From contig NZ_JAOEGB010000014.1 of assembly GCF_025420585.1 (NCBI RefSeq), forward strand, positions 1 to 64,000: a DNA stretch of 64,000 bases, given 5' to 3'. The notes beneath the pieces are model-generated. The model made no database searches and was not told the DNA's origin. It saw only the letters and a list, made by a program, of their open reading frames with translations. The translations under genes were made by a program, and so were the position numbers. Shown piece after piece: positions 1-64,000 of this stretch; position 1 is the stretch's first letter, and each line of letters starts with the position of its first letter. The DNA is from Planotetraspora sp. A-T 1434 (GTDB lineage: Bacteria; Actinomycetota; Actinomycetes; Streptosporangiales; Streptosporangiaceae).

Positions 1-162
1 GGCGCTACCGACCTGGAGGACATGGCTCCCGCCTGCACGTGGCACAACCGGGACAAAGCCGCCCACCCCGACCGCTACACCACCCACCGCAATCCCGACG
101 GCACCTGGACCCTCACCCACCTCGGCAGAAAAGGCCGCTACGCCGGACGGTTCCGGCGCTGA
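1..162 (+). CDS. HNH endonuclease-type protein, C-terminal fragment
   Basis: Frame +1 is open from the window edge to a TGA and encodes the last 53 residues of a protein that starts outside. The fragment begins GATDLEDMAPACTWHN. This resembles the end of HNH nuclease domains, where a GG.TDL.N...LC..HH segment carries the last metal-binding residues, although the usual final His-His pair is replaced here by His-Asn. The tail (TWTLTHLGRKGRYAGRFRR) is basic. HNH domains of this kind are common in actinobacterial DUF222/13E12-type proteins, but the N-terminal part needed to name the family is missing. Function is inferred from this short motif only. Confidence 0.5.
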   Translation, partial: GATDLEDMAPACTWHNRDKAAHPDRYTTHRNPDGTWTLTHLGRKGRYAGRFRR

Positions 163-526
163 CGGGGAAGCACGCCAACACTGAACCGCGCGCACGCTCC
201 CTGCCCAAGCCGCAGGGGCCTTACTCCACCACGCGCGGGCCCTGCTGAGCTGCACCGGCGACGGGAACCGGGCAGCGAACCGGGCCGCGCAAGCGACGGT
301 GAGCCGTACGACCGACGGGCCGCGCAGGTGACGCGTACGGGTGTCCCTGGGCGTACATGCGGCGCTGCTGGGCTGGCGGCGTTGCTGGACTTGCGTCGCC
401 GAGGCGGTACAGGTGTGAGCGGGCGCCACCGGCAGGCTCTCGTCGCAGACGCCGGACAGGCCGGTGGAAAGACGCCTCCGGCGGGAGGGTTGCGGGGGCC
501 TCCTCGGCATCTCCTAAGGTAAGGAC
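163..526. other. Intergenic region without a convincing gene
   Basis: This 364-base stretch lies between the HNH fragment and the aminotransferase. Open frames here run into or mirror the neighbouring gene and have no supporting ribosome binding site or recognisable product. No clear hairpin terminator or repeat was seen. It probably holds the promoter of the downstream aminotransferase. Confidence 0.5.
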
Positions 527-1603
527 ATGCCGCGTTTCCGCTCGATCCTCGACACCATGCCGGCCTACAAGCCCGGCAAGGCCGTGGTCTCCCCAGAGGG
601 CCGGTCGTACAAGCTGTCCTCCAACGAGAGCCCCTACGAGCCGCTGCCGTCGGTGGTGGAGGCGATCACCCGGGCGGCCACGGAGATCAACCGTTATCCC
701 GATCCGGGGTCGGTGAAGCTCACTGAAGCGCTCGCGGAGCGGTACGGCGTGCCGTACGACCATGTCGCGCTGGGCGCGGGGTCGGTCGCAGTGGCGCAGC
801 AGCTGCTGGAGACCGTGGGGGAGCCGGGCGCCGAGGTGCTCTACGCCTGGCGGTCCTTCGAGGCGTACCCGCTGCTCGTGAGCCTGGCGGGGGCGGTCTC
901 CGTCGAAGTGCCACTCAGGGACGAAACGCACGATCTGGACGCCATGGCCGACGCTGTCACGCCGGAGACGCGCCTGATCTTCGTGTGCAATCCGAACAAC
1001 CCGACGGGCACGGTCAACCGGACGGCCGAGCTGGGGCGGTTCCTCGACCGGGTGCCGGAGAACGTGCTCGTGGTGCTCGATGAGGCCTACTGTGAGTACG
1101 TCAGAGACGAGGACGTGCCGGACGGGCTGACCTTCTACCGTGATCGACCCAACGTCGCCGTCCTACGGACGTTCTCCAAGGCGTACGGCCTGGCGGGGCT
1201 GCGGGTGGGTTACCTGATCGGCCACGCGCCGGTGGCGGCGGCGGTGCGGAAGACCATGCTGCCGTTCGCGGTCAACCAACTCGCCCAGGTCGCCGCCGTG
1301 GCCTCGCTGCAGGCCGAGGGGGAGCTGCTGGAGCGGGTCGAGACGGTGGTCAAGGAGCGGACCCGGGTGCGGGAGGCGCTGCTCTCCCAGGGCTGGACGG
1401 TGCCGCCGACCGAGGCCAACTTCGTGTGGATGCGCCTCGGCGAGCGCACGATGGAGTTCGCCGAGCTCTGCGCCGGGTCGGGCGTGGCCGTGCGGCCCTT
1501 CGCCGGAGACGGCGCCCGTATCTCGATCGGCGACCCGGAGTCCAACGACACCTTCCTCGCCGCCGCCGAGGCGTTCAAGCAAACCACGGCGTTCAAGGAC
1601 TGA
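527..1603 (+). CDS. hisC: PLP-dependent aminotransferase, HisC family
   Basis: Fold-type I aminotransferase of 358 residues, the usual length for histidinol-phosphate or aromatic aminotransferases. Visible motifs are [11 protein letters not shown] near residue 31, CNPNNPTG at 154-161, LDEAY around 184-188, and the PLP-binding lysine in [15 protein letters not shown] (Lys218). The family transfers an amino group from glutamate to imidazole-acetol phosphate (histidine synthesis) or to aromatic keto acids. No other his genes are next to it, so it may be a second HisC copy or an aromatic aminotransferase (Pat). The ATG is preceded by a weak AAGGTAAGGA. It ends 9 bases from the convergent exporter gene with no clear terminator between them. 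Confidence 0.85.
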
Positions 1604-1612
1604 CCGCGGCTG

Positions 1613-2545
1613 TTAGGGACTGACTTCGCGCAGGGCCGGCTCCTCCACTGAGGGCGCCGGTTTGCGGCGCTCGGTGGAGATCACGAGCGCCACGCCGATC
1701 AGGATCAGAAGTCCGGCGAAGATCATGCCCGCGGTCACCCGCTCGTCCAGCACGACCATGCCGAGGATCACGGCCACCACGGGATTGACGTAGGCGTACG
1801 TCGACACGAGCGAGATCGGCGCGTTGCCGAGCAGCCACACGTAGGACGTGAACGCCACGAGCGACCCGAAGAACACCAGGAAGACCATGGCGAGCCACGA
1901 CCGGCCGGTCACGGCACCGATGTCGACCCGCTCGCCGATCCCCAGGCCGGTGAGCAGCATCACTGCGCCTCCGACGACCATCTCGACCGTGCTCGCGGCG
2001 AACGGGTCCTTCGGCATGGGGATCCGCTGCGCGATGAACGACCCCACCGACCATGACACCGACCCGAGCAGCAACACGGCGACCCCCAGGGTCGCCGACG
2101 ACGTGCCGCCGCCCAGGGAGAGCCCGGCCACCCCGACGAAGCCGACGAGCACGCCCGCCAGCGTCAGCGCGTGGGGCCGGTCGCGGAAGACGGTCCGGAG
2201 CACGACCAGCCATAACGGCACCGAGGCGACGAGCAGCGCGGCCAGGCCGCTGGAGATGTGCTGCTCGGCCACGGCGACCATGCCGTTGCCGGCGGCCAGC
2301 AGGAGCACGCCCACCAGCGCGGCGCCGCCGAACTCCCGCCACGTCATCCGGTACGGCGCCGCTCCTTTGCGGGCGACCAGCACCGTGGCGAGCACCAACG
2401 CGGCCGTGACGAACCGGAACCCGCCGCTCAACAGCGGCGGCACGCTCTCGATGGCGATCCTGATGCCCAGATACGTCGAGCCCCACACGATGTAGACGGC
2501 GGCGAGCGCCAGCCAGACCCGGATGTCACGACCGTTCTTCCCCAT
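1613..2545 (-). CDS. EamA/DMT-family exporter
   Basis: About 310 residues with ten hydrophobic segments and two EamA repeats, the layout of RhaT/YedA-like drug/metabolite transporters. The N-terminal YIVWGSTYLGIRIAIE is the family signature. The likely role is proton-driven efflux of a small metabolite, with substrate unknown. The chosen start is the ATG giving MGKNGRD. A TTG twelve bases upstream (2557) has a closer G-rich stretch and cannot be excluded. The gene lies 24-36 bases downstream of the regulator at 2582-3928 on the same strand, so the two are probably co-transcribed and the regulator may control the exporter. The short cytoplasmic tail ends PALREVSP. Confidence 0.85.
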   Translation of the reverse strand: MGKNGRDIRVWLALAAVYIVWGSTYLGIRIAIESVPPLLSGGFRFVTAALVLATVLVARKGAAPYRMTWREFGGAALVGVLLLAAGNGMVAVAEQHISSGLAALLVASVPLWLVVLRTVFRDRPHALTLAGVLVGFVGVAGLSLGGGTSSATLGVAVLLLGSVSWSVGSFIAQRIPMPKDPFAASTVEMVVGGAVMLLTGLGIGERVDIGAVTGRSWLAMVFLVFFGSLVAFTSYVWLLGNAPISLVSTYAYVNPVVAVILGMVVLDERVTAGMIFAGLLILIGVALVISTERRKPAPSVEEPALREVSP

Positions 2546-2581
2546 GGGCCATGACAATAGCCCCCGGCTCTGAGAGCGGTA

Positions 2582-3928
2582 TCAGCGGTTCAGCTTCTCC
2601 ACGATGAGCCGGTAGAGCTGACGCGGACGGCCGGGCTGGGGAGTCCGGTTCGGCGGCAGCGGCCACGCGAGTCCCTCGTCGACCAGCGTGCGCAGCAACC
2701 TCCGAGCCGTGCGAGGAGTGACACTGAGCATGCGCCCGGCCCCCTCGGCGTCCACGACCGTGTCCCCGCCCTCCAGCTTGGCGGCGAGGCGCGCCAGCAC
2801 CTCGACGCCCTTGGGCTTGGCGGGTCCGTTCGACTGCGGTGGCATCCGGGGCGGCGGCACCAGGGCCCTGCCCTCCCGGTCCACCGCGAAGCCCTGGGCC
2901 TGCTTGCCGCCCTGGCTGCGGGCCAGCGCGCCGCGGGCGTGGGTCTCGGCGTCATGGGTGGTCCTGCCCATCCCCACGCCCACCTCGACGGCCAGGCCGA
3001 GCTCCTCCCGGATCCGGGCGGCGAACGGCAGCACCCGGAACCCATCCGTCGCGGCCGCGATCGAGCCCTTCGTCGCCACCACCAGGTAGCTGTGGTCGTC
3101 GATCGGCCACACACTCGCGTTGATCCGGTTGGCCTCCTGGACGAGCAGGCGGTGCAGCGACAGCCGCAGCTCGTCCCGCCAGTAGCGGGGCGCGGCCCGC
3201 CGTACCGGCTCGCGGAGCGTCGGCACCTCGACCAGGACGACCGTGAGCTGCGACTCCTCCAGCCGGTGGCGGGCGCCGAGCAGCGCGGCCGTGTGCAGTG
3301 CCGTACGGACCGCGGCGGACGTCGGCCGGATCGGCACGGCCGGCATCCCGGCGGCGGTCAGCCGGTCGGCGACCCCCTGCACGCACGTCAGCGCCGCCGT
3401 GGTCACCCCCTGGCGCAGCAGCCGTTCATGGAAGGCCGTGATGGTGCCGGTCGCTCCCGGCTCGTCGCGGTTGTGCACCTCGCCCGAGGGGAGGTTCAGA
3501 TCGGAGTACGCCTCGTCGATCTCCGGACGGCTGAGCACGTCGATGCTCACCCGCCGGGGGTCGATGCGGTCGTCCAGCGCCGCGCGGGCGATCGCCGCGA
3601 CCAGTGCGGCCCCGCCGAGCTGCACGTGCGTGGCGGGCATCGTCAGGACCCCGGCTCGCCGGGCGAGCTCGAAGGGGACCGGGCTCGCGAACAGGCAGGC
3701 GTCCACGCCCGGGCCGAGCCGGGTTACCTTGTCCGCCGCTTCCTGTTCGTCCCGGTAGGCTGCCGCGACCAGCCGGCAGGGCACCGGGGCCGCCGCGTGC
3801 CCCATGAGCATCACCCGCTCGACAAGGTCATGTGACCCCACCACGCCAATGGTGAGATCCGGCGTCACCGTGCCCAGGCGCGACCCGCGCGGAGTGTCTT
3901 CCGTGCGCTCGACCAATGTTCGTCCCAT
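2582..3928 (-). CDS. Multidomain regulator with nucleotidyl-cyclase-like domain and C-terminal winged helix
   Basis: Protein of 448 residues. The N-terminal 200 residues alternate alpha/beta segments (IGVVGSHDLVERV, THVQLGGAALVAA, TTAALTCVQGVADRL) and resemble a PrpR/periplasmic-binding-type sensor. Residues about 210-345 contain a GGDEF/GTP-cyclohydrolase III-like region (INASVWPIDDHSYLVVATKG, VEVGVGMGRTTHDAETHARGAL as separated segments) without an intact GGDEF motif. Residues about 380-448 form a helix-turn-helix (RMLSVTPRTARRLLRTLVDEGL). It starts with ATG behind GAGGG at nine bases spacing. It is first in a probable operon with the EamA exporter, so ligand-responsive control of export is the simplest guess. 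Domain boundaries are estimates; the ligand is unknown. Confidence 0.65.
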   Translation of the reverse strand: MGRTLVERTEDTPRGSRLGTVTPDLTIGVVGSHDLVERVMLMGHAAAPVPCRLVAAAYRDEQEAADKVTRLGPGVDACLFASPVPFELARRAGVLTMPATHVQLGGAALVAAIARAALDDRIDPRRVSIDVLSRPEIDEAYSDLNLPSGEVHNRDEPGATGTITAFHERLLRQGVTTAALTCVQGVADRLTAAGMPAVPIRPTSAAVRTALHTAALLGARHRLEESQLTVVLVEVPTLREPVRRAAPRYWRDELRLSLHRLLVQEANRINASVWPIDDHSYLVVATKGSIAAATDGFRVLPFAARIREELGLAVEVGVGMGRTTHDAETHARGALARSQGGKQAQGFAVDREGRALVPPPRMPPQSNGPAKPKGVEVLARLAAKLEGGDTVVDAEGAGRMLSVTPRTARRLLRTLVDEGLAWPLPPNRTPQPGRPRQLYRLIVEKLNR

Positions 3929-4051
3929 CCCACGTTGCCCTCGTTGTTGTGGCTTCTCTTTGGAACGATCGCTTGATAAGGCCGTAATGTCACGCCCGGA
4001 TTTGCCGGAATTCCATTCGGGGGCGCGGGAAGTGTTCCAGGAAATTCAATG

Positions 4052-4076
4052 TTTCCGCTGGTCAACCTGGCGGAAA
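4052..4076. terminator. Inverted repeat downstream of murA
   Basis: TTTCCGC and GCGGAAA form a perfect 7-bp inverted repeat around an 11-nt spacer, 14 bases beyond the murA stop codon on the minus strand. It could be a weak terminator for murA or a binding site upstream of the regulator at 3928. There is no poly-U tract, so the role is uncertain. Confidence 0.35.
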
Positions 4077-4089
4077 TCGCTTTCCGGAC

Positions 4090-5367
4090 TCAGCCCCCCG
4101 TCAAAGGGGAAATTTCCCGTTCCACATCCGCGCCGAGGGCCTGCATGCGCTGAGCGAGGGCCGCGTGGCCCCGATCGATGAGATATCCGGAGCCGATCGT
4201 GGTCTCTCCGTCGGCCGCCAGACCGGCCAGCACGAGCGCGATGCCGGAGCGCAGATCGTGGGCGGTCACCTCGGTCCCGCGGAGGGGAGTGGGGCCGTGG
4301 ACCACCGCGCGGCTGCCGTCCACCTCGATCTTGGCGCCCATCTTGTTCAGCTCGCCGGCGAGTGCGAAACGCCCGTCGAAGATTCGCTCATGGATGTAGC
4401 TGGAGCCGTCCGCGAGGCACGCGACGGTCATCAGCGGCGACTGCAGGTCGGTCGCGAAGCCGGGGTAGGTGTCGGTGATCACGTTGATCGGCCGGAGGTC
4501 GCGGTCCCGGCGGACGTGCAGGACCGCCCCGTCGGTCTCGAACTCGACGCCCATCTGCTCCAGCTTCCACCGGACCACACCGAGGTGCTCCAGCGACGCG
4601 CCGACCAGGTTGACCTCGCCGCCCGTGATCGCGGCGGCCATCGCGAAGACGCCGGCGTCGAGCCGGTCCGGCATGACGGTGTGCTCGACGGCGGTCAACT
4701 CGCCGACGCCCTCCACGGTGATGAAGCCGGTGCCGCCTCCGCGGATCCTGGCGCCCATCCGCGACAGCATGACGATGACGTCGAGAACCTCGGGCTCCAG
4801 CGCGGCGTTTTCGATCACGGTGGTGCCCTTGGCGAGTGCCGCGGCCATGATGAGGTTCTCGGTGCCGGTGTGCGACGGCGTGTCGAGGTAGAGCGGGGCG
4901 CCCGCGAGCCCGGACGCCTTGATGTGGATGACGCTCTCGCCCTCGTCCACGATCGCGCCGAGGCGCTTGTAGCCGAGGTAGTGGAAGTCCAGGTTGCGGC
5001 TGCCGAGGTTGCAGCCCCCGACGCCCTCGATGACCGCCTCGCCCAGCCGGTGCAGCAGGGCCGGGACGAACAGCACCGAACCCCGGAACCGGCGCGCGAT
5101 CTCCGCAGGGAGGACGGGGCTGGTGAGCCGGGAGGCGTCGATGACGAGCGTCCGCTCGGTCTCGTGGAACTCCACCTTCGCGCCGACGGCCTGCGCCAGC
5201 TCGACGGCTCGCCGCACATCCTCGATCACGGGCACGTTGCGCAGCACCGTGCGGCCGTCGGCCGCGAGCAGCGCCGCCCCGATCATGGGCAGTACGGCGT
5301 TCTTCGCGCCCTGGATGAAGGCGGTTCCACGCAGTACGTTGCCACCGCGTACGCGGTAACGAACCAT
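4090..5367 (-). CDS. murA: UDP-N-acetylglucosamine 1-carboxyvinyltransferase (MurA)
   Basis: Enolpyruvyl transferase of 425 residues that transfers phosphoenolpyruvate to UDP-GlcNAc, the first committed step of peptidoglycan synthesis in the cytoplasm. Seen in the sequence: the Lys22-Asn23 pair (GAKNAVLP), the active-site loop VGGCNLGSRNLDFHY with Cys119 at the place of the E. coli catalytic Cys115, and repeated inside-out alpha/beta units. Cys rather than the mycobacterial Asp predicts fosfomycin sensitivity. I chose the ATG at 5367 because AGGAG lies eight bases upstream and homology starts at MVRYRVRGG. An upstream ATG at 5436 adds an unrelated 23-residue tail. Degenerate direct repeats lie 59-112 bases before the start. 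Confidence 0.93.
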   Translation of the reverse strand: MVRYRVRGGNVLRGTAFIQGAKNAVLPMIGAALLAADGRTVLRNVPVIEDVRRAVELAQAVGAKVEFHETERTLVIDASRLTSPVLPAEIARRFRGSVLFVPALLHRLGEAVIEGVGGCNLGSRNLDFHYLGYKRLGAIVDEGESVIHIKASGLAGAPLYLDTPSHTGTENLIMAAALAKGTTVIENAALEPEVLDVIVMLSRMGARIRGGGTGFITVEGVGELTAVEHTVMPDRLDAGVFAMAAAITGGEVNLVGASLEHLGVVRWKLEQMGVEFETDGAVLHVRRDRDLRPINVITDTYPGFATDLQSPLMTVACLADGSSYIHERIFDGRFALAGELNKMGAKIEVDGSRAVVHGPTPLRGTEVTAHDLRSGIALVLAGLAADGETTIGSGYLIDRGHAALAQRMQALGADVEREISPLTGG

Positions 5368-5425
5368 GAATGAGTCTCCTATTTCGGGGGAAGGGTGGGG
5401 ACCCGCTTGAGGCGGCAGCCGAAGT

Positions 5426-5479
5426 AGTCGGCCCAAACCAGTCGACCAAAAGCAGTCGGCCAGACCGGTCGGCTCAGAC
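5426..5479. repeat. Four tandem degenerate 13-14-nt repeats upstream of murA
   Basis: Consecutive units AGTCGGCCCAAACC, AGTCGACCAAAAGC, AGTCGGCCAGACC and GGTCGGCTCAGAC sit head to tail 59-112 bases upstream of the murA start. Read in the murA direction the core is GGTYTGGCCGACT. Tandem spacing of this kind suggests a regulator binding array, but no known regulator is recognised. Confidence 0.55.
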
Positions 5480-5567
5480 TAGCCGCTAACCCGGGCGTTT
5501 CGAGGGGAACTACCCATGGAAGACCCCTGAAACTCTGATGCCCGTGTGACTTTTGTGACTTATGCGA

Positions 5568-6416
5568 CTAACTCCGGAACGGCTCGCCGGTCAGCCGTTC
5601 GAAAGCCTCGACGTAGCGCTTTCTCGTGCGCTCGACGATCTCGCCGGGAAGCGGCGGCGGGGCCTCGCCGGAGGTCCTGTCCCAGCCGGACTCGGGGGAC
5701 AGGAGCCAGTCCCTGACGTACTGCTTGTCGAAGGACGGCTGCGCGTGGCCGGGCTCCCACAGGTCGAGCGGCCAGAACCGGGAGGAATCCGGCGTCAGGA
5801 CCTCGTCGCCCAGGGTCAGCTCACCCTCGGCGTCCCAGCCCAGCTCGATCTTGGTGTCGGCCAGGATGATGCCGCGCTCGAGGGCGATCTCCGCGCCGCG
5901 GGTGTAGACGTCGAGCGTGATCCTCCTGAGCCGTTCGGCCACGTCGGGCCCCACCTCGGCGACAACCTGCTCGAACGTCATCGGCTCGTCGTGCTCGCCC
6001 ATCGGCGCCTTGGTCGAGGGGGTGAAGATCGGCTCGGGAAGCCGCGATCCGTCGGTCAGGCCGGGCGGGAGCGGCACGCCGGAGACGACGCCCTCTCTGC
6101 GGTAGTCGACGAGCCCGGACCCCGTCAGGTAACCCCGCGCCACGCACTCGACCGGCACCATCCGCAGCTTGCGGCACAGCACGCCCCGCCCGGCGAACTC
6201 CGCCGGCACGTCCGCCGAGACGACGTGGTTGGGGACGACGTCCTTGAGCTGGTCGAACCACCACAGCGACAGCCGCGTGAGTATCTCGCCCTTGTCGGGG
6301 ATGCCCGGTTCGAGCACATAGTCGAACGCCGAGATCCGGTCCGAGGCCACCATCAGCAGCAGCCCGTCGTCGGTCTCGTACAGGTCGCGGACCTTGCCGG
6401 AGTGGAGGTGCTTCAC
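5568..6416 (-). CDS. purC: Phosphoribosylaminoimidazole-succinocarboxamide synthase
   Basis: SAICAR synthetase of 282 residues, which ligates CAIR and aspartate with ATP in de novo purine synthesis. The N-terminal HSGKVRDLYE (ATP-binding) and SDRISAFDY motifs are intact, and VECVARGYLTGSG, TPSTKAPMGEHDEP and DTKIELGWD follow in the order expected for the longer actinobacterial/eukaryal-type enzyme. It begins with ATG and lies 126 bases downstream of purD on the same strand. The pair may share a transcript, though the gap leaves room for a separate promoter. Confidence 0.95.
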   Translation of the reverse strand: MKHLHSGKVRDLYETDDGLLLMVASDRISAFDYVLEPGIPDKGEILTRLSLWWFDQLKDVVPNHVVSADVPAEFAGRGVLCRKLRMVPVECVARGYLTGSGLVDYRREGVVSGVPLPPGLTDGSRLPEPIFTPSTKAPMGEHDEPMTFEQVVAEVGPDVAERLRRITLDVYTRGAEIALERGIILADTKIELGWDAEGELTLGDEVLTPDSSRFWPLDLWEPGHAQPSFDKQYVRDWLLSPESGWDRTSGEAPPPLPGEIVERTRKRYVEAFERLTGEPFRS

Positions 6417-6542
6417 TGTGCCGAGTCTATTGGTGGCCCGGTCCGCTGGTGTCCGCTGGTGTGCACCGTGCCCGCGCAGGCGGAAGCCGTACGGGCCGGC
6501 ACAGCGGCTCAGCGCGGGGCGGCATGGAAGTCGGCGCGGGGG

Positions 6543-7805
6543 TCAGCGCTGAGACGCGTCGAGGGCGATGTCGGAGCGGTGGTGGGAGCCTCGCAGCGTG
6601 ATCCGCCCGAGGGCGTCGTACGCCCTGGCCCTGGCCTCGGCCAGGTCCGCGCCGGTGCCCACCACGTTGAGCACCCGGCCGCCGTTCGACACGAGCCGAT
6701 CGCCGTCGAGGGCGGTGCCCGCGTGCAGGACGTACGCCCCCGCGACCGCCCCATCGACCGCGCTCTCGACGCCAACGGGAAGACCCCCGATGGTGTCGCC
6801 TTTCACCGGATCCCCCGGATAGTTCTCGGCCGCGACGACCACGGTCACCGCCGCGCCGCCGCGCCAGCGCAGAGGCTCGTGGGCGGCCAGTTCGCCGGTC
6901 GCGCAGGCGAGCAGCAGGCCCGCGAGCGGCGTCTCCAGCCGGTCGAGCACGACCTGGGTCTCCGGGTCGCCGAACCGGGCGTTGAACTCGATCACCCGCG
7001 GCCCGTCCTTCGTCAGGGCCAGCCCCGCGTAGAGGACCCCCGTGTACGGCATGCCGCGCTTGGCCAGCTCCGCCACGGTCGGCAGCACGATCTCGGCCAT
7101 GACCTGGTCGGTGAGATCCTCCGGCGCCCAGGTCAGCGGCGTGTAGGCGCCCATGCCCCCGGTGTTGGGGCCCCGGTCGCCGTCGTAGGCGCGCTTGAAG
7201 TCCTGCGCGGGCTGGAGCGGCACCGCGGTCTCCCCGTCGCACAGGGCGAACAGCGACACCTCGGGACCGTCGAGGAACTCCTCGATGACGACCCGCTCGC
7301 ACGCCCCGGCATGCTCCAGCGCCTCGTCGCGGTCGCCGGTCACGACGACGCCCTTGCCGGCCGCCAGCCCGTCGTCCTTCACCACGTACGGCGGGCCGAA
7401 CGTGTCGAGGGCGGCGGCGGCCTCCTCCTCCGTGACACAGGTGAAGGCGCGCGCGGTGGGCACCTCGGCGGCCGTCATGACGTCCTTGGCGAAGGCTTTG
7501 GACCCCTCGATCGCGGCGGGTTCCTTGGACGGCCCGAAGCAGGGAACGCCTTCGGCCCGGACGGCGTCGGCCACGCCGGCGACCAGCGGGGCCTCCGGCC
7601 CGATGACGACGAGGCCGGCTCCCAGCCGCACGGCCAGCGCCGAGACCGCCGGGCCGTCGGTGGGGACCACCGGATGAAGGGTGGCCACCTCCGCGATGCC
7701 GGCGTTGCCCGGCGCGCAGTGGACCTCGGAAACGGCCGGGTCGAGCCTCAGGGCACGGCACAGAGCGTGCTCGCGGCCCCCGGAACCAATGACAAGAACG
7801 CGCAC
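6543..7805 (-). CDS. purD: Phosphoribosylamine-glycine ligase
   Basis: GAR synthetase of 420 residues, an ATP-grasp enzyme joining phosphoribosylamine and glycine in purine synthesis. Recognisable segments are [13 protein letters not shown] at the N-terminus, [37 protein letters not shown] (ATP-grasp lysines), [12 protein letters not shown] and [13 protein letters not shown] chose the GTG at 7805, directly before RVLVIGSGG, because the family starts there. The open frame runs 28 codons further upstream but that extension has no homology and no clear ribosome site. Transcription diverges from the corA leader region. A conserved GxGGRE loop and complete length indicate a functional gene. Confidence 0.93.
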
Positions 7806-7947
7806 CTGTCCATTGTCGCGCCCATTGGGAACAGAGAAGTACATGATCAACGGGACAGATAGGGGGTAGGCTAAAGGGCGGCTCGACACTGATGTGGTAA
7901 GTTAGGTGGGCTTCGTCCCTTCTCGTGGCGATAGGAGGTGGTCCGGG

Positions 7948-8049
7948 ATGAATTCTGGTGATCCCGTCAGTACGTGCTCGCGCACGTACGTCGTGCGCAC
8001 TCCCGACCACTTCACAACTGAGCCCGAGGGGCAGCTCACGCCTGCATAA
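7948..8049 (+). CDS. 33-residue leader ORF upstream of corA
   Basis: ATG preceded by AGGAGGTGGTCCGGG, one of the strongest Shine-Dalgarno sequences in the window, opens a 33-codon frame (MNSGDPVSTCSRTYVVRTP, then DHFTTEPEGQLTPA) that ends 56 bases before the CorA start. The peptide has three Pro near its ends, two consecutive Thr and no domain. Two overlapping, mutually exclusive hairpins lie inside the frame. By analogy with the short leader peptide CorL upstream of Salmonella corA, it may couple translation of the leader to expression of the channel. That analogy concerns architecture only; the peptides are not related in sequence. Its expression is not proven. Confidence 0.55.
   Translation: MNSGDPVSTCSRTYVVRTPDHFTTEPEGQLTPA
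7970..7998 (+). promoter_or_regulatory. Two competing hairpins inside the corA leader ORF
   Basis: Hairpin A pairs 7970-7977 with 7982-7989 (GTACGTGC / GCACGTAC, 8 bp, loop TCGC). Hairpin B pairs 7980-7986 with 7992-7998 (GCGCACG / CGTGCGC, 7 bp, loop TACGT). They share bases 7980-7989 and cannot form together. Ribosome position on the leader ORF could choose between them. No poly-U follows, so a translational or Rho-dependent mechanism would be more likely than intrinsic attenuation. Confidence 0.45.
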
Positions 8050-8105
8050 AGGGGTGACATCACGTCGCGCGTGGAGCGTGCCGGCTCGGGCGGGAAGGGA
8101 CCGCC

Positions 8106-9221
8106 ATGCGCTCCTCAACGCTGTTCCCCCGCATCAACAAGCACAGCCGCGTTCTCCCCACTCGCCTCAGCGCATCCGTGACCGCCAAACTGGATGGACA
8201 GTGCGTGCCACCCAGCAACTCACTCGTCGAGTTCGGCGCGTACATCGGCGGCAAGAAGGTCGCCGCCGGCGGCATCCCCGAGGCGGTCAGCCTCGTCCGT
8301 GAGCACAACAACGACAGCCCGGTTCCCGACGCCTACGTGTGGGTCGGCCTGCACGAGCCCGCCGCCCCCGAGGTCGAGTGGCTCGCGGAGGTCTTCGGCC
8401 TGCACCCCCTGGCCGTCGAGGACGCCATCAAGGCCCACCAGCGGCCCAAGGTCGAGCGGTACGGCGACTCGCTGTTCGTCGTCCTCAAGACCGTGGCCTT
8501 CCTCGACCACGAGGTGCTGACCGCCAGCAGCGAGATCATCGGCACCGGCGAGATCATGGTGTTCGTCGGGCCCGACTTCGTCGTGACCGTACGGCACGGC
8601 AGACACTGCCCGCTGGCCGACGTGCGCGAGAAGCTGGAGGACAAGCCCAAGCTGCTGAGCCGCGGGCCGACCGGCGTGCTGCACGCGATCGCCGACCACG
8701 TCGTCGACAAGTACCTCCACGTCGCCGACCTGATGCAGGCCGAGCTCGAAGAGGTCGAGGCGGCCGTCTTCGCCGAGGTCAGCTCCCGCGACATCAACAG
8801 GATCTACCAGCTCAAGCGGGAGATGCTGGAGCTCAAGCGGGCCGTCGGCCCCCTGCAGACGCCCTTCAACGCGCTTCCCCAGCGCCGCATGATCCCGTCC
8901 GACATGCGGGAGTACTTCCGCGACGTCGGCGACCATCTCTCCCGGGTGTGCGAGCAGGTCCAGGCCTCGAACGAGCTGTCGGACTCGATCCTGCAGGCCG
9001 CCCTGGCCCGCTCGAACGCGCTGGCCAACGAGGACATGCGGAAGATCTCCTCCTGGGTGGCGATCATCTCGGTCCCCACGATGATCGCGGGCGTCTACGG
9101 CATGAACTTCGAGCACATGCCCGAGCTGAAGGCCGTCTATGGATATCCGCTCGTCATATGCGTCATGGTCGTCGCCTGCACCCTTCTCCACCGGGCCTTC
9201 CGCCGCAACGGCTGGCTCTGA
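8106..9221 (+). CDS. corA: CorA-family magnesium/divalent cation channel
   Basis: Protein of 371 residues, typical for CorA. A long cytoplasmic N-terminal alpha/beta domain (VGLHEPAAPEVEWLAEVFGLHPLAVEDA) is followed by the stalk helix region and two C-terminal membrane helices separated by the diagnostic GMN motif (332-334, VYGMNFEHMPEL). The C-terminus is basic (HRAFRRNGWL). It forms a pentameric inner-membrane channel that moves Mg2+ down its electrochemical gradient. The ATG has GAAGGGA five bases upstream. The first 40 residues are variable, so an internal start is possible. The short leader ORF and alternating hairpins upstream suggest post-initiation control. Confidence 0.92.
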   Translation: MRSSTLFPRINKHSRVLPTRLSASVTAKLDGQCVPPSNSLVEFGAYIGGKKVAAGGIPEAVSLVREHNNDSPVPDAYVWVGLHEPAAPEVEWLAEVFGLHPLAVEDAIKAHQRPKVERYGDSLFVVLKTVAFLDHEVLTASSEIIGTGEIMVFVGPDFVVTVRHGRHCPLADVREKLEDKPKLLSRGPTGVLHAIADHVVDKYLHVADLMQAELEEVEAAVFAEVSSRDINRIYQLKREMLELKRAVGPLQTPFNALPQRRMIPSDMREYFRDVGDHLSRVCEQVQASNELSDSILQAALARSNALANEDMRKISSWVAIISVPTMIAGVYGMNFEHMPELKAVYGYPLVICVMVVACTLLHRAFRRNGWL

Positions 9222-9327
9222 CCTTTCGCTGCTCTATTTCCGTACGGTGATCTCGCCGCGGGTGGGTGCAAATATGCAATTGATGCTGTTATGTGGAAGG
9301 AGCTGACAACTCGACAAGGAGCGTGTC

Positions 9328-10527
9328 ATGAGAGAGGCGATGCCCGGTCTGGTGACGTATCCCATCGTCCGTGAGCGCCCCTTCGATCCGCCGGACGAGC
9401 TGAGACCGCTGCGAGCCGAAGCCCCCATCTGCCGCATGGCGTACCCGGACGGCCACGAAGGCTGGCTGGTGACCGGGTACGCCGCGGTCCGCGCCGTCCT
9501 CGCCGACCCCCGTTTCAGCACCCGCCCCGAGCTCCTCCACTCGCCGATCCCCCAGCGGATGGCCCAGTTCAAAATGCTCCCGGTGCCACCGGGCTTCTTC
9601 CTCCGGATGGACCCGCCCGCGCACACCCGCTACCGGCGGCTGCTCACCGGCCAGTTCACCGTCCGCCGGATGAGGCAGCTGGAGCCGAGGATCGAGGAGA
9701 TCACCAACGGCCGCCTCGACGCCATGGAGCGCGCGGGCGGCCCCATCGACCTCGTCCAGTCGTTCTCCCTGCCCATCCCCTCGCTGGTGATCTGCGAGCT
9801 GCTCGGCGTGCCGTACGACGACCGGGTGCGGTTCCAGCGGGACTCCGCGGTGATGCTGAACCTCGAATCGACGCCCGACCAGGTGATGTCGGCCATGACC
9901 GACCTCCTGACCTACCTGCGGGACCTGGTGCGGCGCAAGCGCGTGGAGCCGGCCGACGACCTGCTCAGCGGCCTCGTGTCCGGCGGCGAGCTGACCGAGG
10001 AGGAGATCACGGGCATGGCGCTGCTCCTCCTCATCGCCGGTCATGAGACGACGGCGAACATGCTGGCGCTCGGCACGTTCGCGCTGCTGCGCAACCCCGC
10101 CCAGCTCGCCGCCGTACGCGATGACCCCGCTGTGGTGGAGGACGCCGTCGAGGAGCTGCTGCGCTACCTCACGATCATTCACATCGGCCCGGTGCGGACC
10201 GCGCTGGAGGACGTCGAGCTGGACGGTCACCTCATCAGGGCGGGGGAGTCGGTGACGCTCTCGCTGCCCGCCGCCAACCGCGACCCGGAGCGGTTCGCCG
10301 ATGCCGAGGACCTCGACGTCACACGGTCGGCCCACGGCCACCTGACCTTCGGCCACGGCATCCACCAGTGCCTCGGGCAGCAGCTCGCCAGGACCGAGAT
10401 GCGCGTCGCGTACCCGGCCCTGCTGCGCCGCTTCCCCGGGCTGCGCCTCGCCGTACCGGCCGAGGAGGTCCCGATGCGCAGCAACATGTCGATCTACGGG
10501 GTGCACCGGCTGCCGGTCACCTGGTAG
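9328..10527 (+). CDS. Cytochrome P450
   Basis: Soluble bacterial P450 of 399 residues. The I-helix oxygen-activation motif AGHETT (237-242), an ExxR in EELLR, and the heme ligand loop FGHGIHQCLGQQLAR with Cys348 are all present. Such enzymes hydroxylate small lipophilic substrates or secondary-metabolite intermediates using electrons from a ferredoxin, and the matching ferredoxin gene starts 12 bases downstream, forming a two-gene unit. An AAGGAG lies about nine bases before the ATG. The 106-base upstream region is AT-richer than its surroundings (around 9269-9295) and likely contains the promoter. No biosynthetic cluster surrounds it, so the substrate cannot be inferred. Confidence 0.93.
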   Translation: MREAMPGLVTYPIVRERPFDPPDELRPLRAEAPICRMAYPDGHEGWLVTGYAAVRAVLADPRFSTRPELLHSPIPQRMAQFKMLPVPPGFFLRMDPPAHTRYRRLLTGQFTVRRMRQLEPRIEEITNGRLDAMERAGGPIDLVQSFSLPIPSLVICELLGVPYDDRVRFQRDSAVMLNLESTPDQVMSAMTDLLTYLRDLVRRKRVEPADDLLSGLVSGGELTEEEITGMALLLLIAGHETTANMLALGTFALLRNPAQLAAVRDDPAVVEDAVEELLRYLTIIHIGPVRTALEDVELDGHLIRAGESVTLSLPAANRDPERFADAEDLDVTRSAHGHLTFGHGIHQCLGQQLARTEMRVAYPALLRRFPGLRLAVPAEEVPMRSNMSIYGVHRLPVTW

Positions 10528-10539
10528 GGGGGTGAGGTC

Positions 10540-10737
10540 ATGAAGATCCACGCGGACACCGGCCGCTGTGTCGGCGCGGGGATGTGCGCGCTGAGCGTGC
10601 CGGAGGTCTTCGACCAGAGCGAGGACGACGGCACGGTCGTGCTGCTGGATCCCGAGCCGCCCGGCTCCCGCGAGGCGGCCGTCCGCCGCGCCGTCCAACT
10701 CTGCCCCTCCGGAGCCCTCTCGATATCTGAGACCTGA
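10540..10737 (+). CDS. [3Fe-4S] ferredoxin, P450 redox partner
   Basis: Ferredoxin of 65 residues with Cys10, Cys16 (CVGAGMC) and Cys55 followed by Pro. This three-cysteine pattern binds one 3Fe-4S cluster, with the usual second cysteine replaced by Ala or Gly as in actinomycete P450 ferredoxins. The protein is acidic in the middle. It begins with ATG twelve bases after the P450 stop and overlaps its downstream spacing with a GGGGTGAGG ribosome site, so the two are translated from one message. It should carry single electrons from a ferredoxin reductase encoded elsewhere to the P450. Confidence 0.93.
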   Translation: MKIHADTGRCVGAGMCALSVPEVFDQSEDDGTVVLLDPEPPGSREAAVRRAVQLCPSGALSISET

Positions 10738-10781
10738 CGGGGTCAGCAGGGCCCGAAGGTAGAGCTCTTGGCGGCTGGGCG

Positions 10782-11744
10782 TCAGGCGTCGACGGAGCGG
10801 AGGGGGGTGACCGGGGCGGGGAGGGGGAGGCCGCGGGATTTCCAGAGGCGGCGCATTCGGTCCGGGTAGTCGGTGACGATCCCGGACACCCCCAGGTCGA
10901 TCAGCCGGGCGGCCTCCTCGGGGTCGTTGACCGTCCACACGGCGACGGGCAGGCCGACCCGGGACGCGCCGGCCATCAGCGCCTCGTCGACGAGCTCCCG
11001 GTCGGGCGACAGCGTCGTGGCGCCGACGGCCTTGGCCGCCGCCGCGATGTCGCCCTCATGGCCGGCCCCGAAGTCGGCCCCGAAGTCAGCCCCGAAGTCA
11101 GCAAGGTCCAGCCCGTTCATCCAGGCCGGTGTCATCGTGTCCCGCTCGATCAGGGCGTACCTCTCGGCGACCAGCGGCTTGGCGATCTCCAGGATGCGCC
11201 AGTCGAAGCTGAGGATGGCGGCCCTCGACAGCCGGTCGTGCCGGTCCAGCTCCTTCACGACGAGCTCGGTGAACCGGCGCGGGTCGGCCGACAGGCCGGG
11301 ACGGGTCGGGTCGGACTTCAGCTCCACGTTGAGCCGGACGCGGTCGGCCCCCAGGGCGCCGATCAGGCCGAGCACCGCGCCCAGTGTGGGCATCCGGGTG
11401 TCCGGCAGTGGCACCTGGGTGACCGCGAACACGTCGTCGGGGCGCTGCGGGAGCCGTACGCCGACGTCGAGCGTGCGAAGCTGCGGCAGGCTGAGCCCGA
11501 TGATCGGCTTGCCCACGTAGGGGAACATCGGGTCCCCGGGCTCCGCGGTGCCCGTGTCGGCGCTGGTCACCGGGGACACGATGAGGTCGTGGGTCAGCAC
11601 GAGCTCCCCATCCGCCGACATGGCGACGTCGAACTCCAACGCGTCGACCCCGAGCTCCAGTGCGAAGGCCAGGCCGGGAAGCGTGTTCTCGGGCCTCAGC
11701 CCGCGCGCTCCCCGGTGACCATGTAGCTCAACGTATCCGTGCAC
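10782..11744 (-). CDS. Glycerophosphodiester phosphodiesterase
   Basis: GDPD-family TIM barrel of 320 residues that hydrolyses glycerophosphodiesters to glycerol-3-phosphate and an alcohol. The catalytic HGHRGARGLRPENT, EFDV and THD motifs are present near the N-terminus, and WTVNDPEEAARLIDLGVSGIVTDYPD is the typical C-terminal end (given here as family consensus segments). There is no signal peptide, so it acts in the cytoplasm. The start is GTG with TAGGG about ten bases upstream. An in-frame 12-bp tandem repeat (11064-11099) inserts FGAD copies in a surface loop. It converges with the P450-ferredoxin unit and follows purA on the same strand with a 113-base gap. Confidence 0.9.
   Translation of the reverse strand: MHGYVELHGHRGARGLRPENTLPGLAFALELGVDALEFDVAMSADGELVLTHDLIVSPVTSADTGTAEPGDPMFPYVGKPIIGLSLPQLRTLDVGVRLPQRPDDVFAVTQVPLPDTRMPTLGAVLGLIGALGADRVRLNVELKSDPTRPGLSADPRRFTELVVKELDRHDRLSRAAILSFDWRILEIAKPLVAERYALIERDTMTPAWMNGLDLADFGADFGADFGAGHEGDIAAAAKAVGATTLSPDRELVDEALMAGASRVGLPVAVWTVNDPEEAARLIDLGVSGIVTDYPDRMRRLWKSRGLPLPAPVTPLRSVDA
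11064..11099. repeat. Three 12-bp tandem repeats inside the GDPD gene
   Basis: Units GGCCCCGAAGTC (11064-11075, 11076-11087) and AGCCCCGAAGTC (11088-11099) encode repeated FGAD on the minus strand. The unit length keeps the frame, so copy-number change would only alter a loop. Confidence 0.8.
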
Positions 11745-11857
11745 AACGGCGTACCCTACTGTCTCGCCTGCTCATCACCCGGCATCCCCCGATTCTCGCG
11801 TGGATGCCCGCAAACCATGTCGTACGGCACAGCCGTCCGGGTATCAGATGAGCCGGA

Positions 11858-13141
11858 TCAGATGAGAGAGCGGAGCTGGAGGGTCTGGGTGCGGCCGGGG
11901 CCGACGCCGATGGCGGAGATCGGGGCCCCGCTCATCTCCTCCAGCGCCTTGACGTAGGTCTGCGCGTTGGGCGGCAGGTCCTCGAACGTCTTGGCGCCGG
12001 TGATGTCCTCCTGCCAGCCGGGGAACTCCTCGTAGACCGGCTTGGCGTGGTGGAACTCGGTCTGGGTCATCGGGATCTCGTCATGGCGCACGCCGTCCAC
12101 GTCGTAGGCCACGCACACCGGGATCCGCTCCAGTCCCGACAGCACGTCGAGCTTGGTCAGGAAGAAGTCGGTCACCCCGTTGATCCGCGTGGCGTACCGC
12201 GCGATGACGGCGTCGAACCAGCCGCAGCGGCGGTTGCGGCCGGTGGTCGTGCCGAACTCGTGCCCGGTCTGCCGCAGCCACTCGCCCTGCTCGTCGAGGA
12301 GCTCGGTCGGGAAGGGGCCGGAGCCGACGCGGGTCGTGTACGCCTTGAGGATGCCGATGATCCGGGTGAGGCGGGTCGGCGGGATGCCGGATCCGGCGCA
12401 GGCGCCGCCCGAGGTGGGGGAGCTGGACGTGACGAAGGGGTACGTCCCGTGGTCGATGTCGAGGAGCGTCCCCTGGCCGCCCTCCAGCAGCACCACCTTG
12501 TCCTCGTCGAGCGCCTTGCTGAGCACGAGCGAGGTGTCGGCGATGTGCGGGCGGAGCCGCTCGGCGTAGGCCAGGTACTCGTCCAGGACCTTCACCGGAT
12601 CGAGCCCGCGGCGGTTGTAGATCTTGGTGAGGATCTGGTTCTTCTCGGTGAGCGCGACCTCGATCTTCTCCTTGAGGATGCCCGGGTCGAGCAGGTCCTG
12701 GACGCGGACCCCCATGCGGTAGATCTTGTCGCCGTAGGCGGGCCCGATGCCCCGCCCGGTCGTGCCGATTTTGGCCTTGCCGAGGTAGCGCTCGCTGACC
12801 TTGTCGATGGCCTTGTGGTGCGGCATGATCAAATGCGCGCTCGCCGAGATCAGCAGGCGGTCGCAGTTGATCCCGCGCTCCGCGAGCCCGTCGATCTCGC
12901 TCAGGAGCACGCCGGGGTCGATCACGACGCCGTTGCCGATGACAGGCACCACCTCGGGGGACAGCACCCCCGTCGGCAGCAGGTGCAGCGCGTACTTCTG
13001 GTCTCCGATGACCACGGTGTGGCCCGCGTTGTTGCCACCTTGGTAGCGGACGACGTAGTGAACGTCGCCACCAAGCAGGTCGGTGGCCTTACCCTTGCCC
13101 TCATCGCCCCATTGGGCGCCCACGAGAACGACAGCCGGCAT
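11858..13141 (-). CDS. purA: Adenylosuccinate synthase
   Basis: Enzyme of 427 residues that joins IMP and aspartate with GTP, the first step from IMP to AMP. The N-terminal [13 protein letters not shown]-loop, [18 protein letters not shown] and [14 protein letters not shown] segments are intact. I chose the ATG giving [12 protein letters not shown] because GGGAG lies seven bases upstream; the longer frame adds only six residues. It follows DUF3151 on the same strand, and fba lies beyond. This fba-DUF3151-purA order recurs in actinobacteria (from general knowledge). The upstream spacer to the DUF3151 gene contains a strong terminator, so purA probably has its own promoter. Confidence 0.96.
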
Positions 13142-13290
13142 GGTCTTACTCCCGCGCACAAAACGAAAACCCCTGGCGCAAGCGCGACAGGGGCCTCTTG
13201 CAAACAGAGACTACCTGAGCGTTCCGGTACATGGGATGTCCGGGCGCTGATTTCGATGCCTCACTGAGACGTCTCACTGAGACGCCTCAC

Positions 13291-13319
13291 CGGGCGGCCC
13301 CCGCGTGAAGGGCCGCCCG
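13291..13319 (-). terminator. Hairpin terminator downstream of the DUF3151 gene
   Basis: CGGGCGGCCC and GGGCCGCCCG form a 10-bp perfect stem with a 9-nt loop, starting 8 bases past the stop codon of the DUF3151 gene. It separates that gene from purA. No U-tract, as is common in high-GC actinomycetes. Confidence 0.7.
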
Positions 13320-13326
13320 TGTGCGG

Positions 13327-13755
13327 CTACTCGCCGTTGGCGAGGGCGTCGGCGGCCGTCTGGCTGCTGTCACGCAGGAACTGGGCGCACCGCTCGGCCT
13401 CGTCCTTCTCGCCGATGGCCTGGGCGGCCCGGCCCAGCGCGTACAGGCAGCGCAGGAACCCCCTGTTCGGCTCGTGCTCCCAAGGGATGGGGCCGTGGCC
13501 CTTCCACCCGGCCCGGCGGAGCTGGTCGAGCCCCCGGTGGTATCCGGTGCGCGCGAACGCGTACGACGTCACGGCGTGGCCCGAGGCGAAGGAGTCGTCG
13601 GCCAGGATGGCCCAGGCCGCCGGGTAAGCGGGGAAGCGCGCGGCCACGTCGGCCGCCTTGGCGCCTGCCTCGAGCATCTCTCGCGCCTCGGTGTTGTCCG
13701 GCAGGAGGGTGGGCGGCGGCCCGGACAGGAGGTTCTCGTGCGTTTCCATGAACAC
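13327..13755 (-). CDS. DUF3151 family protein
   Basis: Small cytoplasmic protein of about 140 residues rich in alpha helix, matching the actinobacterial DUF3151 family in length and in motifs such as RFPAYPAAWAILAD, YAFARTGYHRGLDQLR and GWKGHGPIPWEHEPN. The helical, TPR-like arrangement suggests protein binding. Function is unknown. Its constant place between the aldolase and adenylosuccinate synthase genes in actinobacteria hints at a housekeeping role. The start is either the GTG at 13755, with AGG seven bases upstream, or the ATG two codons later. It is bounded on both sides by strong hairpins and so is probably monocistronic. Confidence 0.85.
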   Translation of the reverse strand: MFMETHENLLSGPPPTLLPDNTEAREMLEAGAKAADVAARFPAYPAAWAILADDSFASGHAVTSYAFARTGYHRGLDQLRRAGWKGHGPIPWEHEPNRGFLRCLYALGRAAQAIGEKDEAERCAQFLRDSSQTAADALANGE

Positions 13756-13801
13756 AGTCTTACCTGTTGGGGCCCCAAACGGTAATGATCCGTCACACGA
13801 A

Positions 13802-13835
13802 AACGGAAGGCCGATACGGCGATCGGCCTTCCGTT
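13802..13835 (-). terminator. Hairpin terminator of fba
   Basis: AACGGAAGGCCGAT and ATCGGCCTTCCGTT form a perfect 14-bp stem with a 6-nt loop, eight bases beyond the aldolase stop codon. This is the strongest terminator-like hairpin in the window and separates fba from DUF3151. Confidence 0.8.
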
Positions 13836-13842
13836 CCCCTGA

Positions 13843-14865
13843 CTACTTGATCTTGGTGCCCGCGGACTTGAGCTGCTGGCAGGCCTCGGTGACGCGCTTG
13901 GCCATGCCCGCCTCGGCGCTCTTGCCGTACGAGCGGGGGTCGTAGGCCTTCTTGTTGCCGACGTCGCCGTCGACCTTGAGCACGCCGTCGTAGTTCTTGA
14001 ACATGTGGTCCACGATGGGCCGGGTGAAGGCGTACTGCGTGTCGGTGTCGATGTTCATCTTCACCACGCCGTAGGAGATCGCCTCGTGGATCTCCTCCAG
14101 CTCCGAGCCGGAGCCGCCGTGGAAGACCAGGTCGAACGGCTTCTCCTTGCCGTACTTGGCGGCGACCGCCTCCTGGATCTCCTTGAGCACGCTCGGGCGG
14201 AGCTTGACGTGGCCCGGCTTGTAGACGCCGTGGACGTTGCCGAACGTCGCCGCCAGCAGGTAGCGGCCGCGCTCGCCCAGGCCCAGCGCCTCGGCGGTCG
14301 CCAGGGCGTCTTCCGGCGTGGTGTACAGCTTCTCGTTGATCTCGCCGACGACGCCGTCCTCCTCGCCGCCGACGACGCCGATCTCGACCTCGAGGATCAC
14401 CCGCGCCTCGGCCGCCTTCTCCAGGAGCTCGGCGGCGATGCGCAGGTTCTCCTCCAGCGGTACGGCGGAGCCGTCCCACATGTGGGACTGGAACAGCGGG
14501 TCCAGGCCACGCGCGACCCGCTCACGCGAGATCTCCAGCAGTGGGCGGACGAAGCCGTCCAGCTTGTCCTTCGGGCAGTGGTCGGTGTGCAGGCCCACGG
14601 TGACGGGGTACTTGTCGGCGACCGCCCGGGCGAACTCGGCCAGGGCGACCGACCCGGTCACCATGTCCTTCACCGTCGTGCCGGAGAGGAACTCCGCACC
14701 ACCGGTGGACACCTGGATGATCCCGTCACTCTCCGCCTCCGCGAAGCCACGAAGGGCCGCGTGCAAGGTCTGCGACGAGGTCACGTTGATCGCCGGATAG
14801 GCGAAGCCGCCCGCTTTGGCGCGGTCGAACATCTCGGCGTAGACCTCTGGAGTCGCGATAGGCAT
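13843..14865 (-). CDS. fbaA: Class II fructose-bisphosphate aldolase
   Basis: Zinc-dependent aldolase of 340 residues interconverting fructose-1,6-bisphosphate with dihydroxyacetone phosphate and glyceraldehyde-3-phosphate. Metal and substrate motifs are visible: TDHCPKDKLDGF (zinc His), EVEIGVVGGEEDG, NVHGVYKPGHVKL, FHGGSGS and NIDTDTQYAFTRP. Length and motifs match the actinobacterial/E. coli class IIA type. The start is ATG with AAGGAG ten bases upstream. A 163-base divergent region with a DedA gene holds the promoter. A 14-bp terminator hairpin follows directly, indicating a single-gene transcript. Confidence 0.95.
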   Translation of the reverse strand: MPIATPEVYAEMFDRAKAGGFAYPAINVTSSQTLHAALRGFAEAESDGIIQVSTGGAEFLSGTTVKDMVTGSVALAEFARAVADKYPVTVGLHTDHCPKDKLDGFVRPLLEISRERVARGLDPLFQSHMWDGSAVPLEENLRIAAELLEKAAEARVILEVEIGVVGGEEDGVVGEINEKLYTTPEDALATAEALGLGERGRYLLAATFGNVHGVYKPGHVKLRPSVLKEIQEAVAAKYGKEKPFDLVFHGGSGSELEEIHEAISYGVVKMNIDTDTQYAFTRPIVDHMFKNYDGVLKVDGDVGNKKAYDPRSYGKSAEAGMAKRVTEACQQLKSAGTKIK

Positions 14866-15028
14866 CGGAAGTCATCTCCTTCTCGGACGGTAACCGGCGC
14901 TGGCCAGTATCCCGAAGGCCATGCCGATCAGGGAAGCGCGGATGCTTCGGTCAATTCACACCGTGTATTTCCCGAAAGCGCCTGTGGCTTCTCAGTCTCG
15001 TCTCATATGGGACAGGTAGGCTCACACC

Positions 15029-15709
15029 GTGGACGTGCTCTTGGACCTTCTTGACCCCAAGTGGTGGCTGGGCATGCTCGGTGCCTTCGCGACGATTGGT
15101 GTCATCGCCATCGTATTCGCCGAGACGGGGCTGCTTGTCGGGTTCTTCTTGCCCGGTGACTCCCTGCTGGTCACGGCCGGCATTTTCAGCACCGCCGCCG
15201 CTGCCCAGGGGTTCGGGATCGCGCCGCTGTCGTTGCCGACTCTGCTGGTCTTCGCGCCCGTGGCCGCGGTCGCCGGCGCCCAGCTCGGCCATTTCCTCGG
15301 GGCGAGGTTCGGCCGGAGGCTCTTCGACAAGCCCGATTCGCGGTTGTTCAAGAAGGAGCACGTCGACAAGGCCGAGCACTACTTCGAGAAGTTCGGCCCC
15401 GCCAAGGCCGTGGTCGCCGCCCGTTTCATGCCGATCGTCCGCACGTTCATGAACCCTGTCGCGGGCGTCCTGGAGATGGACGCCCGCCGGTTCTTCGTCT
15501 GGAACGTCGTCGGGGGCGTCGCCTGGGTCGAGGCCCTGCTGCTCCTGGGCTACTTCCTCGGCACCAGGGTCGATGGGATCGACAGGTACATCCTCCCCGG
15601 CGTCTTCGTCGTCGTGCTGCTCTCGGTCATCCCCATCGTCCGCGAGGTGCTCAAGAACCGCCGCGCCGCCATGGCCGCGCCGAAGGGCCGTCACCACGCC
15701 CAGCGGTAG
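15029..15709 (+). CDS. DedA-family membrane protein
   Basis: Polytopic protein of 226 residues with the DedA/SNARE-associated domain. Seen: FAETGLLVGFFLPGDSLLVTAG near the start, the conserved FLGARFGRRLFDKPDSRLFKKEH cytosolic segment, and the AARFMPIVRTFMNPVAGVLEMDARRFFVWNVVGG arginine-rich re-entrant motif (described in pieces). DedA proteins are linked to undecaprenyl-phosphate or phospholipid flipping and membrane homeostasis. The start is GTG, without a strong ribosome site, so it may be a leaderless or weakly translated gene. It is divergent from fba and 56 bases upstream of the next gene. Confidence 0.88.
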   Translation: MDVLLDLLDPKWWLGMLGAFATIGVIAIVFAETGLLVGFFLPGDSLLVTAGIFSTAAAAQGFGIAPLSLPTLLVFAPVAAVAGAQLGHFLGARFGRRLFDKPDSRLFKKEHVDKAEHYFEKFGPAKAVVAARFMPIVRTFMNPVAGVLEMDARRFFVWNVVGGVAWVEALLLLGYFLGTRVDGIDRYILPGVFVVVLLSVIPIVREVLKNRRAAMAAPKGRHHAQR

Positions 15710-15765
15710 CCCGAGGTTGACACGCCGGTACTGAGATCTCGCTCACACCCGCTAATCTCCCCAGT

Positions 15766-16248
15766 GTGGGACGCCACAGGTCTGACCCGCTGGGCATCGC
15801 CAGGCTGGCACTCGTCGGCTTGGCGGTCCTGCTGCTGCTCGCCCTCGTCGTGGTGGGCGCGAAGGCGCTGTTCACGTCCCTCGGGACGGACGGCGCCCCC
15901 ACCCCCGGCGCGTCCGCGAGCGCCCCGGCGGCCCCAGGGGCCACTGGGAACACTGGAAACACCGGGAACCAGGGGAACACGGCGCAGCCCTCCGGCGCCC
16001 GGGTGCCGACCGTCCAGTTCATCTGCCAGGCCGACATCTGCCCCGTCTTCGTCCGGGTGCCCGGCGGTGACGTGCTGATGGACCGCGACCTGAGCCGAGG
16101 GGAGCAGGCGTCCTACTTCGAGCCGGAGCTCGACGTGGTCCTCGACGACGCGGGCACGGTCGAGGTGCTCGAGAACGGCAAGCCCCGGCCGGCCGGGCAA
16201 CCCGGCGAACGTCAGACGTTCTCGGTCAAGAGAGCCCCAGGTCAGTGA
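15766..16248 (+). CDS. Membrane-anchored protein with RodZ-C-like extracellular domain
   Basis: Protein of 160 residues. Residues 12-35 form one transmembrane segment, then comes a low-complexity linker with Gly-Asn-Thr repeats (GNTGNTGNQGNT), and residues about 90-155 form a beta-rich domain (CPVFVRVPGGDVLMDRDLSRGEQASYFE, TVEVLENGKPR). That pattern resembles the DUF4115 domain at the C-terminus of RodZ and related proteins. The similarity is judged by eye and is weak. Two Cys (FICQADICP) could pair outside the cell. The start is GTG. Its last 23 bases overlap the convergent pyrE gene. Function is unknown. Confidence 0.65.
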   Translation: MGRHRSDPLGIARLALVGLAVLLLLALVVVGAKALFTSLGTDGAPTPGASASAPAAPGATGNTGNTGNQGNTAQPSGARVPTVQFICQADICPVFVRVPGGDVLMDRDLSRGEQASYFEPELDVVLDDAGTVEVLENGKPRPAGQPGERQTFSVKRAPGQ

Positions 16249-16762
16249 GGCTGTAGGCCGACCTGTACGGCAGGCCCGTGGCGGCCAGGTTCTCGTCGCC
16301 GCCGCGGTGCACGATCGTGGCGATCCCCACGACGTCGGCCCCGGCCTCCCGCAGCGCCTCGACGGCGGTCAGCACCGAGCCGCCCGTGGTCGTCGTGTCC
16401 TCGACCGCGAGCACCCGCCGTCCCGCGACGTCCGGGCCCTCGACCCTGCGCTGAAGGCCGTGCGCCTTGCCCGCCTTCCGCACCACGAACGCGTCGAGGA
16501 CGCGCCCGCGCGCCGCCGCGGCGTGCAGCATCGCGGTCGCCACGGGGTCGGCGCCCAACGTCAGCCCGCCCACGGCCTCGTAGTCCAGGCCCTCCGTCAG
16601 GTCCAGCATCACCCGGCCCACCAGGGGGGCCGCCACGCCGTCCAGCGTGATCCGGCGCAGGTCCACGTACCAGTCGGCCTCCTTGCCCGAGGAGAGCACG
16701 ACCCGGCCGTGCACGACCCCCTTGTTCTTGATCTCGTCCAGCAGCTTCTCGCGGTCACTCAT
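16226..16762 (-). CDS. pyrE: Orotate phosphoribosyltransferase
   Basis: PRPP-dependent enzyme of 178 residues that forms OMP from orotate in pyrimidine synthesis. The catalytic loop region DAFVVRKAGKAHGLQRRVEG and the PRPP-binding VLAVEDTTTTGGSVLTAVEAL are present, and the N-terminal VLSSGKEADWYVDLRR is the orotate-binding part. I chose the ATG that gives MSDREKLLDE. The frame is open 55 codons further upstream but that part overlaps the divergent sigma gene and has no homology. The 3' end overlaps the convergent membrane-protein gene by 23 bases. It is not near other pyr genes. Confidence 0.93.
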   Translation of the reverse strand: MSDREKLLDEIKNKGVVHGRVVLSSGKEADWYVDLRRITLDGVAAPLVGRVMLDLTEGLDYEAVGGLTLGADPVATAMLHAAAARGRVLDAFVVRKAGKAHGLQRRVEGPDVAGRRVLAVEDTTTTGGSVLTAVEALREAGADVVGIATIVHRGGDENLAATGLPYRSAYSLTDLGLS

Positions 16763-16868
16763 GGTGCTCAGCGTACGGGTGCCGCAGGTAAAGCCCCGCC
16801 TGCGGTTTAACCATGACGCCGGGTGCGGAATTAATGGCCTTGCAACTCTACGTAATCGAGAGGTCGCG

Positions 16869-19265
16869 ATGAGTACAGCTCGGCAAACCGATGTGGAACT
16901 GCTCGAGGCCGTCAGAGGGGGCAACACCTCGGCCTACGGGATGCTCTACCAGCGCCACGCCGTCGCGGCCCGGTCGCTCGCCCGCCAGCTCGTCGAGGGG
17001 GACGAGGAGGTCGAGGACGTCCTCGTGGAGACGTTCGCCAGGATCCTCGATGTCATCCGGCGCGGCGGCGGCCCCGTGTCCGCCTTCCGTCCCTACCTCC
17101 TGACGGCGCTCCGCCGTTACCTCGCCGTCGGCGAGGTCGATCTGGCGGACCCGGGGGCCGTCTACGTCGACCCGGAGCTCACCGGTCTGGAGCGGACGCC
17201 GCTCGCCAGGGCGTACCTCTCGCTCCCCGAGCGCTGGCGGATGGTGCTGTGGCATTGCGAGATCGAGAGCGCCAGGCCGGCCGAGATGGTTCCGCTGCTC
17301 GGCCTGTCGTCGAGCGGCGTCACGGCGCTGGCCGAGCGGGCGTGTGAGGGGCTCCGCCAGGCCTACCTCCAGCTCCACCGGGAGGGCGAACCGCGTGACG
17401 AGTGCCGCCCGATCCTGCCGAAGATCGCCCAGCACGTCGAGGGCGCGCTCGCCCGGCGCGACGCCCAGGCGGTGGACGAGCACGTCGCCGAGTGCATCGA
17501 CTGCCGGGCCGTCTTCCTCGAGCTCGCCGACGTGCCCCAGGGGCTGCGGGTCATCGCCGGCCAGCTCGTCGCCGGTCCGGCCGTGGACGACTACCTCGCG
17601 GAGCTGGCCAGGGCGAGCGAGGGCACCGTCACTCCGCTGTACGGCGTGGCCGCCCTGTTCCGCCGAGTGCCCACGGCCCATCGCGCCGTTCTGGCCGGCG
17701 CGGCCGTCGCCACCCTCGCCGGCGCGGCGTTCATCGTCGTGGCCGACCCCATAGCCGACGAGAAGCCGGGGCTCCCCCCGGGAGCCGGTGCGCTCCGCAC
17801 GCCCACGCCCGGGGACAGTTCTCCGCGGACGTCCGGGACGCCCTCGTCGCCCCGCCGGGAGACCGACCACCCGCGCCGGGCGCCCACTGACCACGGGCCG
17901 AGGGCGCGGCGGCCGTACCCCGTGGAGCCGCGAGAGGCCCTCGCGAAACCGCGCGATGCCCACGTGAGGCCGCGCGAGGCGTCTCCGGAGGTCACCCGGC
18001 TTTCGGTCCGGCGGCCGGAGCCCGCCGAGAGAAGACCCGCCCTGGCCGCGACCATCGACCCGGTCGGCGCTCTGGTGCGGGCCAGGCCCGGCATCATCGG
18101 CGTACGGCTCCGCAACACGGGCACGGCCCGGAGCCGTGAGGTGGAGGCCGCCGTCGCACTCCCCACAGGAGTCACCCTCTCAGGGCACGGCTCGGGCCCC
18201 GCCGTCGCCGTCGGCACGGTGGACGGGTGGGCCTGCCGTACGGCTGGCAGAGACGTGCGGTGCGGCCACGGCGCGCTGGCTCCCGGCCAGGCGACCACCG
18301 TCTTCCTGCGGGTCGCTGTGGCCGCCGACGCTCCCACGGGGAGGGCGCTCGATCTTCGCGTCAGGTCGGGCGGCCTTCAGGTGGCGGCGAGGTCGGCCGC
18401 GGGCGTGCGCGCCTCCGGCGCGGCGGCCCGGTTCGCCGCCGACGGGCGGGTGACCACCCGGGCCGCCGGCAACACGCTGCTCACCTCGTCGCCGAAGCCG
18501 CCCGCCTGTGCCCCGGGCGCCGCCACCTCCGGCGGCACGGGATCCGGCGGCACGGGATCCGGCGGCACGGGATCCGCTGGGTCCGCGCTGGCCGTCCCCG
18601 TGGACCTCGACGGCGACCCCTCCACCCGCAGCTCCAGTTGCGCCCGCCTTGACCTGCCCGCCGGGAGCAGGGTGCTGTGGGCGGGCCTCTACTGGTCCGC
18701 CACCGGCCGGAGCGCGATCCCGGCGGGCGACATCCGGGTGAAGGCTCCCGGCGCCCGGCGATACGCGACCGTCCACGCGGCCGAGGTCGTCCGGCGGGAT
18801 CTGCCCACAGGCGCCGGTTATCAGGCGTTCGCCGACGTCACCTCGCTGGCCGGCACGGCGGGCGGCGGCCGGTGGTGGGCCGCCGACCCGTCGATGCGCT
18901 GGGGAGAGTCGCAGCACGCCGGCTGGAGCCTGGTCGTGATGGTCGGCGGCGGGCGTCAGCCGTACGGCAGGGCCGCGGTGCTGGACACGGCCACGGTGGT
19001 CGACGGCAGCAAGGGGCCGCTGAAGGTGCCGCTCGACGGCCTCTCGGCCGCGCCGGCCAGGATCGACCTCGTCCTCTGGAACGGCGCCACGGGCGGATCC
19101 GTCACGCTCTCCCATGAGGAAAGCGGGATTGCCGGATACGCCGCCGGGGTCGCCGTGGGGACCTTTCACACCGTGCTCGGCCGCCACCCCGTCCTGCGCC
19201 TCACGACCAGGGACAACACGCTGCTGTTCGGGGTCGCGGCGGTCAGCGCCCGCTCGTGGTCATAA
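16869..19265 (+). CDS. ECF sigma factor fused to zinc-finger, membrane and extracellular domains
   Basis: Protein of 798 residues, far longer than the usual 180-250 of ECF sigma factors. Residues 6-80 match sigma region 2 (LLEAVRGGNTSAYGMLYQRH, VEDVLVETFARIL) and 113-168 region 4 (LPERWRMVLWHCEIE, LGLSSSGVTALAERA). Residues 185-215 form an anti-sigma zinc finger: His189, His205, Cys209, Cys212 in HVAECIDC. One transmembrane helix (269-292) follows, then a Pro/Arg-rich linker, a beta-sandwich like DUF11 at about 395-515, a Gly-Thr repeat linker, and a second beta domain to the end. The chain thus carries sigma factor, anti-sigma and sensor in one polypeptide. ATG start with GAGAGG at five bases. 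Some actinobacterial ECF groups have such extensions; signal and regulon are unknown. Confidence 0.8.
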   Translation: MSTARQTDVELLEAVRGGNTSAYGMLYQRHAVAARSLARQLVEGDEEVEDVLVETFARILDVIRRGGGPVSAFRPYLLTALRRYLAVGEVDLADPGAVYVDPELTGLERTPLARAYLSLPERWRMVLWHCEIESARPAEMVPLLGLSSSGVTALAERACEGLRQAYLQLHREGEPRDECRPILPKIAQHVEGALARRDAQAVDEHVAECIDCRAVFLELADVPQGLRVIAGQLVAGPAVDDYLAELARASEGTVTPLYGVAALFRRVPTAHRAVLAGAAVATLAGAAFIVVADPIADEKPGLPPGAGALRTPTPGDSSPRTSGTPSSPRRETDHPRRAPTDHGPRARRPYPVEPREALAKPRDAHVRPREASPEVTRLSVRRPEPAERRPALAATIDPVGALVRARPGIIGVRLRNTGTARSREVEAAVALPTGVTLSGHGSGPAVAVGTVDGWACRTAGRDVRCGHGALAPGQATTVFLRVAVAADAPTGRALDLRVRSGGLQVAARSAAGVRASGAAARFAADGRVTTRAAGNTLLTSSPKPPACAPGAATSGGTGSGGTGSGGTGSAGSALAVPVDLDGDPSTRSSSCARLDLPAGSRVLWAGLYWSATGRSAIPAGDIRVKAPGARRYATVHAAEVVRRDLPTGAGYQAFADVTSLAGTAGGGRWWAADPSMRWGESQHAGWSLVVMVGGGRQPYGRAAVLDTATVVDGSKGPLKVPLDGLSAAPARIDLVLWNGATGGSVTLSHEESGIAGYAAGVAVGTFHTVLGRHPVLRLTTRDNTLLFGVAAVSARSWS
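18531..18575. repeat. Three exact 15-bp tandem repeats in the sigma fusion gene
   Basis: GGCGGCACGGGATCC occurs three times head to tail (18531, 18546, 18561), encoding GGTGS units in the linker between the two extracellular domains. Exact identity suggests recent expansion by slippage. Confidence 0.9.
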
Positions 19266-19449
19266 CGAAACTGAGGGAAGGCAAGACCCGGACAAACTGG
19301 TACGGTCTGCGTGAACGCTCCAACGTCAGGGCGCGGAAGCACAGATGTGGCGGGCGGGCGGCGGAGGAGGGCTGAATCGCCGGGATTCACCCTCGCGCGA
19401 TCACCCGCTTGATTACCCTGAGAGAGCCACGTAGGAAGGGCGGTGTCGC

Positions 19450-20640
19450 GTGGATCGGTGCGCGCTGTTCGTTGACGCCGGCTATTTGCTGGCCGACGGC
19501 GCGATGGCCGTGCATGGGACCCGCCATCGCGAAGCCGTCGCCTGGGACTATCCCGGGCTGCTGCAACTCCTCACGACCCTCTCACGCGAGCGTACCGGGC
19601 TGCCGTTGCTGCGCTGCTACTGGTACGAGGCGACCGTGGAGGGCCGCCGGACCCCGGAGCACGACGTGCTCGCCGACATCCCCGGGCTCAAGCTGCGCCT
19701 GGCCCGCATCCGGCCCGGCCGCCGTGAGGGTGTGGACGCCCAGGTGCACCGCGACCTGATGACGCTGGCCCGCAACAACGCCGTCTGTGACGCGGTCGTG
19801 GTCAGCGGCGACGAGGACCTGGCACAGGTGGTCAGCGACGCGCAGGATCTCGGCATCCGGGTGACCGTCATCCACATCTCGGCCGACGGAAGCTGGGCGG
19901 TCTCACGGACGCTCCGCCAGGAGTGCGACGACCTCATCGAGATCGGCTCCGGCCACCTCCGGCCCTACGTCAACCTCGTCGCGGGCGGCGACAGCGGTCA
20001 CCCGAACGGCCAGCACCAGCCATCCGGGCGGAACGGCCAGCACCAGCAGCCGGCCGACAGCGGTCCTTCTCGTGGCAACGGTGTGGTGCCGCTGGCCAAC
20101 GGCTCCCAGGGCGGCGGCCGGTCGTCCTCCCATGCGCGGCCCGCCCCGCCGGCGCTTCCGTCGCCGCCGGCCTACCCGCAGTACACTGCCGAGCCCCAGC
20201 CCCAGCCCGCGCCGCAGCCCGCCCCGCCTCCCCCTCCGGCCCCCGCCCCGCCGCCGGTGGTCCAGTCCCCGCCGCCCCCGGCTCAGCCGCCGCCGAACCA
20301 GTATTCGGCCAACACCGGGAGCTACTCGCCGTCGCAGCTCGGGCCGTACACGGGGCCGCAGCCCGCTCCCGTGCCCGCGCAGAACGGTGGCACCACCACG
20401 CTCGCCGAAGCGGTGAAGGCCGCGCACAAGGAAGGCCACGACTTCGGCGACTCCGTCGCGCGTGACGCCCCCGCCCTGTGGCTGGAGGCCGTCCTCGCCC
20501 GCAAGCCCAGGATGCCCTCCGACCTCGAGGCGCGCCTCCTCCAGGGCTCCTCGCTGCCGATCGACTTTCTCCTCCACGACGAGGTCCGCCACGCCCTCCG
20601 CCGAGGCTTCTGGGACGCCCTGGAACGCGCCCGCCGCTAA
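19450..20640 (+). CDS. NYN-domain (PIN-like) RNase-type protein
   Basis: Protein of 396 residues. Residues 1-170 form an NYN domain: CALFVDAGYLL with the first catalytic Asp, then EGVDAQVHRDLM, DAVVVSGDEDLAQVV and LGIRVTVIH, the acidic residues expected for a metal-dependent nuclease. Residues about 180-300 are disordered, Gln/Pro-rich. The C-terminal 85 residues (TTTLAEAVKAAHKEGHDFGDSVAR to the end) form a helical domain common in actinobacterial NYN proteins. It probably cleaves RNA in the cytoplasm; targets are unknown. GTG start with GGAAGGG upstream. The long Pro-rich linker could hold a partner. Confidence 0.85.
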   Translation: MDRCALFVDAGYLLADGAMAVHGTRHREAVAWDYPGLLQLLTTLSRERTGLPLLRCYWYEATVEGRRTPEHDVLADIPGLKLRLARIRPGRREGVDAQVHRDLMTLARNNAVCDAVVVSGDEDLAQVVSDAQDLGIRVTVIHISADGSWAVSRTLRQECDDLIEIGSGHLRPYVNLVAGGDSGHPNGQHQPSGRNGQHQQPADSGPSRGNGVVPLANGSQGGGRSSSHARPAPPALPSPPAYPQYTAEPQPQPAPQPAPPPPPAPAPPPVVQSPPPPAQPPPNQYSANTGSYSPSQLGPYTGPQPAPVPAQNGGTTTLAEAVKAAHKEGHDFGDSVARDAPALWLEAVLARKPRMPSDLEARLLQGSSLPIDFLLHDEVRHALRRGFWDALERARR

Positions 20641-20648
20641 CCCGTCGC

Positions 20649-20684
20649 CGTGATCATGCGCGCGGGAACCTGTGCGTGATCACG
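20649..20684. terminator. Bidirectional hairpin between convergent genes
   Basis: CGTGATCA (20649-20656) pairs with TGATCACG (20677-20684), extended inward by about three pairs including one G-U. It lies between the NYN gene and the convergent response regulator and could terminate both. Confidence 0.55.
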
Positions 20685-20717
20685 CGGCAGGGGGGCGGAG
20701 ACGAGGCGGCAATCGAA

Positions 20718-21350
20718 CTACGTGAGGGCGTCGAAGCCGGCTCGGAGGTGGGCGACGCGCTCGCTGAGGTCGGAGAGCGGGCCGGAAACCGTGGAGTCGC
20801 CGTTTTTCTGCACCAACTCGCGCACTCTGGCCAGCTCGTCCTCGACGGCGCTGATCCGGCGGGAGAGCTCCGGCAGGACGGCCGCCTGGTCGGTCCCGGC
20901 GCCGTTCGGCAGCTCGGCCGTCAGGCGTTCACGGAGCAGCGAGGCCTGCTCGGTGAGCCGCCGGTTCATGTTGTACAGCTCGACGAAGACGGCGACCTTG
21001 GCCCGCAGGACCCACGGGTCGAAGGGCTTGGTGAGGTAGTCGACCGCGCCCGCGGCGTATCCCCGGAAGGCGTAGTCGGGGGCACTGTCCACCACGGTCA
21101 GGAAGATGATCGGGATGTTGCGGGTGCGCTCTCTCCGCTTGATGTGGGCGGCCGTCTCGAAGCCGTCCATGCCGGGCATGCGGACATCGAGGAGGATGAG
21201 CGCGAACTCGGTGGACAGCAGGGCCTTCAGCGCCTCCTCGCCGGACCGGGCCCGCACGGGCACCAGGTCCAGCGAGCTGAGGATTGCCTCGAGCGCGATC
21301 AGATTCTCCTCGCGGTCGTCGACCAGGAGGATCTTGGCGCGGTCAGGCAT
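20718..21350 (-). CDS. Response regulator with coiled-coil C-terminus
   Basis: Protein of 210 residues. A complete receiver domain (1-125) has Asp11-Asp12, phospho-acceptor Asp55 (LILLDVRMPGMDGFE) and Lys108 (YLTKPFDP). Instead of a DNA-binding or enzymatic domain, residues 125-205 form a predicted coiled coil with heptads (LSRRISAVEDELARVRELV). This suggests an output through protein-protein contact. It starts three bases after the stop of the giant hybrid kinase and must be co-transcribed with it, so it is the likely second phosphate acceptor after the kinase's own receiver. Similar stand-alone receivers follow poly-HAMP kinases in other actinobacteria, as far as I recall. Confidence 0.88.
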   Translation of the reverse strand: MPDRAKILLVDDREENLIALEAILSSLDLVPVRARSGEEALKALLSTEFALILLDVRMPGMDGFETAAHIKRRERTRNIPIIFLTVVDSAPDYAFRGYAAGAVDYLTKPFDPWVLRAKVAVFVELYNMNRRLTEQASLLRERLTAELPNGAGTDQAAVLPELSRRISAVEDELARVRELVQKNGDSTVSGPLSDLSERVAHLRAGFDALT

Positions 21351-21353
21351 CGA

Positions 21354-25553
<4,200 letters not shown>

Positions 25554-25706
25554 CTAGCCTCCTTCACCCCTTGGGGGTTCAGCGCCGCAGCCGAGGCATA
25601 GCGGCCTCCGGGGGGACGGACTCCATGCCAGTCTGTCACGTTCCGTGGCCTGCGTGGCCCTGTTGTTTGACCCCGTGTCAGCCGGAATTGTGGTAAGCCA
25701 GACACG

Positions 25707-27239
25707 GTGACAGATACCCCTCGTGCCGTTCTGGCCGCGTCCTTCACGCCAGGCCAGACGGCCGTACCGGCAGCGAAGCGGTTCACCCGTGAGGTGATGA
25801 CCGCGTGGGCGGCCATGTCCATCAGCGGGGACGCCGAGCGGCTCGCGGCCGAGCTCGTCGGCGAGGTGTCGGGCGAGCCGTTCGAAGTCGTGTGGATCCA
25901 CCACGGTGAGTCCGTGCAGATCGAGGTCCGTGAGAAGGCGGAGGCGCCCGGCTACGGGCCGCCGGCGGACGCGATCTCCTGGGGGGTGACCTTCACCGCG
26001 TCGCTGCGCACCCGGTGGGCGAGGATCGAGCTGCCCGGAAACGCGTCCGACACGAGTGACGAGTGGGTCACCGAGGCCGTGCAGGGCCCCGGCTGGCTCG
26101 GCTTCCTCGCGGACGCCAGCGATCTCCTCGCGGGCACCCTCGACCCCGACATGGTCCCGGCGATCATCGCGCAGATCGTCGTTCCCCGGCTGGCGACCTG
26201 GTGCGCCGTCTACACCTCCGCGCACGGGTCGGGCCCGCTGCGGCTCGCCTACCTGTGGCACGCCGACGAGACCCAGATCGACGCGCTCCGCGACCAGCTC
26301 GATGCGCTGCCCCTGCCGGCGGACGACGGCCCCGCGGTCCTCCACACGGGGGACTGGCAGTCCCTGGCGTTCCCGCTGACCGCGCGGGGGCGGCGGCTCG
26401 GCGTCATGTGCCTGGGCCGCCGCGACCGTTTCCCCGACGAGGCCATGCAGCTCGCCGAGGACCTCGGCCGCCGGGCCGCGCTGGCGATGGACAACGCCCG
26501 CCTCTACGCGCAGCAGGCGGCGGCCAACCGGGCGCTCCAGCGCAGCCTCCTGCCGCCGGACGAGCCGACGACGCCGGGCCTCGACTTCCATGTGATCTAC
26601 GAGCCCGCCGGCGAGACCAACGAGGTCGGCGGCGACTTCTACGACCTGTTCCCACTCGGTGACGGCGTCTGGCGGTTCGCCATCGGAGACGTCTGCGGCA
26701 CCGGCCCCGAGGCCGCGGCGGTGACCGGGCTCGCGCGCCACACGCTCCGCCTGCTCGCCCGGGAGGGGTACGGCGTGGCCTCCGTCGTGGCCCGGCTCAA
26801 CCAGGCCATCCTGGAGGAGGGGGAGCGCGCGAGGTTCCTCACGCTGCTCCACGGGGAGATCACCCGCGTGGCCGACGGTCTCGACATCAGCCTCGTCTCC
26901 GCCGGCCATCCGGAGGCGCTGCGGCTGCGGCCGAGCGGCGTTGTCGAGTCGGTCGTGTCGCCGCAGTCGCTGCTGGGGGTCTTCCCCGAGGCGGCCTTCT
27001 ACGAGGAGAGCGTTCATCTCGACCCGGGGGACGTGTTGCTCGGGGTCACCGACGGGGTGACCGAACGCCGGTCGGGGACCAGGCTCCTCGACGACGACGG
27101 CGGGCTGGCCAAGCTGCTGTCCGAATGCGTCGACCTGTCCGCCCGGGCGGTGGCCGAGCGGATCCGGCGTGCCGTACAGGAGTTCGCGCCCGAGCCGAGC
27201 GCCGACGACCTGGCTATTCTCGTTCTGCGAGCGCCCTGA
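25707..27239 (+). CDS. GAF-SpoIIE-type PP2C serine/threonine phosphatase
   Basis: Protein of 510 residues. The first 100 residues are unassigned, a GAF-like region spans about 115-265, and a SpoIIE/RsbU PP2C domain covers about 275-510: EVGGDFYD and GDVCGTGPEAA (metal-binding Asp), GVTDGVTERR and DDLAILVLR. Such phosphatases dephosphorylate anti-anti-sigma (STAS) proteins and free sigma factors from RsbW-like kinases. No STAS gene is adjacent; the HATPase at 42426 is the nearest RsbW-like protein in the window. The start is GTG. It is divergent from the poly-HAMP kinase with a 153-base shared promoter region, suggesting joint stress control. Its end overlaps the convergent peptidase by 26 bases. 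Confidence 0.88.
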   Translation: MTDTPRAVLAASFTPGQTAVPAAKRFTREVMTAWAAMSISGDAERLAAELVGEVSGEPFEVVWIHHGESVQIEVREKAEAPGYGPPADAISWGVTFTASLRTRWARIELPGNASDTSDEWVTEAVQGPGWLGFLADASDLLAGTLDPDMVPAIIAQIVVPRLATWCAVYTSAHGSGPLRLAYLWHADETQIDALRDQLDALPLPADDGPAVLHTGDWQSLAFPLTARGRRLGVMCLGRRDRFPDEAMQLAEDLGRRAALAMDNARLYAQQAAANRALQRSLLPPDEPTTPGLDFHVIYEPAGETNEVGGDFYDLFPLGDGVWRFAIGDVCGTGPEAAAVTGLARHTLRLLAREGYGVASVVARLNQAILEEGERARFLTLLHGEITRVADGLDISLVSAGHPEALRLRPSGVVESVVSPQSLLGVFPEAAFYEESVHLDPGDVLLGVTDGVTERRSGTRLLDDDGGLAKLLSECVDLSARAVAERIRRAVQEFAPEPSADDLAILVLRAP

Positions 27240-29004
27240 CCGCGAAGTCGATCGAGGCGGCCACCTGGCGGATGCGCTCTTCGATGACCAGCGTGCCGTG
27301 CCCCGCGTCGTAGCGGTAGACGGACGCCTCGTGGCCGCGGTCGGCGAGCGCCTGGAGGTAGCTCTCGATCTGGCGGATCGGGCAGCGGGGGTCGTTCTCC
27401 CCGGCGAGGATCAGCAGCGGCGCCTGGACCATGTCGGCGTAGGTGATGGGCGAGGACGCGGCATACCTCTCGGGCTGTTCCAGGGGCGTGCCGCCTAGCA
27501 GGGCGCGATGGGCCGCCCGCAGCCCCTCCGCGGCGTCCTCGTACGCGGCGGCGTGGTCGGCGATGGGCACCGCCGCGATGCCGGCGGCCCAGCTTTTCGG
27601 CTGGGTGCCGAGAGCCAGCAGCGTGAGGTATCCGCCCCAGGACGCGCCCGCGAGGATGAGCCGGGCGGGGTCCGCCACCCCCTGGTCGATCGCCCAGTCC
27701 CGGACCGCCGACACGTCGGCCAGCTCGATGTGGCCGACGTCGCCGTGGAGCGCGTCCCGCCAGGCCGAGCCGTACCCGGCCGAGCCACGGTAGTTGACCC
27801 GGATCACCGCGAAGCCGCTGTCCACCCAGGCCGCGACGTGCGGGAGGAACGAGTCGTCGTCCTGCGAGGCGGGCCCTCCGTGCAGCAGGAACACGGTCGG
27901 GTACGGCGGGGCGACGCGTTCCGGCCGGGAGACCAGTGCGTGGATGCGGCCGCCGGGACCGTCCACGTCGATGTCTTCCAGCGGCACCGACGGCGGCGGG
28001 GTGCGGCCCGGGCTCATGACCACGTGGCCGTTGCTCGACCTGATCACCGGGGGATGGGCGGCGCTCGACCAGGAGTACTCCACGGTGCCGTCGGGGCGCG
28101 GCGCGGCGGCGTCGATCACTCCGTGGGGGCTCTCGATCGGGGTCAGGCCGCCCCCCGCGAGGTCGTACTTCAGCAGCTCCGTGCGGCCCCGATGGTTGTG
28201 CATGATCAGCAGGGCGCGGCCGTCGCCGTACCAGTCGGCGGTGGTCTCGCCGGGCACCCGCAGCCAGATCTCCCGCTGCTCGCCGGTCACCGGGTCCCAC
28301 ACCAGCGGCGCGCGGCGTCCCCGGCGCTCGTGGAGGACCAGCAGCCGCCGGTCGCCGAGCACGGGGGCGAACCGGACGCCCGTGACGCCCTTCCCGGGGC
28401 CGTCGTGCAGTTCGCCGACGATCTGGCCGCCGGCCCTCAGGACCCGCAGGGAGGGGTGGAAGGCGTCGCCGTGCTCGCTGTGGTTGATCGCGACGAGCGA
28501 CCCGTCGAGGGACATGTCCGCCACGTGGACGGATTCGTCGTGCCGGTAGATCGTGACGGGGTCCTCGTCGCCGTGGACGAGGTCGCCGTGGACGAGGTCG
28601 CCCTGGACGAGCAGGACCTCGAAGCCGCCGCGGAACGAACGGCCGACCGCCGCGGCGCCGTTGGAGGCGAGCGCGAGGCCGCAGGGATGCCCCGGCGGCA
28701 TGTTCACCGGGACGTCGGGGCCGCCGTAGAACGGCTGCCGCATCCACACGCCGAACTCGTCGCCGTCGGTGTCGGCGAACCACCAGATCGACTTCCCCTG
28801 CGGGTCGATGGCGCAACGGGAGGTGCCGTTGGGCCGGTCGGTGACCTGGCGGGTGCTCCCCGTCGAGCGATCCCAGGCGTAGATCTCCCACGTGCCGGAG
28901 GCGTTGCTGCGGTAGACGGCGCGGTGGGGCGCCTGGCGCGCCCATGTCGGCAGGGTCATGCGCGGTGCCCGGAACCTGGCCTGCCAGCGTTCCTCGGCCT
29001 TCAT
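27214..29004 (-). CDS. S9 family prolyl oligopeptidase-type peptidase
   Basis: Protein of 596 residues. The N-terminal 340 residues look like a beta-propeller with repeated W/Y-rich blades (GTWEIYAWDRSTGSTRQVTD). The C-terminal alpha/beta-hydrolase holds Ser455 in GASWGGYL, Asp538 in GENDPRCP and His569 in AGHGTL, a complete triad with S9 spacing. No signal peptide is seen, so it should act in the cytoplasm on short peptides or acylated amino acids. I chose the ATG giving MKAEERW because GGAGGG lies close upstream; the longer frame adds 23 unrelated residues. A short duplicated segment encodes VQGDLVHGDLVHGDE in one blade. Confidence 0.88.
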   Translation of the reverse strand: MKAEERWQARFRAPRMTLPTWARQAPHRAVYRSNASGTWEIYAWDRSTGSTRQVTDRPNGTSRCAIDPQGKSIWWFADTDGDEFGVWMRQPFYGGPDVPVNMPPGHPCGLALASNGAAAVGRSFRGGFEVLLVQGDLVHGDLVHGDEDPVTIYRHDESVHVADMSLDGSLVAINHSEHGDAFHPSLRVLRAGGQIVGELHDGPGKGVTGVRFAPVLGDRRLLVLHERRGRRAPLVWDPVTGEQREIWLRVPGETTADWYGDGRALLIMHNHRGRTELLKYDLAGGGLTPIESPHGVIDAAAPRPDGTVEYSWSSAAHPPVIRSSNGHVVMSPGRTPPPSVPLEDIDVDGPGGRIHALVSRPERVAPPYPTVFLLHGGPASQDDDSFLPHVAAWVDSGFAVIRVNYRGSAGYGSAWRDALHGDVGHIELADVSAVRDWAIDQGVADPARLILAGASWGGYLTLLALGTQPKSWAAGIAAVPIADHAAAYEDAAEGLRAAHRALLGGTPLEQPERYAASSPITYADMVQAPLLILAGENDPRCPIRQIESYLQALADRGHEASVYRYDAGHGTLVIEERIRQVAASIDFAVRALAERE

Positions 29005-29117
29005 GCGCCCTCCCCTGTGTGCCCTCGGGGTCGCGGTCAAGTATGTCCCGCGGACATCGAAAATGACCGACAAATCGCGGATGTCGCAGGGGAATTTCCG
29101 GTCAAGTAGCGCTCAAG

Positions 29118-29954
29118 TCACTTATGTACCACCCATCGCGTAATTCGGAAAGACGCCCGCACCCGCACCGGGTCGGGAAGTTCGCGAATTTTGTCCGCGA
29201 GGGCCGTCCCGGTGTGCCAGGCGCTCGGCCCCATTCCCACCACCGCCTCGACCGCCTTGTGGCCGAGCGTCAGCGTGATCTCCTCCACCTCCTGTACGGC
29301 TTTCGCGAACCGGCCGCCCAGGGTCTCCTCGAGGCGGCGCTCCTTCTCCTCGTCCACGGAGAGCAGGCCGAGCCGCTCCACGAGCGGGTGGAGATGGTCC
29401 TCGGCCGGCGTGACGACGACCAGCGAGCCGCCCGGCCTGAGGATCCGCGCGAACTCGGCGGCGTTGCGCGGCGCGAAGACGTTGAGCAGCACGTCCACGC
29501 ACCCGTCCCGGACGGGCAGGGGCCGCCAGACGTCCGCGACGACGGCGCCGATCCGGGGATGCGCCCTGGCCGCCCGTTTGAGGGCGTGCTTGGAGACGTC
29601 GAGTGCGATGCCCACGGCCCGGCCGGCCGTACCCCCGCTCACGCCCAGGGCCCTGGCCAGGTAATAGCCCGTCCCCGCGCCGGCGTCCGCGACCACGGAG
29701 GCGGCCCCGCACAGATCTGCGAGGCGGTCGGCGAGCGGGGCATAGTGCCCGGCGTCGAGGAAGTCCGCGCGGGCGGCGACCATCGACGGCGTGTCGGCCG
29801 TGCCGGGAGCCGCCGACCCGGTCAGCAGGCTGACGTAGCCCTGCCGCGCGACGTCGAAGCTGTGCCCGCGCTCGCAGCGGACCGCCCCCTCCACGAGGGA
29901 CGGCCGCCCTCCGCAGACCGGGCAGAGCAGATAGTCGATGACGTCGTCGAGCAT
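29118..29954 (-). CDS. 23S rRNA guanine-N1 methyltransferase, RlmA/TlrB type
   Basis: Protein of 278 residues. An N-terminal zinc site (CPVCGG, CERGHSFD) and RQGYVSLL are typical of RlmA-family enzymes, followed by a SAM-binding Rossmann fold with DAGAGTGYYLARAL and DVLLNVFAPRNAAEFARIL. Family members methylate G745 or G748 in hairpin 35 of 23S rRNA. The Gram-positive RlmAII/TlrB branch methylates G748 and contributes to resistance to mycinosyl-tylosin. Whether this copy targets G748 cannot be told from sequence reading alone. The start is ATG. It is divergent from the small zinc-ribbon gene. Confidence 0.85.
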   Translation of the reverse strand: MLDDVIDYLLCPVCGGRPSLVEGAVRCERGHSFDVARQGYVSLLTGSAAPGTADTPSMVAARADFLDAGHYAPLADRLADLCGAASVVADAGAGTGYYLARALGVSGGTAGRAVGIALDVSKHALKRAARAHPRIGAVVADVWRPLPVRDGCVDVLLNVFAPRNAAEFARILRPGGSLVVVTPAEDHLHPLVERLGLLSVDEEKERRLEETLGGRFAKAVQEVEEITLTLGHKAVEAVVGMGPSAWHTGTALADKIRELPDPVRVRASFRITRWVVHK

Positions 29955-30059
29955 CCCTCCATCCTCCCTTGGCGGAGGCCGTCAAGCGGACTGCAGGAAT
30001 ACGACAAGTGGCCGGATGTCCAATGAGCACACGAAGAAACGCCGAAGGGGGAGATCGAG

Positions 30060-30200
30060 ATGACCCGCACCCACCGCTGTTGCCCGCGCTGCCGTACCGA
30101 GCTTGACGAGGGCCCCGTGCTCTACCGCTGCTCGCGCTGCGAGCGCGCCGTCTACGCCGCTGACCTCGTCTCCGACTACACCCCCGCCCCCCGCCAGTAG
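30060..30200 (+). CDS. 46-residue zinc-ribbon protein
   Basis: Short gene with an excellent AAGGGGGAG six bases before its ATG. The product has two CxxC knuckles (CPRC and CSRC, 16 residues apart) forming a zinc ribbon, followed by a short tail ending TPAPRQ. Arg-rich spacing suggests nucleic-acid or protein contact. The gene ends nine bases before the MBL hydrolase start, so both are probably on one transcript. I do not recognise a named family. Function is unknown; the ribosome site and GC-rich third positions support that it is real. Confidence 0.7.
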   Translation: MTRTHRCCPRCRTELDEGPVLYRCSRCERAVYAADLVSDYTPAPRQ

Positions 30201-30209
30201 TTTGAAGCA

Positions 30210-30956
30210 ATGTCGCATGAGTCTTATGAGTCGCATGAACCGAGAATCGTGACCGGGGTCGAGATTGTCGCACTCTGTGATGCCGTGGGGCAAATGGGTC
30301 ACCACATCCGCAAGCCGTTGCCCGAGATGTTCCCCGGTGGCTCGTTCTCGCCGGACGCTGAGTGGATCCTTCACTTCCACTGCTACCTGCTGCGGGCCGC
30401 GGGCCGTACCGTCCTGGTGGATACCGGGATCGGCGGCGCCGACTCGCCCGCGGCCGGCTGGGCGCCCGTCCCCGGAAGGTTGCCTGAGGAACTCTCCGCG
30501 GTGGGCGTCCACCCCGCTGACGTCGACGCGGTTGTCCTGACCCACCTGCACAGCGACCACGCGAGCGGCTCCATTGTGGCCGGAGCGCCCGCCTTTCCGA
30601 ACGCGCGATACGTGATCCAGCAGGCCGAGCTCGACTGGGTCACGGGCCCGATGCTTGACCAGGTCGTGGCGCCCCTGCGGGACTCGCTCCAGATTGTGTA
30701 CGGCGACGCGGAACTGTTTCCCGGCATCCGCGTTGTGCACACCCCTGGCCACACGCCCGGCCACCAGTGTGTCGAAGTCGGGGATTTCGTGGTGAGCGGT
30801 GATGTGGTGCTGCACCCCGTTCAGGTCGCCGATCCCGCGGTCGCCTATGTGTACGACGAGGACCCGGAACTGGCCGTCAGGACGCGCACGGCCCTGCTCG
30901 ACCGCGCCGCCACCCTCGCCCCCGGCCACTTCCCCGATCCGTTCGTGGATCTCTAA
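30210..30956 (+). CDS. MBL-fold metallohydrolase
   Basis: Protein of 248 residues with the metallo-beta-lactamase metal site THLHSDHASGS, a further His in TPGHTPGHQC, Asp in SGDVVLHP and His in APGHFP. Together these should bind two zinc ions. This matches the broad quorum-quenching/hydrolase subgroup rather than true beta-lactamases, and there is no signal peptide. The first nine residues (SHESYESHE) come from a small DNA repeat, so the true N-terminus may be slightly later. It follows the zinc-ribbon gene. The substrate cannot be predicted. Confidence 0.85.
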   Translation: MSHESYESHEPRIVTGVEIVALCDAVGQMGHHIRKPLPEMFPGGSFSPDAEWILHFHCYLLRAAGRTVLVDTGIGGADSPAAGWAPVPGRLPEELSAVGVHPADVDAVVLTHLHSDHASGSIVAGAPAFPNARYVIQQAELDWVTGPMLDQVVAPLRDSLQIVYGDAELFPGIRVVHTPGHTPGHQCVEVGDFVVSGDVVLHPVQVADPAVAYVYDEDPELAVRTRTALLDRAATLAPGHFPDPFVDL

Positions 30957-31073
30957 CCGAAAGTAGCGCAGCCGGTACGCTCGGCAAAGCCTTGACTATG
31001 CTTTTGGTTATGCAGCTCATGCGGACGTCTACTGTGCTCGATGACCTTGAGTGGAGCCGACCTGGGATATGCC

Positions 31074-31091
31074 AGCATACTTTCGTATGCT
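31074..31091. promoter_or_regulatory. Palindromic operator over the toxin-antitoxin promoter
   Basis: AGCATAC and GTATGCT form a perfect inverted repeat with a TTTC spacer, ending 12 bases before the antitoxin ATG. TATGCT within it looks like a -10 element, so a bound repressor would block the promoter. No ribosome site separates it from the ATG, suggesting a leaderless mRNA. Autorepression by the antitoxin is the expected use. Confidence 0.6.
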
Positions 31092-31103
31092 AGCGTTTGG
31101 GCT

Positions 31104-31391
31104 ATGGGCGAGCATGTCACGAGGGTCACCGTCACTCTCCCCGCCAAGGAGGCGGAAGAGGTCAAGCGGCTGGTCGCGGAGGGCCAGTACCCCTCTGTGT
31201 CTGCCTTCATGGCGGAGCTTGTGGCTGAGCGCCTGGCGGAGACAGAGGCACAGAAGTATTTCTGGTCCGCTCTTCGGGAGCAGGTGGGCGAGTTGACCGA
31301 AGAGGAGCGAGCCTGGATCGAGACCGCCCGGGCGGCGAGCGAGCAGGCGCAGGATTACTACGCTTCCCTTGACGGTGAGGACACCGCGTGA
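31104..31391 (+). CDS. Ribbon-helix-helix antitoxin
   Basis: Protein of 95 residues. The N-terminal HVTRVTVTLPAKEAEEVKRLV and YPSVSAFMAELVAERL match a ribbon-helix-helix DNA-binding dimer like ParD/CopG antitoxins. The C-terminal half is acidic (GELTEEERAWIETARAASEQ) and should wrap around the toxin. Its stop codon overlaps the toxin's GTG start by four bases (GTGA), so translation is coupled. I chose the ATG giving MGEHVTRV; the longer frame runs through the operator. The palindrome just upstream is the probable autoregulatory site. Confidence 0.85.
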   Translation: MGEHVTRVTVTLPAKEAEEVKRLVAEGQYPSVSAFMAELVAERLAETEAQKYFWSALREQVGELTEEERAWIETARAASEQAQDYYASLDGEDTA

Positions 31392-31774
31392 CTCGCGGAT
31401 TCGTGCTCGACACTGGGGCCCTGATCGCGCTGGAGAAGCCGGCTAAGAACCGCATAATGATCGGGCTTCTGGCCGATCCCCGTCCTGAGCATAGGCTGGT
31501 GATTTCCGCTGGATCCGTCGCTGAGGCATGGCGTGGTGACGCCCGGCAGGCAGCCCTGGCCATGCTTCTTCGGCGAAGTGACGTGCAGGTAGCCGAGATC
31601 ACCGTCCCTGTAGCCAAGGCCATAGGCGCGTACCTGGGTCAGCGCGCAGATGGAGACGATCTTGTTGACGCCCATGTGGTGATGCTCGCGCGCCATCATC
31701 GGTTGCCTGTCATCACCGCCGACCCTGATGATCTGCGAGCCTTCGACCCCAAGCTTTTCCTGGTCGAGATATGA
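31388..31774 (+). CDS. vapC: PIN-domain toxin of the VapC type
   Basis: Protein of 128 residues, standard for VapC-like PIN ribonucleases. Acidic active-site residues appear in FVLDTGALIALEK (Asp8), GSVAEAWRG (Glu), RADGDDLVDAHVVMLA and ITADPDDL. VapC toxins cleave tRNA or rRNA when free of antitoxin and stall growth. It is translationally coupled to the upstream ribbon-helix-helix antitoxin through a GTG that overlaps the antitoxin stop. It lies between unrelated chromosomal genes without integrase or transposase, so it is a solitary module of possible horizontal origin. Confidence 0.87.
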   Translation: MTRGFVLDTGALIALEKPAKNRIMIGLLADPRPEHRLVISAGSVAEAWRGDARQAALAMLLRRSDVQVAEITVPVAKAIGAYLGQRADGDDLVDAHVVMLARHHRLPVITADPDDLRAFDPKLFLVEI

Positions 31775-31875
31775 GGTTCCCCGGCGGGTGCCGCAGCCGT
31801 TTCGAAGGCGTTGTCGGCACCCTGCCCGGCTTCACCGAGGCGGTGGACGTGGATATGAGCCGCGAAGGCTGGCAG

Positions 31876-33099
31876 TCAGGCGTTGTTGGGGGCGAGGCGG
31901 AGGGCGAGGAGACGGCGGGCCCGGGTCCGGTAGCGGAGCACCTGGACGGCGCCCAGCAGCCACACCGGGTACTGCACGGCGAACGCCCAGCGGAAGTCCC
32001 CCTGAAGGTCCATCGAGACGCCGATGAGCGTGACCACTGAGATCGTGGCGACGAACCCGCCCCCGTTGACGATCCCGGTGGCGACGCCGATCCGCTCGGC
32101 CGGGTTGAAGGTCCGCGCGTAGTCGAACCCGATCACCGAGCCGGGGCCGTTCGTCGCCAGTGCCACTATGAGCAGGACGAGCACCCACAGCGGGGCGGGC
32201 GCGGGCCAGAGGAGGACGAGCGTCCAGGCCCCCGCCGTGCCGCCGATGACGGCCAGCACCATCCACGACCGGCGCAGGGGGAACCGCCCCGCGAGGTAGC
32301 CGACCAGCGGCCCGCAGATCATGGCGAGCAGCGTGAGCGTGGTCAGCAGCAGCCCGGCGGTCGACGGGGAGAGGCCCTGGCCCTGCACCAGGAAGGGATA
32401 GCCCCACAGAATCGTGAACGCGGCGACCGACGACTGGGTCGCGGCGTGCGTCCACATCCCCAGCCTGGTTCCCGGTTCCGCCCAGGCCGCCCGGAGGCCG
32501 AGGGCGGTGGCGCCGCCCTCCGGCCGCCTGTCCCGAAGCCCGACGGTGACGATGAGCATCGCGACCACCCCGAGCGCGGAGGCACCGAGGAAGGTGGGCG
32601 TCCAGCCGTACGTCCGGAGGGAGTGGATCAGCGGCACGGCGGACGCGATCGCGCCGAGCTGGCCGAGCAGGCCCGTGAGCTGCACGATCACCGGATTGCG
32701 GCGGGGCGGGAACCACAGGTTGACGATCCGGATCACGCTGATGAACGTCATGGCGTCGCCGCAGCCGATGAGAACGCGCCCGGCGACGGCTCCCGCGAGG
32801 CCGGTCGCCACGGCGAAGACGAGCTGCCCCAGAGCCATCACCGCGGCGCCCACGAGGAGCATCCGCTTGGACCCGACGCGGTCGACCAGGATGCCGACCG
32901 GGATCTGCATGGCCGCGTAGACGAGCAGCTGAAGCATGGCGAACATGGACAGCCCGGCGGCTCCGACGCCGAAGCGGGCCGCCGCGTCGATCCCCGTGAC
33001 GCCGAGGGACTGACGGTGGAAGACCGCGACCATGTAGGTGAGCACGCCGGCGGTCCAGTAGACCAAGGGCTTCCGGATGGATGTCGCGGCTGCCCTCAT
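31876..33099 (-). CDS. Major facilitator superfamily transporter
   Basis: Twelve-helix MFS protein of about 407 residues. The N-terminal half carries the conserved loop (QIPVGILVDRVGSKRMLLVGAAVM region) between helices 2 and 3, and the C-terminal half PLVGYLAGRFPLRRSW is its echo. It looks like the ACS/nitrate-type or generic metabolite branch; substrate unknown. I chose the ATG giving MRAAATSIRKP. A TAAACT element lies seven bases upstream, which suggests a leaderless transcript. The frame can extend 13 codons to a GTG. It is divergent from a secreted propeller protein with a 74-base shared promoter region. Confidence 0.85.
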   Translation of the reverse strand: MRAAATSIRKPLVYWTAGVLTYMVAVFHRQSLGVTGIDAAARFGVGAAGLSMFAMLQLLVYAAMQIPVGILVDRVGSKRMLLVGAAVMALGQLVFAVATGLAGAVAGRVLIGCGDAMTFISVIRIVNLWFPPRRNPVIVQLTGLLGQLGAIASAVPLIHSLRTYGWTPTFLGASALGVVAMLIVTVGLRDRRPEGGATALGLRAAWAEPGTRLGMWTHAATQSSVAAFTILWGYPFLVQGQGLSPSTAGLLLTTLTLLAMICGPLVGYLAGRFPLRRSWMVLAVIGGTAGAWTLVLLWPAPAPLWVLVLLIVALATNGPGSVIGFDYARTFNPAERIGVATGIVNGGGFVATISVVTLIGVSMDLQGDFRWAFAVQYPVWLLGAVQVLRYRTRARRLLALRLAPNNA

Positions 33100-33138
33100 G
33101 CCGACGAGTTTACTTTTAAAGGATTTTTCGCCCCACAC

Positions 33139-33168
33139 TTGGTGTCTCTAGAGGAATCGGTGTAGATA
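33139..33168 (+). promoter_or_regulatory. Promoter of the secreted propeller gene
   Basis: TTGGTG (33139-33144) and TAGATA (33163-33168) with an 18-bp spacer end five bases before the ATG at 33174. There is no ribosome site, so transcription probably starts at or next to the start codon. Confidence 0.5.
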
Positions 33169-33173
33169 CGGCT

Positions 33174-34052
33174 ATGCGAATCTTGAAGGCACTCGCCGCG
33201 GTCACCGCGGTCCTCGTCTCGATTCCGCTGCCCGCGCACGCGGCGGCGAAGCAGGTCAGGGGAGCCGTCTTCTTCCGGTACGGCGACGCGGTCGACGTCC
33301 TCACATACCGGCCAGAGAAGGGCTTCTCGAAGCTGTCGGCCGGTGGCCTAGGCCAGTTCTCCGCCTCACCGGACGGCCGGAAGGTCGCCTGGATCGACGA
33401 CAAGGGCCGCCTCCACGTGACGGGGAGCACGGGCGACCGGGTGATCGCCCGGGGCGCCGTCGCCGGAGTGCCCTGTGCCACGCCGGTCTGGTCGTCCGAC
33501 TCCTCCCGGATCGCCTACCCGCTCACCGGCACGGAGGCCACCGCCCGCGTGGCGATCGTCGGAGCCGACGGGAAGAACCGGCGCACCGTCGGCAGGACGT
33601 ACGGCGTGTGCCATCTCGCCTGGTCGGCGAACGGCCGCTACCTGGCCGGATACGCCGGGACGACCGACGGCGTCTACCTTCTCGACGTCACCACCGGCAA
33701 GTCGCGCCGGGCCGCCGGGATCAAGCTCGCCAACCACGTGCAGAGCCTGTCGCCCGACGGCGGCAAGGTGATCGTCAAGCGGCTCGGCGCGAACGACGAG
33801 GGCGGTGACGGAGTCTGGCCGGTCTGGTACCGCCCCTCGATCGTCGACACCGTGACCGGCGCCAGTGTCCCGGTGCCGGTCAAGGGCACCCTCATCGGCG
33901 CGGTCTACCTCCCCGACGGCCGGCTCGTGGTGCGGGTGAAGGGCGCGGCCCACAACACGCTCGTCGTCCTGACGGCCGGCCTCACGGAGGTCCAGCGGAT
34001 CGCCGAGCCGGCCCAGGCCCGGAGGTTCGGCCTGCTCGGCGTCCTCCCATAG
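33174..34052 (+). CDS. Secreted TolB/WD40-like beta-propeller protein
   Basis: Protein of 292 residues with a Sec signal peptide (MRILKALAAVTAVLVSIPL, cleavage near AHA-AA). The mature part has repeated blades such as GQFSASPDGRKVAWIDDKGRLHVTG and LAWSANGRYLAGY, characteristic of TolB/PD40 propellers. No catalytic domain is fused, so it is probably a binding or scaffold protein outside the membrane. Only about 250 mature residues are present, enough for five or six blades. A likely promoter abuts the start codon, and a 12-bp terminator hairpin follows 17 bases after the stop. Confidence 0.75.
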   Translation: MRILKALAAVTAVLVSIPLPAHAAAKQVRGAVFFRYGDAVDVLTYRPEKGFSKLSAGGLGQFSASPDGRKVAWIDDKGRLHVTGSTGDRVIARGAVAGVPCATPVWSSDSSRIAYPLTGTEATARVAIVGADGKNRRTVGRTYGVCHLAWSANGRYLAGYAGTTDGVYLLDVTTGKSRRAAGIKLANHVQSLSPDGGKVIVKRLGANDEGGDGVWPVWYRPSIVDTVTGASVPVPVKGTLIGAVYLPDGRLVVRVKGAAHNTLVVLTAGLTEVQRIAEPAQARRFGLLGVLP

Positions 34053-34069
34053 CGTCCTGTCATAGGCGA

Positions 34070-34100
34070 ACGGCCCCCGCCGGAGAAAGGCGGGGGCCGT
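34070..34100. terminator. Bidirectional terminator between convergent genes
   Basis: ACGGCCCCCGCC and GGCGGGGGCCGT form a perfect 12-bp stem with a 7-nt loop (GGAGAAA), midway between the propeller gene and the convergent MMPL gene. Confidence 0.75.
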
Positions 34101-34111
34101 ACGGGAATCGA

Positions 34112-36355
34112 TCAGCCGACCAGGGCGGGGACCCGCCGCTCGTCCTCATCCGCGTCCTCGGCGTCGTCGCCGTGGGAGAGTTGAGGCAGCCAGCCGAGCC
34201 AGCGCGGCAGGTACCAGTTCCAGTCGCCGAGCAGCTTCATGGTCGCGGGCAGCAGGACCGCCCGGACGATCGTCGCGTCGATCAGGATGGCGGCCGCCAG
34301 CCCGATGCCCATCTGCATGAAGGTCAGCAGCGACAGCGTGGCGAAGGTCGCGAACACCGCCACCATGATGAGCGCCGCGCTGGTCACCACGGCCGCCGTG
34401 CTCCTGATGCCGAAGGTGACCGCCTCCTCGGTCGTCATGCCCTTGTCGTACGCCTCCCGGATCCGGCTGAGGATGAAGACGTGGTAGTCCATCGAGAGGC
34501 CGAAGAGGATCACGAACAGGAACAGCGGCAGCCAGTTGGTGATCGTCCCGGTGGAGTGGAAGCCCAGGACGCCCTCGCCGTACCCCTTCTGGAAGACCAG
34601 CACGAGCACGCCGTAGGCCGCCGCGACGGACAGCAGGTTGAGCAGGATGGCCTTGACCGCCACGACCAGTGAACGGAAGGAGATCAGCAGGAGGACGAAG
34701 GCGAGCAGCAGCACGAACCCGAACACCAGCGGCAGCGTCCGCGTGAGCTGGTCGTTGAAGTCCATCGAGCCGGCCGCGCTGCCCGTGACGTGGGCGCCGG
34801 GAAGGGTCGCCGGGATGACCTTCTCGCGCAGTGTGTGGATGGCGTGCTCGGAGACGGCGTCGGTGCCCGTGCCCTTGATGCCGATACCGATCCGCGCCAC
34901 CGTTTTGTCAGGATTTATCGTGACCGTGACGGGCTCGTTGGCCTCGCCGGTCGCCAGCGCCTGCCGTTTGAAGTTCTGGATGGACGCGGTGAACTGGGGA
35001 GTCGTCACGTCGGCGGCCTTGACCATGACCACGGCGGGGTCGTTGCCGCCGGGGAAGGCCCTGTCGATCCGCTTGAAGGTCTCGGCGATGGAGTAGTCGC
35101 CCTGGAGGTCGTCGATGTTCTGCGCGCCGGTCTTCAGCCCGAAGGCGGGGATCGCGAGGCCGATCAGCAGGCCGCCCGCGAGGACGACCGACACGACGGG
35201 GTGGCGCAGGACCGGCCCCATGATCGCGCCCCAGAACCGGCTCTGCCCGCCCCGGACACCGAGGATGCGCCGCCAGGTGACCCGGCCCCGGGTGAGGACC
35301 CGGACGGTGCCGTGGATCACCCGCGCGTTGATCTTGTCGCCGATGAGCGAGAGCAGCGCGGGAAGCACGGTGAGCGAGCCGACCACGGCGGTGAGGACCA
35401 CCAGGATCGTGCCCTCTGCGAAGCCCATGAACGTGCCGTTGCCCGTGAGGAACATCCCGGCCATGGCGACGATGACGGTGATGCCGGAGATCAGCACGGC
35501 CCGCCCCGAGGTCGCCGCCGCGATCTCGATGGCCCGCCGCTTGTCACGGCCCTTCGCCCGCTCCTCCCGCTCTCGCATGATGTAGAAGAGCGAATAATCC
35601 ACGCCGACCGCGAGGCCGATCAGCAGCATCACGTTGCTGGTCGCCGAGTCCACGTGGAGGAGGTGGCTCGTCAGCGCGAGCAGCCCGGTGGCCGAGAAGA
35701 TCGCCGTCATCGCCAGGGCGACGGGCACCAGCGCGGCGAGTAACGCGCCGAACGCGGCGAGCAGGATGCCAAGGGTGATCGGCAGCGACAGCTGCTCGGC
35801 GCGGACGAAGTCCTTGTCGATCGCCTCACCGATCAGCTTGCCCGCGCTGGCCGATCCGGCCTCCTCGATCCGCAGTCCGGGATGGGCCTTCTGCACCCTC
35901 GCCACCGCGTTGAGCACCGGCTGCACGCGCTTCTCGGCGGTGTCGCCGTCACCCTTCATGTCGAACTGGACCAGCGTCGTCCTCTGGTCCTCGGTGACCG
36001 GCGACGGTTCCCTGTCGTACGGCGTGCGCACGTGCTCGACCTGCCCGGTGGCCTCGACGGCGCTCTTCACGTCGGCGACGGCCTGGCGGAAGCCGGGGTC
36101 CTTCACGGTGAGCGCGCCCGAGCGAGGCTGGACCAGCACGACCTCGTCCGCCACGTTCTTGAAGCCCGCTTCGTCGTAGATCTGGCCGGCCTGGCGGGAG
36201 TCGCCGTTCATGCCTTCGTAGTCCTTCATCTCCGCCGTGCCGACGGCGTTCCCGACGAAGGTCGCGGCGGCGACGAAGGCGACCCAGATCAGCAGCGCCC
36301 ACCAGCGGTGCCGGGCGCTCCAGCCTCCCACCGAGGCGGCAAAGTTCCTTTTCAT
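34112..36355 (-). CDS. MMPL-family RND transporter
   Basis: Protein of 747 residues with twelve transmembrane helices in two halves and two large extracytoplasmic loops (about 40-190 and 390-530), the MmpL layout. Family motifs include GLAVGVDYSLFYIMREREE in the first half and FGLSMDYHVFILSRIREAYD in the second, with the Asp-Tyr pairs that carry protons. MmpL proteins export lipids, siderophores or drugs across the membrane. No lipid-synthesis or TetR gene sits next to it, so the cargo is unknown. ATG start with GGGAG near. The C-terminus is acidic (DDAEDADEDE). Confidence 0.92.
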   Translation of the reverse strand: MKRNFAASVGGWSARHRWWALLIWVAFVAAATFVGNAVGTAEMKDYEGMNGDSRQAGQIYDEAGFKNVADEVVLVQPRSGALTVKDPGFRQAVADVKSAVEATGQVEHVRTPYDREPSPVTEDQRTTLVQFDMKGDGDTAEKRVQPVLNAVARVQKAHPGLRIEEAGSASAGKLIGEAIDKDFVRAEQLSLPITLGILLAAFGALLAALVPVALAMTAIFSATGLLALTSHLLHVDSATSNVMLLIGLAVGVDYSLFYIMREREERAKGRDKRRAIEIAAATSGRAVLISGITVIVAMAGMFLTGNGTFMGFAEGTILVVLTAVVGSLTVLPALLSLIGDKINARVIHGTVRVLTRGRVTWRRILGVRGGQSRFWGAIMGPVLRHPVVSVVLAGGLLIGLAIPAFGLKTGAQNIDDLQGDYSIAETFKRIDRAFPGGNDPAVVMVKAADVTTPQFTASIQNFKRQALATGEANEPVTVTINPDKTVARIGIGIKGTGTDAVSEHAIHTLREKVIPATLPGAHVTGSAAGSMDFNDQLTRTLPLVFGFVLLLAFVLLLISFRSLVVAVKAILLNLLSVAAAYGVLVLVFQKGYGEGVLGFHSTGTITNWLPLFLFVILFGLSMDYHVFILSRIREAYDKGMTTEEAVTFGIRSTAAVVTSAALIMVAVFATFATLSLLTFMQMGIGLAAAILIDATIVRAVLLPATMKLLGDWNWYLPRWLGWLPQLSHGDDAEDADEDERRVPALVG

Positions 36356-36520
36356 GTTCTCTCCCTTTACGTTTCCTTTAACGCTAGGAATCGATCACGG
36401 GCGAAACATCGGGCGCGCAGACGGGATTGGGAGTACTGCCAAGGGCGTACAACTCTCGTCCTTGAGGTCTAGGGGACATCCCGCAGCCGGAGATCAGGGG
36501 CGGCCCCTTAGGCTCGTGAC

Positions 36521-36550
36521 ATGCCTTTCGCCGAGCTGGAGCCGTCGTGA
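36521..36550 (+). CDS. Nine-codon ORF overlapping the NUDIX start
   Basis: ATG CCT TTC to TGA encodes MPFAELEPS. Its stop overlaps the GTG start of the NUDIX gene by four bases (GTGA). It has no ribosome site but could be read leaderlessly and couple translation of the downstream gene. It may equally be chance. Confidence 0.25.
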   Translation: MPFAELEPS

Positions 36551-37017
36551 TCCCCGCGGACGTCTTCTACGCCGGGCTGAACAAGGTCGTGGCCGCCGCG
36601 GCCGGGTTCATGACCGACCCCTCCGGCCGGGTCCTGCTGGTCAAGCCCAACTACCGCGACCATTGGGGCTGGCCGGGCGGCCACGTGGACGAGGGGGAGT
36701 CACCCGAGGAGGCATGCGGCCGTGAGCTGCTGGAGGAGCTCGGGCTGACACCGCCGGTCGGGCGGCTGCTGGTGGTGCACTGGGTGCCGCCGCTCGACGA
36801 CCGGCCGATTCCGCTGGTGCACTTCCTCTTCGACTGCGGCACGGTGGCCGACGGCGACGGCGTCGTCCTCCAGGCCGAGGAGCTGGACGCCTACGGCTTC
36901 TTCACCGCCGAGGAGGCCGCCGGGATCATGCCGTCCTACCTGACGGCCCGGCTCGCCGCGGCCGAGCGCGCCCGCGCTGCCCGCACCACCGTGTACATCG
37001 GCCACGGGACCGCCTGA
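36547..37017 (+). CDS. NUDIX hydrolase
   Basis: Protein of 156 residues with a complete Nudix box, GGHVDEGESPEEACGRELLEELG in pattern GX5EX7REUXEEXGU (residues about 39-61), which binds Mg2+ and positions the water that cleaves a diphosphate bond. The N-terminal AGFMTDPSGRVLLVKPNY and the tail match small MutT/ADP-ribose-like hydrolases. The substrate could be a damaged nucleotide or a nucleotide sugar. The GTG start is supported by family length; the upstream nine-codon ORF overlaps it. It is divergent from the MMPL gene. Confidence 0.87.
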   Translation: MIPADVFYAGLNKVVAAAAGFMTDPSGRVLLVKPNYRDHWGWPGGHVDEGESPEEACGRELLEELGLTPPVGRLLVVHWVPPLDDRPIPLVHFLFDCGTVADGDGVVLQAEELDAYGFFTAEEAAGIMPSYLTARLAAAERARAARTTVYIGHGTA

Positions 37018-37179
37018 CGGCCGTGGAGACGGGGGAAGCGGCGCGGCGGTGGTGATCGTACGGCTCGACGCGGCCGGCCTGCCGGTGGAGTCCCGCGACT
37101 ACCGGCACGTCGCCGAAGGGCATGTGGACCTCGCCGAATAGTTCCGCGTCTCGGTGGAATGTGGTGAGGAACAGCTCCA

Positions 37180-37428
37180 ATGGGACAGGACGGTACGGGG
37201 ATGGATGACTCCGAGCTGAGGGAACAGCTGAAGCAGGTCGAAGCGGACCTGGTCCGGCTCCGCGAGGACGTGGCGGAGCTCCGGCGGGAGATCGGCGAGC
37301 GGTGGGACTCCCCCACGGACCCGGCCGAGATGGCCACCGTGCTCACGAACGCCGAGCAGCAGGAGGCATTGATCGAGGACCTGGAAGCCAGACGCGCCCA
37401 ACTGCTGCAACGGCTCGGATCAGCCTGA
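37180..37428 (+). CDS. Small coiled-coil protein
   Basis: Protein of 82 residues (75 if the second ATG at 37201 is used). Two amphipathic, charged helices (ELREQLKQVEADLVRLREDV and NAEQQEALIEDLEARRAQLLQRL in part) predict an antiparallel coiled coil with a short WDSPTDPAE linker. No membrane segment. The first ATG has GAGGA about ten bases upstream. I do not recognise a named family; similar short helical proteins are frequent in actinomycetes. It ends 41 bases from the convergent LuxR regulator. Confidence 0.6.
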   Translation: MGQDGTGMDDSELREQLKQVEADLVRLREDVAELRREIGERWDSPTDPAEMATVLTNAEQQEALIEDLEARRAQLLQRLGSA

Positions 37429-37469
37429 CACGTGACCAATGTCCGCCTGGCGGTGATCGAAGCGGGCTG

Positions 37470-39854
37470 TCACTCGGCTTCCTGGGAGGCTTTCTGGGTG
37501 GTCATCCAGGCGGCGATCTGGGCGCGGGAGGTGAAGCCGAGCTTGGCCAGGATGTGCTCGACATGGCCCTCCGCCGTACGTTGGGCGACGACGAGCGCGG
37601 CGGCGATCTCCTTGTTGCTCAGCCCCTGGGCGATGAGCTCCGCGATCTCCCGCTCCCGGGCGGTCAGCGGTGAGGGCGGCGGCTCAGCGGCGGGCTTCTC
37701 CGGCTGGGCGCGCTTGTCCGGCCGGTCGCCGAGAGCCTCGGCGACGGCCTGCTCCACCGTCAACCGGGTGCCGTGGCGTCTCGCCCGGTTGAACGCCTTG
37801 TCTCCCATCGCCTCCCGTAGCGAGGCCACGCACTTCTCGTGGAACTCGACCTGCCGCTTCAGCAGCAGCGCGGAGATCCCGACCGTACCGCCGACGGCGT
37901 CCGCGGCGCCGAGCAGGCAGGCCGCGCGCTCGTGGCGTCCCTCGCTCGCCATGATCCAGGCGAGCGCCTCGATGTTCGACGCCACGTTCAGCCGGTCCTC
38001 GAACGCGTGGCCGAGCAGCAGGCTCTCCCGGGCGAGTGAGGTCGCCCGCGGGGTCTCGCCGAGCTGCCACATGTGCAGCGCGAAGACGGTCAGCACCCAG
38101 GCGCGGCACCAGCTCTCCCCGTGGTCGGCGGCCAGCGAAAGGCACTCCTCGAACAGGGCCGTGGCGCGGGCCGCGTCGCCGCCGGAGCCGAGGGCCGCCG
38201 CGAGGGTGAGCGCGGCCGTCACGACGCCGAAGCAGTCGCCGTTGGCGGTGTGCCGTGCGACGGCCTCGTCGAGGAGGCCGGTCGCCCGCGCCAGGTCGCC
38301 GCTGTAGTAGGCGGCCTTGCCCGAGACCGAGGACGCCTGCGCCATGCTGACCGGGTCGCCGAGCTTGTCGGCCAGGGCCGTGCCCTCCTCGATCAGGGGA
38401 TGGCCCGCCTCGGTGTCGCCCTGCATGAACGCCAGCCAGGCGTCGACGCACAGCGCCTCCGCGCGGGTCGCGGTGGGCTCGGGAGCCGCCGCCAGCATGC
38501 GGTCGAGCCAGTGCCGCCCCTCAAGGAAGAAGGCGTTGGGCAGCCAGTGCGGCCGGTGCAGGTCGGTGGCCATCCGCAGCCCCGTCTCCGCTTCGCCCGG
38601 CTCGCGCAGGCAGAACTCCATGGCGGCCCTGAAGTTGACCTGATCCAGCTTGAGACGGGCGAACCAGGAGGCCTGCCCGGGCCCGAACCATTCGGCGGCC
38701 GCCTGCTCGGCGAGCCGCCGGTACCAGTCCCGGTGCCGGCGCAGCAGCGCCCGCCGCTCGTCCGGCCCGGTCAGCCGCATCTGGCCGAACTCGCGCAGCG
38801 TCTCCAGCATGCGGTAGCGAACCTCGCCGCCGTGCTCCTCCCGCTGCAGCAGCGACTTGTCCACCACGGCGTCCAGCAGGTCGAGCACGTCCTCCGGTTC
38901 GATGCCGTCGCCTACGCACACCCCCTCCACGGCGTCCAGGTCGAAGTGCCCGGGGAAGATCGACATGCGGGTCCACAGCATCTGCTCGGGGGTGGGCATC
39001 AGCTGGAAGCTCCAGTCCACCAGCGCGTGCAGCGTGCGCTGTCGCGGCACCGCCGTACGGCTGCCGCAGGTCAGCCACCGGTACGGATCACCGAGGCGCT
39101 CGACGAGCGCGTTGATGGAGAGACTCCGCAGCCGCACGGCGGCGAGCTCGATCGCCAGTGGGATGCCGTCCAACCGGCGGCACAGCGTGGCGACCGCCTC
39201 CTGGTTGCGGTCGTCGACCACGAATCCGGGCAGCACGGCGGCTGCGCGGTCGGCGAACAGGGTGATCGCGTCGTACCGCTCCAGCTCCTTCGGAGTCGGC
39301 GGCGGCCGGCCGGAATCCGGCACGGAGAGCGGCGTGACGTTCATGGCCCGCTCGCCGGAGATCCCGAGCGACTGCCGGCTCGTCGCGAGGATCCGCAGCT
39401 CGGGAGCCGCCCGCAGGAGCCGGCTGGCCAGCGCGGCGCAGACGTCCAGCAGGTGCTCGCAGTTGTCCAGCACGAGCAGGGTCCGCCGCGTGGACAGGAA
39501 CTCGGACAGCGCCTCGACCGGGTTCGTCACGGCCTGGTCGCACAGCCCCACGGTGGCCGCGACCGCCTGCGGCACGAGAGAGGGGTCGTCGAGTCCGGCG
39601 AGGTCGATCAGCCAGACCCCGTCGAACGCCCGGTGCTGTTCGGAGGCCGCCCGGAGGGCGAGCCGGGTCTTGCCGACCCCGCCGACACCGGTCAGCGTCA
39701 CCAGGCGGGAGGCGGTCAGCAGACGCTTGATCTCGGCGAGCTCCTGCCTTCGGCCGACGAAGCTCGTCACGTCGGCGGGAAGGTTGCCGACCTGCCGAGT
39801 GAACGCCGTGCCGCCCATTTCCTCAACGCTAGGCTCGGCAAAGTCGCTGGTCAA
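37470..39854 (-). CDS. NB-ARC/TPR LuxR-type regulator, copy A
   Basis: Protein of 794 residues of the large STAND-type ATPase regulators. Residues 29-37 (TSFVGRRQEL) lead into a P-loop GVGGVGKT (56-63), with LLVLDNCEHLL as Walker B and ILATSRQSLGI and GIPLAIELAA as sensor motifs. The middle 380 residues form TPR-like helices. The C-terminal 65 residues are a LuxR helix-turn-helix (LTAREREIAELIAQGLSNKEIAAALV, QRTAEGHVEHILAKL). Such proteins switch with ATP and activate target promoters. It is divergent from a close paralogue, with only 39 bases between the start codons. The trigger is unknown. Confidence 0.9.
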   Translation of the reverse strand: MTSDFAEPSVEEMGGTAFTRQVGNLPADVTSFVGRRQELAEIKRLLTASRLVTLTGVGGVGKTRLALRAASEQHRAFDGVWLIDLAGLDDPSLVPQAVAATVGLCDQAVTNPVEALSEFLSTRRTLLVLDNCEHLLDVCAALASRLLRAAPELRILATSRQSLGISGERAMNVTPLSVPDSGRPPPTPKELERYDAITLFADRAAAVLPGFVVDDRNQEAVATLCRRLDGIPLAIELAAVRLRSLSINALVERLGDPYRWLTCGSRTAVPRQRTLHALVDWSFQLMPTPEQMLWTRMSIFPGHFDLDAVEGVCVGDGIEPEDVLDLLDAVVDKSLLQREEHGGEVRYRMLETLREFGQMRLTGPDERRALLRRHRDWYRRLAEQAAAEWFGPGQASWFARLKLDQVNFRAAMEFCLREPGEAETGLRMATDLHRPHWLPNAFFLEGRHWLDRMLAAAPEPTATRAEALCVDAWLAFMQGDTEAGHPLIEEGTALADKLGDPVSMAQASSVSGKAAYYSGDLARATGLLDEAVARHTANGDCFGVVTAALTLAAALGSGGDAARATALFEECLSLAADHGESWCRAWVLTVFALHMWQLGETPRATSLARESLLLGHAFEDRLNVASNIEALAWIMASEGRHERAACLLGAADAVGGTVGISALLLKRQVEFHEKCVASLREAMGDKAFNRARRHGTRLTVEQAVAEALGDRPDKRAQPEKPAAEPPPSPLTAREREIAELIAQGLSNKEIAAALVVAQRTAEGHVEHILAKLGFTSRAQIAAWMTTQKASQEAE

Positions 39855-39871
39855 ACGGGTATCGTTAAAAT

Positions 39872-39884
39872 GTCTCTCAGAGAC
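39872..39884. promoter_or_regulatory. Inverted repeat between the divergent LuxR paralogues
   Basis: GTCTC-TCA-GAGAC is a perfect 5-bp palindrome in the 39-base gap between the two start codons. Either regulator, or both, could bind it to control the pair. Confidence 0.4.
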
Positions 39885-39893
39885 GACTGAGCC

Positions 39894-42290
39894 ATGTCGG
39901 GGTGTGCCGATTCGGCGCAGGCGATGCGGATCGGGGCGGCCTGGAATATGACGGCGGTGCTACCGAGGGCTTCGAAGAGGCGGCTGAACGTGCTGCCCGC
40001 CGAGTTGACGAGTTTCGTCGGACGTCGGCACGAACTGGCCGAGGTCAAGCGTCTGCTGGCCGCCTCCCGCCTGGTGACCCTGACCGGTGTCGGCGGGGTC
40101 GGCAAGACCCGCCTGGCGCTCCGGGTCGCGGCCGAGGTGCGGCGGATCTTCCCCGACGGGGTCTGGCTGGTGGAGCTCGCCGAGCTGGAGAACCCCAAGC
40201 TGCTCGCCCAGACCGTCGCCGAGGCCCTGGAGATCCGGGACTACTACTCCCGGTCCCCGCTGGAGGCGCTCGCCGACTACCTGAACGACAGGCACGCGCT
40301 GATCGTGCTGGACAACTGCGAGCATCTCCTCATCCAGTGCGCGATGTTCGCGGACGAGCTCGTGCATGCCGTGCCGCACCTGCGGATACTGGCCACGAGC
40401 AGGCAGGCGCTCGGCATCTCCAGCGAGCAGACGCTGAGCCTCGCGCCGCTGTCGCTCCCGACCCAGGACCTCTCCCTCGTCTCGGCCGAGTCGCTGGTGG
40501 AGTGCGACGCGGTGCGGCTGTTCACGGACCGGGCCGTGGCCGTGGTGCCGGACTTCGCCGTCACGGACGCGAACCGGGAGGCGGTGGCGGCGATCTGCCA
40601 CCGCCTCGACGGCATCCCGCTCGCGATCGAGCTGGCGGCCGTACGGCTGCGCGCGCTGTCGGTCGAGCAGCTTCTGCGACGGCTGGAGGACCGGTTCCGC
40701 CTGCTCACGGCCGGATCTCGGGCCGCGCTCCCGCGCCAGCGGACGCTGCGGGCGCTGATCGACTGGAGCTACGAGCTGTGCACGGAAAGGGAGCGGCTGC
40801 TGTGGCAGCGGGTGTCGGTGTTCGCCGGCGGCCTCGATCTCGACGCCGCCGAGAACGTCTGCGCCGGGGACGGCATCGCCGTGCAGTCGGTCCTCGACCT
40901 GGTGACCGGGCTGGTGGAGAAGTCCGTTCTGGCCAGGGAGGACCAGCCGGGGGCGGTCCGCTACCGGCTCCTGGAGACCATCCGGCAGTACGGCAAGGAA
41001 CGGCTCGCCGCCTCCGGGCAGGAGGCCGTGATGCAGCGGCGGCACCGCGACTACTACCGCCGGCTGGCGGCCGAGGCCCACGCGGAGCTGTTCGGCCCGA
41101 AGCAGGTGGCGTGGTTCTCCCGCCTCCAGCGGGAACACGCCAACCTCCGCACGGCCCTGGAGTACTGCTTCGGCGAGCCCGGGGAGGCCGATGCCGGGCT
41201 GACCATGGCCGTGGATCTGCGCTACCACTGGATCACCGGCTTCTACCTCGGTGAGGGCCGTCGCTGGATAGACCACGGCCTGACCCTGGAGACGGAGCCG
41301 ACCGAGGTCAGGGGCCGGGCCCTGTGGGCCGGAGCGTGGCTCTCCCTCATCCAGGCCGACTGCGGCAAGGCCGCTGTGATGCTCGATGAGGGCGGGGCCA
41401 TCGCGGACCGGCTCGGGAATGACGCCATGCGGGCCTACGTCGCGCTCTACTCCGGAATGATCGCCATGTGCCGTGGTGATCCCGACTCGGCCACCAGGCT
41501 CTACCGCGAGGCGGCCCACGGTCACCGCGTCAACGGAGACCCGGTCGGCCTGGCCCTCGCGCTCATCCGGCTGTCCCTGGCGTACTCCTACCAGGGTGAG
41601 GTCGCCGAGGCCATCGCGGCCGCCGAGGAGTCGCTGGCCGTCTGTGAGGCCTATGGGGAGGGCTGGCACCAGGCGTACACGAAGATGGCGCTCGGCATCG
41701 GGCTCTGGCAGCTCGGTGACTCGGCGCGGGCGGCCGAGCTGGAGAAGGCCAGCCTGCGGTTCAACCGCTCGCTCGACGACCCGCTGGGGGCCGGGGTCAA
41801 CCTGGAGGTGCTGGCCTGGATCGCCGCGTGTGACAAGCGCTACGAAAGGGCCGCCCGGCTTCTGGGGATCCTGGAGACGGTCTGGAGGGCGGTCGGCGCC
41901 CCGTTGTCCGGATTCGGGCATCTGATCTGCTATCACAAGGAATGCGAGTCGAGAACTCTGGAGGCTCTTGGCGAGCAGGCGTTCCAGGCCGCGGTCAAGC
42001 GCGGGGCCCGCCTGCCGTACGACGACGCGGTGGCCTACGCGCTGCAGGACGAGGCTCCCCATGCCGCGCCGCGGGACGCGTCGGCCGGTCGCCTGGCTCC
42101 CCTGACCCGCCGGGAGACGGAGATCGCCACGCTGGTCGCGCAGGGGTTGAGCAACAGGGACATCGCGGCGGAGCTGGTGATCTCACAGCGCACCGCGGAG
42201 GGCCACATCGAGCACATTCTCAACAAGCTGGGCTTCAATTCCCGGACGCAGATCGCCGCCTGGCTCAGCGAGCGCACCCGTCCCACGTGA
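39894..42290 (+). CDS. NB-ARC/TPR LuxR-type regulator, copy B
   Basis: Protein of 798 residues, paralogous to copy A across its length. The P-loop GVGGVGKT is at 65-72, Walker B at LIVLDNCEHLL, and the sensors at ILATSRQALGIS and GIPLAIELAA. TPR-like repeats fill the middle (GEVAEAIAAAEESLAVCEAYGE), and a LuxR helix-turn-helix closes the chain (LTRRETEIATLVAQGLSNRDIAAELVI, RTAEGHIEHILNKLGF). ATG start at 39894; internal ATGs at 39924 and 39948 would remove only a non-conserved leader. Adjacent divergent paralogues probably arose by inverted duplication and then diverged in the TPR sensor. Confidence 0.9.
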   Translation: MSGCADSAQAMRIGAAWNMTAVLPRASKRRLNVLPAELTSFVGRRHELAEVKRLLAASRLVTLTGVGGVGKTRLALRVAAEVRRIFPDGVWLVELAELENPKLLAQTVAEALEIRDYYSRSPLEALADYLNDRHALIVLDNCEHLLIQCAMFADELVHAVPHLRILATSRQALGISSEQTLSLAPLSLPTQDLSLVSAESLVECDAVRLFTDRAVAVVPDFAVTDANREAVAAICHRLDGIPLAIELAAVRLRALSVEQLLRRLEDRFRLLTAGSRAALPRQRTLRALIDWSYELCTERERLLWQRVSVFAGGLDLDAAENVCAGDGIAVQSVLDLVTGLVEKSVLAREDQPGAVRYRLLETIRQYGKERLAASGQEAVMQRRHRDYYRRLAAEAHAELFGPKQVAWFSRLQREHANLRTALEYCFGEPGEADAGLTMAVDLRYHWITGFYLGEGRRWIDHGLTLETEPTEVRGRALWAGAWLSLIQADCGKAAVMLDEGGAIADRLGNDAMRAYVALYSGMIAMCRGDPDSATRLYREAAHGHRVNGDPVGLALALIRLSLAYSYQGEVAEAIAAAEESLAVCEAYGEGWHQAYTKMALGIGLWQLGDSARAAELEKASLRFNRSLDDPLGAGVNLEVLAWIAACDKRYERAARLLGILETVWRAVGAPLSGFGHLICYHKECESRTLEALGEQAFQAAVKRGARLPYDDAVAYALQDEAPHAAPRDASAGRLAPLTRRETEIATLVAQGLSNRDIAAELVISQRTAEGHIEHILNKLGFNSRTQIAAWLSERTRPT

Positions 42291-42425
42291 GGGTCCCGGT
42301 GACGGCCGGCGAGGGTGGTCAGTACGGCAGCGGCCGGCCGGCCGGGGTACGCGTGTCAGGGTGAGCCGGTTCCGGACGGGGCCGGGGCCTGGTGACGCGG
42401 ATCTGGCGCATTGTCGGTGATCTCC

Positions 42426-42920
42426 CTAGTCGGCGGGCAGCTCGAACCACATGACCTTGCCGTTGGCAGTGCGGGCGGCGCCCCAGCAGCAGGCCAGCAT
42501 GTCGAGGAGGCACAGCCCGCGGCCGCCCTCGTCGTCCTCGTGGGCGTTGTACAGGCGGGGCAGCACGGTCCCGCCGTCCTCGACCTCGCAGCGCAGCATG
42601 CCCTCCGTGGCTGACAGGGCCAGCCGGATGGGCCCGCGCGCGTGGCAGAGGGCGTTGGTCACCAGCTCGCTCACGAGAAGCTCGGCGACGTCGGTCACCT
42701 TCTCCATCCCCCATGCGGACAGCCGCTCGCGGGTCAGGCGCCGGGCTCTGGCGACCGAACGCAGGCTGCTCGGCAGGCGCCAGGACCACACCTGGATGCC
42801 GGGCCCCTCGATGAGCCGGACCATCATCGTTCCCAACCGGTGGCGCGCGGTCGTCCACCGATCGCGCGCCGGCCACTGGTGTTCAAGCGGGACGGAGCGA
42901 GACATGATCATCTGGCTCAT
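42426..42920 (-). CDS. RsbW-like anti-sigma/ATP-binding protein (HATPase_c)
   Basis: GHKL ATPase domain protein of 164 residues. ELLVSELVTNALCHARGP is the N-box, VEDGGTVLPRL the G1 region and DEGGRGLCLLDMLACCWGA the G2 box. The canonical G1 pattern VxDxSxxxP is degenerate here. Family members are anti-sigma or regulatory kinases (RsbW/SpoIIAB and the many short Streptomyces ATPases). The ATG at 42920 overlaps the stop of the DUF5999 gene (ATGA), which fixes the start and implies coupled translation. The longer frame reads through the upstream gene in a shadow register. Confidence 0.82.
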   Translation of the reverse strand: MSQMIMSRSVPLEHQWPARDRWTTARHRLGTMMVRLIEGPGIQVWSWRLPSSLRSVARARRLTRERLSAWGMEKVTDVAELLVSELVTNALCHARGPIRLALSATEGMLRCEVEDGGTVLPRLYNAHEDDEGGRGLCLLDMLACCWGAARTANGKVMWFELPAD

Positions 42921-43111
42921 GCCGCACATCCCACGTTGCCACGGTGGGCCGGGATGCTGCTTCCATCGGGCAGCAGCTCGCCGGTGTCCTCGAAGAGCAC
43001 CACGCCGTTGCAGAGGAGGCCCCATCCCTGCTCCGGGTGGAAGGCGACAAGGCAGGCCGCTTCGCGGTCGGAAGCGGTCGCGGGTGGGCACGGAGGCTGG
43101 TGCTGGCACAT
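42917..43111 (-). CDS. DUF5999 family protein
   Basis: Protein of 64 residues starting MCQHQPPCPPATASDREAA and continuing with HPEQGWGLLCNGVVLFEDTGELLPDG (split here). These are the hallmarks of the actinomycete DUF5999 family, including the paired Cys near the N-terminus. The ATG at 43111 has AGGA eight bases upstream; the longer frame begins 11 codons earlier without support. The gene overlaps the HATPase by four bases. In Streptomyces such small proteins often accompany anti-sigma-like ATPases, so a joint role is plausible. Function is unknown. Confidence 0.8.
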   Translation of the reverse strand: MCQHQPPCPPATASDREAACLVAFHPEQGWGLLCNGVVLFEDTGELLPDGSSIPAHRGNVGCAA

Positions 43112-43376
43112 CGTTTCGTTCCTTTGGTCCTCGCCGGTTGTCATGGGGTTTTCTTGGTAACACCGTCATCATGTCGTCTCCGACCCCTGACACAGCACGG
43201 GGAAAACCCCCGTATCGGTACCCATGTCGCATATACGTAGGTAGTAGGTATCCCAGCAGGTGGGGGCGCAGGTAGATCCTCCCGCGCGGCAGCCCGTCTT
43301 TTCTGGCCATTTGACATGAAGTGCACCCTATGGTCGGCTGCTTGCTTCGCCATCCGGCCAATGGGGAGAGCTACTC
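43112..43376. promoter_or_regulatory. Divergent intergenic region with inverted repeat
   Basis: This 265-base gap separates the DUF5999/HATPase unit from the secreted repeat protein. It contains ACGGGG-AAAAC-CCCCGT (43197-43213) and an AT-richer stretch around 43215-43252 (CATATACGTAGGTAGTAGG) likely to hold promoters. No gene is supported within it. Confidence 0.4.
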
Positions 43377-46300
43377 ATGCCGCGCCTGCTGAGACACGCG
43401 CTCGTGTGCGTCCTCATCTGCCTGGTCGCCCTGCCGCACGGGGAGGCGCACGCCGCCGGAACCCCTGCCGTAGGGCACGCAGGCGCGGAGGCCGATCCCG
43501 GTGCCGGGCCCAAGATCGAGCCCGTGCCGCGGATGGCGCTTCCCGAGGGCGAGCCGGTGGACGTGCCCCGGGGCCCGTCCCTGGCCGCGGAGCCGGTGGA
43601 GACTCCCTGATCCCCGGCCTGCGCGAGCGGCTGGACGCGCGGAGGCGTGATCTGGCGACGAGAATGGCGGCCGGTCTGGGCCTGCTCACCCGGCGCCTGC
43701 CGGGCAGCGAGACCCACGGCCGAGACCTGAAGGCCCAGGTCTGGGCCGAGTATGACATTCCGGCTCCGAAGCAGGCCAGGCGCGTGTCGATCGGCTTCGA
43801 CGGCTACCGGCGGGGCGCCTCGCTCTCCGGCCTCGACTGGGCCGTCTACACGGTCGACCACGTCGCGGCGGCGCGTGGAGTGGTGGACGTGCGGGCCCGC
43901 GCCCGCCGGTCGGAGCCGGGCGCCTCGATCGCCATGGTCGTGGGCGTGGCCGGTCTGCGGGGACGCACGCCGGTCGAGCCCGCCCTGGCGAGCCTGCGGC
44001 AGGCGCCGGTGCCGGGGATGTTCTCGGCACATGCCCGGTTCGACACCCGCGCGCTCGACGGCGAACTCTCGATGGACACCTCACGGGTTACCACGATGGA
44101 CGCCGTCGTCCTGGCTGCCAGGTCGTACGGCAAGCAGGTCGCCCACATCGTCGCGGCCAGGCTGGGCGGGCAGGCCACCGCCGAGCTGACCCGATCGCGC
44201 CGGGACGGGCCGGTGGACCTGCGCTTCACCAGCACGACTCCGCTCGCCAGGGCGGAGCTTTACACCTATGCCTACAGCGGGGACCGGCTCAGCAAAGCGG
44301 CCGGAGGCACGATCACCGATCTGCCGGCCGGCATCCGGGCGCGATACGAGCCGGGCGCGTCCTCGCGGCTGATCGTGGACACGGACGGGCCCCGTCCGAG
44401 CGGCCGGAACACCGGCGTGAACGTGATCTACTTCGATCGGGCGGCGGCGAGGACCGTGCTCCAGGCGAGTCTCGCGGGGCTTCCCGCCCACCTCACGATA
44501 TTTCATAACACCCGGAAGAACAGGCTGGCCTGCACCGCGAGCTCGACGATCGGCAGGGTCGAAGCGGTTCTGCAGCGCGGCGAGGGAGCGATCTCCAGCC
44601 CATCCGGCGCCCACGTGACCATGATCAAGAATGGCTCCCGGCTGGGCGTCTCGGGAAGGCTCTCGGGCCTGTCCGGGTTCGACGTCGCGTACGGCCGCCG
44701 GCCCCATGCCGTGCTCAAGCTCGACTCGCCTGGCGGGCCGTTCATGGGAGCCGCGAGCATCGACGGAACCCACCTCGCCCGCATGGAGATCTCCGACACC
44801 CCGGACGAGGTGGAGGTGAACGTCGATCCCGTCGCGAAGAAGGCCGCCTACCGGGCCAGCGGGACGATCGACCGGATCCGTGCGGCGTACTCCGACACCA
44901 GGACCGGCCCGACGATCGACGGCACGGTGTACGGCGTGCGCTCGGCCGTCGAGGCGTCCTGGACGATGGGCAGCCGGACCGTGGCGGACGTCACGGCGGC
45001 CTCGGGCCTGAAGAAGGTCACGCTTTATCTGAACAGGCGTCATGTGACCACGGTCGGCCCCCACTGCCGGGATGATCTGTGCCGGGATGATCTGTCCGCC
45101 ACCGCCGAGGGTGTCCGCGCCCACATCAGGATGGTGGCCGACGGTTGGGCAAGGCGGCGGCGATCAACGGCATTCCCCCCACCCCCACCTTTGCCGGCCC
45201 CGGGATCGGCGGCGGTGTCGCGCTCGCCGACGGCGGCTGCGCCGGGGGATCCGCCGGATGCGCCAGGGACAGGGGACCGTTCTGTACGGCGGGCCGCGGC
45301 TGCTTCGGCGTCCGGGGCGTGGTGAGCCTGGCCGGGCTCCCCGCGAGGCTCACGGCGGACCTGGGCCGGAAGACGGTCTCCTTCTCCGGTTATCGTCCCC
45401 GGGACCGGAAGCTCGTGGTCTACCTGGCCAGCGAGATCCTCGCGCCGGTGCCGATCAAGGCGATGGCCACACTGGACGGCCTGCCCGAGACGGTTACCGG
45501 CATGTCCGTCGGCCCGTTCGGCGTCGGGAGCGGCGGCGTGGTCAACGCCGCCTACCGGGTCGAGCCGGCCGCCACGCTGACCTCGCTGGAGGTGCTGGGG
45601 GAGGCCACGACCCCCCAGGGAACCGTGCGCGGGCGGCTCGTCGTGGATCCCGTCCCCGCATCGGTCGCGGTGAGCGGCGCCTACGGCGGCAGGACCCACA
45701 TCGCGGTACGGAACTCCGCCCCGATCGACACGCTGATCGCCAAGGTGACGGTCGTGCCGAGGAAGGGGAAGACCGGGACGGGCGCCGTGCGGTTCACCGA
45801 CGTGCCCGCCACCTTCAGCATCGACGCCACGGCGTCAGGCCGGGGGCTCCGCGGGCTTGGGGGGTTTCGGGTGCCGCGCCTGGCCTACAAGGCGGACGCC
45901 GACACCCTCGACGGAACCTTCGCCATCGAGAGCTCCCTTGTCCCGGGGCTGCTCGGCTCGTCGTTCGTCGTGACCGACCTCGCCTCCGACACCACGGTGA
46001 GGGTCAATCCCGACCTGTCGGTGGATCTCGCCTCCCGCCCGGTGCCGACGAAGCTCATGGAGATCCACGCGGGCCTGTCGGTCGGTTCGGTCCAGGCGAC
46101 AGCGAGTCCGGTTCCGTACGGATATTCCGTACACGATGGGGTTCTTCGGCTTCCGGATGGACGGGCACTTCGCGTTGCGCCGCAGTGAGATAAGAGACGT
46201 GTCGCTCGCCGTCCACGACATGTCGTGGCTGAGGATCCGGCCGGGCCGTGTTCCCTTCGGAATGGCGGCTCCGGCCGCGCTGGGCTACGTCTCGCCCGGC

Positions 46301-46735
46301 TTCGAGGGCGGCTATGACCACTTGGACCTGCGAGCCGCGGGAGTCGCCCTCAATCCCGACGTGAAGCTGCGGGTCAGGGTCGGCCGGAAGGTCGGCCAGG
46401 ACGCGTTCTCGGACACACTGAGGCTGGGCCCGGTCACGTCGCTGGAGCTCCGCCGCTACGACGGCAGGTTGCGGCCGATCGGCGCCCAGCAGTCCGTGAA
46501 GATCGGCGGAGCCCAGCTGGCCTGTCTGACGATCGGCACGCGGCCCGGCCTGGCGGCCGCCCCGAGGAGCGGTTCGATCACGCTGCGCGGCGCGGACGGC
46601 CCCCAGATGGTGAGCCTCCTCGCGCCTGGCGGTGGCCAGGTGCCCGGCTACGCAGTCGACCTGCTGTCGCAATTCATGTCGCCCTTCAAGGGGGCGGACC
46701 TGGAGGTCTCCGGCGCCTCCCCCGGACCCTGCTAG
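43377..46735 (+). pseudogene. Secreted beta-rich repeat protein interrupted by three frameshifts
   Basis: A signal-peptide ORF (43377-43610, MPRLLRHALVCVLICLVAL, ribosome site GGGGAGAG) continues without a new start into a second frame (about 43600-45150), a third (about 45145-46130) and a fourth segment (about 46120-46735). Each junction lies in unbroken coding-like DNA: VETP/SLIPGLRERL, VADG/LGKAAAINGIPPTP and GYS/MGFFGFRMDG. The frame changes equal two one-base losses and one gain. The joined product would have about 1100 residues with recurring LxGLPA or LPA-containing beta units and pairs of Cys. An in-frame 15-bp duplication at 45065-45094 repeats RDDLC. It may be a true pseudogene, a phase-variable gene, or an assembly error. 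Function is unknown. Confidence 0.65.
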
Positions 46736-47028
46736 CTAGAGTTGACGATCTCCAGCCAGAGGTCGGCGTGGCACAGCTGGTCGGGCCCGCACCAGCAGGC
46801 CAGGTCCTTCCCCGCCAGCTCGCGCTTGGCCCGCTCGACCAGCTCGGGATGGTCGGCCAGGTAGGCCTCGAACATCCGCAGGGCGCCCTCCCTGCCGTAC
46901 TCCTTCACCCGGAAGGGGTTGCGATACGGGCTGGCCTTCAGCCCCGGCAAGGCCCGGCCCACGTAGACCGCGCCCTCCGGGACGTGCCCATGGTAGAGAT
47001 CTCCCTCGACCTTCACCCGGCGTGGCAT
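46732..47028 (-). CDS. DUF4326 protein
   Basis: Protein of 98 residues with the DUF4326 pattern: YVGRALPGLKASPYRNPF, a central helical part (MFEAYLADHPELVERAK) and LACWCGPDQLCHADLWLEI with a Cys-rich end. The fold probably binds a nucleotide or metal, but the biochemical role is not established. The ATG lies three bases after the stop of the secreted phosphoesterase gene, so the two are almost certainly co-transcribed and would share the PHO-like control upstream. Its 3' end overlaps the convergent pseudogene by four bases. Confidence 0.8.
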   Translation of the reverse strand: MPRRVKVEGDLYHGHVPEGAVYVGRALPGLKASPYRNPFRVKEYGREGALRMFEAYLADHPELVERAKRELAGKDLACWCGPDQLCHADLWLEIVNSS

Positions 47029-47030
47029 GG

Positions 47031-49532
47031 TCAGTCCTCCTCTTCCTCGACGTCGGGCATGGGGAGGCGGTGCCGGGGGGCGGGCATCCGGGAGCCGGGT
47101 CCCTTCACGCTCTGCCAGATGGCCTTGTTGAAGGTCGCCTCGTCGATCTGGTCCTCGTGGGTCAGGTTCTGCTTCGCCGAGATGGCCGCCATCGGCGCGT
47201 CCGCCGGGTTCTTCGCGTCGAACGGCTGGGCGGGCAGCAGCGCGTCGTACGGCCGGGCGTCGGGCCGGCCGGTGAACGACGGGGTCATGGGGGTGGCATA
47301 GGCGTCGAACTGGGTCATCGGCCGGATCCCGGCGATCAGCTCGATGGTGTGCAACATCGACACCGTGCTGTAGAAGGTCGAGTCGACCCGCCCGGTCTGG
47401 GTGTACGGGCTCACGACCAGGGCCACGGTCCGGTGGGCGTCGATGTGGTCGGGGCCGTTCTGGGCGTCGTCCTCCACTACGAAGATCGCGGTATCGGCCC
47501 AGAACCTGGAGTGCGACACCGCGTCCACCAGCTGGCCGACGGCGTAGTCGTTGTCGGCGACGCACGCCTCCGGCGTCGGCGCGCCGGCGAGCGTGCCCGC
47601 CGTGTGATCGGTGCCCAGCCGGACGAGCTCGACGTCCGGGAGCTTTCCGTTCTCCTCGTAGGCGCGGAACTCCCTGAGCCACTCGCACATGCGGCCCGCC
47701 CCCGCTTCGCAGTGATCGGGCTTCTTCATGTCGAACCCCGCGAAGGCCGGGTCGGTGTTGCCGGGCAGGTCGGGATCGATCGGGTCGGTCACCCCGGCGC
47801 TGGAGGTGTAGAAGCCGTAGTTCCGGTAGGACACGCCGGCGTCGGTGAGCCGGTTCCAGATATAGGCGTCCCGATAGTCCCGGTTGGGAGCCGTCGCCGG
47901 GTTGCCGCCCTCCCAGTCGTAGGGGTGGTTGCGTTCGGAGTAGCCCGCGGGCCATGTCTGCTCGGTGTAGGCGTTGGAGTTGGCCGCCGTGGACCAGTTC
48001 CAGCCCTGGGCGCTGATCTCGGCGTCGGCGTAGAAGTTGTCGAGCGTCACGAACCGGCGGGCCAGCTCGCGGGTGTTCGGCGCGGAGGACTCCCCGAAGA
48101 GGTTGAGGCCGGGATCGCCGTTCCCCCTGCCCAGGCTCCCCAGGACCTGGTCGTAGGTGCGGTTCTCCCGGACGACGTAGATGACGTGCTTGATCGGCGT
48201 CGGCCCACCGGGGTGGAGGGGGATGACGGCGCTGGGAGCGGAGGCGCGATCTCTCCCGTTGCCGGAGCCCCCGTTGCCGGAGCTCCCGTTGTTGGCGGCG
48301 ACCTGCCGTGACCACGCGGCGAGCCGGGCTGGGTCCGCCACTCCGGAGATGACCGACAGCGTGCCCTTGATCATCGAGCCGATGTACTGGTCGGGAGAGG
48401 TCGAGGCGTGGGGGTCCGGATGCCCGGGGCCGTCGTTCGGCCCGGCCCCGAGCCCCTTGGCGTTGGTGACGAGCAGCCGGTCGCCGATGACCTGGATCGA
48501 GGTGGGATACCAACCTGTGGGGATGAGGCCCAGCACCCGGCCCCGCCGTACGTCGATCACAGCCACGTCGTTGTTGCCGGAGTTGGCGACGTAGAGCACC
48601 CGCTCATCGCCGGAGAGGGCGACGGCGACCGGATTGCCGCCGATCTCGGCCCCACGGTGGGGGCGGACGTCGATCCGGCTCTCCACCTGGTTCTTCACCG
48701 TGTCGATCACGTCGACCTCGTCGCTGTCGGCCGCCGCGACGTAAAGCCGCTCTCCGGACCGGTCCAGCACGGCCTTGTTCGGATGGGTGCCGACCTGGAC
48801 GGTGGCCGTGAGGGAGGGATCGCCCCCGCTCGAAGCATGGGCGACGTCGACCACGCTGACCGTCGTGTCGCCCTGGTTGGTGACGTACGCGGTGGCGCCG
48901 TCCCTCGACAGCGTGACGCCGTAGGGGTTGTGCCCCACAGCCGTCGATGTGACCGAGCCGGTCTCGACGTCGATGACGGAGAAGGCGTCCGCGAGCTGGT
49001 CGGCGACGTAGAGCGTCGTGCCGCCGGGGGAGACGGCCAGCCCGGCCGGGAACATGTTGATCTTCTTCCCGGCAGGGCTCCTGGTGGGTAGCTTCAGGGC
49101 ATCCGTCTCCGTGAGCCGCCCGTCCGACACGGTGAAGACACGGATCTTGTTGTTGCCCCCGGCGCTGGCGTACGCGCGGGTGCCGTCAGGGCTCCAGGCC
49201 ACGCCGACGTACAGCGCTTCGGGCCTGCCGTACGACAGGGTCTGCGTGACCTTGCCTGTCGCGGTGTCGATGAGCTGGAGCGACTGGTCGCCCTGGCCGT
49301 CGTTGGTCACCAGCAGCGTGGAGCCGTCGGGCGAGAGCGCCGAGGCGAGCGGCAGCACTTCCAGGCCGACCTGGGCTCCCGCCGGGGTGACGCGGAAGCC
49401 GACGGGGGTGACGGCGGTGCCGTCGCCCTGCGGACCCACGTTTCCGCTCACGACGCCGTACGCGACGCCGCCGCCGATCAGCACGGCGACGGCCGCGACC
49501 AGGGTGATGAGCCGGTGCCTCGGACTTCTCAT
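47031..49532 (-). CDS. Secreted YncE-type beta-propeller/alkaline phosphatase family protein
   Basis: Protein of 833 residues. A membrane-anchor or signal segment (residues 8-30) is followed by a seven-bladed YVTN/YncE propeller (LYVADQLADAFSVIDVETGSV, AYVTNQGDTTVSVVDV, LYVANSGNNDVAVIDV in separate blades) to about residue 400. Then comes a phosphoesterase domain with VIYVVRENRTYDQVLGSLG and DAQNGPDHIDAHR, where a nucleophile Thr in ENRTYD and metal-binding Asp/His are expected for AcpA/phospholipase-C-like enzymes. It probably hydrolyses phosphate esters outside the cell. Three 11-nt direct repeats resembling a PHO box lie 55-87 bases upstream of the start. DUF4326 follows in the same transcript. 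Confidence 0.88.
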   Translation of the reverse strand: MRSPRHRLITLVAAVAVLIGGGVAYGVVSGNVGPQGDGTAVTPVGFRVTPAGAQVGLEVLPLASALSPDGSTLLVTNDGQGDQSLQLIDTATGKVTQTLSYGRPEALYVGVAWSPDGTRAYASAGGNNKIRVFTVSDGRLTETDALKLPTRSPAGKKINMFPAGLAVSPGGTTLYVADQLADAFSVIDVETGSVTSTAVGHNPYGVTLSRDGATAYVTNQGDTTVSVVDVAHASSGGDPSLTATVQVGTHPNKAVLDRSGERLYVAAADSDEVDVIDTVKNQVESRIDVRPHRGAEIGGNPVAVALSGDERVLYVANSGNNDVAVIDVRRGRVLGLIPTGWYPTSIQVIGDRLLVTNAKGLGAGPNDGPGHPDPHASTSPDQYIGSMIKGTLSVISGVADPARLAAWSRQVAANNGSSGNGGSGNGRDRASAPSAVIPLHPGGPTPIKHVIYVVRENRTYDQVLGSLGRGNGDPGLNLFGESSAPNTRELARRFVTLDNFYADAEISAQGWNWSTAANSNAYTEQTWPAGYSERNHPYDWEGGNPATAPNRDYRDAYIWNRLTDAGVSYRNYGFYTSSAGVTDPIDPDLPGNTDPAFAGFDMKKPDHCEAGAGRMCEWLREFRAYEENGKLPDVELVRLGTDHTAGTLAGAPTPEACVADNDYAVGQLVDAVSHSRFWADTAIFVVEDDAQNGPDHIDAHRTVALVVSPYTQTGRVDSTFYSTVSMLHTIELIAGIRPMTQFDAYATPMTPSFTGRPDARPYDALLPAQPFDAKNPADAPMAAISAKQNLTHEDQIDEATFNKAIWQSVKGPGSRMPAPRHRLPMPDVEEEED

Positions 49533-49586
49533 GGTGGTCCCTCCTGACCACCGCCGGACGCTACACGCCCGGAGCCGCCCCGTTCT

Positions 49587-49619
49587 TCCAGTTAAACCAA
49601 AGCTGACCTGGAGCTGATA
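49587..49619 (-). promoter_or_regulatory. PHO-box-like 11-nt direct repeats upstream of the phosphoesterase
   Basis: Read on the minus strand, TATCAGCTCCA, GGTCAGCTTTG and GTTTAACTGGA are three contiguous 11-nt units with the G[GT]TCA-like core of actinomycete PhoP boxes. The first and third are imperfect. They lie 55-87 bases upstream of the start codon. Confidence 0.5.
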
Positions 49620-49677
49620 CTCGGGGGCGTCGTGTGGTGGGAGGGACCTTCAGCGGGTGACGCGGGCCGTACAGGTG

Positions 49678-50682
49678 TCAGGGGCTGACATAGGTGGGGA
49701 GGTTCGCCGCCACGATGTGCTCGTGGAAGGTGAAGACCTCGGGATCCCTCGGGTCGATCTCCGCGCTCACCCAGTGGTTCTGCGCGCTTCCGAAGGTCTG
49801 CACCCGCGTGACGTTCTCGATGACCTGGTTCTTCGCGTCGGTCAGCGGCTTGTCGACCTTGAAGACGTGCGAGTCGCCGTTGACCAGCAGGACCTGCCCG
49901 GGGAAGGCGATGGAGAGCTGGGCCAGCTTCCGCTTCGTGTCCGCGAAGTGGGCGGTCGGCTCCTCGGTCCACATGTCGGCCTGGAGGACGACGACGACCG
50001 CCTTCGACCCGGCGTCGCGGGCGGCGGCGAAGCCGCGGTCGAGCCACTCGAGGTTGGCCGCGTTGCGCGCGGTGTACTCGGCCTGGTCGCCGTCGGTCTG
50101 CTTGCCGCTCGCGTCGAACTGGGGAGCGTTGTTGTCGCTGCCCGGGATGTTGAGGCCGACATAGGTGACCGCGCCGTACTGCCACCGCACGTTCTCGGGA
50201 TAGGCGGGCGTCTGGCGTTCCAGCTTCAGCGTCCGCTGGCCCAGCGAGTCGGGGGTCGCGGCGAACGTGCGGCGGATGAGGGCGAGGCGCTCGTTCGGGT
50301 CGTAGCTCCCGTTGCTCGGCCGGTCGCAGTCGGTCCACTCGTTGTCGCCGGGGACATAGACGAGCGGCCGGCGGAAGGAAGCGAAGTTCTTCACGGCCAG
50401 GTCGTACTGCGGCTGGTCACAGCGCTCGCTGCCGTTCTTGATGTCGCCGTCGAACAGGGTGAACGCCAGACGGTGGTCGGCGTTGATCTCGTCGATCACC
50501 CGGGGGAACTGCACGCGCCCGATGTCGCCGTACGGCGCGTCCCCGATGAGCGCGATCTCGTAGGCGCGGTTCGACCCCTCGTGGTCGTCACCCCGCTTCG
50601 AATTCCCACTGGCGTTGGCGGTGAGCGTCCCGCCCAGCATCACCAACGCGCCCACGGCCGCTACAGCCAATGTTCTCCGCAT
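49678..50682 (-). CDS. Secreted metallophosphoesterase
   Basis: Protein of 334 residues with a signal peptide (MRRTLAVAAVGALVMLGGT, cleavage near ANA-SG). The calcineurin-like fold is visible: LIGDAPYGD (first metal Asp), FTLFDGDIKNGSE, YVPGDNEWTDCD (GDNE for GDNH), and VVVVLQADMW and LVNGDSHVFK carrying the metal-binding residues. It should release phosphate from organic esters outside the cell. A PHO-like repeat containing GTTCACCGGAG lies 82-114 bases upstream. It precedes the YncE-type phosphoesterase by 145 bases on the same strand. Together they form a probable phosphate-scavenging pair. Confidence 0.85.
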   Translation of the reverse strand: MRRTLAVAAVGALVMLGGTLTANASGNSKRGDDHEGSNRAYEIALIGDAPYGDIGRVQFPRVIDEINADHRLAFTLFDGDIKNGSERCDQPQYDLAVKNFASFRRPLVYVPGDNEWTDCDRPSNGSYDPNERLALIRRTFAATPDSLGQRTLKLERQTPAYPENVRWQYGAVTYVGLNIPGSDNNAPQFDASGKQTDGDQAEYTARNAANLEWLDRGFAAARDAGSKAVVVVLQADMWTEEPTAHFADTKRKLAQLSIAFPGQVLLVNGDSHVFKVDKPLTDAKNQVIENVTRVQTFGSAQNHWVSAEIDPRDPEVFTFHEHIVAANLPTYVSP

Positions 50683-51122
50683 TCCCAGTCCTCCCAGAAC
50701 TCACGCGACGGACTGCTGAATCCCAGTGCATTCGCATGGCAGTTCGACGACGCCGCGAGGCACCTCCGGTGAACGATCGGCGAATCTCCGATACAACGGC
50801 GTAGACCTGCCGCCCCACCTCTGTGAGCACATGGCCGACGTCTACAAGGGGAGGCGGCAGGGCTGAAGTGTGGATTGTGGGTTGGCGACGTTTGACGCTC
50901 GGGAATACTCCAAGTGGGTGTGTCGCGCATCCGATGCGGGGAGGGGGCCTGCGCGCGGCATCCGATCAAGGCCAGCAACCGGGTCGCGGGGGTTCGAATG
51001 CCGGTTGGAGCTCTATTTCGCGCATGGCCGTCGGCGAGTCCGATAAACGACGTCACCGGCTTTGCCCTGCCTTCTAACCGTGTGCCCGCCATCCATCAGG
51101 ACACGCAAAGGGGACAGACGCC
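50683..51122. other. Intergenic region between phosphatase and fasciclin genes
   Basis: This 440-base gap holds the PHO-like repeats near its left end and otherwise no supported gene. GCATCCGAT occurs twice about 38 bases apart (50927-50935 and 50965-50973), and a TTTGACGCTCGGGAAT stretch around 50891 could serve as part of a promoter for the fasciclin gene. Nothing firmer can be said. Confidence 0.4.
50764..50796 (-). promoter_or_regulatory. PHO-box-like 11-nt direct repeats upstream of the metallophosphoesterase
   Basis: On the minus strand, TTGTATCGGAG, ATTCGCCGATC and GTTCACCGGAG are contiguous 11-nt units. The last matches the GTTCACC core of PhoP boxes exactly, the middle one at five of seven core bases, and the first mainly in its second half. 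They lie 82-114 bases upstream of the start codon. Confidence 0.6.
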
Positions 51123-51887
51123 ATGAACAATCGTCTTCTCGCCCTATCGGTCGCGGCGGTCGCCGTATCCTTCACGACGGCATACGGCGCCGGCACCTAC
51201 AGCAGTGGAGCAGGCGCGGCCGTCGCCCGGGCGACGGTGAGTCCCGCGCCGGAAGTCACTCCCACCGAAGAGACCCCGACAGGTACGGCGTCGCCCGAGA
51301 CCAGTCCCACGGCCACGGCATCGGAGTCCGCGTCGCCTGTCGGGCCGGGGTGCGCCGCCTTGCCGACCTCGGGTCCGGGCAGCCCGGCCGAGCTGGCGAA
51401 CGAGCCGGTGGGCACCGCCCTCTCGCACGTTCCGACCCTGTCCACGCTGGCGACCGCGGCGCAGAAGGCCGGCGTGGTGCAGACTCTGAACTCCGCGGAG
51501 GACATCACGGTCTTCGCGCCCAGCAACGACGCCTTCAACAAGATTCCCAAGAACCAGCTCGACAAGATCCTGGCCGACAGGCAGGCTCTCAGCACCATCC
51601 TGGCCTATCACGTGGTCAAGGGCCGGAAGACGCCGACCGACCTGGAGAAAGGCAGCTTCACCACTCTGCAGGGCGGCACGATCACCACGAGCCGCTCAGG
51701 GCAGACCTTCAAGGTCAACGATGCCACCGTCGTCTGCGGCGGGCTGCGCACCCGCAACGCCACCGTGTACATCATCGACACCGTTCTGAAGCCCACGGCA
51801 GGGACGGCGTCGCCCACCTCATCGCCGACATCGTCTCCGACATCGTCTCCGACATCGTCTCCGACGTCGTCGCCGACACCGTCCTGA
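51123..51887 (+). CDS. Secreted fasciclin-domain (FAS1) protein
   Basis: Protein of 254 residues. A signal peptide (residues 1-23) is followed by a Thr/Pro/Ser-rich linker and one FAS1 domain (about 85-230): LSTLATAAQKAGVVQTLN, ITVFAPSNDAFNKIP, LAYHVVKGRKTP and VYIIDTVLKP are the H1/H2 family motifs. FAS1 domains mediate adhesion. The C-terminus is a run of SSPT repeats encoded by a 12-nt tandem repeat, a likely site of O-glycosylation, without LPXTG or membrane anchor. The start is ATG; the ribosome site AAAGGGGACAG lies nearby. It is convergent with the MFS gene. Confidence 0.9.
   Translation: MNNRLLALSVAAVAVSFTTAYGAGTYSSGAGAAVARATVSPAPEVTPTEETPTGTASPETSPTATASESASPVGPGCAALPTSGPGSPAELANEPVGTALSHVPTLSTLATAAQKAGVVQTLNSAEDITVFAPSNDAFNKIPKNQLDKILADRQALSTILAYHVVKGRKTPTDLEKGSFTTLQGGTITTSRSGQTFKVNDATVVCGGLRTRNATVYIIDTVLKPTAGTASPTSSPTSSPTSSPTSSPTSSPTPS
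51819..51880. repeat. 12-nt SSPT tandem repeats in the fasciclin gene
   Basis: Repeated TCG-TCT-CCG-ACA units (about five copies, the last two with silent changes) encode the Ser-Ser-Pro-Thr tail. Copy number could vary by slippage without changing frame. Confidence 0.8.
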
Positions 51888-51977
51888 AGCTCGGCGCAGG
51901 GGCGGCCGGATGGGGGCGTGAGCCGTGCCACGCGGCTTACGCCCCTTCCGCATGTCCGGGAGGCGTTCGCGCGGCGG

Positions 51978-53216
51978 CTAACGCGGTTGGTATCGGCGGA
52001 AAGCGGGGACGGAAAGGCCGGCGACGAGCACGATGAGGGCGCAGACAAGGCCGCCGCCGACCCACGCGGGCACCAGGCCGAACGCCGCGGCCGTCGCGCC
52101 CGCTCTGATGTCGCCCAGCCTCGGGCCGCCCGCCACCACGACGAAGAAGACACCCTGGAGGCGCCCCCGCATGTCGTCGGGGGCGTACGTCTGGAGGATC
52201 GTCTGCCGCCACACGGCCGAGACGAGGTCGGTGAAGCCGGCCGCCGCGAGCAGGGCGACGACGAGCCAGAGTTGCGACGCCAGCCCGGCCGCGGCCACCG
52301 TGAGCCCCCACAGCGCGATCACGAAGGTCAGCGCCATGCCCTGCCTTCGGACCCGGCCCACCCACCCGGACGACACGCCCCCGATGACCGCTCCGAGCGC
52401 CACACTCGCGGACAGCCAGCCGAAGGCCACGGCCGAGCCGCCGAAACGGGTGGCGGTGAGCTCGGGGTAGAGGGCCCGCGGCAGCGCGAAGGCCATGGCG
52501 ATGATGTCCACGACGAACGACATCAGCACGATCGGGCTGCCGATGATGTAGCGCAACCCGTCGACCACCGCCCGTAGGCCGGGCGCGGCGGCCTCGCCGA
52601 GCGGTTCGAGCCGCGGCAGCCGTACGGCGGCGTAGAGGCTGGCGCTGAACAGGACGGCGTCGATGAGGTACGCCACGCCGTACCCGCCGCCGGCGAGCAC
52701 GACACCGCCCAGCAGCGGGCCGAGGACGGCGCCCAGGCTGCCCAGAGTGAAGTTGAGGGTGTTGGCCGACGGCACCAGATGCGCCGGGACCAGCCTCGGG
52801 ACGATGGCGTTGCGGGTGGGCGACGCGATCGCGACCCCGGTGGACTGTACGGCCACGGCGGCGATGAGCAGCCAGACGTTGTCGAGGAACACCGCGTTCA
52901 GCAGTAGCGTCAGCGTCGCGCTCCAGCTTACGAGCGAGCTGGTGAGGAGCAGTTTGCGGCGGTCCACGGCGTCGGCGATCGCGCCGCCCCACAGGCCGAA
53001 GACGATCAGGGGCACGAGCGCGACCGGTCCGAGGAGCCCGACCCACAGCGACGACTGGGTCAGCGCGTACACCTGGGCGCTGACCGCGACGGCGGTGAGC
53101 TGGTAGCCGATGAACGAGAGTGCCTGGCCGAACAGGAGCCGCCGAAAGTGGGGGGTCGCCAGTGGCCGGGTGTCCATGGCATGCCGGCGGACGAACTCTC
53201 GAACGCTCTCAGTCAC
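51978..53216 (-). CDS. MFS transporter, 12 helices (enterobactin-exporter-like)
   Basis: Transporter of 412 residues. The loop GLWGGAIADAVDRRKLLL between helices 2 and 3, AVDGLRYIIGSP in the central linker, and YAPDDMRGRLQGVFFVV in the C-terminal half match the EntS/DHA3-type efflux branch. It should move a siderophore-like or hydrophobic compound outward with protons. I chose the GTG giving VTESVREFVRR, with GGAAGGG eight bases upstream; the open frame extends much further in shadow. It is divergent from a DHA2-type transporter, a paired arrangement without an obvious shared regulator. Confidence 0.85.
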   Translation of the reverse strand: MTESVREFVRRHAMDTRPLATPHFRRLLFGQALSFIGYQLTAVAVSAQVYALTQSSLWVGLLGPVALVPLIVFGLWGGAIADAVDRRKLLLTSSLVSWSATLTLLLNAVFLDNVWLLIAAVAVQSTGVAIASPTRNAIVPRLVPAHLVPSANTLNFTLGSLGAVLGPLLGGVVLAGGGYGVAYLIDAVLFSASLYAAVRLPRLEPLGEAAAPGLRAVVDGLRYIIGSPIVLMSFVVDIIAMAFALPRALYPELTATRFGGSAVAFGWLSASVALGAVIGGVSSGWVGRVRRQGMALTFVIALWGLTVAAAGLASQLWLVVALLAAAGFTDLVSAVWRQTILQTYAPDDMRGRLQGVFFVVVAGGPRLGDIRAGATAAAFGLVPAWVGGGLVCALIVLVAGLSVPAFRRYQPR

Positions 53217-53465
53217 GCCGAATACCCTTCCATACCGGCTCATACCGGGATTTCGGGGCATCGATGCTCTCAATTGGCGCAGGTCAGTACATAGGTCGGG
53301 AATGTAATGGGGGTAACGGACGGTTGCGTACTCCCGGGACGGGTCTGCCGCCAGGGGGTTGGTCCGGCCCTCGACCGCGAGCCTTCGGCAGCATGCCCTA
53401 CGGCCGGCGTTCGGCAGCACGCCTTCGAGAACACGGGTTCGACAAGCACAGGGAGCTCCTCCGAC

Positions 53466-54983
53466 GTGACGACGGTAACGACCCCGAAGGGCATCGGTCT
53501 CAGGTCGGAGCGCGGTCCGGTGCTGGCCGCCATCATGCTCTGCACCGGCCTGGTGGCACTGGACAGCACGATCATCGCTACAGCGGTGCCGTCCGTCGTC
53601 CGGGACTTGGGCGGCTTCTCCCAGTTTCCCTGGCTGTTCTCGATCTACCTGCTCACGCAGGCGGTGACGGTTCCGCTGTACGGCAAGTTGGCCGACATCT
53701 TCGGGCGTAAGCCGGTCATGTTCTTCGGCATCGCGGTGTTCCTCGCCGGGTCGGTGCTGTGCGGCGTGGCCTGGAGCATGCCGGCGCTCATCGCGTTCCG
53801 GGCCCTGCAGGGCATCGGGGCCGGGGCCGTACAGCCCATGAGCATCACGATGGTCGGCGACCTCTACTCCGTCGAGGAACGGGCGCGGGTGCAGGGCTAC
53901 GTGGCCAGCGTGTGGGGGGTCGCCGCCGTGGTGGGGCCCGCCCTCGGCGGCCTCTTCTCGGAGTACCTCTCCTGGCGCTGGATCTTCTTCATCAACCTGC
54001 CGCTCGGGGCCGTCGCCGCCTGGACGCTCGCCCGGCGCTTCAAGGAGCGGGTGACGCGGAGCTCGCCCCGGATCGACTACGTCGGTGCGGCACTGCTCAC
54101 CGCCGGCTCCTCCCTGCTCATCCTCGGCCTGCTCGAAGGCGGGGTGGCGTGGAGCTGGGGGTCGGCTCCCAGCCTGCTCATCTTCGCGGCGGGGCTCGCC
54201 ATGGTCGTCGCGTTCGTCGTCGTGGAGCGCAGGGCGGCCGAGCCCATCCTGCCGCTGTGGGTCTTCCGGCACCGCACACTGACAGGCGGCAATCTCGTGG
54301 GCCTCGGCGTGGGCGCGCTCATGATCGGCCTCAGCTCGTACGTGCCGACCTTCGTACAGGGTGTCCTCGGCACGGGGGCCCTGGTCGCCGGCTTCGCCCT
54401 GGCGGCGCTCACCATCGGGTGGCCCCTCGCGGCGACCTTCTCGGGCCGCCTTTACATGCGCATCGGTTTCCGGGACACGGCCGTCATCGGCAGCGCCCTC
54501 GTCGTGGCGGGCGCCGTCCTCGGGGCGCTGGTCACCCAGCGGACGCACGTGTGGACGGTGGCGGCGGCATGCTTCGTCGTCGGCGCCGGCCTGGGGCTCT
54601 CCTCCAGCCCCACCATGGTCGCCATCCAGTCCGTCGTCGGGTGGGAGCGCCGGGGCGTCGTCACCGCGACCAACATGTTCTCCCGCTCGATCGGCAGCGC
54701 GGTCGGGGCGGCGATCTTCGGGGCGATCTCCAACGCCACATTGGCCGACCGCTTCGCCCACCCGCCGGCCTCGCTGGCCGGCCGGCTGCCCGACAGCGTC
54801 GACGCCACCAGTCTCGTGCTCGGCGCTCACGGCTCGGCCGCGCGGTCGCCCACGGCGTCCTTCATCCGCGCGGCGCTCTACGAGGCGAGCCACCACGTCT
54901 TCCAGGCGCTCGTCGTGGTGGCGGTGCTCATCGTGGCTGCCATCCTCTTCATGCCACGGCGCACCGCACAGCTCACCACGTAG
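53466..54983 (+). CDS. DHA2-family multidrug MFS transporter
   Basis: Fourteen-helix drug:H+ antiporter type, about 505 residues. The motif LVALDSTIIATAVPSVVRDLG in helix 1, YGKLADIFGRKPV (motif A), RALQGIGAGAVQPMSI (motif B/C region) and WRWIFFINLPLG are canonical. It probably exports cationic or amphiphilic compounds. I chose the GTG at 53466 because GGGAG lies near and homology starts with TTPKGIGL. The ORF can extend to 53307 but that stretch is low-complexity. A 249-base region separates it from the divergent transporter; no TetR or MarR gene is adjacent. Confidence 0.85.
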   Translation: MTTVTTPKGIGLRSERGPVLAAIMLCTGLVALDSTIIATAVPSVVRDLGGFSQFPWLFSIYLLTQAVTVPLYGKLADIFGRKPVMFFGIAVFLAGSVLCGVAWSMPALIAFRALQGIGAGAVQPMSITMVGDLYSVEERARVQGYVASVWGVAAVVGPALGGLFSEYLSWRWIFFINLPLGAVAAWTLARRFKERVTRSSPRIDYVGAALLTAGSSLLILGLLEGGVAWSWGSAPSLLIFAAGLAMVVAFVVVERRAAEPILPLWVFRHRTLTGGNLVGLGVGALMIGLSSYVPTFVQGVLGTGALVAGFALAALTIGWPLAATFSGRLYMRIGFRDTAVIGSALVVAGAVLGALVTQRTHVWTVAAACFVVGAGLGLSSSPTMVAIQSVVGWERRGVVTATNMFSRSIGSAVGAAIFGAISNATLADRFAHPPASLAGRLPDSVDATSLVLGAHGSAARSPTASFIRAALYEASHHVFQALVVVAVLIVAAILFMPRRTAQLTT

Positions 54984-55022
54984 CGCAGGCCGGGTTCGAC
55001 GCGAGGCGGGAATTCGGCGGTG

Positions 55023-56825
55023 TCACGCTCCGGGGGCGTCGGCGATGTCGTTCGCGGCCACATAGCCGAAGGTCATGGCCGGGCCGATGGTGGAGCCGGC
55101 GCCGGCGTAACTGTGGCCCATGACCGCGCCGCTGGCGTTTCCCGCCGCGTACAGCCCCGGTATGACCGAGCCGTCCGTTCGCAGCACGCGCGCCCGGGCG
55201 TCCGTGCGCATCCCGCCCTTCGTGCCGAGGTCGCCGGGAACGATCTTGAACGCGTAGAAGGGCGGCAGCCACAACGGGGCGAGGCAGGAGTTCGGGATGA
55301 CGACCGGGTCGGTGTAGTAGTGGTCGTACGCGCTGTCGCCGCGGTGGAAGTCGAGATCCTTGCCGGTCAGCGCGAAGCCGTTGAAGCGTTTCACGGTGCC
55401 GCGCAGGGCCGCCGGCGGAACGCCGATCTTCGCCGCCAGCCCCTCGATCGTCCAGTCCTTGTAGACGGCTCCGCTCTGGTACCACGCGTCGGGCAGCGGC
55501 AGCGTGGGAGCCACATCCCTGAAGAGATAGCGATTGCGGTAGTTCTGGTCGACGACCAGCCAGGCCGGGATGTCCGGCGCGGTCGTGTCGCGGTCGTACA
55601 TGACGTGCACCACGTCGCTGTACGGCGCGGCCTCGTTGACGAACCGGACGCCGTCGCCGTTGACCATGATGCCGCCGGGCAGGGTGCGTTCGGCCAGGCA
55701 GAAGTACGGCTCGTCCGGCAGCGGGATCGCCGGGCCCCACCACGCGTCGTCCATGAGGTCCAGCGCCGCCCCGGCCCGCTGGCCCGCCTGGATGCCGTCG
55801 CCGGTGTTCTCCTTGGCTCCGACCGTCCAATCGGTGCCGATGGGCTGCCGCTGGAATTCCGTACGCATGCCGAGGTTGTGCTCGAAGCCGCCAGAGCCGG
55901 TGATCACTCCGCGGGTGGCGTTGACCAGCGTCTGCGTGCCGTTCCGTGCGACGACGACCCCGGTGACGCGGCCGCTGCCGTCGAATCGCAGGTCGACGAA
56001 GGGCGTGTTCAGCCATACCGGGACGTTGGCGGACATCAGCCCGGCGCGCAGCCCGCCGGCGAGGGCCTGGCCCATCGTGAGGGGCTTCTCCCCGTGCAGC
56101 ACCGCCGCCGTGTATCTGCTGACCCCTTCCAGGGAGACCGCCAGGCCCTTGGCGTTGACCGCGGCGAGGGTGAGCCACTTGTAGTCCGCGCTGAAGACTA
56201 CCGTGCCGGCCGGAGTGGGGATGTACGACGGGTTCAGATGAGCCAGCTCGGCGCCGAGGATGGTGCCGTCGAGCTGGTCCGGCTCGATGGACCGCCCCTT
56301 CGGCATGCCGCCGGGCAGGTCGGGATAGTAGTCGGAGTAGCCCTCCATCCACCGGAACCGTAGCGGGCTGTTCCTCATGACGAAGGAGATCATGGCGGGG
56401 CCGTTGGCGAGGAAGGCCGCCTGCCGGTCGGCGGGCACCGTGTTTCCCACGACGCTCGCGAGATAGGTGGCCGCCTTGGCAGGGGTGTCGGGGACGCCGG
56501 CGGCGAGGATGACCTCGTTGCACGGGATCCAGATCCCGGCTCCCGACCGGGCCGCCGAACCGCCGAAGGTGGGCGCCTTCTCGACCACCACGGTCCGCAG
56601 CCCTCGCCTGGCGGCCGTGAGCGCGGCCGTCATCCCCGCCGCCCCGGAACCGATCACCACGACGTCGTACTCGACCACGGCGGCGTACGCGGCGCGGTCA
56701 AGCAGGCCGGAGCCGAGCATGACACCGGCTCCGGCGGCTACGGCGCCTCGCAGGACCTGCCTCCGGCTGTGGCCGCGCGGCTGAGGCCGATCCGCGGCGG
56801 CGGACGCGTTCTGATGTGCGGGCAC
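55023..56825 (-). CDS. Tat-exported FAD-dependent dehydrogenase, KstD/fumarate-reductase-like
   Basis: Flavoprotein of about 600 residues. The N-terminus has a Tat signal (SRRQVLRGAVAAGAGVML). The FAD site VVIGSGAAGMTAALTAARRG and PTFGGSAARSGAGIWIP, and the C-terminal GHSYAGAGSTIGPAMTFGYVAA, are typical of 3-ketosteroid-delta-1-dehydrogenases and related enzymes. It may oxidise a steroid-like or quinone-linked substrate. Tat export of a KstD homologue is unusual because most are cytoplasmic. I chose the GTG at 56825, with AAGGGA seven bases upstream; a longer frame reaches an ATG at 56918. A gap of 111 bases separates it from the upstream serine hydrolase on the same strand. Confidence 0.82.
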   Translation of the reverse strand: MPAHQNASAAADRPQPRGHSRRQVLRGAVAAGAGVMLGSGLLDRAAYAAVVEYDVVVIGSGAAGMTAALTAARRGLRTVVVEKAPTFGGSAARSGAGIWIPCNEVILAAGVPDTPAKAATYLASVVGNTVPADRQAAFLANGPAMISFVMRNSPLRFRWMEGYSDYYPDLPGGMPKGRSIEPDQLDGTILGAELAHLNPSYIPTPAGTVVFSADYKWLTLAAVNAKGLAVSLEGVSRYTAAVLHGEKPLTMGQALAGGLRAGLMSANVPVWLNTPFVDLRFDGSGRVTGVVVARNGTQTLVNATRGVITGSGGFEHNLGMRTEFQRQPIGTDWTVGAKENTGDGIQAGQRAGAALDLMDDAWWGPAIPLPDEPYFCLAERTLPGGIMVNGDGVRFVNEAAPYSDVVHVMYDRDTTAPDIPAWLVVDQNYRNRYLFRDVAPTLPLPDAWYQSGAVYKDWTIEGLAAKIGVPPAALRGTVKRFNGFALTGKDLDFHRGDSAYDHYYTDPVVIPNSCLAPLWLPPFYAFKIVPGDLGTKGGMRTDARARVLRTDGSVIPGLYAAGNASGAVMGHSYAGAGSTIGPAMTFGYVAANDIADAPGA

Positions 56826-56936
56826 GGCGGGTTCCCTTCGACGAGAGGCCTGCGACGGCACCTCGCGCCTGGCACCCGCGCAAAGCATGCGCTTGGTTGG
56901 TGAAACTGTCAACGGCATCCGCGCCGCGGGCGGCCG

Positions 56937-58199
56937 TCAGAAGTACTTCGAGGTGAGGTCGGTGGTCGGCCAGGTGGTGACCTTTCCGATGGCCTCGTTC
57001 ATGCGGGGGCTCAGCACGTCGTAGTCGGGAGTGCCGCTCTCCTCGCGCCGGTTGAAGAGCGCGGCGTAGGTGACGCCGTTCTGGATCCTCGCCAGGTAGG
57101 TGTAGGTCCCCGGCATCCCGCCGGCGTGCCAGGTGTTGAGGTGGCCGGGGACCTGGCGCACGTACCAGCCGCAGCCGTACCACGAGCCGTCGTCGCTGAT
57201 GCCGATCTCCGGCTTGGCGAACATCGTCGCGATCGAGGCGGCGTTGAGCACCTTGCCCGCCGCGTCGAAGACGGTGGAGAACTTCACCAGGTCGACGGCG
57301 GACGCCAGCCAGCCGCCGTTGGCGTCCTGGTTGGGCATGTTGAACCCGCCGTACTGGTACGGCACCACCGTGCCGGACCCATCCATCACGGTCTTGTTCG
57401 TGTACTGCGAGTAGTAGGTCACCTCGCCCGCCGCGGCCTCGGTCCTCAGGCTGAGGCCAAGGCGCATACGGCTGATGCCGATAGGCGTCAGGAGCTTCTG
57501 CTTCACGTACGCCTCGTAGCTCATGCCCGACACCTTTTCGATGATCCGGCCGAGCAGCGTGTAGCCGTAGTTGCTGTAGACCATCTTCGAGCCGGGCTGG
57601 AAGTCGAGTGGCCGCCCCGTGGCGTACTTGATGATGTCGGCGTGGCTGATCGGGAGCGGCACGCCCAGCGAGGCCGAGATCGTGTGGTCCAGCCAGAGCT
57701 GGTCCTTGCTCACGTCCCTGTCCCAGCCCCCGAGGTGCTGCATCAGGCGGAGCACGGTCACGTTCTTCAAGCGGGAATCGGCGGTGGCGGACAGGCCCAG
57801 CAGTGTGGTGACCGGAGCCGAGAGGCTCAGCTTGCCGTCCTGGACCAGTCGCATGACCGCGGTCGCGGTGATGTGCTTGCTCAGGCTCGCGATCCGGAAA
57901 AGGCTGGTCGGCTGGACGCGCGCGAGGAACGCGGTTCCGCCCGTCGTCGTGGGCCGCGTGTAGTAGCCGTAGCCTCGCGCCAGCACGATCTTGCCGTTCT
58001 TGACGACCGCGAGCTGCGCGCAGCTGATGTCGCGTTCGGCGACATACGTCTTCATCACCTGGTCGAGCCCGGCGAGGGCCGCCGGGGCGACGCCGCTGAC
58101 CAGCACGTCGGCCGCTCGGGCGGGAGCAGCGCCCAGCGCGAGGGCGGGGACCGCTCCCACGCCCGCCTTCAGCAGGCTCCTACGGCTCAGCGTTGTCAC
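56937..58199 (-). CDS. Tat-exported serine hydrolase, beta-lactamase class C fold
   Basis: Protein of 420 residues. A Tat-like signal begins LSRRSLLKAGVGAVPALAL. The serine beta-lactamase/DD-peptidase fold has Ser105-x-x-Lys108 (ASLSKHITA), the YSNYGY Tyr motif, and HAGGMPG as the third box (HxG in place of KTG). These match class C-like esterases and D-aminopeptidases rather than classical beta-lactamases. The substrate may be an ester, a D-amino acid peptide or a wall fragment. I chose the GTG at 58199 because GGGAG lies six bases upstream; an ATG is six codons further up. It lies upstream of the FAD enzyme on the same strand. Confidence 0.85.
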   Translation of the reverse strand: MTTLSRRSLLKAGVGAVPALALGAAPARAADVLVSGVAPAALAGLDQVMKTYVAERDISCAQLAVVKNGKIVLARGYGYYTRPTTTGGTAFLARVQPTSLFRIASLSKHITATAVMRLVQDGKLSLSAPVTTLLGLSATADSRLKNVTVLRLMQHLGGWDRDVSKDQLWLDHTISASLGVPLPISHADIIKYATGRPLDFQPGSKMVYSNYGYTLLGRIIEKVSGMSYEAYVKQKLLTPIGISRMRLGLSLRTEAAAGEVTYYSQYTNKTVMDGSGTVVPYQYGGFNMPNQDANGGWLASAVDLVKFSTVFDAAGKVLNAASIATMFAKPEIGISDDGSWYGCGWYVRQVPGHLNTWHAGGMPGTYTYLARIQNGVTYAALFNRREESGTPDYDVLSPRMNEAIGKVTTWPTTDLTSKYF

Positions 58200-58468
58200 T
58201 CTTGACTCCCAAGTCATGATCTGTCAGAAAGATCAGTATCTTAGGGGATCTTCGACGTCGAGGCGGTCAGCCGCCGGAACATGTCCGGACCCCGTACGGA
58301 TCACAGCGAGGCGGGAGTGATCTAGGGCATCCGGGCCTTCATCGGATGACGACCCGGATGGGGACGGGGGCCCTGGGAAAGGCGGTTCCCCAGGCCACGC
58401 TCACTGGTAGGAGTGCCCGCCGGCGTGTGCGGCACATTTTCCCGCGAGGAAAACTACGAGTTCCGAAA

Positions 58469-58849
58469 TCACCTTGTCGATACGCCGGCGGACCTCAGGT
58501 GCTGTGGGGCGGCGATGATGGCGTCCAACATGGCACGGGCGGCCATGAATTCATCGATCGCGTCGTTGATCCTGTCACGTTCCCTGGACAGGCCGGCGTA
58601 CAACTCCGGACATACCGGAGCCCGGCTTTGGCCGTCATCGGCGATGCAGGGCAGGATCTCCGCGATCGTGGCGGTGTTGAGGCCGGCCGCGAGCAACATG
58701 CGGATGCGCCGGACCGTGCGCAGGTCCGCCGGGTCGTACTCGCGGTAGCCGCTCGGCCGCCGTGAGGGCCGCAACAGCCCCTGTTCCTCGTAGTAGCGAA
58801 GCGCCCGCTGGCTGATCCCGGTCCGCTGGGACAGCTCCCCGATGCGCAT
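58469..58849 (-). CDS. MerR-family regulator
   Basis: Protein of 126 residues. The N-terminal helix-turn-helix and wing (MRIGELSQRTGISQRALRYYEEQGLL and SGYREYDPADL, split here) are the MerR signature, followed by the dimerisation coiled coil. There are two Cys (PCIADDG and VCPELY) in the effector part, far apart, so metal binding is not obvious. It is divergent from the imine reductase gene and the intervening DNA has a 20-bp-spaced promoter with an internal palindrome, the classic MerR activator site. It should activate the reductase on binding a small molecule. Confidence 0.88.
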   Translation of the reverse strand: MRIGELSQRTGISQRALRYYEEQGLLRPSRRPSGYREYDPADLRTVRRIRMLLAAGLNTATIAEILPCIADDGQSRAPVCPELYAGLSRERDRINDAIDEFMAARAMLDAIIAAPQHLRSAGVSTR

Positions 58850-58869
58850 GTGACCTCCGGCAAAGCCTG

Positions 58870-58901
58870 TTGACTCTCACGCCGACGTGAAGCTTTAGCG
58901 T
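58870..58901 (+). promoter_or_regulatory. MerR-type promoter with palindrome in a long spacer
   Basis: TTGACT (58870-58875) and TAGCGT (58896-58901) are separated by 20 bp, longer than the 17 of normal promoters, and TCACG-CCGA-CGTGA (58877-58890) lies in the spacer. This is the layout at which MerR proteins untwist DNA to activate. The predicted start of transcription coincides with the ATG at 58909, so the mRNA may be leaderless. Confidence 0.65.
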
Positions 58902-58908
58902 AACCGCC

Positions 58909-59787
58909 ATGACAACGCGAAGATCAGCCGTGACCGTTCTGGGACTCGGCCCGATGGGCCAGGCGCTGGCCCGCGCCTTCATCGCCAACGGCCACCCGAC
59001 GACCGTATGGAACCGGACGCCGGCCAAGGCCGAGGAGCTTGCCGCGCATGGAGCCCTGCCCGCGGCCACGATCGCGGACGCGATCACCACCGGCCCGCTG
59101 GTGGTCGTCTGTGTGCTCGACTACGACGCCGTCGATTCGATTCTCTTCGGCCAAGCCGTACGCGGGCGGACTCTCGTCAATCTCACCGCGGGCTCGCCGT
59201 ACAGGGCCCGTGAAACGGCCGCGTGGGCCGCCGAGCACGGCGCCGGTTATCTCGACGGGTCGATCATGACCCCCGCATCGACCATCGGGCGGCCGGCGGC
59301 TCATGTTCTGTACAGCGGATCAGAGGCCGTTTATGAGGCTCACCGCCCGACCTTGGCGAGCCTCGGCGGCACCGCCACATATATGGGCGCCGACCCGGGG
59401 CGGGCGGCCGCCTACGAGGTGGCCCTGCTCGACATCTTCTGGACGTCCATGAGCGCCATCGTCCACGCCTTCGCCCTGGCGGGCGCGGAGAACGTCACGG
59501 CCAAGGAGATCGCGCCGTATGCCCAAGCCGGCGTCGGCCTGCTGCCCGGCATCATCGCCGAGTTCGCGGAGCGGATCGACGAGGGCAGGCACCCCGGCGA
59601 CCGATCCAGCATCGCCTCGGCCGCGGCGGGAATGGAACACATCATCCACGCCGCTCAGGCCCGCGGCCTGGACGTCGGCGTCCTGAGCGCCGCCAGAGCC
59701 GTCACACAACGGGCGATCGACGCAGGGTACGGCTCCGACGGCTTCTCCCGGCTGACCCAGGTCCTCCGTACGGCGACGGGGGACTGA
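58909..59787 (+). CDS. NAD(P)-dependent imine reductase-like oxidoreductase
   Basis: Protein of 292 residues of the 6-phosphogluconate-dehydrogenase/3-hydroxyisobutyrate-dehydrogenase superfamily, imine-reductase branch. The Rossmann motif VTVLGLGPMGQALARAFI is followed by VWNRTP for NADPH choice, VCVLDYDAV, and LDGSIMTPASTIG, the imine-reductase form of the substrate loop. The helical C-terminal domain (GAENVTAKEIAPYAQAGVGLLPG) forms the dimer. It should reduce a cyclic imine or similar compound. A MerR gene diverges from it and the promoter carries the MerR-type site. No ribosome site is present before the ATG. Confidence 0.85.
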   Translation: MTTRRSAVTVLGLGPMGQALARAFIANGHPTTVWNRTPAKAEELAAHGALPAATIADAITTGPLVVVCVLDYDAVDSILFGQAVRGRTLVNLTAGSPYRARETAAWAAEHGAGYLDGSIMTPASTIGRPAAHVLYSGSEAVYEAHRPTLASLGGTATYMGADPGRAAAYEVALLDIFWTSMSAIVHAFALAGAENVTAKEIAPYAQAGVGLLPGIIAEFAERIDEGRHPGDRSSIASAAAGMEHIIHAAQARGLDVGVLSAARAVTQRAIDAGYGSDGFSRLTQVLRTATGD

Positions 59788-59859
59788 CGCTCTGCCTGGC
59801 GTTGTGGTCGCGGACCCGCGTTAATTCTCATTGGGAACCGGTCACCCGATCTGCTCCCG

Positions 59860-61086
59860 TCACGCGAGGGGGAGGCGGAGAACGAAGCGGGCGCCGATCG
59901 GGTGGTCGGCGGCGTACAGGTCACCGCCGTAGGCGTGGGCGATCTCGCGTGCGATGGGCAGACCGAGTCCGGAGCCGCCGGGATCCAGGCTGCGGGCGGC
60001 GTCCAGGCGGCACAGGCGTTCGAAGACTCTTTCGCGATCGGCCGGGGCGATGCCCGGTCCGTCGTCGATGACTTCCAGGACCGCATCGGGCGGGTCGGCG
60101 GTGAGGTTGATCTCGATCTTGGTAGTGGTGTGCCGTTCGGCATTGGACAGCAGGTTGCCCAGAAGCCGGGCCAGCCGGATCCGGGAGGCACGCACCATCA
60201 CCCGCTCATCGAGCCGGGTGTGTACGGCGGCGGCCGAGGTCCGGCGTTCCAATTCGTCCATGACGAGGTGGGTCACATCGACCGGTTCGGCGGCGCTGCG
60301 CGCCCCGTTGTCCAGCCGGGCGAGTTCGAGCAGATCCGCCACGATGTCGTTGAGCCGCTCAGCGTTTCTCAGCAACTTGCGAAGGATCTGCTCCAGATCG
60401 ATGTCGGGTTCCGAGAGTGCCGCCTCCAGCTCCGTCAGCAGCCCGGTGATCGGGTTGCGCAGGTCGTGGGAGACATCGAAGACCAACCGCCGCTGCCGTT
60501 CGATGGCCTCCCGCAGCGCCGCTGTGGTCTGGCGTTGTTGTCTGTGTGTCCGCTGGAGCCGTTCGTTGAGGTCGAGGAGCTCGCGGGCGCGGACGTAGAC
60601 ATCGGCCTCGACCACCTGCAGTTCAGCCCGCGCGCCGGTGACATCGCGTTCGCGGGGCCGCCTCAGCCGCTGGAGGAAGCCGGTGATCTCTTCTACACGG
60701 TGAAGGATCAGTCTCACCTCACCGTCCTCGCCGAGGACGGGCGCGTTGACCACAGTCCAGTACCGCTTCTCGAACCCCCCTGGTTCACCGTTCGCCTCGA
60801 CGTCGTACCTGACCAGCGAAACGATGTCCTGCTCGCCGGTGGCCGTCACCCGTTGCAGCGAAGCACGCAGGGCCTCCGCCCCCTGCCCGTCGGGATCGTT
60901 GTGAGCCTCCGGATTGATGGGGAAGGCCGTGAAGACGTCCCGGCCCAGCAGGTCCGCCTCGATCCGATCCGTCACCTCCAGAAAGGAGTCATTGACCGCC
61001 ACGATGACGAGGTCCCGCGTCAGCACCATCAACGGGGCATGTGTGGCCTTGAACACCGCCTTGTAGTCGATCTCCGAGTCCTTCAC
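59860..61086 (-). CDS. PAS-domain histidine kinase, orphan
   Basis: Cytoplasmic kinase of 408 residues. A PAS domain (about 8-135: APLMVLTRDLVIVAVNDSFLEVT, FPINPEAHND) is followed by a coiled coil, HisKA with phospho-acceptor His207 (FDVSHDLRNPITGL), and an HATPase with LLGNLLSNAERHT, EVIDDGPGIAP and GSGLGLPIAREI. No transmembrane segment is present, so it senses a cytoplasmic signal such as a bound cofactor. No response regulator gene is adjacent, making it an orphan whose partner must be elsewhere. ATG start. It ends 73 bases from the convergent imine reductase gene. Confidence 0.88.
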   Translation of the reverse strand: MKDSEIDYKAVFKATHAPLMVLTRDLVIVAVNDSFLEVTDRIEADLLGRDVFTAFPINPEAHNDPDGQGAEALRASLQRVTATGEQDIVSLVRYDVEANGEPGGFEKRYWTVVNAPVLGEDGEVRLILHRVEEITGFLQRLRRPRERDVTGARAELQVVEADVYVRARELLDLNERLQRTHRQQRQTTAALREAIERQRRLVFDVSHDLRNPITGLLTELEAALSEPDIDLEQILRKLLRNAERLNDIVADLLELARLDNGARSAAEPVDVTHLVMDELERRTSAAAVHTRLDERVMVRASRIRLARLLGNLLSNAERHTTTKIEINLTADPPDAVLEVIDDGPGIAPADRERVFERLCRLDAARSLDPGGSGLGLPIAREIAHAYGGDLYAADHPIGARFVLRLPLA

Positions 61087-61177
61087 CGGCGATCACCGCT
61101 CCACACGCACATATGCCCAGGTTAGGTGAGGTGTCCAAAGTCCCGGGCCACCGTGCGCGTCGTTCAGCCCCGCCCCG

Positions 61178-61194
61178 GAGCCCCTGCGGGGCTC
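61178..61194 (-). terminator. Hairpin downstream of the isochorismatase gene
   Basis: GAGCCCC and GGGGCTC pair as a 7-bp stem with a 3-nt loop (TGC), about 100 bases beyond the isochorismatase stop and just before the PAS kinase start on the same strand. Confidence 0.45.
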
Positions 61195-61293
61195 AGCTTG
61201 TCACGTGCTTCGGACGCGGTGCCCTCCCCGAGACGTTCCGGTCCGGGTCGCGGATTATGAACGGCGCTGAACAGCGCGGACTTCTCGGTCGCT

Positions 61294-61854
61294 TCAGGAC
61301 GTGCCGCCGAAGTCGACGTCCTTGGTTTCGACGGTCCCGGCCGTCCGCCCCGGCGCCGTCTGGTGGGTCCAGTACAGGTTCGTGTGCGCGATGACCTGGT
61401 CCGGCGGCGGCGCCCCCCATGCCGTCTGGTCCTCCGTCGTGTGGGCGTCGCTGACAAGGGTCGCGTCGTATCCCCTCACGAACGCGCCGTGGAGCGTCGA
61501 GCGGATGCACGCATCGGTCTGTGCGCCGACGACGACGAGCCGCCCGACTCTCAGGCCCGACAGCACGGTCTCAAGGGTGGTGTCCTCGAAGGAGTCGCCG
61601 TAGATCTTCTCGACCAGTGGCTCGGCGTCGCCCGGAGTCAGCTCGGGGACGATCCGCCAGTCGTCGCTTCCCCTCGTGAGCTGCTCGTCGGAGTGCTGAA
61701 CCCATACAACGGGGACCCGCTCGCGCCGCGCCTTCTCGACCAGGCTGCCGACGTTCGCGACGACCGCGTCGCGTTCGTGAGCCCCCTCGACGACGCCGTT
61801 CTGCACATCGACGACGAGGAGTGCGGTGTTCGGCCGGTTCTCCAGTGTGCTCAT
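61294..61854 (-). CDS. Cysteine hydrolase, isochorismatase family
   Basis: Protein of 186 residues with the conserved Asp16 (LLVVDVQNG), Lys83 (VEKIYGDSF) and Cys116 (GAQTDACIRST), the catalytic triad of the isochorismatase/nicotinamidase-like superfamily. The cis-peptide VVVGAQTDACI and the following VRGYDATLVSDAHTT are typical. Substrates in this family are amides or enol ethers, and this one cannot be narrowed further. ATG start. No siderophore genes are nearby. It is upstream of the PAS kinase on the same strand with a hairpin between them. Confidence 0.88.
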   Translation of the reverse strand: MSTLENRPNTALLVVDVQNGVVEGAHERDAVVANVGSLVEKARRERVPVVWVQHSDEQLTRGSDDWRIVPELTPGDAEPLVEKIYGDSFEDTTLETVLSGLRVGRLVVVGAQTDACIRSTLHGAFVRGYDATLVSDAHTTEDQTAWGAPPPDQVIAHTNLYWTHQTAPGRTAGTVETKDVDFGGTS

Positions 61855-62040
61855 CGTCTCTCCTTGCTCAGCCTGGGCTCCTGTGTCCGCCCACGGTAGA
61901 CCTGCCCACCGACAACAAGCCGACGGCGACTTCTGGGTTCCGGCGGTGTCGTAGGGGTTGCCCCGGCAGATCTCTCAGCTGATCCTGCGTGGGACGTCCT
62001 GTGGCGTGGCCAGGATGCTCGGACTCAGAAAGGGTGTCTC

Positions 62041-63021
62041 ATGGCTCGGACCACTCCACTCGCCGCCTCCTCATCCGACATCTCCCCTGCTGATCTGCCC
62101 CGCCGCCGAGGACTGATCGTCATCCTCAGCGTGCTGGCGGGAGCGTTGGTCGCCGCACTGTGGTCCTTCACGCTCGTCGACAGCGTGATCGGCGACAACG
62201 TCGCCAACACGCTGCTCGGCTACGACGCCAAGGGAACGGCCATCGGCGGCCTGATCGCGGGGACGGCCTTCGCCTTCGTCTCCGGCCTGGCCGGCACGTT
62301 CACCGCCTGTAACATCGCCGTCTTCGGCGCGATCGCCCCCATGGCGAACGCCCGGGATGACCGGGATGGCCGGATGAGCACCGCCGCCCCAGGCGGCTCG
62401 CTCTCGCTCAGGTCGACGCTGGGGCCGATCGGCTGGCTCGCGCTCGGCATGGTCGCGATCTCGGGGGCCTACGGCGCCATCGGCGCGATCCTCGGCGAGC
62501 GCCTCCCCCAGCTGTCCACCGCGGTGGGTGGATCCGGGCTTCCCCCACGACTCATCCAGGCGTCGATCGTCTTCGGCGTGATCGGCCTGGCCTTCCTCTA
62601 CCTCGGCCTGGCGGCGCTGCGCGTGGTGCCCGATCCCTTCGCGGCTCTCTCGCTCCGTTTCCCGCACGCCCGTCTGGTGGTGATCGGCGCGCTGATCGGC
62701 GGGTTCCTTGTCGGACGACCGTTCCCGCTGTTCCACAAGTTGTTCGAGTACGCCGCCAGGACCCACAACCCGTTCTACGGCGCGGCGGTGTTCATCCTGC
62801 AGTCACTCGGCAACATCACGGTGATGGCCGTGCTCTACGTCGTTCTCGTGTATGCGACCAGGGGGCGATTCACCCGCTGGATGACCGCGAAGCCGGCACG
62901 CGTGGCGACGATCACCGCCGTGGCCTTCATCGTCGTCGGCGCGTTCACCTTCCTGTACTGGGACCTTCGCCTGCCCGCGCGGTTCGGCTACGGCTGGTTC
63001 CCGACGGCCCCGTGGCAGTGA
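62041..63021 (+). CDS. Polytopic membrane protein of unknown function
   Basis: Protein of 326 residues with about seven hydrophobic segments. A segment with AGTFTACNIAVFGAIAP contains a Cys in a TM helix and recalls CcdA/DsbD-like transporters, which move reducing power across the membrane, but the similarity is weak and one Cys of the pair is absent. Other features are VSGLAG, GFLVGRPFPLF and a basic cytoplasmic loop. ATG start at 62041 in AGGGTGTCTC context. The last codons and stop are included in an 18-bp repeat. Function is unassigned. Confidence 0.65.
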   Translation: MARTTPLAASSSDISPADLPRRRGLIVILSVLAGALVAALWSFTLVDSVIGDNVANTLLGYDAKGTAIGGLIAGTAFAFVSGLAGTFTACNIAVFGAIAPMANARDDRDGRMSTAAPGGSLSLRSTLGPIGWLALGMVAISGAYGAIGAILGERLPQLSTAVGGSGLPPRLIQASIVFGVIGLAFLYLGLAALRVVPDPFAALSLRFPHARLVVIGALIGGFLVGRPFPLFHKLFEYAARTHNPFYGAAVFILQSLGNITVMAVLYVVLVYATRGRFTRWMTAKPARVATITAVAFIVVGAFTFLYWDLRLPARFGYGWFPTAPWQ

Positions 63022-63058
63022 CCGGCCCCGTGGCAGTGACCGGCCCGTGGCAGTGACC
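63006..63058. repeat. Triplicated stop-codon context
   Basis: GGCCCCGTGGCAGTGACC occurs at 63006-63023 and 63024-63041, then a 17-nt version at 63042-63058. The first copy contains the TGA of the membrane-protein gene. The second repeats that TGA in frame. Confidence 0.85.
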
Positions 63059-63068
63059 GGCCACAAAC

Positions 63069-63102
63069 GCGCAGGCGCCCCCGCTCAGGGGAGCGCCTGC
63101 GC
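63069..63102 (+). terminator. Hairpin terminator of the membrane-protein gene
   Basis: GCGCAGGCGC and GCGCCTGCGC form a 10-bp perfect stem, extended inward by three C-G pairs after a mismatch, 48 bases after the stop. It isolates this gene from the next. Confidence 0.7.
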
Positions 63103-63255
63103 TGAGTCGTGTTGCTACCTATGACCGGCGGTACAACGCGCGTAATCATTGAAAAGTGCCTGTTATTCCCTCTTGAAATAGATGCTCACCATTGCTGGGA
63201 TATGCGCAATGATGCATATGTCTCGGGGGAGATGCTGATAAACGGTGGGAGTCAC

Positions 63256-63816
63256 TTGGGGGGTTTCGTCGGCGCGGCGCTTGGATTTCCGGCCGTGCTG
63301 TTCAGCTTCATGCTGGTTGTCGTCATCGGCTACTGGGTCCTCGTGTTGCTGGGGGGCCTCGGGGCGGACCTCCCTGACGATCTTCTTGCCGGCTTCGGTT
63401 TGCGTGGAGTGCCGGCCACTGTCGTGATCTCGGTCATGGTGGCGATCGCATGGTTCGTCAGCCTCGCCGGCGTGGCTCTGGTGGAGGGGACGGCCGCGCG
63501 GACCGCCGTCCTTCTGATCGCGTTGCTCGCCGGCTGGCTGTGCACCCGCCTGCTGGTGCTGCCGATACGCCTTCTGTTCCCGGCCGTGGCCGCGCCGTCC
63601 CGGAGCGACTTCGTCGGCCGGATGTGCGTCATCCGTACCGGACGGGTCGGATCCGACTTCGGCCAGGCCGAGGTCACGGCGGAGGACGGCTCCTCGGCCG
63701 TCGTCCAGGTGCGCCAGACCGGAGACGACGATCTCCGCGCTGGTAGCTCCGCACTCATCTTCGACTATGACCCGGAGGGCGAGTTCTTCTGGGTCATGCC
63801 CTACGACCTCCACTGA
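63256..63816 (+). CDS. YqiJ/NfeD-like membrane protein of a flotillin operon
   Basis: Membrane protein of about 186 residues. Two or three transmembrane helices (FPAVLFSFMLVVVIGYWVLV and VISVMVAIAWFVSLAG in part) are followed by a soluble OB-fold-like tail (FVGRMCVIRTGRVGSDFGQAEV, SALIFDYD) of the YqiJ/NfeD kind. Such proteins partner the flotillin YqiK in membrane organisation. I chose the TTG at 63256 because homology begins at GGFVGAALG and GGTGGGAG lies four bases upstream. The open frame extends to 63109 through AT-rich DNA. The flotillin gene begins 13 bases after the stop. Confidence 0.7.
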   Translation: MGGFVGAALGFPAVLFSFMLVVVIGYWVLVLLGGLGADLPDDLLAGFGLRGVPATVVISVMVAIAWFVSLAGVALVEGTAARTAVLLIALLAGWLCTRLLVLPIRLLFPAVAAPSRSDFVGRMCVIRTGRVGSDFGQAEVTAEDGSSAVVQVRQTGDDDLRAGSSALIFDYDPEGEFFWVMPYDLH

Positions 63817-63829
63817 CAGGGGACCTTCG

Positions 63830-64000
63830 ATGGATGTGATCAGCACAGGGGTGGGCGTGCTTCTCGCCGTTCTCCTCCTCGTCGTCATCGGCCTGATGTT
63901 CGTCATCAGCCGGCTGTTCAACAAGGTCGAACAGGGCAAAGCCTTGATCGTTTCCAAGGTCAGGAACGTCGACGTCACGTTCACCGGCGCCGTCGTCCTG
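63830..64000 (+). CDS. Flotillin-family protein (YqiK-like), 5' part
   Basis: First 57 codons of a gene that runs off the window. The N-terminus MDVISTGVGVLLAVLLLVV is a membrane anchor, followed by the cytoplasmic start of the SPFH/flotillin domain (NKVEQGKALIVSKV, VDVTFTGAVVL). AGGGGA lies eight bases before the ATG. The preceding YqiJ-like gene is the usual partner. Flotillins form oligomers at membrane microdomains. Completeness cannot be judged here. Confidence 0.85.
   Translation, partial: MDVISTGVGVLLAVLLLVVIGLMFVISRLFNKVEQGKALIVSKVRNVDVTFTGAVVL

Follow-up and report, generated by a model that had tools for sequence, protein, structure and literature searches.

Translation of a short leader open reading frame (ORF) is already established as a way of sensing Mg2+ in enteric bacteria. 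In corL-corA of Salmonella and E. coli, the upstream ORF (uORF) is situated in a stem, stem A, that hides its Shine-Dalgarno (SD) sequence, ribosomes load during transcription, and translation of corL, with its proline and acidic codons, is inverse to the expression of corA, with the involvement of Rho (PMC11552253). Two further leaders act upstream of other Mg2+ transport genes, namely MgtL, where ribosomes drop off at EPDP under low Mg2+ (PMC11282234), and the mgtP leader of mgtCBR, which responds to proline charging (PMC3641672). The design of corL is described for the mgtA leader as well, and in mgtL the proline and acidic codons render elongation sensitive to Mg2+ (PMC11552253, PMC11282234).

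By analyzing a stretch of 64,000 nucleotides from Planotetraspora sp. A-T 1434 (the window; the parts of the leader and corA are on its forward strand), we found a leader that can be compared to these. A leader ORF of 33 codons (MNSGDPVSTCSRTYVVRTPDHFTTEPEGQLTPA, 7948-8049, with ATG at 7948 and TAA at 8047-8049) follows a very strong SD (AGGAGGTGGTCC, 7933-7944) and ends 56 nt before the start of corA, all of which had been correctly described in the original prediction. The corA gene (8106-9221) encodes an Mg2+ transporter of 371 aa, identified as CorA by Pfam PF01544 (E 3.5e-58), while its match to TIGR00383 is slightly below the family cut-off. The corA SD (GGGAAGGG, 8092-8099) is conserved in the compared leaders (A2), and the GGAGGTG of the leader SD is invariant in the same set. 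Judging from the sequence, corA is followed on the same strand by a probable cytochrome P450 gene and by one resembling ferredoxin genes (9328-10737).

Two stems, both missed by the original prediction, are the best-supported structures of the leader. P1 is formed between the leader's own SD region (7933-7947, AGGAGGTGGTCCGGG, paired from 7934 to 7947) and a complementary strand inside the ORF (8002-8013, CCCGACCACTTC). P2 joins 8022-8041 to 8069-8091, through an outer helix of GCCCGAG (8022-8028) and CTCGGGC (8085-8091) and an inner one of CACGC (8037-8041) and GCGTG (8069-8073), and its 3' arm abuts the corA SD. To judge from this layout, the enteric Mg2+ sensor may have a counterpart here that evolved independently. 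Shared with corL-corA (PMC11552253) are the short uORF in the 5' leader of corA, sequestration of the uORF SD by a stem of which the 3' strand follows later, a C-rich or pyrimidine-rich stretch and a further stem upstream of corA. The stems themselves differ, however, the actinomycete ORF ends inside P2, and E. coli corL starts with UUG; moreover, the Mg2+ response and the role of Rho have been shown in enterics, while the actinomycete leader is known from sequence comparison. As in mgtL-mgtA (PMC11282234), acidic-proline codons occur within codons 1-6 of a leader ORF upstream of an Mg2+ importer, but with one Asp-Pro the window peptide falls far short of EPDP in strength, and the transporter is CorA instead of the P-type ATPase MgtA. 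The mgtP attenuator of mgtCBR (PMC3641672) also has leader proline codons near the base of a stem and an Mg2+ transporter downstream, but differs in its proline-charging response, operon and structures, and its likeness is closer to a second class of leaders, treated last, than to the window leader. In Mycobacterium tuberculosis (PMC12810186), an actinobacterial Mg2+-related leader likewise carries a conserved uORF, but one controlled by an M-box riboswitch, whereas the target here is corA and a covariance-model search for the M-box (RF00380) gave no match in the region or in its own genome. A leader ORF controlling an Mg2+ transporter is a known kind of regulator, and the novelty concerns the sequence, the stems and the lineage; in the open-access literature, no description of a leader like this one from an actinomycete was found.

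A DNA search of 40 relatives turned up the region in a further seven genera of the family. At an E threshold of 0.01, a sequence-only model of an 84-nt core had matches in 191 out of the 299 genomes of the family, and a pattern scan of named genomes identified 81 stretches, distributed over Nonomuraea, Microbispora, Streptosporangium, Planomonospora, Planobispora, Planotetraspora, Spongiactinospora, Sinosporangium and relatives. A shorter model (R2, 44-nt core), built on diverse members, matched 232 out of the 347 genomes sampled from the order (Streptosporangiaceae sensu lato) with one copy each, including one genome from another family (G025, with the peptide MSPDDPSG...), and only one marginal match came from outside the order, where 395 genomes from the rest of the phylum were searched. 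At every informative locus, i.e. 144 loci and the window, corA was located 3' of the leader on the same strand, at a distance of 135-300 nt from the leader SD. In the genomes sampled, the 44-nt core is thus an order-level, single-copy and corA-linked element. This linkage weighs on the question of the signal. The leader, if translated, could respond to a cue other than Mg2+, e.g. tRNAPro charging, other amino acids, EF-P or translation stress, or set a constitutive level of corA. Proline-coding leaders can indeed respond to tRNAPro charging, as mgtP does (PMC3641672), and the rare codons at the leader start would be in line with such a role, but with an element tied only to corA, and never to amino-acid genes, at every informative locus we find it highly unlikely.

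The predicted ORF held up when compared across genomes, both in its start and in its first codons. Of 115 distinct sequences compared, 107 start with ATG and eight with GTG, and all 115 keep frame 0 open over 25 codons or more, as against approximately 62% of Markov shuffles. Codons 3-9 are conserved across relatives and the consensus of the early codons reads M-x-[P/S]-G-[D/E]-P-x-S-[T/S]-C, with early acidic and proline residues at Asp5 (or Glu, 114/115) and Pro6 (111/115); a few relatives (L008, L114, L115) miss the Asp-Pro. Length changes near the start keep the frame (minus 3 in L116, plus 3 in L096 and L126), and the leaders with a GTG start have lost one spacer base with start and frame still kept. 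Past about codon 10 the frame drifts among species (L193, L160, L222, L186), suggesting that most of the leader peptide is unimportant. The whole peptide as a functional product was accordingly rejected, given the shifted frames in Planomonospora, Streptosporangium and Nonomuraea sediminis in which P1 is kept. By this comparison, a genuine conserved leader ORF linked to corA is strongly supported, and what is kept is the start, the early codons and the open frame, not the full peptide.

Some of the constraint appears to act on the nucleotides. Directly after the start, codons 2-8 (7951-7971) include a series of rare codons ending in T, AAT TCT GGT GAT ... AGT. No synonymous change is seen across genera at Asp5 (GAT, 113/113) or Ser8 (AGT, 113/113). 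The rare codons are kept there in 113 out of 115 sequences, in spite of the genome's predominant use of GAC and AGC/TCC; in the window, GAT makes up 10% of Asp codons and AGT 2% of Ser codons. That most of the conserved codons are without synonymous variation points to constraint partly at the nucleotide level, while Gly4 is encoded by GGT or GGC and Pro6 by all four of its codons. A riboswitch-like sensor, in which the strictly conserved nucleotides ATGANYYCTGGYGATCC...CAGT in P1 would bind Mg2+ or a ligand and the output would be the accessibility of the leader SD, would agree with the frozen Asp5 and Ser8 codons against such a background, and also with the retention of the core where the hairpins discussed below are lost. 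The start and frame are, however, kept too, including the GTG starts and in-frame indels, synonymous variation is found at Pro6 and Gly4, and no Rfam family matched the region or its counterparts in five relatives. We therefore regard a sensor of this type as quite unlikely.

P1 and P2 are strongly supported by comparison. In 48 diverse leaders, 96.6% of the cells were paired, with two-sided changes at 10 of the 23 pairs. None of 500 shuffles reached any of five measures and slid partners, used as a control, were paired in 26-50%, controls which are not probabilities, since the structure was read off the same alignment and the shuffles ignore relatedness. P1 has a different 3' strand in Actinomadura-like leaders (CCGTCCGCCTCC and variants), and compensating forms are found also in leaders from other families. 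Compared to shuffles, the duplex between the SD and its downstream strand was favoured in every group average (mean z about -1.3 to -2.2), and was significant alone in few single sequences. Folding z was -0.32 for the 118-nt region and -2.55 for the 206-nt leader; as the stability of the former is unremarkable given its composition, the evidence beyond chance comes from the comparison.

The original prediction had instead proposed a translation-coupled switch made up of two overlapping, mutually exclusive hairpins of 8 and 7 bp in the ORF. Both are present in the sequence. Hairpin A (7970-7989) pairs GTACGTGC (7970-7977) with GCACGTAC (7982-7989) around the loop TCGC, inside P1, and hairpin B (7980-7998) pairs GCGCACG (7980-7986) with CGTGCGC (7992-7998) around TACGT, and they exclude each other by having 7982-7986 in common. 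In all 19 Microbispora/Planotetraspora-like leaders both have at least 5 bp, and B (80% of cells paired) displays modest covariation, which is what speaks for alternating states. In A, 87% of cells are paired with covariation not above that of shuffles, and it occurs in none of the 13 Actinomadura-like leaders; B reaches at least 5 bp in 19 out of 45 Nonomuraea-like sequences, being lost in most, and in one out of 13 Actinomadura-like ones. While a switch coupled to translation is as such strongly supported, A and B as its conserved core are ruled out by the covariation and the counts per genus, and of the two stems expected to covary only B does so, modestly. From the alignment, A and B are features within the P1 enclosure and not a conserved switch, and that they represent the alternating states is extremely improbable.

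Two other pairings were considered and rejected. P3, a possible hairpin at 8089-8105 (GGCGG/CCGCC), encloses the corA SD and shares bases with P2, with which it is exclusive; although 94% paired, it shows no covariation, is weak in folding simulations and was discarded as an off state. An alternative pairing of the P1 and P2 3' strands, spotted by eye, was small in models. The P2 loop also holds a strongly conserved SD-like octamer (8052-8059, GGGGTGAC, GAGGTGAC in relatives), about 50 nt 5' of corA, behind which no conserved ORF was found.

The position of the leader stop codon would tie translation to both stems. In all 48 leaders it is situated 12-48 nt past P1 and inside P2, in the 5' arm in 25 and in the loop in 23, with no instance upstream of P2 or in its 3' arm. 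A ribosome completing the ORF would consequently have to open P1 and, in most models, P2. In the modelled free leader P1 forms at 0.85. With a ribosome modelled at the stop codon, mean P2 falls from 0.70 to 0.15, and P2 opens in 33 of the 48 models.

We propose that the corA mRNA opens with a translated leader ORF that would serve as a sensor of early elongation. Ribosomes would load co-transcriptionally, before the P1 3' strand emerges, as they must if P1 subsequently hides the leader's own SD. Under normal elongation, the ribosome would cross the P1 3' strand and stop in P2, thereby keeping both stems open, while early failure at the conserved Gly-Asp-Pro and the rare-codon run, or a lack of initiation, would let P1 and P2 close. 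Complete translation of the leader may then hold corA down, one possible route being access of Rho to an unoccupied C-rich stretch, and corA would be turned on at low Mg2+, which destabilizes ribosomes at such codons. By analogy with the enteric leaders, we consider it somewhat probable that corA is repressed by leader translation and relieved when elongation fails at low Mg2+. Two features would fit the enteric scheme, namely the Asp-Pro of codons 5 and 6 and, at the P1 3' strand, the C-rich stretch.

The opposite sign, with a finishing ribosome that melts P2, frees the corA site and so turns corA on, and with P1 limiting the use of the leader, finds some grounds in the P2 3' arm adjoining the corA SD, in the location of every leader stop in P2, and in the models, where P2 is opened as above and the wider corA ribosome site opens in 13 and closes in three. 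Exposure of the corA SD itself has no consistent sign, however, being up in 17 and down in 14 of the 48 models. Impaired translation at low Mg2+ would furthermore cut Mg2+ uptake, which is physiologically backwards, and the direction in enteric corL is the opposite. Such positive coupling thus appears rather unlikely, and repression by leader translation is preferred since it fits the physiology as well as the enteric precedent.

The C-rich, G-poor stretch invoked for repression (7998-8027, with 14 C and 4 G in 30 nt) is a candidate Rho-loading (rut) segment. At this position C minus G is at least 0.15 in 48 out of 48 sequences, although the C-richness of the P1 3' strand is partly a consequence of its pairing with the G-rich SD. 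No intrinsic terminator was found in the leader region. Upstream, an extended -10-like element (TGTGGTAAGTT, 7893-7903) about 30 nt 5' of the leader SD is the putative promoter of leader and corA; TGTGNTANNTT is found in 40 out of 62 leaders, mostly 28-30 nt upstream of the SD, and a simple sigma-70 scan did not flag the element at 7893-7903. A second TAnnCT element, GGGTAGGCTA (7866-7876), is situated about 25 nt upstream of TGTGGTAAGTT and recurs in many relatives. It is perhaps a tandem promoter, or the promoter of the divergent purD-like gene.

If this leader, conserved across tens of actinomycete genera, is a structural analogue of the enteric ones, ribosome instability at low Mg2+ would be a general, repeatedly evolved means of Mg2+ sensing, and high-GC antibiotic producers would have a concrete regulator of an Mg2+ importer, with the leader as an unlisted RNA family.

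Lastly, a second class of leaders was found before CorA paralogues approximately 40% identical to the window CorA. The two further paralogues in the window's own genome (L247 and L249, in G000:C67 and G000:C50) are without a window-type leader, and neither class is visible at the paralogues L230, L231 and L238-L241. A genome-wide pattern search that was not aimed at corA found the second class only before corA, about 100-300 nt upstream of the paralogues (L233, L234, L236, L243, L245, L246 and L250-L254). Two unrelated, self-hiding and proline-bearing leaders before two CorA subfamilies would strengthen the tie to Mg2+ transport. Tentatively, and with less confidence than in the repression itself, we suggest that actinobacteria evolved leader-ORF Mg2+ sensing independently of enterics at least twice, with GDP (type I, in the window) and QPPS/RPPS (type II) leaders that both combine SD-hiding with difficult early codons. 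The second-class ORFs, M..[Q/R]PP[S/R].., consist of 8-13 codons and encode peptides such as MSQPPSTN, MSRPPSSGC and MDGQPPSCP. Their SD, GGAGGTGAGGC, pairs with GCCAACCTCC, i.e. the Gln/Arg-Pro-Pro codons themselves, and the hiding strand, GCC[A/G]ACCTCC, thus encodes the Pro-Pro.
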